32,813 nt of DNA from a virus. This document shows, piece by piece, positions 1 to 32,813 of the stretch (position 1 is its first letter; every line of letters begins with the position of its first letter). Location: the IMG/VR virus record IMGVR_UViG_3300045911_000135, positions 1 through 32,813 of that record, one strand, 5' to 3'. The notes under the pieces are model-generated. The model had not been told where the DNA came from. It worked only from the letters and a program-made list of their open reading frames with translations, and did not search any database. Made by a program: the position numbers and the translations under genes.

Positions 1-127
1 CAGGACCTCAGGGTCCAGCAGGACCTCAGGGTCCTCAGGGTCCAATTGGAGCCACCGGAGCTACAGGTCCACAAGGTCCAGCAGGAGATACAGGTGCTAC
101 AGGAGCTACAGGACCTCAGGGTCCAGC
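1..127 (+). repeat. Terminal direct repeat (copy 1) marking circular closure
   Basis: Bases 1-127 are identical to bases 32687-32813. An exact 127-base end overlap is what a k-mer assembler with k=127 leaves on a circular contig. Collapsing it keeps the fibre frame intact and gives a circle of 32,686 bp. The overlap lies inside a 108-bp tandem repeat, so the number of units at the junction is not resolved. Confidence 0.85.
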
Positions 128-300
128 AGGACCTCAGGGTCCTCAGGGTCCAATTGGAGCCACCGGAGCTACAGGTCCACAAGGTCCAGCAGGAGATACA
201 GGTGCTACAGGAGCTACAGGACCTCAGGGTCCAGCAGGACCTCAGGGTCCTCAGGGTCCAATTGGAGCCACCGGAGCTACAGGCCCAGCAGGTGTATTCA
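1..300 (+). repeat. 108-bp tandem repeat encoding collagen triplets
   Basis: A 108-bp unit (36 residues, 12 Gly-X-Y triplets) is repeated exactly at 3-110 and 111-218, followed by a partial third copy from 219 to about 281. Related units lie at 32612-32813. The period keeps the reading frame, so copy-number change would alter shaft length without breaking the gene. Confidence 0.9.
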
Positions 301-1256
301 CTGGTGGAATGCTAATGTATCAAAGTGGTTCTGTAGATGGTTCTTCGTTTATAGGTTCACCTTTATACTATGATGTTACTTTTTCAGGAACATTCACTGC
401 TTCATATAATGTTAATGTCGATAGTATTATACCAAGAGATTGGAGTATAAGTAATAAAACTTCAACTGGTTTTAGAATAAACTCAAACTCATCAGCATCA
501 TTTACACATTCTGTAGATTGGTCAGCTCTTGAGAGTTCAAATACTACTATAGGGGCTTTTATAGGACCAACAGGACCTCAAGGTCCAGCGGGTCCACAAG
601 GACCGACAGGACCACAAAGTCTTCCTGATGGGTCATTATCATCGCCTGGTTTATCATTTATAAATAGTCCCAATACAGGTATATATAGAAATCCTAACCA
701 ATTAGGATTTTCTGTAAATGGTGCCGATGTTGGTAGGTTCGTTACCAACTCTGGTGTGGCATCGTTTGCTCCTATGGATGGAACAGTCGCCAGACCAGGC
801 GTTTCCTTCTATGGTGATTTAGATACCGGTATGTGGAGACCAGGTACAAATAGACTTGGTTTAGCTGCTGGTGGAGCAACTGCTGCAATATTTGGAACAA
901 CAAACTCAATAGCTACAAGAACATACTTTGAGAGGGGGGTTCATCACTATCCAGTTATTAATACATCTGTGAGTGGAACTTATCAAGTGGATATGGCAGC
1001 GGGTAATATATTTAACTTAACTTTAACAGGAAATGCGACTATATCAACAACGAATAGTTCAATAGGATCATACTTCCTATACATAAGACAAGATGCAACA
1101 GGTGGAAGAACATTACAAATGCATAATGATGGCAGATTTTTAGGAACAACTGCGGTATCAATAGCCACGGCTTCAAATGCGATATCGTTTATTCAATTAG
1201 TTTGTATTGGAACTCAATCTGTGGTTACATCTCAAAAAGGATTAACAACACTATGA
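1..1256 (+). CDS. Collagen-repeat tail fibre, C-terminal part (continues from the right end of the window)
   Basis: Open from base 3 with no start in the window. It begins with about 30 Gly-X-Y triplets (GPQGPAG, GATGATG and GDTG blocks), so it is the downstream half of a gene cut by the contig ends. After a non-repetitive stretch and a short second GPQGPAG block come two copies of a fibre motif, [15 protein letters not shown] and [17 protein letters not shown]-terminal beta-rich domain ([11 protein letters not shown]...[10 protein letters not shown]) resembles domains common at fibre tips. Joined through the 127-base terminal overlap with the piece at 31978-32813, the protein would be about 654 residues in one frame. 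Role inferred: trimeric receptor-binding or side fibre. The collagen-like part should form a triple-helical shaft, although repeat number is uncertain in this assembly. The stop overlaps the next start (ATGA at 1253-1256). Confidence 0.85.
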
Positions 1257-2326
1257 TACCAATACCAATGATGTTTTTGACGACAACACCACCAATCGAA
1301 CCATTAATCGCCTCATATACCTTTTCTAGCTCTATCTACGCTTTACAGGGCTGTGATATATCATATGATGATGATTATGTATATTGTATGGTTGATAATG
1401 ATGTTGGTGGTATATCGATGTTATATGCTTTTGATGTTACAACAGCTGCTTTATCACATACAGTAAGCATTCCATCTAAACTAAAAAGTTTACAGATGAT
1501 GAGTGATGGTTATTTTTATGGAGTAACAAGAGGAGTTGCTAGTAATTCAAAGTTTATAAATTGCTCAGCTACTGGTTCTAATTTTAATACTCTTTATACA
1601 AATACCGGAAGTGGATCTTCAAATATAATGAGGAAGATGATTTTATCTAAATATAATAATAGAATTTATACAGGTTCGAGAATTACTGGACAACCCGCTA
1701 ATGGCAATCACATTTTTTCAGCATCTGCTTCTTCTTCCACTTTAATAAGTAGTCATAATTTTATTCCTAATGCACATAGTGATAGTGATGTACTTTCACT
1801 ATCCTCTAACGGAGACCTACTTTTATATCTATCATCTCAAGATACGATTGGTATAAGAGTAACTAAAGTAACGGTTCCTACTCATAGTGTTACATCAGTA
1901 ACCTCTAATATAATTGTTACAAACCATACAGAAGAACGTTCTTTAAGTTTTGCTTACGATGATTCTGATACAATAATGATAGCAGCTCATAGCAGTACAT
2001 ATTCACAGATTATAAGATATACACCATCAAGTGATACATTCACAAGTTCAATAACCAACATTGGCGATGATAGACTTGTTTATGATATAACATACGCTTC
2101 ATCAAATAATTCTTTCTATTTTATAGATAGAGATTCATCAACATTCACTATGAGTGTCAGTAAGACAACTGATTTGGTTAATTTTACAACAGTACATAGT
2201 CAATCACTTGGGTATAATTCGATTACAAGTCTTAAATATATACCATCGATGAATTCTGTATGTGCTGTCTATAACACATTAGTAGGTAATGATATAATTA
2301 TCCATATTAATTTTTTAGGTTTATAA
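1253..2326 (+). CDS. Putative beta-propeller-like virion protein
   Basis: About 357 residues from ATG at 1253. The frame is open upstream, but this start makes an ATGA overlap with the stop of the collagen fibre and avoids a long overlap, so I prefer it. The sequence is Ser/Thr- and aromatic-rich, with recurring short strands of the type [22 protein letters not shown] and [12 protein letters not shown], each followed by a turn. This is the rhythm of propeller blades and of exported or virion beta proteins. No catalytic motif, signal peptide or membrane segment is visible. Translational coupling to the fibre suggests a fibre partner, for example a tip, adaptor or chaperone. The fold is inferred from pattern only and the function is not recognised. 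Confidence 0.6.
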
Positions 2327-2338
2327 AGAAATTAATGC

Positions 2339-2794
2339 ATGAAAGAAGAATTAGAAAAAGCTCTCAAACTATGGGGAGAAGAAACAGTAAAGAAGATACA
2401 AGCAGCCATTGTTACCAAACGTGTCCTTGATACTGGGAAGTTAAGAAACTCCATTAAGTATGTTATTGGTGATGGATTTATCCAGTTTACAATGGAGACA
2501 TATGGTAGATATATGGATGAAGGAACAGGTCGATTTGGAACAAAGAGTAAACCATTAACAAAGAGATCTATACCAGCTATAGCTGGAGCTCTTGAATTAA
2601 GTGGTTGGGCTTCACGAAAGAACTTAAAACCTTGGGCTGTTGCTACCAATATTGTTAAGAGAGGAGGGCTAAAACCAAGAGGATTCTTTAATGTTATTAT
2701 AGAGAAGGAAATTGGTGGATTATTACCCTATTTAGACGGAGCTTTTATTGAATACTTAGAGGGTAGAATAACTGTGATAAATAGTGAAGAGTAA
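2339..2794 (+). CDS. HK97 gp10-like head-tail / tail-completion protein
   Basis: 151 residues. An amphipathic N-terminal helix (EELEKALKLWGEETVKKIQ) is followed by DTGKLRNSI, YGRYMDEGTGRFG and the C-terminal KPRGFFNVIIEKE. The pattern 'TG.LrnSi ... y..yvd.Gtg.fg ... p.gF' is characteristic of the HK97 gp10-like family, which sits at the head-tail interface and helps complete the tail. The length is normal for the family. An ATG at 2335 is in another frame; the ATG at 2339 leads into this protein. It lies between fibre genes and baseplate-like genes rather than next to the portal, an unusual but not unknown order. Confidence 0.75.
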   Translation: MKEELEKALKLWGEETVKKIQAAIVTKRVLDTGKLRNSIKYVIGDGFIQFTMETYGRYMDEGTGRFGTKSKPLTKRSIPAIAGALELSGWASRKNLKPWAVATNIVKRGGLKPRGFFNVIIEKEIGGLLPYLDGAFIEYLEGRITVINSEE

Positions 2795-2796
2795 AA

Positions 2797-2830
2797 AAAA
2801 AGCATTGAGTAATACTCAAACATATTATAT
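2797..2830 (+). promoter_or_regulatory. Bipartite late-promoter-like element, copy 1
   Basis: AAAAAGCA (2797-2804), 16 bp, then CATATTATAT (2821-2830), 16 bp before the start at 2847. The spacer is itself a dyad, TTGAGT-AAT-ACTCAA, which could be an operator or hairpin. It shares its two boxes and spacing with elements at 8225, 12391, 13447, 15039, 18262 and 31467. Confidence 0.6.
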
Positions 2831-2846
2831 ATAAAATAATTGTAAT

Positions 2847-4367
2847 ATGCCAGTATCAATAATCACGAATTTCACTTCAAATAGATTCTACCCTGTTAAT
2901 AATCATATAACAGCTACAGTTAATTCTCCTGAGAGTGGTAATTGTAATTTTAGATATATTTGTGATATCTATGTAAATGGGATAAAAGTATTTACTGATA
3001 AGTTATTCCCAGATCCATTAACAGGTTATGGATTCTTTAAAATAGATAGAATTCTACAAGATTATATTCTTGATTCTCTCCCATCAGCCCCATACTCTAC
3101 TATTACCAATTCAGCCAGTTCAACAACTGCACCAGGAGCTGTTCTTACAGTTCAATGTAAGTTTGGGCAAGAGTATGACTCTTCCAGTAACTGTAAAGGT
3201 ACAGTTATCCAATACTTAAATCAAGCAACATCTAATACATTTTATGTTTTTAATGGAGCAATTGACTATGAAGATTATCCTTCTTGGGATCATACAAAAC
3301 ATTTAGGTGTTTGGGCATCTGCATCATATGCAAATAAAGAGTTCCTAACCAACTCCCCAAGAGAAGTTGAAGTTACTTATAACGATTCATATTTCTTGGA
3401 TATATATTCACTAACTAATCCAATAACATACGTATCACCTCCAAACGGATTTGTAGCAGTTGAGATATCAAAAAAGGAAGGAAACTTAACTATCGCGACA
3501 TCCTCTGCCGTTAGCTCTATAACCGGAACACCAAGAAGATATAGGTTGGCAGTTGGTCCATATGACTTGAATAAAGTGTTTAATACTAATTATATCTCTC
3601 AATGGACAAGTGAATATAAAGTTAGATTGGTATGGCGAGTTGGTTCTTCTAATATTCACGCATTAAGTGAGACATTTACATTCAAAGTAAGACCACCTAG
3701 ACCATTTCAAACAAGAATAGGATTTATAGGTAGATTAGGTTCAATAGAACACTTTACATTCTATCATAGAAATAATAAATCATTTGATATAGTTAGAAGT
3801 AACTATGAGAAGAATATGTTCTCCAACACAGGTGGTGTTTGGGGGTATGCTGTGGGTGATAGAGGAACATCAACATATAAAGTGAGTTCAATTGAGAAAC
3901 ATACAGTTAGTTCTTATGTAGATAAGGATTGGAGTCAATTTTTATACGAGATGTGGTTATCTCCAGAGGTTTGGACTTATAAAAGACCAGAGTTAATAGA
4001 GTTTAAGGTGTATAAAGAAACGCCTTCACCAACAAGTAGAATGTTATTCACTTTACCAGAAGGTCACGGTTTTAAAGTAGGTGATCAGTTTAGATGTTTC
4101 CCAGATAATAAACCTAATAACGTTGACTATAATAACTCATTTACTATTACAGGAGTTAATGGTAGGACTATTGACTGTGGATTAATATTTGCTGTATATA
4201 ATCTAACTGAAAGTTTATGTGGTTGGCTTCATAAGATAGAAGATTGGAAAAGATTACCAATTGTTATATCTGATAATATGGTAGAGGTAAAACAAAAAGT
4301 ATCTAAACCTATTGAATATACACTTAACTATGCTAACGCATATTGCAAAACAACATTAAGACCATAA
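2847..4367 (+). CDS. Tail / baseplate structural protein
   Basis: 506 residues, rich in beta-strand patterns, with no membrane segment. The N-terminus (VSIITNFTSNRFYPVNNHI) and C-terminus (KPIEYTLNYANAYCKTTLRP) have the feel of a conserved Bacteroidota-phage tail protein that pairs with a very large tail protein. The next gene starts on the last base of this stop codon (TAATG at 4365-4369), so the two are translationally coupled and probably made in fixed ratio. A promoter-like element lies directly upstream. The baseplate or distal-tail role is inferred from position before a 1286-residue tail protein, a fibre and the tape measure. No enzymatic motif is seen. Confidence 0.6.
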   Translation: MPVSIITNFTSNRFYPVNNHITATVNSPESGNCNFRYICDIYVNGIKVFTDKLFPDPLTGYGFFKIDRILQDYILDSLPSAPYSTITNSASSTTAPGAVLTVQCKFGQEYDSSSNCKGTVIQYLNQATSNTFYVFNGAIDYEDYPSWDHTKHLGVWASASYANKEFLTNSPREVEVTYNDSYFLDIYSLTNPITYVSPPNGFVAVEISKKEGNLTIATSSAVSSITGTPRRYRLAVGPYDLNKVFNTNYISQWTSEYKVRLVWRVGSSNIHALSETFTFKVRPPRPFQTRIGFIGRLGSIEHFTFYHRNNKSFDIVRSNYEKNMFSNTGGVWGYAVGDRGTSTYKVSSIEKHTVSSYVDKDWSQFLYEMWLSPEVWTYKRPELIEFKVYKETPSPTSRMLFTLPEGHGFKVGDQFRCFPDNKPNNVDYNNSFTITGVNGRTIDCGLIFAVYNLTESLCGWLHKIEDWKRLPIVISDNMVEVKQKVSKPIEYTLNYANAYCKTTLRP

Positions 4368-7300
4368 TGGGAAACTTAAAAGCTGAAATGATAATATTCC
4401 ACAGACCAAACAATGGTTTGTTAAGTGTTATTAGTGATTCTTCACCAACATCTAGTAACATATATTATGCTCAAAAGAATAACCCTAATCAACCAATAGA
4501 TTCATCGTTTAAGAAGCTAACAAGACCTGCCGGTAGATCAGGACAAGGTGTTAGAGTAGATTTATATGAAGATGTATCTATACCACTTACTTATACAATA
4601 TTAGATGTGAGGGAACCTGATAAGAAAAAGACATCTTGGTCTAAATCTATTAAATTACCAGGTACAAAGAACAACAACAGAATCTTTACTCATATCTATG
4701 AACTAGGAAAAGACGGTTGGATTACGATTGGTAATAGATCAGTTTATCAAGGATTTAATCCAAACATAAGAAAAGAAGTTATTATTAATAACGATGGTAT
4801 TCAAGTTTTTAAGGGTAATATGCAACTTAAAACAGTCACCAAAGACAAAGATGGTAATATCGAGTATGAAGTGACTTTAACAGGTGATTTAACCTCACTA
4901 TTTTTTGATATAGGAAATGCAAAGTTATCTGATTTAGATTTCAGTGAATGGGATCACGAGTGGTCAGCTCAAAATATTATGAGATCTTGGTATGGTCAAT
5001 TAACAAGGAATAAATCTCCGTATATAAGCAATACATCAACCATTATCGGAACAATATCAAGGTTATCTAGACAAAAATCAACAGGTAGATTACAAATCCG
5101 AATGGCTACACCTCATGGTTTATCCGTTGAGGATTGGGTAAGAGTTCAAGTATTTGGAAATGGTGAGTTTCAGTTCTTTTCTACAGCTCACGGTGAGTGG
5201 TGTGTGGCTGAAATTATTAACTCAACAACATTTACAGTTAATTATCCCTATCCAAAAGGACTACTTAAATGGAGATCATATAATTCCAATCCTGAAGATG
5301 TATCTTCAAGGGGATTTGTTGTTTCAAAAATAGTTCATTCAGGTAAGGGTTATGTTTATCCAATGATATCTTGGGGAGACGAATATGATGCTAATTCATT
5401 TCCTGTTACTTCATTTGTTCCTGCTTATTATGTTAAAGAAATATGGGATAAGATATTTGCTGAAACAAACTCTTCTTATGAATCTAATTTCATTAATAGT
5501 CAGTTCTTTAAGAGGTTAATTCTAATACAAAAGAGAAGTGAATATAAAGTATCGAGAGATGATGTTAAAGCTAGAACATTTAGAGTTGGAGCTTTGGAAG
5601 GATTTACAACTGTTGTTAGTATGGGACCCGCCCTATCAAATACACCAGAGTGGTCACTTCAATTCTTAAACGGTAATATAGGAGCTACCTGGTCAGGATC
5701 TTCAGCTTCATTATTCCAGTTTAATCAACCAACAAATGACCCCTCTTCTCGTGTTAGGTTTAATATAGAGACAGGAGGAACTGGAACAGGATCTTTTTGT
5801 GATGGCAATTGTGATGGGTACTCAGGTACAATTATTTATAATAACTGGGATTCTTCTACATATAAATGGGTTGTACCAAGAAGTGGTGAATATCAATTAT
5901 CAGCAGCTTTTAAGATAAGCGCTTGGATGGATATGAATGGATATTTTGGGACAAATCCAAATGGAACAGCTTCTTTCTTTCCATTAGGACCAACATATAC
6001 ATACTATCCATATGCTGTAACAAAAGACCAGCCAAATGGATTTATTGGTCTAAATAGCACAGGTATCAGAGTTAACGCAAGAATGTGGAGGATGAGACAA
6101 GGTGTTAAGACCAAAATAGGTGAGACATCTATAGACTTTGTAACACTACCAAGTCAAACTTGGAGAAACAGAAACGTCAACAATCCACCCCCAGGTTGGA
6201 AATGGTTTGGTAGATATCAACCTACCTCTTGGGAAAATAGGGATGTTTTAGTTAATGCTAACAATAGATATTTTAATACTGGGGATGAAGTGTGGGTTGA
6301 GGTTACGTACTTCTTACAAACAGCCGGTCGATTCTACTCAACATCTTTAGGTAGACACCTATCTATTGCCTTTGGTGAGATAAAACGTGTAAACTTTTTC
6401 CAAGAAGAAAAAAGGGATATTTTAGCGGATATATTCGTCAAGGTGGAACCTGTTTCTTATATGTGGAATGTACCTTCTAACAAGTCAACGGAGAATTCTA
6501 TTATAGAAGCAAAAGAGTTCTTACCAAAAGATATGTCTTGTAAAGACTTCTTAAACTCTATTATAAAATCCTTCAATTTATATATCCAACCAGATAATTT
6601 AGTTGAAAGGAAATATTACATAGAACCAAGAGATGATTTCTATTATACAGGATCAAACGGTCAATCTGACTACGAAGACTGGTCAGGTAAGATTCAAGAG
6701 GATTCTATTGAAATAATCCCAATGGGTGCTCTAATTTCTAAGTATTACACCTTTGAAAATAAGAGTGAAAATGATTATTGGAACAAAAAGTTTAGAGAAG
6801 AGCGAGGTAGAGACTATATGAAATACACTAAGGAAGTCGAAAATGACTTCCTTGATAATGAAACTAAGATTACCACTAATTTTGGATCAACTGTTATGAT
6901 CAATAACCCAGAAGATAGTGATGTTGTAATGCCAGCTATTCTACAAAGAGAGTCAAATGGTTCCGCTAAACCAGTATCTAACTCAGCACCTAGGTTATTA
7001 ATATACGGTGGTATTAGACCATATTCAAAAGAACAGTTATATATCCCAGACCTATTAAGTATAGGTCAACAAAATGTTTCTGGTCAACAAGGTTGGGAAT
7101 TGTTACAATCATCTTCTATTGTTCCTAATGCAGCTACATCAAGTGGTGGTTTATCATTTTATCCTTATGCTGGAACCGTTGATTCACCACAAGACCCAAT
7201 GTATGACTTAAATTGGTTTAATATGGAAGAAGGTGATTTTGTTTACTGGGATAATGCTAGGTGGTCTGACCACAACCTTTATAATGCTTATTGGAGGAAT

Positions 7301-8227
7301 TTTATAACAGAAATATCTGACCCTTCATCAGCTCTTATTAAAGCTAAGGTTAGATTAACCCCAAAAGATATCTTTAGTCTTGATTTTAGAAAGATTATAG
7401 TGATAGATAGGATATATTATAGATTACAAAAGATTATTGATTACGACCCAATTGGTGATGGTTTAACAACTGTTGAGTTACTCAAACTCAAATCATCTTC
7501 TAAGTATCTAAGAAAAAGCGTTTGGAATGGTGAATTATTTGAGACCGTTAAGGTGGATAAAGGCACTTTACCGATTTCTATTTCTTATATGCCACCTCAA
7601 AGGATAAGAGCTAGTTCAGGTTTTATCAATACTTCTCCAGGATCTAATATAAGCAATAACCCTTCTATTATAATAAAAGGAAAAGGTAATTATGTTGGAT
7701 CAGCTAAAAATGTAGATATTGTTGGTGATGAAAACGCTATTGGAGACAACGCCTTTAATATTAATATTAAAGGTGGTTTAGGTAACGCTATATCTGGTGG
7801 TGTGTCAAATGTTACCCTTATCGGAACATCTAAAAAGGTTATCAATGAAAGTAATGTTACCTATATAAACAATATTAGATTTAAAAATGGAGTTCCAATT
7901 TCAAGGTGTAATGTTATAAATGGAGGTATCGATAGTGTTAATAAGGATTTATCTCCTAATTCACAAATTAATGTTATCAATGGAGGTGAGGATATTGTTA
8001 AAAAACAAGGATCTAACACATATGAGAATGTTATTAATGCTGGTATAGATACTGTACTTCCAGATATTCCTGAATTAGGTATAAGTTCAACAACAACTCC
8101 ATATCCAAAGACAAATTTCTCAGGTGGATATTCATTTATAAGCGCTACCTTATCTTTAATAGATGTTGTTAGACAAACACAGGTGAGTTCGAATAACATT
8201 ATCACTAACTTCGGAGAGTCATCATAA
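4367..8227 (+). CDS. Large tail / baseplate hub-like protein with C-terminal beta-solenoid
   Basis: About 1286 residues from the coupled ATG at 4367; an upstream in-frame ATG at 4343 lies inside the previous gene. The N-terminal region holds TSWSKSIKLPGTKNNNRIF and a following FKGNMQLK segment, a signature I associate with large tail-tip or baseplate proteins of Bacteroidota phages. The middle is Trp/Tyr-rich. The last 200 residues change to short Asn/Gly/Ile repeats (KGKGNYVGSAKNVDIVG, NAIGDNAFNINIKGG) typical of a beta-helix. They end in three copies of a 19-20 residue repeat, NVINGGIDSV / NVINGGEDIV / NVINAGIDTV, with codons starting at 7910, 7970 and 8027. A hub carrying a fibre-docking solenoid is inferred; no cell-wall-degrading motif was recognised. 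Confidence 0.7.
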   Translation: MGNLKAEMIIFHRPNNGLLSVISDSSPTSSNIYYAQKNNPNQPIDSSFKKLTRPAGRSGQGVRVDLYEDVSIPLTYTILDVREPDKKKTSWSKSIKLPGTKNNNRIFTHIYELGKDGWITIGNRSVYQGFNPNIRKEVIINNDGIQVFKGNMQLKTVTKDKDGNIEYEVTLTGDLTSLFFDIGNAKLSDLDFSEWDHEWSAQNIMRSWYGQLTRNKSPYISNTSTIIGTISRLSRQKSTGRLQIRMATPHGLSVEDWVRVQVFGNGEFQFFSTAHGEWCVAEIINSTTFTVNYPYPKGLLKWRSYNSNPEDVSSRGFVVSKIVHSGKGYVYPMISWGDEYDANSFPVTSFVPAYYVKEIWDKIFAETNSSYESNFINSQFFKRLILIQKRSEYKVSRDDVKARTFRVGALEGFTTVVSMGPALSNTPEWSLQFLNGNIGATWSGSSASLFQFNQPTNDPSSRVRFNIETGGTGTGSFCDGNCDGYSGTIIYNNWDSSTYKWVVPRSGEYQLSAAFKISAWMDMNGYFGTNPNGTASFFPLGPTYTYYPYAVTKDQPNGFIGLNSTGIRVNARMWRMRQGVKTKIGETSIDFVTLPSQTWRNRNVNNPPPGWKWFGRYQPTSWENRDVLVNANNRYFNTGDEVWVEVTYFLQTAGRFYSTSLGRHLSIAFGEIKRVNFFQEEKRDILADIFVKVEPVSYMWNVPSNKSTENSIIEAKEFLPKDMSCKDFLNSIIKSFNLYIQPDNLVERKYYIEPRDDFYYTGSNGQSDYEDWSGKIQEDSIEIIPMGALISKYYTFENKSENDYWNKKFREERGRDYMKYTKEVENDFLDNETKITTNFGSTVMINNPEDSDVVMPAILQRESNGSAKPVSNSAPRLLIYGGIRPYSKEQLYIPDLLSIGQQNVSGQQGWELLQSSSIVPNAATSSGGLSFYPYAGTVDSPQDPMYDLNWFNMEEGDFVYWDNARWSDHNLYNAYWRNFITEISDPSSALIKAKVRLTPKDIFSLDFRKIIVIDRIYYRLQKIIDYDPIGDGLTTVELLKLKSSSKYLRKSVWNGELFETVKVDKGTLPISISYMPPQRIRASSGFINTSPGSNISNNPSIIIKGKGNYVGSAKNVDIVGDENAIGDNAFNINIKGGLGNAISGGVSNVTLIGTSKKVINESNVTYINNIRFKNGVPISRCNVINGGIDSVNKDLSPNSQINVINGGEDIVKKQGSNTYENVINAGIDTVLPDIPELGISSTTTPYPKTNFSGGYSFISATLSLIDVVRQTQVSSNNIITNFGESS
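7910..8060 (+). repeat. Three ~60-bp in-gene repeats (NVINGG)
   Basis: Three successive coding repeats begin AAT-GTT-AT at 7910, 7970 and 8027. They are diverged at the DNA level but keep NVIN[GA]G.D.V. They look like a solenoid or fibre-attachment segment near the C-terminus of the large tail protein. Confidence 0.6.
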
Positions 8228-8259
8228 AAGCATATATAGTATATAAAAACATATTATAA
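8225..8259 (+). promoter_or_regulatory. Bipartite late-promoter-like element, copy 2
   Basis: TAAAAGCA (8225-8232) overlapping the previous stop region, 17 bp, then CATATTATAA (8250-8259), 19 bp before the fibre gene. The downstream box and flank (ACATATTATA-ATAAAATAAT) nearly match copy 1 at 2820-2840. Confidence 0.55.
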
Positions 8260-8278
8260 ATAAAATAATAATAAAAAA

Positions 8279-9442
8279 ATGTCAAATAAAATTGAACAAT
8301 ATTCAAGGATAATTAACCACTCAATTACAACTAGCGGACAAGCATTTACTATTCCATCTTCAAATGATCACACCGATGAAACTTGGCTTAGCACAGACCT
8401 TTATATTGGTGAGATTGGTATCAATTTAACAGATGATACCATTTTTATGAGAACTAATAACGGTATTGTTCAAATCGGTGGATCATCTTCCGGAGGCGGT
8501 TCTCATTCAAATCTATGGAACTGGTCATCACCAAATATCGTGATAGGATCAACCTACTCAGCTAACTCTGTCTCACCAAGAAGTGGTTACTATACCGATT
8601 TAGGAACAACAACACTAAGATGGAAAGACCTTTATATTGGTGGAGCTAATTCTGGTAGAGGTATAATTAATGTTAATGGTGGTTTATCATTAACTGAAAT
8701 TTCTTCTAATGGTATATTAACTTCTGGTTATATAGTAGAAGATAACGCACCAATTGTTATCGGTGTTGGAACAGTATCAAATGGAACTAATAAAAATAGA
8801 GCTCTTTACCTAAACTCAAGAAGTGTATCAATGACGGCATCAGGTAATCAAAGAGCAGTTATATCTAGTACCGGTGTTACCTATTCAGTAAACAACGATA
8901 ACACAGCTGTTATAGGCGCATTTAATGTGAGATTAGCATCAGCTGTTAGTCAGCATGTTCATTTAGGAAATGGATATGGTAAGATAAACTATAATTCAAA
9001 TGAAGTTGTGGTGGGTAATTTAGCAGTTAGAGGTATTAGTGATGATGGTTCAAATCAGTATAATAAGTCTGATTGGAGGACAAATCAATCTAAATTAAGA
9101 ACTTCTAATGCTCTTTCTACAACATTAGTTTCTATTCCCTTTGTGGATGACGGAGAAGTTGTTCAGATAAAAGCCTATATCATTGGAACAAATATATCGG
9201 ATGCTTCTAAAGTTTATTCAGCTGAACTTACAGGGTGTGCTTATGGTGGACCTTCATATATAAACTCTTTAGTTGGAGTTCCGATTTTAAATGCGGTATC
9301 AAGCTGGTCAGGCGTTCAACCTGACTGCGAAATGACGGTTGATTCTTCAGCCGTTTATATAAAGGTAACCGGTAGACCAACAGATACAATACAATGGTTA
9401 TGTACTTACTCCTATCACAAACTTATAAGTGTTATACCATAA
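8279..9442 (+). CDS. Tail fibre protein
   Basis: 387 residues. Near residue 35 lies TDLYIGEIGINLTDDTIFMR followed by NNGIVQIGG, the pattern of N-terminal attachment domains of phage fibres and tropism determinants ('l..GEiG.n..d..i..r...giv.i'). A Gly/Ser linker (SSSGGGS) follows, then DLGTTTLRWKDLYIG, a motif repeated in many fibres. The rest is low-complexity beta sequence with a more globular C-terminus containing three cysteines (CAYGG, CEMT, CTYS). It lies between the baseplate-like protein and the tape measure. It is inferred to be a receptor-binding fibre distinct from the collagen fibre. Confidence 0.75.
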   Translation: MSNKIEQYSRIINHSITTSGQAFTIPSSNDHTDETWLSTDLYIGEIGINLTDDTIFMRTNNGIVQIGGSSSGGGSHSNLWNWSSPNIVIGSTYSANSVSPRSGYYTDLGTTTLRWKDLYIGGANSGRGIINVNGGLSLTEISSNGILTSGYIVEDNAPIVIGVGTVSNGTNKNRALYLNSRSVSMTASGNQRAVISSTGVTYSVNNDNTAVIGAFNVRLASAVSQHVHLGNGYGKINYNSNEVVVGNLAVRGISDDGSNQYNKSDWRTNQSKLRTSNALSTTLVSIPFVDDGEVVQIKAYIIGTNISDASKVYSAELTGCAYGGPSYINSLVGVPILNAVSSWSGVQPDCEMTVDSSAVYIKVTGRPTDTIQWLCTYSYHKLISVIP

Positions 9443-9459
9443 TAAATAAAAAGAAATAA

Positions 9460-12390
9460 ATGGCGGATTTTCAATTAAATGTAAAACTGAATGGTGTAGA
9501 AACAGCAGTTTCAACTGTTGGTGAGTTAGAACAAGCTCTTAGAGCTACAAAAGCTGAACTGAAAGGAGCTGAATATGGTGGTGAGCAGTTTCAACAGTTA
9601 AGTGAACAAGCAAGGATTCTACAAAGAGAGCTTAGAGAGGTAAAAGAAGCGACTAATTTTGATAGGAATTTAGGTCAATTAGGTGAATCGGTTTCTCGAC
9701 TTGGCTCTTCTGTTTCAGCGGCATTTGCTATATCAACGTCAGCAATTTCTTTATTTGGTGATAAAAGTGAAGAGTTATCAAAAGCTCAATTAAAGGCACA
9801 ACAATCTTTAGCCATAGCTTTGGGAGCTACAACAATTGCTGCCAACGCTGCTAAACTGACGCAAGACTTAAAGAATATATCAGACGCTCTAGGTCTTAAT
9901 TTAACAAAGTCAAAGATTGCGGCGACAACACAAGAAACTGCTGCTGAGGTGGCAAATACAGCAGCTACTACAGCTAATACTGCTGCAACCAGTGCTCAAG
10001 CAGCAGCCACTGGTGCTGCAACAGTCGCTCAAGAAGGATTAAATGCGGCTATGAAAGCTAACCCTGTTGGTTTGCTTATAGCTGGTCTTACAGCTCTTGT
10101 TGGAGCACTTGTTTTATTTAGTAGTAATGAGGAAAAAACTCAAAAATCTATAATAAGTACAAATAGTGCTCTTATTGAGCAATCAAAACTACTTAACAAA
10201 CAAACAAACGATTTTATCACAGCTTATAAGGCAAAAAGAGAGTTAGATATACTTTCATTAAACTCTGATAAAGAAAGAGAAGAAGCTAGAAAGAAATTAG
10301 CAAAAGAAATATTAGATATTCAACTATCAGCTTTAAAGACTCAAGAAAAAGCACTTGCTGAAACAAATAAAAATAATTTAATTGAAATTGAAAAGTTCAA
10401 TAAGGAGTATCAACTTCTACTTAAAGAAGAACAAGTTGCTACTGATACTTATAGAGTAAAGACTGCTGAAGGATATGATACAAGGATTAAATGGTCTAAG
10501 AAGCTTATTAATGTTACAGCTGAAGAGCAAGAAGCTGTAAGGAAAAAGTTTGAACAAGAGTTAATTGAACAAACAAAGGATCTTAAAGATAAAGAACTTA
10601 TAGCTATAAAAAAGGCTCAAATAGAAACTCAGTACCAATTGTCTATTTTAGATATACAAAAAAAGGCATTAGAGGAACAAGGTAAATTTGAAGATAAAAA
10701 TATTAAGGAAAGATTTGATAACCTTGTTAACTCAGTAAAAGCTACCCGTGAAGAATTAGAGAGAATCTATACATCAATTTCTGTAATAGCTGATGAAGAA
10801 TCTTCTAAACAAAAGAAGATTGATAATGATCTGTTGGATAAGAAAAAAGATGAGTGGAAAAAGGCATATGATAAAATAAAAGAAAACCTAAAATCATTCT
10901 ATAATGACGTTCAGAGAATAGAGGATGATTATAGAAAAAAGTTATTTGATCTTCAAAACGAGAATAACCCAGAAGCTCGAGCTAAAATGGAGAGAGATAT
11001 AGAGGTTAAGAAGATTCAGGATATTCAAGCTTTAAGATTGGTTGATATAGAAAATTATAAACTCGGTGAGAAAGAGAGAGAGAAGATTAATAGGGAATCT
11101 AAAGAAGCCATTGATGCTATTGATGCTTACTATTCACAATTATCAATTAATAGAAAAATAGAAGCTGATAAAAAGAAATCAGAAAGTGATGCTAAATATG
11201 CTCAAATAAAAGCGATCCTAAATGAGGAAATTTCTTTTGGGGATCAAAACTTATTTGATACAAAGAAAGCTCTTGTTATTAAACAACAAGAATTAGAACT
11301 TGAGATATTTAAGAGTGGGTTTCAATATGTTCTTGAGGAAGAAAAAATGGTTCTTAAAGAAAGAAAACAAAATTATATTGATTATCTCATTCAAATAAAG
11401 GAAAAATCTGACGGGATAGCTAAACTTAAATTAGAAGAGGATATAAGGAATGCTAAGGCAGAAGCTATTCAAAGAGAGGAAAACTTTAAGGAAACAATTA
11501 GTAAAGAGATATCTAATGAAAAACAAAGAGCTGAATTATTAGCCGATTTTAGGAAAAATAATGAAGAGCAGTTAAACTCAGATCTTAAATTGATAAACGA
11601 TAGATATAATCTTGAGAGAGCTGAATCGGCTAAAAGAACAGAAGATGAAATATATGCCTATAGAGTACAAAAAACACAAGAATACTCTCAGGTAGCATTA
11701 GGAGCTGCTAACACATTAGTATCTCTATTATCTGAAATAAATGATGGAGCTCGTCAAGATGAGTTGCAGAAGATTAATGCTCAATATTCAGCTGAACAAG
11801 ATGCTCTAAACGATAAATTTAATGCTGGTCTTATTTCAAGAAAAGAATATGATGAAAAAAACTTTGAACTTGATAGGAATAGACGTAAGGTAGAGTATGA
11901 TTATAAGAAAAAAGCATTTGAAGAAGATAAAAAACTTAGAATAGCTCAAACCATTATTGCTGGTCTTAGCGGCGCTTTACAAGCATTTGCAGGAGCTATG
12001 CAATTAGGTCCAATCGCTGGTCCAATCGTCGGTAGTATATTAGCTAGTTTAGTCACATCAATGACAGCTGTTCAAGTAGCTAATATTAAAAAACAACAGT
12101 TTGATGACGGTAATGTTGATGTAACTCCTATAAACCCTGGATCAAATACTAATCCTTCAAGCGGAAATGGTTCAGTTAATACTGGTTCATCAGATGTTTC
12201 AACCGCATCATCAGGTGGTTTTACAGGATTTACTCCTAATTTAGTTAATAATGTAATAAGTGGATCTTCTTCTGGTAGCGGTGGTAATGGAGGAGGTAGT
12301 GGTCCTATTAAAGTTGTTGTTCTTGAATCCGATATAACAAATGCTCAAAACAATGTTAGAGTGTATGAATCGAATGCTACATTTGGATAA
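9460..12390 (+). CDS. Tape measure protein
   Basis: 976 residues, by far the most helical protein here. Residues 20-70 are amphipathic (GELEQALRATKAELKGAEYG). An Ala/Thr-rich stretch runs from about 155 to 195, and a membrane-like segment at about 202-221 (NPVGLLIAGLTALVGALVLF). Several hundred residues of Lys/Glu coiled coil follow, then a second hydrophobic block (IIAGLSGALQAFAGAMQLG ... GSILASLVTSM) and a Gly/Ser-rich tail. This architecture is typical of tape measure proteins, which set tail length and are ejected into the cell envelope. At roughly 0.15 nm per residue it would fit a tail near 145 nm, an estimate from the general rule only. No peptidase or transglycosylase domain was recognised. 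Confidence 0.92.
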   Translation: MADFQLNVKLNGVETAVSTVGELEQALRATKAELKGAEYGGEQFQQLSEQARILQRELREVKEATNFDRNLGQLGESVSRLGSSVSAAFAISTSAISLFGDKSEELSKAQLKAQQSLAIALGATTIAANAAKLTQDLKNISDALGLNLTKSKIAATTQETAAEVANTAATTANTAATSAQAAATGAATVAQEGLNAAMKANPVGLLIAGLTALVGALVLFSSNEEKTQKSIISTNSALIEQSKLLNKQTNDFITAYKAKRELDILSLNSDKEREEARKKLAKEILDIQLSALKTQEKALAETNKNNLIEIEKFNKEYQLLLKEEQVATDTYRVKTAEGYDTRIKWSKKLINVTAEEQEAVRKKFEQELIEQTKDLKDKELIAIKKAQIETQYQLSILDIQKKALEEQGKFEDKNIKERFDNLVNSVKATREELERIYTSISVIADEESSKQKKIDNDLLDKKKDEWKKAYDKIKENLKSFYNDVQRIEDDYRKKLFDLQNENNPEARAKMERDIEVKKIQDIQALRLVDIENYKLGEKEREKINRESKEAIDAIDAYYSQLSINRKIEADKKKSESDAKYAQIKAILNEEISFGDQNLFDTKKALVIKQQELELEIFKSGFQYVLEEEKMVLKERKQNYIDYLIQIKEKSDGIAKLKLEEDIRNAKAEAIQREENFKETISKEISNEKQRAELLADFRKNNEEQLNSDLKLINDRYNLERAESAKRTEDEIYAYRVQKTQEYSQVALGAANTLVSLLSEINDGARQDELQKINAQYSAEQDALNDKFNAGLISRKEYDEKNFELDRNRRKVEYDYKKKAFEEDKKLRIAQTIIAGLSGALQAFAGAMQLGPIAGPIVGSILASLVTSMTAVQVANIKKQQFDDGNVDVTPINPGSNTNPSSGNGSVNTGSSDVSTASSGGFTGFTPNLVNNVISGSSSGSGGNGGGSGPIKVVVLESDITNAQNNVRVYESNATFG

Positions 12391-12424
12391 GATAAGCAAA
12401 AATACAAAAAAATACATATAGATA
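12391..12424 (+). promoter_or_regulatory. Bipartite late-promoter-like element, copy 3
   Basis: GATAAGCA (12391-12398), 16 bp, CATATAGATA (12415-12424). The start codon of the protease gene begins at 12426, only one base after the downstream box. If the box is a -10 element the message would be leaderless or start inside the gene. Confidence 0.6.
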
Positions 12425-12425
12425 T

Positions 12426-13451
12426 ATGGATAAGACTTTACCAATATTTGATATCGTACTTAATGATAATGACCTAAGTCAAGGTGTAGCTATGATATCA
12501 TTAGTTGATGAGCCAGCAATAGGAGTTGACTGGATAAAATTATCAAAACACTTAAAATTAGAATTCTCAGCTGATAAGGATAAACAAATGTTGTATGGAC
12601 CATTTCTGATTCCTAATATGTTAATTTATAGAAGGAATGAAGAACTTGGTGAGTTTTATATTAGGTTTTCTAAAGAAGAGATTGCTAAGATAGCTTCTAA
12701 GTTCAATAGTGACTTAAATAATAACAACATTAACTTCATGCATACCGATAAAAGAGTTGAGGCTTTTGTAGCTGAAAACTGGATAATTGAAGGTGAATCG
12801 GATAAGTCAAAAAATTTTGGATTTGACCTTCCAGAGGGAACTTGGTTTGGTGGAGTAAAGATTAAAGATACTAAATTCTGGACAGAAATGGTAAAAACTG
12901 AGGAGGTTAAGGGCTTTTCAGTTGAAATATTAGCTGATTCACAACTTGCCCTAAAAAATATAAAAAATAAAATGGAAAAAGAAATTAAACTAACAGAGGG
13001 AAGTATTGATCTTGCGGATGCGGATAATAAAGAAAAACCAGCTGATGATCCTAATGAACTAACAGCTGATCCTACTGATACAACCCCATCATTAACAGCT
13101 CAAGAAGTGTCACTAATGATTGATGCGAGATTTGCTGAGTTGATGAATGAAATAACAACTCTTAAAAATGCATCATTAACAGCTCAAGAAGTGTCACTAA
13201 TGATTGATGCGAGATTTGCTGAGTTGATGAATGAAATAACATCTCTTAAAAATGATTTATCTAATAGTACTTCAAAAGAAGAGGAATACAAAAAAGAGAT
13301 TGAAACATTGAAGTCACAAGTTGTTGCTGTTGAAGAGAAATTATCAACAACGCCAGCAGCTGCTTCTATTAAGAAGCCACACCCAGTCAAATATATCTCT
13401 GATTTTGAGAAGCAAGTTGAGAGAATCAAAATGTTCAAAGAGGGTAGATAA
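12426..13451 (+). CDS. Prohead protease (XkdF / S78-like) fused to a scaffold-like coiled coil
   Basis: 341 residues. Residues 1-170 follow the XkdF-type head maturation protease pattern: MLYGPFLIPNMLIYRR (55-70), HTDKRVEAFVAENWIIEGE with His106 as the likely catalytic histidine, LPEGTWFGGVKI (135-146), and VKGFSVE with Ser165 as the likely nucleophile. From about residue 180 the chain is acidic and then coiled-coil, with an internal 28-residue duplication (222-277). It ends in a basic segment (KKPHPVKY...KQVERIKMFKEGR) of the kind that binds the capsid protein. Fusion or in-frame linkage of protease and scaffold directly before the capsid gene is a known arrangement. The protease should process the prohead and remove the scaffold; roles are inferred by family. 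Confidence 0.85.
   Translation: MDKTLPIFDIVLNDNDLSQGVAMISLVDEPAIGVDWIKLSKHLKLEFSADKDKQMLYGPFLIPNMLIYRRNEELGEFYIRFSKEEIAKIASKFNSDLNNNNINFMHTDKRVEAFVAENWIIEGESDKSKNFGFDLPEGTWFGGVKIKDTKFWTEMVKTEEVKGFSVEILADSQLALKNIKNKMEKEIKLTEGSIDLADADNKEKPADDPNELTADPTDTTPSLTAQEVSLMIDARFAELMNEITTLKNASLTAQEVSLMIDARFAELMNEITSLKNDLSNSTSKEEEYKKEIETLKSQVVAVEEKLSTTPAAASIKKPHPVKYISDFEKQVERIKMFKEGR
13089..13256 (+). repeat. 84-bp tandem duplication inside the protease-scaffold gene
   Basis: 13089-13172 and 13173-13256 are adjacent in-frame copies of 84 bp (28 codons, SLTAQEVSLMIDARFAELMN...). They differ only at the A/T in ATAACAACT versus ATAACATCT and in the last codon. Such near identity indicates a recent event that lengthens the coiled coil by four heptads. 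Confidence 0.95.
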
Positions 13452-13480
13452 GCAGAGTTGCTTATTTTCCCATATAGATT
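13447..13480 (+). promoter_or_regulatory. Bipartite late-promoter-like element, copy 4 (capsid gene)
   Basis: GATAAGCA (13447-13454, overlapping the protease stop codon), 16 bp, CATATAGATT (13471-13480), 35 bp before the capsid start, the longest leader of the set. AAGCA and TGCTT around 13450-13463 form a small dyad (AGCA-GAGT-TGCT). Confidence 0.6.
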
Positions 13481-13515
13481 AGACCGAAAGGAAAAAAAAT
13501 TAAACAAAATATAAT

Positions 13516-14418
13516 ATGGCGTTGACAGATAATACCACGTTTTATGGTAAAGATGCAGAAGGTTTTTACAGAAAAGCCTTAACATCAGGAACAGCTAAAA
13601 GTGTTCTTAGTCTTATACCAAATGTAAAGTCAAAGATTAAATTGGCTTATTCAGACTTAGGAAACATCCTACAAGCTGATAACTGCTCGTTTGACCCAGC
13701 AGGTGAAGGTTCATTGAACCAAAAAACTATGGAGGTATGTGATATCAAAATAAACCTTGAATATTGTGCTACAACTTTTGAAGCTAATTACTTATCAGCT
13801 CAATTAAGATCCGGAGCTACTGATCAAGCGGTTCCAGATTCTTATGCACAATTCGTAATGAATCAAGTGGCTGAAGTTGCAGCAGCTGACCTTGAAATTG
13901 TTTTATTCCAAGGAGATACAGGAACAACTTCTTATCCTCAAAAACTATGTGATGGATTAGTTAAGTTAATGCTAGCTGACACCGATATTATTGATGTAGC
14001 AGCTACATCTTCAACAATTAATTCTAATAATGTTATAACAGAATTAGATAGAGTTTTAACAGCTGTTCCAGCAAAAGTGAGAAACAAGCCTAATTTCAAG
14101 ATATTTGTATCTCAAGAGATCGCTTTCGCTTACAAGCAAAAACAAGCAGCAACAACTGGAGGATTATTTATGGTTGGTGATAAAGAACTTAACTATTTAG
14201 GTTTCACTTTAATACCAACAGATGGTCTTTTAGCTAAACAAATGATAGCAGCTAATATGGACAATGTCTTCTTCTTAACTGATTTAACTTCTGATTGGGA
14301 TGAAGTGTTAATGATTCCTCAAAGAAACATTTCTGGAGCAAGAACAGAAAGATTTGTAGCTAATTTAAAATTTGGTGTGAACTACTTATATGGAAATGAA
14401 ATTGTTCTATACTCATAA
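13516..14418 (+). CDS. Major capsid protein
   Basis: 300 residues. It has a short N-terminal arm, a central helix-rich part (SYAQFVMNQVAEVAAADLEIVLFQGDTGT), a segment (RNKPNFKIFVSQEIAFAYKQ) typical of HK97-fold capsid P domains in Bacteroidota phages, and a C-terminal strand (RNISGARTERFVANLKFGVNYLYGNEIVLY). It lies immediately after the protease-scaffold gene and is followed by a tube-like protein and the portal. It should form the icosahedral shell. Absence of a long N-terminal delta domain fits the separate scaffold upstream. The long leader with its own promoter-like element fits high expression. Confidence 0.88.
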   Translation: MALTDNTTFYGKDAEGFYRKALTSGTAKSVLSLIPNVKSKIKLAYSDLGNILQADNCSFDPAGEGSLNQKTMEVCDIKINLEYCATTFEANYLSAQLRSGATDQAVPDSYAQFVMNQVAEVAAADLEIVLFQGDTGTTSYPQKLCDGLVKLMLADTDIIDVAATSSTINSNNVITELDRVLTAVPAKVRNKPNFKIFVSQEIAFAYKQKQAATTGGLFMVGDKELNYLGFTLIPTDGLLAKQMIAANMDNVFFLTDLTSDWDEVLMIPQRNISGARTERFVANLKFGVNYLYGNEIVLYS

Positions 14419-14453
14419 TCCTTCGATGGACACAAAAAAATAAATTAAAAAAT

Positions 14454-14978
14454 ATGGCATGTGTAAGTTTTTCAGGAGGGATTTCAAATGACTGTTCGAA
14501 TAACATTGGTGGTTTAACCAAGTTATATTTAACAGATTTCGAGAACATTTCTTCCTATACTCAAGCTGGTGGTACAGTATCAGCTATAACACTAGTAGGA
14601 GCTACTCCTTCATATGGTTTTTATGAATTTGCTTTCAATAGAAACTCTGCTACATTTACTGAAGACCTTGTTAAGTCAGTAGAGGCAGGAAGTGCTTTAT
14701 TTGAACAAACAGTTACTGTAACAATACCAAAAAGAGATGTAGCTAAAAGAAATACTCTTTCTCTCCTAACTCAAAGAGATTTAGCAGTAATCGTTAAAGA
14801 TTCAAACGGAATATATTGGTATCCTGGAGCTCAAGAAGGTATGTATCTAGCAGAATCAACCTCAACTTCAGGAACAAATAAGGTTGATGGTTCAAATTAT
14901 GTTCTAACTCTTAAAGGTTTCGAAAAAGAGAGAGCTTATGTAGTTAACCCTTCAATAATAACCAACTTATTAGCATAA
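14454..14978 (+). CDS. Putative tail tube (or head decoration) protein
   Basis: 174 residues starting MACVSFSGGISNDCSNNIGG. A following segment (KLYLTDFENISSY) and FYEFAFNRNSATFTEDLVKS are seen in small abundant structural proteins encoded just after the capsid gene in Bacteroidota phages. The beta-rich composition, central VTVTIPKRD strand and size fit a tail tube monomer; a decoration protein is the main alternative. It has a 35-base A-rich leader of its own but no AAGCA element, so it is probably co-transcribed with the capsid gene. A strong terminator follows at 15001-15032. Confidence 0.55.
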   Translation: MACVSFSGGISNDCSNNIGGLTKLYLTDFENISSYTQAGGTVSAITLVGATPSYGFYEFAFNRNSATFTEDLVKSVEAGSALFEQTVTVTIPKRDVAKRNTLSLLTQRDLAVIVKDSNGIYWYPGAQEGMYLAESTSTSGTNKVDGSNYVLTLKGFEKERAYVVNPSIITNLLA

Positions 14979-15000
14979 TCACTAATAATGAAAAAACAAA

Positions 15001-15032
15001 AAAACCCTGGCGACCTGTCAGGGTTTTTTTTT
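15001..15032 (+). terminator. Rho-independent terminator
   Basis: AAAACCCTG (15001-15009) pairs with CAGGGTTTT (15019-15027) around a 9-base loop and runs into a T tract. It closes the capsid and tube-like gene unit. The next promoter-like element starts 7 bases downstream at 15039, so this is a clean transcription-unit boundary. Confidence 0.9.
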
Positions 15033-15038
15033 CTTTTA

Positions 15039-15072
15039 GATAAGCAACTCTTTTCTTGAATACATATAGATA
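15039..15072 (+). promoter_or_regulatory. Bipartite late-promoter-like element, copy 5
   Basis: GATAAGCA (15039-15046), 16 bp, CATATAGATA (15063-15072), 15 bp before the start at 15088. It directly follows a terminator, which makes a promoter role likely: the genes after 15088 need a new start of transcription. Confidence 0.65.
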
Positions 15073-15087
15073 AAGTATCTTAGTTCA

Positions 15088-15450
15088 ATGATTAACTTAT
15101 CAACAGGATCAAATACAATATGGTTAAGCTTGAGAGAAAGCATTCCTTATGGAGCCACATCGACAGATTATAAATTTACATTTACACACGACTTATCTAA
15201 GGTTAAAAAGGTTTGTTACCCAACAGATCTACAACCAGATAATAAGTGGTCTGTGTTTAATATAACAGTTGGTCCTACAGAATCTTTTACCTCATCTGTA
15301 ACACTTGATATGAGACCTGGTATGTGGAGTTATAAAGTTGAGTTAGGAACAACTACACTTGAAATGGGTAAAGTGCTAGTAGATGAGACCTGGGATTGGA
15401 CAACCTTGGATCGCCCAATAAAAACAACCACCGTCCTTAAAAGAGATTAA
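15088..15450 (+). CDS. Small beta-rich virion-associated protein, function unknown
   Basis: 120 residues with alternating hydrophobic strands (NTIWLSLRE, YKFTFTHDL, SVTLDMRPGMWSYKVELG) consistent with a single Ig-like or beta-sandwich domain. There is no signal peptide or membrane segment. It is first in the portal unit, two bases upstream of the portal gene and right after a terminator and promoter-like element. A head fibre, decoration or neck component would fit. Not recognised by family. Confidence 0.6.
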   Translation: MINLSTGSNTIWLSLRESIPYGATSTDYKFTFTHDLSKVKKVCYPTDLQPDNKWSVFNITVGPTESFTSSVTLDMRPGMWSYKVELGTTTLEMGKVLVDETWDWTTLDRPIKTTTVLKRD

Positions 15451-15452
15451 TT

Positions 15453-16628
15453 ATGGGTTTATTTGATTTTAAATTTAGTAAAACAAAAAAGATACCTGAA
15501 ACTCCAAAAAGAGAACCTGATGATTTATTCAATTCGGTTATGGAGTCAATAAATATGAGAGGTATAGACTTACCGATGCCAAAGGAGCAAAGGGGTCAGG
15601 ATTGGGTTTTATTTGGACCAAACAATAAATTTCCAATAGAATTACTAGAATATAAAAACAATTCGGCAATTCATGACAGGATTATTGAAGCTAAGACAAA
15701 TCTTATAGCTGGTAATGGATTAATATATCAAGAAATAAGAGAAATGAGTGATCAATGGTTGTTAGAGAACTTTAAGTTGATCCCTTTTTGGAGAAAATTA
15801 GATAAAGTATTCTGGATGACCACAAGAGATTTCTTAACCTTTGGATACGCTAGTTTTGAAGTGATTTATTCAATGGATCAAACTCGTATTGTCGATGTTA
15901 ATTGGATAGATGCTTCACGTATAGCTTGTGGTAAGAGGGATGATAATGGTGATATAAATTATTATTACTATTCAGAAAACTGGGCCGATACCAGAAATAA
16001 TCCACCTAGAAAAATAGATAAATTCAATCCAAATGGAGAAGGAATTAGACAATTAGTATTTATTAAGAATAACGATAATAATATGGACTATTATGCTCTT
16101 CCTAATTACTTTTCAGCAGTTAAATGGATTAAGGCTGATGGTCTAATGGCTGATTATAACCTATCAGCTATATCAAATGGGTTCTCTCCTTCAATCGTAT
16201 TTAAGTTCTATAAAAAACCATCACCAGAAGAAAGAAGAATGAATGCCGAAGCTATTAAATCTCAACACGGAGGAACAAGAAACGCTGGTAAAGCTTTGAT
16301 ATTTTATAGTGATGGAAAAGAACTAGCTCCAGATGTAACTACATTAGATGCTACAAATATAGATGCTCGATTATTACAGGTATCCGAACAAATAACTCAG
16401 CAAATCATATCAGCTCACGGAGCTCACCCAGCACTTTGTGGTATTCAAGTAAGCGGTAAGTTAGGATACTCTAATGAATTACTACAATCATTTGAGATTA
16501 TGAATACAATAGTTATTAAACCAGAAAGAAAGATGATTTTAGACGCGTTTAAAGAGGTCTTGATATATAATGGTGTATCAAGAGTTAAGGTTGAAGAAAT
16601 CACACCAATAAAAATAATTAACGAATAA
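15453..16628 (+). CDS. Portal protein
   Basis: 391 residues. Features fitting phage portals: the N-terminal FGPNNKFPIELLEY, IHDRIIEAKTNLIAGNGL, a Trp-rich wing (FLTFGYASFEVIY), VDVNWIDASRIACG, and the helix/channel part containing ISAHGAHPALCGIQVSG followed by SNELLQSFEIMNTIVIKPER. It should form the 12-subunit ring for DNA entry and exit and the docking point for the terminase. It lies 2 bp after a small gene and one base before a connector gene, in a tightly packed unit. Slightly short but within the portal range. Confidence 0.85.
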   Translation: MGLFDFKFSKTKKIPETPKREPDDLFNSVMESINMRGIDLPMPKEQRGQDWVLFGPNNKFPIELLEYKNNSAIHDRIIEAKTNLIAGNGLIYQEIREMSDQWLLENFKLIPFWRKLDKVFWMTTRDFLTFGYASFEVIYSMDQTRIVDVNWIDASRIACGKRDDNGDINYYYYSENWADTRNNPPRKIDKFNPNGEGIRQLVFIKNNDNNMDYYALPNYFSAVKWIKADGLMADYNLSAISNGFSPSIVFKFYKKPSPEERRMNAEAIKSQHGGTRNAGKALIFYSDGKELAPDVTTLDATNIDARLLQVSEQITQQIISAHGAHPALCGIQVSGKLGYSNELLQSFEIMNTIVIKPERKMILDAFKEVLIYNGVSRVKVEEITPIKIINE

Positions 16629-16629
16629 T

Positions 16630-17196
16630 ATGGGAACTTATTCAGCACTATTTATAGACGATGAATATATAAAAAAATATTCACCATTAGGAAGGTCAAT
16701 AGATCCAGATGAAGTGTATCCATTTGTGAGTGAGGCTCAATCAATGTATATACAAGACTTATTAGGAACACCATTATATGATAGTTTGGTTCAAAAGGTT
16801 GCTAATAACACGACTTTATCATCTATTGAGTGGGAATTAGTAGAAACATTTTCTAAATCTTTAGCTTATTGGGCTATATATTTAGCTTTACCTCATATAT
16901 CAATGAAGATAAGGAATGGTGGGGTTTTAAAGGTGACACCGGAGAATACACAAGCTACTGATTTATCAGAGCTTAGATATATTAGAGAAGAGATAAAGAA
17001 CCTGGCTGAGTTTTGGGCTCAACGAACAGTTAATTTCCTATGTCAGAATAGTTCAAGTTTTCCACTTTACAATGCAACATCTAAAGATATGTATCCTTCA
17101 AGTGGTCAATATGATTCAGATATATACTTGGATGACTACGGAGATTATACTGAAAGAGAAAGAGAGTTTCTTAGAAAATATCTATACAAAAATTAA
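16630..17196 (+). CDS. Head-tail connector / adaptor protein
   Basis: 188 residues, mostly helical: SPLGRSIDPDEVYPFVSEAQ, then YIQDLLGTPLYDSLVQKV, followed by SKSLAYWAIYLALPHISMKIRNGG. It resembles the adaptor proteins that follow the portal gene in Bacteroidota phages and are analogous to gp6/gp15-type connectors ('e...yi...LG..ly..l'). The Tyr/Asp-rich C-terminus is less conserved. Position immediately after the portal supports the assignment. Confidence 0.7.
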   Translation: MGTYSALFIDDEYIKKYSPLGRSIDPDEVYPFVSEAQSMYIQDLLGTPLYDSLVQKVANNTTLSSIEWELVETFSKSLAYWAIYLALPHISMKIRNGGVLKVTPENTQATDLSELRYIREEIKNLAEFWAQRTVNFLCQNSSSFPLYNATSKDMYPSSGQYDSDIYLDDYGDYTEREREFLRKYLYKN

Positions 17197-17206
17197 TTAA
17201 TTTATT

Positions 17207-17410
17207 ATGGCAAAGAAAAAACAAGAATTAGATCTTATCGAGTCTACACAAACACTTGTAAAACCAGAAGATTTAACCATTAAATATCTAAAAGATGGTA
17301 GAAGATTTGTTTATTTAGGTGAAGAAGAGATATTAATGGGATATGAGAATGATGATCAAGTGCTTATTAACGAAGCTCTACAAAAAATAAACGGACCACA
17401 ATGGAAGTAA
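17207..17410 (+). CDS. Small charged protein, function unknown
   Basis: 67 residues, beginning Lys-rich (AKKKQELDLIES) and containing LKDGRRFVYLGEEEILMGYE. No domain recognised. It is in the portal unit with a 10-base gap upstream and its stop overlaps the next start, so it is probably a real co-translated gene, perhaps a neck or assembly factor. Confidence 0.55.
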   Translation: MAKKKQELDLIESTQTLVKPEDLTIKYLKDGRRFVYLGEEEILMGYENDDQVLINEALQKINGPQWK

Positions 17411-17652
17411 TGTCTGTAGTAGCTACAATTGGCGGGATATTACTAAGTGTAATTGGGTGGTTCTTAAAAAGAACTATGGAAGAATTAAAAGAAGTAAAAT
17501 CTTTATCACTTGAAACATCGACTAAATTAAAGGTACTCGAAAAACAATATACATTAGAGCTAGAATACCTTACTGATAAATTCGATGATCTGAATGATAC
17601 TATTAAGGATCTTATCAAAGAGATTAAAAACCTTAATGATAGGATAAAGTAA
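17401..17652 (+). CDS. Membrane-anchored coiled-coil protein (candidate holin or inner-membrane spanin)
   Basis: 83 residues: one N-terminal membrane segment (VVATIGGILLSVIGWFL) followed by an uninterrupted heptad-rich coiled coil to the C-terminus. This is the layout of small lysis proteins such as XhlA-like holin accessories (usually in reverse order) or Rz-type i-spanins. Starts at 17401 and 17410 are both possible; 17410 would form a TAATG stop-start overlap with the previous gene. It lies between the connector and the spike-like genes. No endolysin or outer-membrane spanin partner was recognised nearby, so the lysis role is only a suggestion. Confidence 0.55.
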   Translation: MEVMSVVATIGGILLSVIGWFLKRTMEELKEVKSLSLETSTKLKVLEKQYTLELEYLTDKFDDLNDTIKDLIKEIKNLNDRIK

Positions 17653-17666
17653 TTAATATATAGAGT

Positions 17667-18239
17667 ATGTCTATAAAAAAGAGTGTAATGATCAAGAATA
17701 AGCTCTATGATAGTGTAAGACTAACTATTGTAGGTAATCAGTCAGGTAATCAACACTATCATTATTCAGAAGCTTATGGTGTTAGGAATTTTATTAATGC
17801 AGCATCATCTACACAATCCTTTATGGATTCTGTATCATTTCAAGCTTATTTATCATTTACTTCAAGTGGAACCCAGTCCTGGAACTTTAATCTTATTCCA
17901 ATGGACTACGGACATACAGCTATTATAAATACACAGGTTCTTGGTCTAAAAAGTGATGGTACGAAGGGTTTTGTAATGAACTCATTTGGTGGGTGGAGGC
18001 ATTCAGGTTCATCTTTAGTGAGGATAGGTGGGTCAATTACATATGATTATAAAACAGATTTTACTGGAGCAACAGCTTACTTTACAGCTTCAGGAACATC
18101 ATCGGTTAATTTAATTATTGTTGGTTCATCTGGTGATGTTATTGATTGGGATGTTCATATTAACTATACAAAAGGTTTTCATACACTAACAATACAACCA
18201 GGTGGTAGTCTGCCTATATGGTATCCACCACAAAGTTAA
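17667..18239 (+). CDS. Spike-like / head-fibre-like beta protein
   Basis: 190 residues. After a basic N-terminus (SIKKSVMIKNKLYDSVRLTI) the chain is Ser/Thr/Gly-rich with regular strands, including FQAYLSFTSSGTQSWNFNL and ATAYFTASGTSSVNLIIVG, and no membrane segment. Length and composition match the two paralogues that follow, but sequence similarity is weak, so a shared jelly-roll-like fold is inference. Likely a virion surface protein, for example a receptor-binding tip or head fibre. Confidence 0.5.
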   Translation: MSIKKSVMIKNKLYDSVRLTIVGNQSGNQHYHYSEAYGVRNFINAASSTQSFMDSVSFQAYLSFTSSGTQSWNFNLIPMDYGHTAIINTQVLGLKSDGTKGFVMNSFGGWRHSGSSLVRIGGSITYDYKTDFTGATAYFTASGTSSVNLIIVGSSGDVIDWDVHINYTKGFHTLTIQPGGSLPIWYPPQS

Positions 18240-18261
18240 AAACCTAACAACAGCTCAAATA

Positions 18262-18295
18262 TAAAAGCAAGATATATAAATATAACATAATTAAA
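18262..18295 (+). promoter_or_regulatory. Bipartite late-promoter-like element, copy 6
   Basis: TAAAAGCA (18262-18269), 16 bp, CATAATTAAA (18286-18295), one base before the ATG at 18297. The downstream box is the least conserved of the set, but spacing is exact. Confidence 0.5.
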
Positions 18296-18296
18296 G

Positions 18297-18863
18297 ATGT
18301 CAACTTACTCAGTTTATAACATAAATATTGATAATGACCTTTCTATACAATCAGGGGTGACTGCTGGGAATATTCTTGCTACGGATGGATCAGGGGGGAC
18401 ATATTGGGCATTAAAACCATCATCTTCTAATATTTACTTTGAAACTGTTAGTAGAGACGGAACTGTAACAACAAATCAAAACTGGTTTAGTAATAGTATA
18501 CCATTCGATGGATCTTCAACATATTCATTTAGTGGTATGATCAGTATTAATGGACAAGGAACAGTCAGTCATAATGTACAGGCAGCATTCTCATTAAATA
18601 GTGGGACAATAACAAGATTTAATTGGGTTACAGTAGGAGCAAAAGGTGTTGATAGCACTACCTCAACAATGACTCATAGGGATAACTTTGCTAGATTTAT
18701 AACCACCACAGCTGACACACTTAATTCAGCAGTGATTAGGTTGAACGGTATTATGATAACTGGGTCTGCTGGTAGTATTGATCCGCAATTTAGATTCGGA
18801 ACTGCTCCTGGATCGACTTCTTTTACAGCTTCATCCTACTTCATAATGAAAAAACTAATGTAA
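18297..18863 (+). CDS. Spike-like protein, paralogue 1
   Basis: 188 residues. The N-terminal block TYSVYNINIDN plus IQSGVTAGNILATDGSGGTY is nearly repeated in the next gene. The 'G.tag.iL..dGsGgtyW' motif is common in phage fibres just before a tip domain. The C-terminal domain contains NWFSNSIPFDGSSTYSFSG and ends SFTASSYFIMKKLM. Two adjacent paralogues of similar length suggest duplication and divergence of a receptor-binding or head-decorating protein. Confidence 0.6.
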   Translation: MSTYSVYNINIDNDLSIQSGVTAGNILATDGSGGTYWALKPSSSNIYFETVSRDGTVTTNQNWFSNSIPFDGSSTYSFSGMISINGQGTVSHNVQAAFSLNSGTITRFNWVTVGAKGVDSTTSTMTHRDNFARFITTTADTLNSAVIRLNGIMITGSAGSIDPQFRFGTAPGSTSFTASSYFIMKKLM

Positions 18864-18869
18864 AAATAT

Positions 18870-19442
18870 ATGACTTATTCAGTATATAACCTAGAAATAA
18901 ATAATAACCTCGTTATTCAGTCAGGAGTAACAGCTGGTTATATTCTTACCACAGATGGATCGGGTGGAACATATTGGTCAGCTCCACAAAAAGGTTCAAC
19001 TGAAATATATTATCAATCTGTTAGTAGGAGTGGTGCAACAACTTCAGCTCAAAACTGGTTTGATAACAGTATACCATTCGAAGGATCTTCAACATATTCA
19101 TTTACAGGATTCATTAGTATGAGTAGTCAAGGTTCAACTACACATAGTGTAGGTATTTCTATAAATGTGGTTAGTGGAACAGTAACAAATATACTATGGA
19201 ATACAATAGGAACAAAAGCTATCTTAAATTTTAGTGGTACAGTACCAATTATGACACATAGAAACTTCTTGACTATCGTCACTTCCACAGGAGCTAACTC
19301 AGTCACCGGTTCTGTGGCTAGAATAGAAGGTTATATGACAACAGGATCTGCTGGATCTTTTAATCCACAGTTTTCATTCAGTGCTGCTCCTGGAGCAACT
19401 TCATTCACAGCTTCATCCTATTTTGAAATGACAAAGATTTAG
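18870..19442 (+). CDS. Spike-like protein, paralogue 2
   Basis: 190 residues, clearly homologous to the gene before it along its whole length (TYSVYNLEINN, GVTAGYILTTDGSGGTYW, NWFDNSIPFEGSSTYSF, FTASSYFEMTKI). Divergence is greatest in the centre, as expected for a domain under receptor selection. It ends in TAG at 19440-19442; that stop shares bases with the TAA of the convergent minus-strand gene. No promoter element lies between the paralogues, so they are probably co-transcribed. Confidence 0.6.
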   Translation: MTYSVYNLEINNNLVIQSGVTAGYILTTDGSGGTYWSAPQKGSTEIYYQSVSRSGATTSAQNWFDNSIPFEGSSTYSFTGFISMSSQGSTTHSVGISINVVSGTVTNILWNTIGTKAILNFSGTVPIMTHRNFLTIVTSTGANSVTGSVARIEGYMTTGSAGSFNPQFSFSAAPGATSFTASSYFEMTKI

Positions 19443-20191
19443 TCGTGATTGCAACACTCTTTAATTGTAACAATTTTCTTATTAGGTGTCGATAATCCGA
19501 TTGGAGCTATTCTGAATTGTTTAGCGCATTTACAATAATAATCACTTACTTTCCATTTACCGCCGCCGATCTGACTGTGCGCCTTTCTATATGGTGGAAG
19601 ACCAATTAAATCAATAGTACCACCTGGATAATTATATTGTACAGTCTCATCTCTACCAACCCATCCAATTCTTTGGAGTTCTATACAGATAGGGCAAGAT
19701 TTACCACCCGCTGTTTGTTCTGGTTTAGTAACCCATCTTTCTTGAATAACCCCAACATCACCCTCGGCTAACATAATTGTTTTATCCTCATAATAATGAA
19801 GGAATCCATCCATATCCCACATTTCATCACGAGACATAAAAAGGTCTATATCATTGTTTTGTTTTACCCAGGATAACTTACCCCAGAATATATTATGTTG
19901 ATTAACCCCTGATTGTTTAGCTAGGTTAAATGCAGGTTTTTGCTTATTAAAAAAACCATCACCTCCCCATATAAATGTTTTATAACCTCTATCAACAAAG
20001 TGCTTTACTACTTTAACAGGTATATCTTTATCAAACATTATTCTTAATGAAGATTCCTTTAATGAATCTTCCCATTTTGTATAACAAAGAGCAGCTGCTC
20101 TATCCTGTTGCATGCCTTTACCGACTTGATGTGATATACATCTACCTATAAAGTCATCTTTTCTTTCGCCTTGAGAAGGTTTAATTTCCAT
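19439..20191 (-). CDS. Cys-rich protein with a minor-head (gpF-like) C-terminal domain
   Basis: 250 residues. Residues 1-42 (GERKDDFIGRCISHQVGKGM...ALCYTKWE) match a short module found at the N-terminus of many phage head-associated proteins ('e...dFi.rC......d...a.a.C...w'). The C-terminal third has CPICIELQRIGW, LPPYRKAHS and YYCKCAKQF, the arrangement 'CP.C....G.w ... PP.H ... C.C' of Mu gpF/SPP1 gp7-like minor head proteins. The middle (YKTFIWGGDGFF, NDIDLFMSRDEMW) is not recognised. Being on the minus strand, away from the virion genes, is unusual, so a different zinc-dependent role is possible. Confidence 0.6.
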   Translation of the reverse strand: MEIKPSQGERKDDFIGRCISHQVGKGMQQDRAAALCYTKWEDSLKESSLRIMFDKDIPVKVVKHFVDRGYKTFIWGGDGFFNKQKPAFNLAKQSGVNQHNIFWGKLSWVKQNNDIDLFMSRDEMWDMDGFLHYYEDKTIMLAEGDVGVIQERWVTKPEQTAGGKSCPICIELQRIGWVGRDETVQYNYPGGTIDLIGLPPYRKAHSQIGGGKWKVSDYYCKCAKQFRIAPIGLSTPNKKIVTIKECCNHD

Positions 20192-20200
20192 TTTGGGTGT

Positions 20201-20434
20201 TTATTTTATATGGGAGTATTCATCTTTATGCTCATCATACCAAGCACATAACTTACTCCAAGTTCTGGCTTGACAAGCTCCACACCCCCTTGAGTGTTCC
20301 ATCTTTTCTGGGTAGCATTTATTATGAAGATTAAATATTCTAGTCATAACATCAGCTGGAACTCTTGGATTATTTAAGTGTCTCCAATCTCTCATTAGAG
20401 CCTCTATTTCCTCAAATTCTTCCCTTGTTATCAT
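20201..20434 (-). CDS. Small CxxC protein, function unknown
   Basis: 77 residues, helical at the start (REEFEEIEALMRDWRHL), with HNKCYPEKMEHSRGCGACQA and CAWYDEH. The paired cysteines suggest a small metal-binding site. Its start overlaps the stop of the upstream gene by 4 bases, and it lies 9 bases before the minor-head-like gene, so these genes form one minus-strand operon. Confidence 0.55.
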   Translation of the reverse strand: MITREEFEEIEALMRDWRHLNNPRVPADVMTRIFNLHNKCYPEKMEHSRGCGACQARTWSKLCAWYDEHKDEYSHIK

Positions 20435-20685
20435 AATATACCTCCTCCTAATTTTCTACATAATATTTCACCTAACACGCTAACTATAGCCGCATATAAA
20501 AGGTCACCTGTTCCGATTAGACCAATCCAAAATGATACACAAAGACAACAATTAATCAGTCTCCAATGCCAGTTATCGGTATAACTTTTATAAATCCAGT
20601 GTCTAAGTTTAGTAGTAGGTTCGGAATTTATCCAAAGAACACCTATACACGATAATCCTATAAGTTTTAATGTTAGTTCAAACAT
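20431..20685 (-). CDS. Small membrane protein, function unknown
   Basis: 84 residues with hydrophobic segments at about 5-19, and between CLCVSFWIGLIGTGDLLY and AAIVSVLGEIL, plus the phrase CCLCVSFWIGL, which recurs in small phage and bacterial membrane proteins (DUF1360-like in feel). A holin role is possible because no other clear holin exists, but position in an operon with a sigma-like gene does not specifically support lysis. The start lies inside the end of the sigma-like gene (13-base overlap). Confidence 0.5.
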   Translation of the reverse strand: MFELTLKLIGLSCIGVLWINSEPTTKLRHWIYKSYTDNWHWRLINCCLCVSFWIGLIGTGDLLYAAIVSVLGEILCRKLGGGIL

Positions 20686-21128
20686 TCTTTTATTTTATTT
20701 TTTAAGTTACTTATCATTAAATAAGTTGCCATTACTGGTATTCCTATCTTAGAAGCTATTTTTCTTGTTGAAAGCATCTGTGTAAAATAAAGATCATATA
20801 AAACTCTTTCTTGTAATGACAATTTATTTAAATATATATATCTTACACTTAGTATCTTCCTACCTCTTTCTTCACCATATTTGTTTAATATATCTAAAAC
20901 CAATTCTCTTGTTACCTCATCTTCTATATCAATAATTACATCAGTATAATCATTCTCTACCCCATCTACTATCTCCCACTCTTCATCAAGATTATTTACC
21001 CTCCCCTCATTATTAAAGTTTGACTTACTCCAATTAGATGTTCTAGATAACCAAGTCGTAGTGAACTTCAATCTCTCATCGTTATCAGGTATCTTATTAA
21101 ATCTATCCCACCTAATATCTAACCACAT
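20673..21128 (-). CDS. Sigma-70-like / late transcription regulator (5' end probably further upstream)
   Basis: 151 residues from the first ATG. The last 55 residues (LSLQERVLYDLYFTQMLSTR, then KIASKIGIPVMATYLMISNL) form a helix-turn-helix like sigma region 4; the middle is acidic. The frame stays open for 37 codons above this ATG, to 21239. That stretch reads like protein (NWISKNYHNIERLAKDICPD, RWVELISYYV) and resembles the start of phage sigma-like proteins, but contains no ATG, GTG or TTG. The true start may be a non-standard codon such as ATA at 21237-21239 or ATC at 21228-21230. It is a candidate for the factor that reads the repeated element before the virion genes; that link is inference. 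Confidence 0.6.
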   Translation of the reverse strand: MWLDIRWDRFNKIPDNDERLKFTTTWLSRTSNWSKSNFNNEGRVNNLDEEWEIVDGVENDYTDVIIDIEDEVTRELVLDILNKYGEERGRKILSVRYIYLNKLSLQERVLYDLYFTQMLSTRKIASKIGIPVMATYLMISNLKNKIKECLN

Positions 21129-21232
21129 AACATAGTAGGAGATTAGTTCAACCCACCTATCAGGACATATATCCTTTGCTAATCTCTCGATGTTGTGATA
21201 ATTCTTTGATATCCAATTTGAGTGTGTGATAG

Positions 21233-21490
21233 TTAATATACTTTAAGTTTTATTACCAACTCCCAGTTATCATAAAAACCCTCTAAATCTAGGTCTATAA
21301 CTTCAAAGTTTGTATATGTAAACCTTAAATCAGATGATTTGATTGAACTTGCTAAAAATTTAGGATCTATCTCACCTATTTTCAACTTCTTCTTATTTAC
21401 CTTGGTTCCTGGAAACATTTTTTTTAAACCATTATTATTAAAGGTTAACTTAATCTCAGCCCTGGTAACAGGAACTAATTGATCATTCAT
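21233..21490 (-). CDS. Small protein, function unknown
   Basis: 85 residues, Lys-rich in the middle (GTKVNKKKLKIGEIDPKFL), with a regular strand pattern at the end (RFTYTNFEVIDLDLEGFYDN). No cysteine pair or membrane segment. It is the gene just before the sigma-like gene; its stop overlaps the open upstream extension of that gene, suggesting translational coupling. Confidence 0.5.
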   Translation of the reverse strand: MNDQLVPVTRAEIKLTFNNNGLKKMFPGTKVNKKKLKIGEIDPKFLASSIKSSDLRFTYTNFEVIDLDLEGFYDNWELVIKLKVY

Positions 21491-21522
21491 TAATTATATA
21501 TTATTTTTTTAAACTTAGTAAA

Positions 21523-21855
21523 TCAGAAACATAATAAATCCTTCATTCTCCTTAACATAATTTTAACCTGATCTAATTCATTTAATGTTTCAAAAAACAC
21601 TTCATATTCATAGATTTGTAAGTAAAGGTCAACGACCCTAAACATATCTATTGGTTTCCATAAACCATACTTAAACTTTACCAATAGTATTGAAATGTTT
21701 GATTTCATCTGAGACGTTATTGTAACATCTTTTACTAATTTATAACCTTTCGAACGTTTTCCATAACCCCTACAAATTTTACACAATCTATTAGAAGATC
21801 CCCTTGAAAATTGAACACCACACCCATCACATTGAAGTATTTTAATGCTTTTCAT
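21523..21855 (-). CDS. Small zinc-finger protein
   Basis: About 110 residues from ATG at 21855; a GTG two codons upstream at 21861 is also possible. The N-terminus carries CDGCGVQFSRGSSNRLCKIC, a CxxC-(n)-CxxC zinc ribbon, followed by a basic region (RGYGKRSKGYKLVKD) and helical segments. Possible roles are DNA binding or transcription control of the early region. First gene of the minus-strand operon, with a promoter region upstream at 21873-21972. Confidence 0.6.
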   Translation of the reverse strand: MKSIKILQCDGCGVQFSRGSSNRLCKICRGYGKRSKGYKLVKDVTITSQMKSNISILLVKFKYGLWKPIDMFRVVDLYLQIYEYEVFFETLNELDQVKIMLRRMKDLLCF

Positions 21856-21872
21856 CAACACTATATATTAAA

Positions 21873-21972
21873 TAATTTAAACTAATTCTTTTTTTTTCAT
21901 TTTTAATATATAGGGGTGATATATTTTATAATATATAGTTATATGAAAAAAAATAATTAGTGGTTTAAATTA
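21873..21972. promoter_or_regulatory. Divergent control region with mirrored arms
   Basis: Two arms of 28 and 30 bases, 21873-21900 and 21943-21972, are inverted copies that differ by a 2-base gap and about one base. Read outward, each gives ATGAAAAAAAA, then AATTAGT, then TTTAAATTA before the leftward and rightward gene. The 42 bases between are almost pure A/T with a central GGGGTG. The symmetry implies two promoters with the same core and initial transcribed sequence, or one operator read on both sides. Confidence 0.55.
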
Positions 21973-21977
21973 GAATT

Positions 21978-22352
21978 ATGGAAAATAAAGAAGAAGAAGA
22001 AAAATTAGAGAAAAAAAGAGCTTATTATAGGGATTACTATAATAAGACGAAGGAAAAGAATCGTGAAAAGAAAAGGGAGTATATAAAAAAGTGGAGAGAA
22101 GCTAATCTTGAAAAATGGAATTTATCGATAAAGAAAAGTTGGGAAATTAATGGTGATAGAAATAGGGAAATGCAAAAAGAGTGGAAAAAAAAGAGGAGAG
22201 ATTACTGGAATATCCACCAAAAATACGCTGCTAGGATCAGGAAACTAAAATCTATGATGCAACCAGAAGGTGATAATACCTATATTTTAGAGAAAATTAA
22301 AGATTTAGAAAAACAAAGAGATGAAGAAAAGAGAAAACTTTCTAATAAATAA
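21978..22352 (+). CDS. Highly charged coiled-coil protein, function unknown
   Basis: 124 residues, about half Lys, Arg and Glu, with repeats of the type YYRDYYNKTKEKNREKKREY and KKWREANLEKWN. This resembles tails attached to HNH endonucleases and other phage DNA-binding proteins, but no HNH core is present. It is the only plus-strand gene inside the minus-strand block and is transcribed from the divergent region at 21873-21972. RNA or DNA binding, or a host-takeover role, is possible; not determined. Confidence 0.55.
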   Translation: MENKEEEEKLEKKRAYYRDYYNKTKEKNREKKREYIKKWREANLEKWNLSIKKSWEINGDRNREMQKEWKKKRRDYWNIHQKYAARIRKLKSMMQPEGDNTYILEKIKDLEKQRDEEKRKLSNK

Positions 22353-22372
22353 ATAATATAATTTCTTAGATA

Positions 22373-22472
22373 AGGAGTGGTAAAATTTTCTAATGTGTGA
22401 TTGCCTATGAATTCTTACCGTATCACTCCTGAATTAAAAAAATCCACTAACTTAATTGTTAGGGGATTTTTT
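22373..22472 (+). ncRNA. Structured RNA 1 with its own terminator
   Basis: AGGAGTG (22373-22379) pairs perfectly with CACTCCT (22424-22430), and GTAA (22380-22383) with TTAC (22415-22418) inside. A terminator follows at once: a stem AAAATCC/ACTAAC with GTTAGG/GGATTTT at 22436-22472 and a T run. It could be a small phage RNA or the structured 3' end of the 21978 transcript. Too short inside for a tRNA. Confidence 0.4.
22436..22472. terminator. Terminator, possibly bidirectional
   Basis: CTAAC (22447-22451) pairs with GTTAG (22458-22462), extended by A/T-rich arms ending in an A run on the left and a T run on the right. It lies between convergent genes and can act on both strands. Confidence 0.75.
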
Positions 22473-22484
22473 AAAAAAAACATT

Positions 22485-22563
22485 CCAGTAGTGAATTGAA
22501 GAGTTACTTCGAATTTCATAGTTAAGTGAATCCTATAAAACACTCTTTGATGGATTACTCTGG
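22485..22563 (+). ncRNA. Structured RNA 2
   Basis: Nested pairing: CCAG/CTGG (22485-22488 with 22560-22563), TAGT with ATTA next to it, then TTGAAGAGT (22496-22504) with ACTCTTTGA (22542-22550) including G-U pairs, and an inner TTCA/TGAA hairpin. It is followed by a second terminator at 22569-22609. No open frame of note. Function unknown. Confidence 0.35.
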
Positions 22564-22568
22564 TATAT

Positions 22569-22609
22569 AAAAGATCAGATTAAACAGAAATGTTAGTCTG
22601 GTCTTTTTT
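22569..22609. terminator. Second terminator between convergent genes
   Basis: AAAAGATCAGATTAA (22569-22583) pairs with TTAGTCTGGTCTTTT (22593-22607) using G-U pairs on the plus strand, then a T run. It lies 11 bases from the end of the minus-strand methyltransferase gene, so it may end transcription from both sides. Confidence 0.75.
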
Positions 22610-22619
22610 ATTTTACATT

Positions 22620-23012
22620 TTACCATTCCAAAAATGATTGATTATACAAATTTAATTTCAATTTTCCAGATGGATTGAACAATCTTTCAATTATTTGGCA
22701 AGACTCTTTTTGAATTTCAACCATAAAAATCTGATTTTCGAGTATATGTTTCCACCTTTTCTCTGGATCTGGTTCCCAATCTTTAAGACCTTCCATTAAT
22801 TTCTCTATTAGAATTATTACATATGAACCAAAACCAGCACAAGGATCAAGAAATGTTGAATTTGGATCCTTAAATAATTCGGGATCAATATTCGATATAT
22901 GTTCTTCAATAAGATAGAAATCGGTAAATACTTCACCAAAAGTATCAGCTTGTTCTTTTCTATATTTGGTGAGTTTGTTTATTTCCCCTTTTATCCTTTC
23001 AATTTCATTCAT
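22620..23012 (-). CDS. DNA adenine methyltransferase, SAM-binding (motif X-I) half
   Basis: 130 residues. GEVFT (26-30) is motif X and FLDPCAGFGSY (54-64) is the SAM-binding motif I of N6-adenine methyltransferases; IFMVEIQ is the motif II region and LNLYNQSFLEW at the very end the motif III region. The catalytic NPPY is absent; it is in the gene transcribed just before (23037-23975). The protein therefore stops exactly where motif IV should begin. In a usual gamma-type enzyme this half would come first; here it comes second. The two frames are the same and are separated only by TAG and eight codons, so a single chain by readthrough, a two-subunit enzyme and a decaying gene are all possible. 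Confidence 0.75.
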   Translation of the reverse strand: MNEIERIKGEINKLTKYRKEQADTFGEVFTDFYLIEEHISNIDPELFKDPNSTFLDPCAGFGSYVIILIEKLMEGLKDWEPDPEKRWKHILENQIFMVEIQKESCQIIERLFNPSGKLKLNLYNQSFLEW

Positions 23013-23036
23013 AATAAGATTTCTTATTTTTATGAA

Positions 23037-23975
23037 CTATCCCAATAATTTTAATCTTTCACATCTTTCTTCAATCGTTTGAATATCTTCTTCTGTTAAG
23101 TTTAGATATTTGTAAATATTCTCATCATCTACCTTTTCTAATTTCCAAAAATCTATGTGTGGGATTAATGAAAATGTGTTTTTACTTATATCTTGTTTAT
23201 TTTTTATCAATGAAACACAAAATCTAAAAACTTTTGTATTGATATATTCAAAGAAGTTATTCATTTCTGTCTCACTTTCAAAGACCCAATTTACTAAACT
23301 ACTCGAACATAGTTGTTTATGTCCTTTTAATATTCTCCCAAGAGAATATGGATTAGCTCCATAACTTGATGTTGAAAATATCTTATATTTATCTATATCA
23401 TCACTCATTTTATTATCCAAATCTGAATTCAATAAATATTTCAATTTACCTTTTTGTTCAGATACATGACATTCAATATCACCAAAATCTTTAATTCTAA
23501 CATCATTGGTATTTATACCATAATATCCCTTTGGTCTAAAATTAGACAATGATATTTTTTCCATTTTTTGTAATTTACTCAAAACCAACAATTCACTTTT
23601 ATTTAATTCATACGGAAGAAAATCCAATGCAACTTTTCTATCATAAACAACTCCATTTAACTCAAATGTTTCTTTTGTGTTCTGATTATCAATAACAAAG
23701 TATGAAACTCCACCTGATATTAATGTTCCCTTAAATGGATTTTCTTCATAATGAACTATTTTATCAACATTATACTTGTTTATCATCTTTTCTCTAAAAT
23801 CTTTCATAGATGGTTTATTCATCCAATTAGATTTCGTGATCATAATTACATATCTATCAGCCAATTGGAATGCCTTATCAATAAATTCTGGATAAATATC
23901 CACAGATTGATTATTATCACCTCTTTGGGAATTATATGGTGGGTTTGTAATAACTACTGAAAACTTTTTTTTCAA
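23037..23975 (-). CDS. DNA adenine methyltransferase, catalytic (NPPY) and target-recognition half
   Basis: 312 residues from TTG at 23975. VVITNPPYN (residues 8-16) is motif IV, the catalytic loop. SVDIYPEFIDKAFQLADRYV and MITKSNWM follow as in Eco57I/type I-like N6 methyltransferases. The C-terminal two thirds (KGYYGINTNDVRIKDFGD, FSTSSYGANPYSLGR, SLIPHIDFWKLE) look like the target-recognition part. There is no SAM-binding motif I, which the next gene supplies. No ATG exists at this 5' end; the frame continues above TTG for nine codons to a TAG and then on to about 24041. It should methylate adenine, perhaps as defence against host restriction; no nuclease partner is present. Confidence 0.75.
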   Translation of the reverse strand: MKKKFSVVITNPPYNSQRGDNNQSVDIYPEFIDKAFQLADRYVIMITKSNWMNKPSMKDFREKMINKYNVDKIVHYEENPFKGTLISGGVSYFVIDNQNTKETFELNGVVYDRKVALDFLPYELNKSELLVLSKLQKMEKISLSNFRPKGYYGINTNDVRIKDFGDIECHVSEQKGKLKYLLNSDLDNKMSDDIDKYKIFSTSSYGANPYSLGRILKGHKQLCSSSLVNWVFESETEMNNFFEYINTKVFRFCVSLIKNKQDISKNTFSLIPHIDFWKLEKVDDENIYKYLNLTEEDIQTIEERCERLKLLG

Positions 23976-23976
23976 T

Positions 23977-24165
23977 TCATTTATTAATTTTAAATATCTT
24001 TTCTATGCTTTTCTTTCTTCGATTAATCTTGTGAAGTGTATTTATACCCTGAGTGGAATCCATTCCACTTTTTATCAACTTTTCAAATATTATATAATTC
24101 TTATTCATAACTCTATATATTAAAACAAAAAACCCAAGAATTTCTTCTTGAGTGATTTGATTCAT
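23977..24165 (-). CDS. Doubtful small ORF before the methyltransferase
   Basis: 62 residues from ATG at 24165, with a hydrophobic stretch (GFFVLIYRV) and a Lys/Arg-rich end. Its first codons overlap a good minus-strand terminator (about 24120-24147), and it also covers an 18-base dyad at 24052-24069, so the segment may be a leader rather than a gene. Listed because its stop is one base from the methyltransferase start. Confidence 0.2.
   Translation of the reverse strand: MNQITQEEILGFFVLIYRVMNKNYIIFEKLIKSGMDSTQGINTLHKINRRKKSIEKIFKINK
24052..24069. promoter_or_regulatory. 18-base dyad upstream of the methyltransferase
   Basis: AGTGGAAT-CC-ATTCCACT is a perfect inverted repeat apart from its two central bases. 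It lies about 80 bases above the methyltransferase start. An operator for autoregulation is the simplest idea. Confidence 0.4.
24118..24147 (-). terminator. Terminator after the SSB-like gene
   Basis: On the minus strand CAAGAA-GAAA-TTCTTG forms a hairpin followed by GGTTTTTTGTTTT. It lies about 40 bases past the stop of the SSB-like gene and would separate the replication unit from the methyltransferase genes. Confidence 0.65.
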
Positions 24166-24186
24166 AGTTTGGCAGAACTAGTGAAA

Positions 24187-24954
24187 TTATTCCCAGTCTT
24201 TAAAAAACTCTTCCTGACTTTCTTCAATTATCTCTATACTAGATTTAGTATTTTTTGATTTTGGTTTTGATAACTGCGTTTTTTCCTCTTCACTTAAAGG
24301 AGTAGTATCTACATCATCTCCTAAAAACTCACCTGCTGAATACTCAATTGAGTTTCTACTAGCAAAATAAGATTGTAATTCACCATCCAATCTAACTGCT
24401 TCATTATATAGTTTTTCACTAGCTTTCTTTATTGAAAAAACTGGAATATAATAAGGAACATTTCCAGTTTTCATTTGTTCAGATCTAGAAATAGTTACAA
24501 GATTTCCTTCTATTGAAGAAGATAGACCTTTTTGTAGATCCAACCAAGCACTCATAGCCGCTCCTTTTAATTTAAGATTACAAATCTCTAATTTACCATC
24601 AATCATTGTTACAAAGTAAATACTTTGATGATACTTACCACCTAAAAGAGTGATCTTTTCTTTAATATTTTTATAAAGACCCTCTACTATAATTCCTCCT
24701 CCATTCCATCTTACCACTAATGGTTGCTCAGCTGATTTCTTTACTTCATTTGATCTAAAACCTTTATCAGCCTTAGCATTGAATCCCTCTACACAAGATA
24801 ACTGATCAATCGGGATAATTTGAAGCGGTAACTTTGTTTCAACATTGGTTTGTTTTTCCTTATCGTAATAAGAAAGGGTTCCATTTGAACCATTCCATCT
24901 AAAATATCTCTTCACCGGAGAGATAATCGTTTTTGTTGGGTTTGATAAACTCAT
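24187..24954 (-). CDS. Single-stranded DNA-binding protein (phage type)
   Basis: 255 residues. It begins RYFRWNGSNGTLSYYDKE followed by LPLQIIPIDQLSCVEGFN, and later has LLGGKYHQSIYFVTMIDGK and LKLKGAAMSAWLDLQKG. This is the layout of an OB-fold ssDNA-binding protein common in Bacteroidota phages. A low-complexity linker (SKPKSKNTKSSIE) leads to an acidic C-terminal tail ending EEFFKDWE, as in SSB and T7 gp2.5-like proteins, where the tail recruits replication partners. It is encoded directly downstream of the primase-helicase on the same strand, which supports a replication role. Confidence 0.75.
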   Translation of the reverse strand: MSLSNPTKTIISPVKRYFRWNGSNGTLSYYDKEKQTNVETKLPLQIIPIDQLSCVEGFNAKADKGFRSNEVKKSAEQPLVVRWNGGGIIVEGLYKNIKEKITLLGGKYHQSIYFVTMIDGKLEICNLKLKGAAMSAWLDLQKGLSSSIEGNLVTISRSEQMKTGNVPYYIPVFSIKKASEKLYNEAVRLDGELQSYFASRNSIEYSAGEFLGDDVDTTPLSEEEKTQLSKPKSKNTKSSIEIIEESQEEFFKDWE

Positions 24955-25057
24955 TGCTTTAATTTATTTTTTGTTTTACTTAATTTATAAAATTAATTAA
25001 ATGATAAATTATATATTAATTTTTAATAAAGAAGTTTTAAATAATTGTAAATTATTT

Positions 25058-27283
25058 TCAGTATATATTTTCTGACCTATATATTACTTTTGTATTAGTG
25101 ATTGTTGTTGGGTTACTAATTGTTCCTTTATATTTTAATGGATACTTTCTTATTGATTTACCTCCTACTGTAACAACCGTTGTTGATACTTTGAATATTG
25201 ATTTTAATTTATTAGCTATATGTCTATTCGACATATTGAATTGTTTATGTGTTAGTTGAAAATCCGTAACTATACAAGATCTAATTTCATCTAGTGAAAT
25301 TGTTGGTTTTTCCACTACCTCAAAATTATCCTGTAAATAATCTTCTACATCATTTTTATATCTATATTCATCCGCGTGTTTTAGTAGTTCCTCTCTTGTT
25401 ATATCTGAATCGAGTATTGGATCTTTTCCTGAACACCACTCATTGTAGATAAATCCCCATATACTATCCCAATCAAGATTATATATCTCTCTATCTATTT
25501 TTTTTATATCACATACAAGAAATCTTCTACCTCCTGTATCATCATTAAATACATCATCTGAATTTGTTAAGCCTATAAATGATGATATTCTTTTAAAGTT
25601 ATCCCAAGTCTTAGAATATGGCAATCTAAGTTGTACATGAGGTGTAGATGTAGCTTTTTTAACCGCTTCTATTTCAGATCTCCTAGCCATTGATAACTCA
25701 TCATCTACAACAAACATATAAGATGATAATAACTTTTTATTATCCTTTCCTTGATCCTTATAATCAAATGATGTTGTTGTAAATTCACTGAATGGTTTTG
25801 TTAAAGCATTTGATACAAACCAACTCTTACCAATCATTTGTTCTCCTTTTAATATAATTATCTCATCATAATAAGTTCCATATTCACCAAATAAATTCTT
25901 CATTGCTCCTAACATCCATCGATAGAATATTTTAGCAGTCATTTTATTATCTTTTGTATGTATATGATCGAATATACTATCAAAAAATGATCTATTAGAT
26001 GTCTTTACTCTATCTAACTTTTCCCTAATAAAGTTTCTATAAGTGATCATATCTTTTGTGAAGAGATATTCTTCTAAAGTTCTCTTATCTAAAGAAAGAT
26101 AAGAATCCCTAAAGTCTTTAAGAAGTTGGTTCATTTCAATATCATCTAACCTTACTAAATCATCACCTTTTTGAATATAGTATTGTTTTGAAACCTCTTC
26201 TAAAACCAAGTTATACTTCATATGTTTACTAAATATTTCTGGTATATCAGATGGTACCCATTTAAACGAAGTATAGACATTATTTTTATCATTAAAACCA
26301 TATTTCGTTTCCATTAGTCTATAGAACCATTTAATCCCTAACTTATTTGGGTCATAACCAGTCTTAACTATTTCTTTCCATTTTTCTTCTACCTCTTTTT
26401 CATTATATTTAGAAGATAATTTCGAAAAATTATGAAACATTTGTCCAGCTACAGTAGGATTATTTATGTATCCATATAACAAAAAACCTAAGTTTAACCA
26501 CTCATTATAATCATCAAATGCTACAATTCCAGATGATGTTAAATGTTCTAAAGATTTTGTAAATAAAAGCGATGATGTAGCTGATGGTTTTGATTTTGAT
26601 TTAGTCAATGACTTCGATGATGATGATGGTTTGAATTTACTCCATAACTCCACAACTGAACAATCTTCATTATAATAAACATCTGATCCAATAGGTAAAA
26701 AACAAGCTCTATTTATATTCCTACATTTTACATCTATTTGAAGATTATAGGTTTTAAGAAAATACTCTTGTAGATGATCAAATGCAAACTTCTCAACAAA
26801 CTCTATAAGGTCTTCCTGTTTTAATTCTCCATCAGGTATATCTAATTGTACTATAGCCTTTATACCCTTTGATGGACTCTTAAACATAAAAAGTATAAAT
26901 GGATCATTTTCTAATTTACCCCAACTATGACTTGTTACATCATCAAAATCTAATGTTATTAAGCCGTTATATTCAGTGACCTTAGACTTTGTAGATTTTC
27001 CTTCTATATTTACATTATAAACGCAAGGAAGACCAAGCTTTAATTCATCAATTTTATCCTTTAAAGCCAATTTTGATACCTCATCTGTTGACTTTTTATA
27101 TAAACTATATAAGTTTCTTATATCATCTGTTCTCTTTTTTAGCGGATCTTTATTAACAGATAACCCTATTCCTGCGGAAATATAGCCTTTTATTTTCTCC
27201 AAATCAATATTTTTTCCCAATTTTTGTTTAATATTTCCTAAAAACAACAATTTTTTTTGATTCTTTATCGTTATAGTTTTCAT
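25058..27283 (-). CDS. Primase-helicase (BT4734-like / VirE family)
   Basis: 741 residues with three parts. Residues about 80-215 are an archaeo-eukaryotic-type primase domain: LITLDFDDV (108-116) holds the metal-binding acids, and KSPSKGIKAIVQLD and NRACFLPIGSDVYYNED follow. Residues about 245-325 resemble the PriCT-2 helical domain (DYNEWLNLGFLLYGY...KWKEIVKTGYDP). Residues about 440-600 are a VirE-type ATPase: Walker A GEQMIGKSW (480-488), Walker B YMFVVDDE (522-529), and GLTNSDDVFNDDTGGRRFLV (571-590), a family signature. The C-terminus ends in a small basic winged-helix-like region. It should prime and unwind at the phage origin. It is the largest early gene; the AT-rich region just upstream (27284-27568) is a candidate origin. 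Confidence 0.9.
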   Translation of the reverse strand: MKTITIKNQKKLLFLGNIKQKLGKNIDLEKIKGYISAGIGLSVNKDPLKKRTDDIRNLYSLYKKSTDEVSKLALKDKIDELKLGLPCVYNVNIEGKSTKSKVTEYNGLITLDFDDVTSHSWGKLENDPFILFMFKSPSKGIKAIVQLDIPDGELKQEDLIEFVEKFAFDHLQEYFLKTYNLQIDVKCRNINRACFLPIGSDVYYNEDCSVVELWSKFKPSSSSKSLTKSKSKPSATSSLLFTKSLEHLTSSGIVAFDDYNEWLNLGFLLYGYINNPTVAGQMFHNFSKLSSKYNEKEVEEKWKEIVKTGYDPNKLGIKWFYRLMETKYGFNDKNNVYTSFKWVPSDIPEIFSKHMKYNLVLEEVSKQYYIQKGDDLVRLDDIEMNQLLKDFRDSYLSLDKRTLEEYLFTKDMITYRNFIREKLDRVKTSNRSFFDSIFDHIHTKDNKMTAKIFYRWMLGAMKNLFGEYGTYYDEIIILKGEQMIGKSWFVSNALTKPFSEFTTTSFDYKDQGKDNKKLLSSYMFVVDDELSMARRSEIEAVKKATSTPHVQLRLPYSKTWDNFKRISSFIGLTNSDDVFNDDTGGRRFLVCDIKKIDREIYNLDWDSIWGFIYNEWCSGKDPILDSDITREELLKHADEYRYKNDVEDYLQDNFEVVEKPTISLDEIRSCIVTDFQLTHKQFNMSNRHIANKLKSIFKVSTTVVTVGGKSIRKYPLKYKGTISNPTTITNTKVIYRSENIY

Positions 27284-27568
27284 AAATAATTCAATTTTTT
27301 ATTTTTTTTACCTCATAACCATGATATGATATAATGTAAAAAAGTTTAAAAAAAATTAAAAATGATAGATTTTGAATTCTGTGTGGTAATTTGTAATTTT
27401 AAAACCCTTTTATATCCTTTCCTTTACCAAATTACTTACTTACTTATATATATATATGTATATAGGTATTATTTATTTAAAATTATTTAAAATATTTAAA
27501 AAATATTTTTTAAAAATATATATATTTATAGGGAACACATAATGTCATTGACTAAGTAGTAATTTGGA
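27284..27568. other. AT-rich gene-free region, candidate replication origin and promoter of the primase gene
   Basis: Almost pure A/T. It contains ATGATAT repeats near 27320, a (TA)n stretch near 27447-27460, and a perfect 20-base palindrome at 27495-27514 (TTTAAAAAAT/ATTTTTTAAA). There is no credible open frame. Location directly upstream of the primase-helicase gene and beside the structured repeats fits an origin, but no initiator binding sites were recognised. Confidence 0.4.
27495..27514. repeat. 20-bp perfect palindrome
   Basis: TTTAAAAAAT followed by ATTTTTTAAA, symmetrical over all 20 bases, within the AT-rich region before the primase-helicase gene. Confidence 0.7.
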
Positions 27569-27679
27569 AAAAATCATTTTTAGAGGTTTAGGGAAACGAT
27601 CTCGCCTCGATTGATAGTTAGTATCGACCGAAGGTGTTTTAATCAATCCTGGTTAAAATGGTGAAGCCTGGGAGTGTAA
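27569..27679 (+). ncRNA. Structured RNA repeat, copy A
   Basis: 111 bp identical to copy B. Predicted plus-strand folding: CGCC (27603-27606) with GGTG (27633-27636), TCGAT (27607-27611) with ATCGA (27623-27627) holding the loop around GATAGTTAGT, and TTTTAA (27637-27642) with TTAAAA (27653-27658) holding TCAATCCTGG. A 3' block AATGGTGAAG then CCTGGGAGTGTAA is shared with the diverged copy D. G-U pairs in the stems favour the plus strand as the RNA strand. No protein is encoded consistently by the copies. Confidence 0.6.
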
Positions 27680-27760
27680 AAATTATTTTTCGAGCTTTAG
27701 GGAAACGATCTCGCCTCAACTGATGATTTCTCCCCACCGCTAAAAGAGGTGGGGTTCTTG
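27678..27760 (+). ncRNA. Hybrid copy C: shared 5' part, different hairpin
   Basis: The first 40 bases (27678-27717) match copy A at 37 positions (TTTAGGGAAACGATCTCGCC and flanks). After CTC the sequence departs and forms a strong hairpin: CCCCACC (27732-27738) with GGTGGGG (27748-27754), loop GCTAAAAGA. The conserved 3' half is missing. Copy B begins immediately after, so C sits as a spacer between two exact copies. Confidence 0.5.
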
Positions 27761-27871
27761 AAAAATCATTTTTAGAGGTTTAGGGAAACGATCTCGCCTC
27801 GATTGATAGTTAGTATCGACCGAAGGTGTTTTAATCAATCCTGGTTAAAATGGTGAAGCCTGGGAGTGTAA
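27761..27871 (+). ncRNA. Structured RNA repeat, copy B
   Basis: Identical over 111 bp to copy A, offset by 192 bp. Its 3' end lies 8 bases from the stop of the small minus-strand gene at 27880. Exact identity next to a diverged copy (D) points to recent duplication or active homogenisation. Confidence 0.6.
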
Positions 27872-27879
27872 TTGGATAT

Positions 27880-28191
27880 CTAATTTTCATTTAAAATTAA
27901 AAATCCATAATTATCATCATTTTGGCGCTTTCCTAATTTAATCAAATCGTTAATAAATAGTATATTCATAAACATAATTCCTTCACTCAATTCATAGGTA
28001 CCCTTTCTATTATAATCATCAAGACATTTCGCTTCTAATTGATCGAGATATACAATAGCATCGTTTATATCTGAATCAGATTTGAGTAGCATTTCAGACA
28101 TTGCTTTGATTAGATTTTCCGATAAATCTAACTCAGCTACCACTGTACCTTTCCAGAATCCTTGAATTTTTATTTTTTTCATTTTTTTCAT
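27880..28191 (-). CDS. Small early protein, function unknown
   Basis: 103 residues. The start is MKKMKKIKIQGFWKGTVVAELD (second Met at residue 4 also possible), followed by a helical part (SENLIKAMSEMLLKSDSDIN) and FINDLIKLGKRQNDDNYGF. No cysteine pair, membrane segment or known motif. It has the only clear host-type promoter in the window (TTG-N20-TATCTTTG), so it is probably expressed first after infection. It is enclosed by copies of the structured RNA repeat on both sides. A host-takeover or counter-defence protein is plausible but unproven. It ends in TAG. Confidence 0.55.
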   Translation of the reverse strand: MKKMKKIKIQGFWKGTVVAELDLSENLIKAMSEMLLKSDSDINDAIVYLDQLEAKCLDDYNRKGTYELSEGIMFMNILFINDLIKLGKRQNDDNYGFLILNEN

Positions 28192-28213
28192 TTTTTCTTC
28201 GTTTTTAACTATA

Positions 28214-28244
28214 CAAAGATAATATTAATTTTCCAATTCACCAA
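28214..28244 (-). promoter_or_regulatory. Bacteroidota housekeeping-type promoter
   Basis: On the minus strand TTG (28244-28242), 20 bases, then TATCTTTG (28221-28214), matching the Bacteroidota -33 TTG / -7 TAnnTTTG consensus. It lies about 23 bases above the start of the small gene at 28191. Confidence 0.7.
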
Positions 28245-28261
28245 TTTTTTTTTCTCAAAAA

Positions 28262-28376
28262 ATAAAAAACTATTTTTTAGACGTTTTAAAAGGAGATCTC
28301 GCTATTGGTCGATAGATAGTATGGCTTGAACGGTTTAAATCAATCCTGGCTAAAATGGTGAAGTCTGGGAGAGTAA
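28262..28376 (+). ncRNA. Structured RNA repeat, diverged copy D
   Basis: Shares the 39-base 3' block with copies A and B at 36 positions (28338-28376) and GATCTCGC (28295-28302). The loop GATAGATAGTAT sits on stem GGTC (28307-28310) with GGCT (28323-28326), whose bases differ from the A/B stem yet still pair. The second hairpin TTTA/TAAA with loop around ATCAATCCTGG is kept. It lies about 100 bases upstream of the small terminase gene, and upstream of the promoter of the minus-strand gene. Confidence 0.6.
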
Positions 28377-28473
28377 AATATATAAAATAAAAAGAAGATA
28401 ATTAATATTTTCACCAAATAAACAGGGAACATCGTTTTTAATATATATACAATAGTGAACTAAACTTACGAAA
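28377..28473 (+). promoter_or_regulatory. Leader of the packaging genes
   Basis: 97 A/T-rich bases between copy D and the small terminase start, containing CAGGGAACATCG and a TATATATACAATAG stretch about 30 bases before the ATG. No AAGCA/CATAT element is present, so terminase expression is probably controlled differently from the capsid and tail genes. Confidence 0.3.
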
Positions 28474-28911
28474 ATGAAAGCAAAATTTCAAAAAAAGGAT
28501 ATAATAGCAGCTCTTGTAAAGATGAGATTGGTTGAATGTGCTTCTACTAAAACCTTAATGGATTTCCTTGGAAATCAATTAGGATACTCAAAAACAACAT
28601 CATATGAATATCTTAAACTGATGAGAGAATCAATTAAGGACCAATACTCATTGTTAAATCCATCAATGATAGAAGAAGCTATCGGTCAATATGAAGAAGC
28701 TATAGAAATGGCAAGACAAAGAAAAGATTGGAAACTTTGGAACGATTTAAGAAGAGAATTAAATAAAATACAAGGTGTATATGCTACAGAGAAGATTGAT
28801 ATAACAACTAATGGTAAAGATCTACAAATAACAGAAATAACTGTTAATATACAATATAATGATATGAGAACTATTGGAACACAAAGTCGAGAAAATAATA
28901 GAATAGAATAG
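28474..28911 (+). CDS. terS: Terminase small subunit
   Basis: 145 residues. The N-terminal half is a helix-turn-helix-like segment (TKTLMDFLGNQLGYSKTTSY) followed by helices (EEAIGQYEEAIEMARQRKDW, LWNDLRRELNKIQGVY). The phrase 'L..el.kiqG.y..ekidIt..G' is typical of small terminases of Bacteroidota phages. It should bind the packaging site and recruit the large subunit. It ends in TAG two bases before the remnant of the large-subunit start. The repeat copy D upstream could be part of a packaging site, which is inference. Confidence 0.75.
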   Translation: MKAKFQKKDIIAALVKMRLVECASTKTLMDFLGNQLGYSKTTSYEYLKLMRESIKDQYSLLNPSMIEEAIGQYEEAIEMARQRKDWKLWNDLRRELNKIQGVYATEKIDITTNGKDLQITEITVNIQYNDMRTIGTQSRENNRIE

Positions 28912-28912
28912 A

Positions 28913-29035
28913 ATGAGTAAAAGAGTTAAACTCCTACAAGAGTTATAGAAAATTTATGAAGAAGAAGTGAAATTAAACATACAAGGTTCATATAATTTAG
29001 ATCAACTTATTAAATCAGATAAGAGACTCAACTAA
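28913..29035 (+). pseudogene. Orphan first copy of the large terminase N-terminus
   Basis: From ATG at 28913 the frame reads MSKRVKLLQEL, then TAG (28946-28948), then KIYEEE and VKLNIQGSYNLDQLIKSDKR up to a TAA at 29033-29035. A GTG at 28967 begins the part that corresponds to the second copy at 29249, which has MKLNITGSYNLDQLLKSSKR. Over 66 bases the two copies are only about two-thirds identical, with many silent changes, so this is not a fresh duplication. The copy ends at the ATG of the endonuclease remnant (TAA-ATG). It looks like the original 5' end of the large terminase gene cut off by endonuclease insertion. Confidence 0.7.
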
Positions 29036-29245
29036 ATGAATACAATAGAATATAAAGATATGGAGATATGGAAAGAAATACCAGGATACTCAAGATACCA
29101 AGCATCTAATCTTGGTAGAATTAGGTCTATGAATTATAAGGGGAGAAAACAATTAGCCGAGAAGTATGGTGTATCACAATACACTATTAAAGAACTCGTT
29201 ACTAATAGAAAAAATAGAAAAAATTCGTGGGAGCATGTCCGCTAA
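29036..29245 (+). CDS. Homing endonuclease remnant (NUMOD4 plus helix-turn-helix, no HNH core)
   Basis: 69 residues. EIWKEIPGYSRYQASNLG then RIRSMNYKG (about residues 10-37) is a textbook NUMOD4 domain. It is followed almost directly by KQLAEKYGVSQYTIKELVTN, a NUMOD1-like DNA-binding helix-turn-helix. Full-length relatives carry an HNH nuclease of roughly 50-100 residues between these parts; it is missing, so an internal in-frame deletion is likely. It lies between two copies of the large terminase N-terminus. The product may still bind DNA but should not cut. Confidence 0.75.
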   Translation: MNTIEYKDMEIWKEIPGYSRYQASNLGRIRSMNYKGRKQLAEKYGVSQYTIKELVTNRKNRKNSWEHVR

Positions 29246-29248
29246 CAT

Positions 29249-30453
29249 ATGAAACTAAACATTACAGGATCATATAACTTGGACCAACTACTAAAAAGTA
29301 GTAAAAGGTTCACTTTATTAGTGGGCGGCTCCCGCTCGCGGCAGGAAAGACGTATGCTATACTACAATGGATAATTATATACTCTTTAAAGAATACCAGT
29401 AAAACAATCACAATAGCTCGTAAAACATTCCCAGCACTTAGAGCTGGAGCTTATCGCGAATTTATACAATTATTAAAAGATTTAGAGATTTATAGAGAAG
29501 AAAATCATAATAAAACAAATAACACCTATACACTAAAAAATAACCTAATACAATTCATATCAATCGATCAATCTATTAAGTTAAGAGGTCTTAAACACGA
29601 TGTAGTATTTGTAGATGAGGTGAATGAATTGAATAAAGAAGAGTTTGATCAATTAGTTATGAGAACAAATGAGAAGATTATAATGGCTCAAAACCCTTCT
29701 GATGCTTTACACTTCTCATTAACATATCAAAATCACCCAGAATGTACTTATATACACTCAACCTATAAAGACAATCCCTTCTTATCAAGAGGTATTATTA
29801 ATCAAATAGAGAGTTATAAAAACACTGATGAAGATATGTGGAATGTTTATGGTTTGGGACTTCCAGCTAAGAATAATGAATTAGTTTATACACACGCTCA
29901 ATTCTATAATGATGAAGAACTTTATGTAAAAGATGCTGATGGTAAAGATATACCAATCTATAATGAGATTATATATGGTTTAGACTTTGGATTCAATCAC
30001 CCTACCGCATTAGTTAAAGTATATATGTGTGATGAAGCAATTTATTGTGAAGAGATTATACACGAGAGTTATTTAACAACTAGTGATTTAATACAGAAGA
30101 TGAAATCACTTAATATACCTACTGATAAAAAAATATACTGTGATTCAGCCGAACCTAAAACAATCGAAGAAATAAAGAGGGCAGGTTTTGATGCCGTCTT
30201 GTCACTTAAAGAAGTCAAAGAAGGTATAGACTGTATTAAATCATTTAAGTTCTATATAAACAATAACTCTACTAAATTGATTAGTGAGTTAAGAAAGTAT
30301 AAGTGGAAGATGAAGAACGGACAAAAAACAGATGAACCTATTAGATTATTCGATGATGGCTTATGCGCAATAAGATATGCTGTATATACATATACACAAA
30401 AGACAAAACGTAGTAATGATTATGATTTTGATGTAGAAATAATTGATTTGTAA
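29249..30453 (+). CDS. terL: Terminase large subunit, interrupted by a 5-base insertion in Walker A
   Basis: From ATG at 29249 the chain reads MKLNITGSYNLDQLLKSSKR, then LLVGGSRS, and leaves frame. Five bases (CGGCA, about 29339-29343) separate TCG from GGA-AAG-ACG, after which GKTYAILQWIIIYSLKN continues from 29344 in another frame to 30453. Joined, it is about 400 residues, normal for TerL. The ATPase has Walker B VVFVDEVNEL (about 29605-29634) and AQNPSD; the RNase H-like nuclease has GLDFGFNHPTAL, YCDSAEP and LFDDGLCAIRY with the three metal-binding Asp. Either the gene is broken in this consensus, or the frame is restored by recoding, or the assembly merged variants. Confidence 0.8.
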
Positions 30454-30467
30454 AAAATAAGAAAATT

Positions 30468-30713
30468 ATGAATGAGATTAATAAGTATATGAAAAAACAA
30501 CCAATGTACTCACGTGTTGTTAGAGAGATAATATATAAAAACGATTTAGGAGACACCCTAGAGAAGATCACCCTTGCAACAGGTCAATCTGTATACCGAG
30601 TAATAAGTATTGGTATAGGACAATGTGGTGAATTTTTAAACGTAAAAATATATAACGAGATACCTATAGATATAATGAGGGATATAAAATTAAGAAAAAT
30701 ATTAAATGAATGA
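30468..30713 (+). CDS. Small protein between terminase and tail genes, function unknown
   Basis: 81 residues, basic, with predicted strands (YSRVVREIIYKNDLGDTLEK, SVYRVISIGIGQCGEFLNVK). No recognised domain. It follows the large terminase by 14 bases and overlaps the next start by 8, so it is likely a real gene of the packaging/tail unit. Confidence 0.55.
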   Translation: MNEINKYMKKQPMYSRVVREIIYKNDLGDTLEKITLATGQSVYRVISIGIGQCGEFLNVKIYNEIPIDIMRDIKLRKILNE

Positions 30714-31478
30714 GATTAAAATACCAACCACTTGGGATGAAGTAACAATAGGACAATGGCAAGAGATTAGTAATATAGAAACTGATCTACCGGAAACAAA
30801 AGATATCGAGACTATCGCTATCTTAGCTGATATAGACCCAGAAGAGATAAGACAATTGAATATAAAAACATATCAAAGTTTAAAAGAAAAGTTAAGAATT
30901 TTATCAGATAGTCCAATTTCAACCGAAATGAAGTTAAAGATAGAATTGAATGGTAGAAAATACGGGTTTATACCTAACCTTGATTTTATAACAGCTGGTG
31001 AGTGGGCAGATATTAATCAATGGTCAAACGATTCAGTTGATAATTTACATTTGATATCAGCCGTTCTATACAGACCAATTATTAAAGAAGATGATGATAA
31101 CTATGAAATTGCTCCTCACCTACCAAATGGATTTATGCAAAGAGCTGAATTGTTTAAGAAAGAACTGCCAATCACAGCTGTTTATCAATCTATTTTTTTT
31201 TTTATAAGTTTCGGGATAGAGTATATGAGGATTTTAACGGAATATTTAACGGAAGAAGAATTGGAGAAGAAGAAGAAGACCTCGAAGAAGACGACAACCC
31301 AGAAAGCTACGAAGAGAAAAAGAGACAAGCCTTCCAAAAACAATGGGGAACATATGATATCTTAGTTAGAGTAGCTGATGGTGACCTATTGAAAGTTCAA
31401 AAGTTGTATGAACTACCCATTAAAGCTATATTTAACCACCTATCTTACCTCTTAAGCGGCGGTTTTAGAAAGCAATAA
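30706..31478 (+). CDS. Tail-assembly-chaperone-like protein, apparently spanning a -1 frameshift at a T11 run
   Basis: The first frame starts IPTTWDEVTIGQWQEISNIE, a pattern I associate with a conserved Bacteroidota-phage protein placed between packaging and tail genes. At the run of 11 T (31193-31203) it continues as a Lys/Thr-rich sequence to TAG at 31365 that looks like out-of-frame reading. The -1 frame instead reads YKFRDRVYEDFNGIFNGRR, an acidic linker (EEEEDLEEDD), then KRQAFQKQWGTYDILVRVAD and LPIKAIFNHLSYLLSGGF to TAA at 31478, far more protein-like. A joined product would be about 257 residues. Programmed slippage, as in lambda gpG/gpGT, and a miscounted homopolymer are both possible. 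The chaperone role is a guess. Confidence 0.6.
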
Positions 31479-31500
31479 TAAAATGATAAACATATAAGTT
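31467..31500 (+). promoter_or_regulatory. Bipartite late-promoter-like element, copy 7
   Basis: AGAAAGCA (31467-31474, overlapping the end of the previous coding frame), 16 bp, CATATAAGTT (31491-31500), ending directly at the ATG of the next gene (31501). Confidence 0.55.
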
Positions 31501-31974
31501 ATGATAGGATATTTAAGTTCGAAAGGAATGCAAAAAGTATTTCAAGACTGGGCAGAAGCTGACCCAAATATAAAACAATTTGGTTACGGCAATTTCTACG
31601 ACCAAAATGGTAAAATAAAAATAGAACAGAAATACCCAGGTATGTATGTTCAACCTATTAATTCAATTATCGACGGTAATACAATTCGAAGGTCTTATCA
31701 AATAATCATCTATGATGTACCATTTGAATCAGTCGAAAATGAGAATGATATCGTAAGTGATTGCGAAGAATATGCCTTTAGATTAAATAGATTCCTATCA
31801 AATAAATCAGATACATTCCTTGTATTTGGTCAACCAGTAATTACCCCATTTAGAGACAAGTTTCTAGATGATGTTAGTGGTGTAATGATAGACATAACAA
31901 TAGAATTTAATGGTGATTTGAATGATTGTAATGATCCAGATTATTTATTTAACATTAATGAAAATAATATATAA
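31501..31974 (+). CDS. Tail terminator / completion-like protein
   Basis: 157 residues: a helical start (SSKGMQKVFQDWAEADPNIK), then YPGMYVQPINSIIDGNTIRR, SYQIIIYDVPFESVENENDI and a closing strand (SGVMIDITIEFNGDLNDC). The layout 'YP.m.v.p .. y...i.v.D ... e.....r ... i.i' is common to small tail-completion proteins of Bacteroidota phages that cap the tail tube. It lies 4 bases before the fibre gene and carries its own promoter-like element. Confidence 0.55.
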   Translation: MIGYLSSKGMQKVFQDWAEADPNIKQFGYGNFYDQNGKIKIEQKYPGMYVQPINSIIDGNTIRRSYQIIIYDVPFESVENENDIVSDCEEYAFRLNRFLSNKSDTFLVFGQPVITPFRDKFLDDVSGVMIDITIEFNGDLNDCNDPDYLFNINENNI

Positions 31975-31977
31975 CAA

Positions 31978-32813
31978 ATGGCACAAAAGAAGGTTGGTTT
32001 TAGTAATACCAGTTACATACAAGGTGATAAGCTTATAATTAATAATGGAGAGACGGCTTCTATAAGTCTCTCGTTTATTGGAGCTACCGCTCTATCATTT
32101 CGACTACCAGAAGCTGATGGAGCTGCTGGATGGTCACTTATAACTGATGGAGCTGGTAATTTATCATTTGGAACATCAGGCGGTGGAAATGGAAACATTA
32201 ACGGTTCTGGAGCTACACCTTATCTTGCCTTATGGACTGGAACACAATCATTAGGTCAATCAAGTTTAAGAGAATCTAATTATCAATTACAATTTCCATC
32301 AGGAACAGTTAATACCCCTTCTATCACATTCATTAATGACACAGATACAGGTATATACAGAAGCGGAGCTAATAATCTTAGTATATCAGCTGATGGTGTA
32401 GAGGTAGCTTCGTTTAAGAAAGATGTTTTTTATGTTAAATCCACATCTGGTGATCAAATCTATATGTCATCTTTATCAGGTATAACAATATTTGGTCAAT
32501 CAGGTGGTATAGAATTAACTGGATCAGTCAGTATAACAAGTTTATCACCCGGTGATTACCTCTATGTTAATTCAAATGGTTATATAGTCGGTTCAACCGT
32601 ATCTTTTGGAGCCACCGGAGCTACAGGTCCACAAGGTCCAGCAGGAGATACAGGTGCTACAGGAGCTACAGGACCTCAGGGTCCAGCAGGACCTCAGGGT
32701 CCAGCAGGACCTCAGGGTCCTCAGGGTCCAATTGGAGCCACCGGAGCTACAGGTCCACAAGGTCCAGCAGGAGATACAGGTGCTACAGGAGCTACAGGAC
32801 CTCAGGGTCCAGC
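31978..32813 (+). CDS. Collagen-repeat tail fibre, N-terminal part (continues at the left end)
   Basis: Begins with ATG at 31978 ([20 protein letters not shown]) and stays open to the window end. A beta-rich N-terminal region is followed by the fibre motif [20 protein letters not shown], then a stretch ending [17 protein letters not shown], and from about 32611 Gly-X-Y triplets encoded by the same 108-bp repeat as at the left end. Removing the 127-base overlap joins it in frame with 1-1256 for about 654 residues. The shared fibre motif on both sides of the collagen shaft supports a single gene. Confidence 0.85.
32612..32813 (+). repeat. Collagen-coding repeat, right-end part, including terminal repeat copy 2
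   Basis: Same repeat family as at 1-300. Bases 32687-32813 equal bases 1-127. One extra CCAGCAGGACCTCAGGGT unit around 32700 shows that the array varies in small multiples of 9 or 18 bases as well as in the 108-bp period. Confidence 0.85.

Follow-up and report, generated by a model that had tools for sequence, protein, structure and literature searches.

A noncoding unit of about 110 bases is present in four related copies at the point where the early and late genes of a phage diverge, between a gene for a VapE-like primase-helicase and the putative small terminase gene (TerS) (Table 1). The window analysed comprises the complete IMG/VR record (32,813 bases, 32% GC), and the phage that carries it is of Bacteroidota type. 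Structural genes are located on the plus strand, and the leftward block opens with the primase-helicase at 27283, for which no close relative was found in IMG/VR. The first gene of the rightward block was assigned as the small terminase because of its position before the large terminase gene (TerL) and its 61% identity to the same gene of contig L005; a TerL search in GTDB genomes gave no match. The AT-rich stretch that follows the primase gene is a possible promoter, unwinding region or both.

Table 1. Positions of the features at the early/late junction of the window and of the structured RNA in terminase-related phages.
Feature	Position	Strand	Remarks
VapE-like primase-helicase	25058..27283	-	BT4734-like N-terminal domain, PriCT_2, VapE; start of leftward block
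AT-rich stretch	27284..27530		Between primase gene and copy A
Copy A	27569..27679	+	111 bp
Outer stem P1 of A (candidate), 5' side	27575..27583	+	Pairs with 27668-27676
Copy C	27678..27760	+	27678-27724 similar to first 47 bp of A, then unrelated hairpin
Copy B	27761..27871	+	Identical to A over 111 bp
ORF, 103 aa	27880..28191	-	Between B and D; no family match
Bacteroidota-type promoter-like site	28214-28244	-	Same strand as the 103-aa ORF
Copy D	28262/28266-28376	+	Diverged relative of A
Putative TerS gene	28474..28911	+	Start of rightward block; no family match
Structured RNA, ca. 370-450 nt	L008:3130-3573, L010:4480-4930, L009:1900-2269	+	No Rfam match

Other parts of the record show further peculiarities. 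At the Walker A motif (29252-29400) the large terminase gene does not stay in frame, with VGGSRS and AAGKTYAI in different frames and about 5 nt extra as compared to its relatives (GGSRSGKT), either through a sequencing error or through a real disruption. At 28968-29245 the beginning of this gene occurs a second time (KLNIQGSYNLDQLIKSDKRLN, then a stop), ahead of a short ORF of NUMOD4/HNH type, an arrangement that looks like the insertion of a homing-endonuclease cassette. Both record ends (1-300 and 32500-32813) carry collagen-like Gly-X-Y repeats, which suggests a contig break within a single repeat gene.

Sequence comparison confirmed that A and B are identical over their full length, as described in the original prediction, and that D is a diverged relative (77% identity to A with gaps, E about 1e-17). 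A partial copy between A and B, absent from that prediction, was detected as well: in C, 47 bp match A at 89% identity (E about 4e-13), the 3' half of the unit is missing, and an unrelated CCCCACC...GGTGGGG hairpin takes its place. By these alignments the copies are real and not due to chance. The near-invariant 3' block also held up, with 36 of 40 A/D columns identical by the bounds used here (36/39 as counted earlier). The box GAUCUCGC is invariant, and the 8-mer GATCTCGC occurs in each of the four copies but at no other place in the window. No ORF of at least 60 aa runs over the copies, in line with the predicted lack of a shared reading frame; short frames starting with ATGGTGAAG were considered as coding and rejected because their residues change between the copies. 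ARAGORN gave no tRNA or tmRNA match in the copies. The Rfam comparison proposed earlier yielded no family: Rfam 15 gave 0 matches at gathering score and chance-level matches alone at E values up to 10. Searches of IMG/VR and GTDB genomes with the 3' block, as exact and as gapped patterns, retrieved no homologue, the matches being coding or chance, and blastn against phage records returned low-complexity matches only. The same holds for antisense targets of the copies within the phage genome, where none was found beyond low-complexity matches. Copy C contains a hammerhead-like CUGAUGA, but this candidate was dropped because its closing stem is unpaired.

An identical pair (A/B), a truncated copy (C) and a diverged copy (D) could also result from neutral duplication, in which one noncoding element was recently copied and the copies decay without a function of their own. 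The genome holds another recent tandem duplication, of 84 bp with 93% identity, at 13074-13241 inside a coding gene. However, the 3' block of D has been kept at the level given above while other parts of the unit diverged, and the 8-mer is unchanged in four copies. We consider neutral duplication improbable.

Phages with related TerL proteins (65-71% identity) were obtained from IMG/VR (L006-L010 and, in part, L012). These harbor a noncoding region of ca. 400-600 nt between the early block and TerS; the more distant relative L005/L011 (46% TerL identity) has no such gap before TerS. Few early genes of the neighbouring relatives belong to a known family. In L008, L010 and L009 the region contains a long structured RNA with 83 consensus pairs, 10 of which are doubly compensated, a number reached in 0 of 500 shuffles and compared to 0-2 in slid controls. 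Its consensus fold has a z score of -4.9 on the plus strand and -2.8 on the minus strand. The slots of L006, L007 and L012 are filled with other sequences, and that of L012 folds significantly (z -4.2) whereas those of L006 and L007 do not. L007 and L008 share 74 identical bases (L007:3541-3614 and L008:3090-3163), comprising a promoter-like sequence and the leader AACGGCAATCAAAAGCAATC, after which their noncoding sequences are wholly different; judged from this pattern, the slot in these two phages is a mosaic RNA locus.

The array of the window is located where the relatives carry the long RNA, at the early/late junction before TerS. Similar to the long RNA of L008, L009 and L010, the window units are noncoding, GC-richer than their surroundings and placed on the same strand. 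Whereas the relatives possess a single RNA of about 450 nt with strong covariation, the window has repeated 111-nt units with no similarity to it in sequence or by covariance model. Neither blastn nor the covariance model detected the window repeats in the TerL relatives, the long RNA gave no blastn or cmsearch match to the window units, and the relatives' leader motif CAATCAAAAGCAA has no match in the window with 0-1 mismatch allowed. The link between the array and the relatives' RNA is therefore positional only.

Two further noncoding elements were observed in these genomes. A small RNA-like terminator hairpin occurs at L007:6556, L008:6791, L010:5288 and L012:5015, with an invariant loop containing GAAUUGCCGUU and stems that differ. 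The loop is complementary (antisense) to ACGGCAAT, which lies in the leader of a divergent ORF (L007:2852, L008:2401, L010:3744) and in the long-RNA leader (L007:3586, L008:3135), these being nearly the sole such sites in their loci. The other element is the noncoding stretch 22353-22619 of the window, which has 13 of the 14 bases of TTTCTAATGTGTGA in common with L010:5257 and L012:4976. It shows the strongest fold among the window stretches tested (z -4.6 on the plus strand), with several stable hairpins and T-rich tails.

The claim that the copies conserve an RNA shape through compensatory changes is not supported by these copies alone. According to the original prediction, the stem TCGAT/ATCGA of A had become GGTC/GGCT in D with pairing retained. 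In register, D retains 3 of the 5 pairs of this stem with 0 double changes; its GGTC/GGCT stem occupies different, non-homologous column pairs and is therefore not a case of covariation. The 3' hairpin of A (UUUUAAUCA/UGGUUAAAA) has 2 of its 10 pairs broken in D, by one-sided changes. The only helix with a doubly compensated pair in D is the candidate outer stem P1, of which 8 out of 9 pairs are kept, one being compensated (A-U to U-A). With just two full-length distinct sequences in the A/D alignment, one doubly changed pair is reached in 238 of 500 shuffles. Likewise proposed were two alternative shapes, with a CGCC strand pairing to either of two GGTG segments. This idea is limited to A and B because in D pairing of the strand with the far GGTG is complete (5/5) but that with the near GGTG drops to 2/4.

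Folding of single sequences gave z scores of -1.85 on the plus and -0.66 on the minus strand for A (ranges over two runs -1.85 to -2.1 and -0.66 to -0.24) and of 0.12 and 1.42 for D, which folds no better than shuffles; the whole A-C-B block scored -1.55 and -1.37. The plus-strand consensus fold of A and D has a z score of -0.9 to -1.1, with 73-94 of 500 shuffles as good, and the test is weak with two sequences. For calibration, 113-column windows of the real structured RNA of the relatives were used, with z scores that lay mostly near -2 (range +1.2 to -6.9); terminase coding sequence gave about 0. With this spread, two sequences neither prove nor exclude a conserved fold. A covariance model of A and D, a search suggested in the original prediction and run here on the window and the relatives' contigs, recovered only A, B and D plus one weak match in the L012 contig (17 bits, E 0.04) that was taken as chance.

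Strand composition gives a different type of evidence. With GC skew calculated per gene in the plus-strand reading, each of the 11 minus-strand genes has a value of -0.20 or below, and 20 of the 21 plus-strand genes are positive. The skew is +0.30 for A, +0.35 for D and 0.0 for C, and -0.34 for the minus-strand gene flanked by B and D. The resemblance of A and D to plus-strand genes counts in favour of a plus-strand RNA, as does the structured plus-strand RNA in the relatives' slot. The array reaches about 40% GC (A 39%, D 35%), compared to 14% in the adjacent AT-rich stretch. The predicted functional RNA is thus favoured by the plus-type skew, the modest plus-strand folding of A and the RNA in the relatives' slot, whereas the stems broken in D, the fold of D and the A/D consensus speak against it. 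The copies are probably read as RNA on the plus strand. That a single noncoding plus-strand RNA module at the early/late junction was duplicated, in tandem or nearly so, to give A, C, B and D is the best, though tentative, reading, to which we assign slightly less than an even chance.

A role in the control of replication, also considered in the original prediction, would act at the DNA level: the long direct repeats, the AT-rich unwinding stretch and the primase-helicase gene would form a replication region bound by the primase-helicase, in the style of P4 crr/ori or of a satellite-island origin. The layout strikingly resembles that of P4 crr, in which two direct repeats, each of 120 bp and 180 bp apart, adjoin a primase-helicase gene; in the window two 111-bp repeats are 192 bp apart and the VapE gene starts about 290 bp away, with the 14% GC stretch in between. 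The terminase relatives, which do not carry VapE, are also devoid of the window repeats, so that the array may still be part of the replication module. However, in the most specific test of this idea, an iteron scan found 5 internal sites in each P4 crr unit (positive control, 0/60 shuffles) whereas A, C and D were at shuffle level, and conservation covers the whole unit rather than short boxes. The P4 and window primases show no BLASTP similarity, and four Bacteroides phages with VapE-like genes have no such long intergenic repeats beside them. With the P4-like layout in place but internal iterons absent, the replication-region explanation is weakened and appears rather unlikely.

A packaging site (cos/pac) or an operator in the DNA, with repeated boxes to which TerS or a regulator binds, would fit with the position of D, 98 bp ahead of the start codon of TerS, and with the restriction of GATCTCGC to the four copies. 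On the other hand, D alone adjoins TerS, as A-C-B lies beyond a minus-strand gene, the relatives have no equivalent repeats upstream of TerS, and a plus-type GC skew is not expected of a DNA site. The probability of such a site is low in our estimate. For the packaging function put forward in the original prediction, nothing was found beyond adjacency, and in the relatives the RNA slot and TerS are parted by minus-strand genes. Phi29-type packaging RNA is a small structured RNA encoded in the phage genome. To our knowledge, Phi29-type phages have no TerS/TerL pair, whereas the window phage does possess one, and Rfam gave no pRNA match.

If the copies are indeed duplicates of one plus-strand RNA module, A-C-B would be contained in one transcript of about 350 nt starting near 27530, just past the AT-rich stretch, and D would be part of the 5' leader of the terminase transcript. 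A surface that binds a phage or host factor may be provided by the GAUCUCGC box, which is invariant, together with the shared 3' block UCAAUCCUGGYUAAAAUGGUGAAGYCUGGGAG, with D acting in cis on the late leader and A and B in trans as competing copies. A terminator-like site was not found. RNA anti-CRISPRs are solitary repeat units (PMC10651486), and the window similarly has repeat-like noncoding units in a phage genome. Compared to these, the window unit is longer (111 bp) and occurs in several copies.

On a wider scale, the early/late junction of this lineage might be a dedicated noncoding-RNA locus where structured RNAs unrelated in sequence replace each other, the window units being another occupant; we regard this as doubtful. 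Taken alone, the window is of smaller value, as it offers duplicated noncoding units that belong to no known family and show a clear strand signal. Should the slot prove to be a dedicated and fast-turning RNA locus, it would be a compact system for studying how regulatory or host-facing RNAs are exchanged in phages with the promoter and flanking genes left in place.
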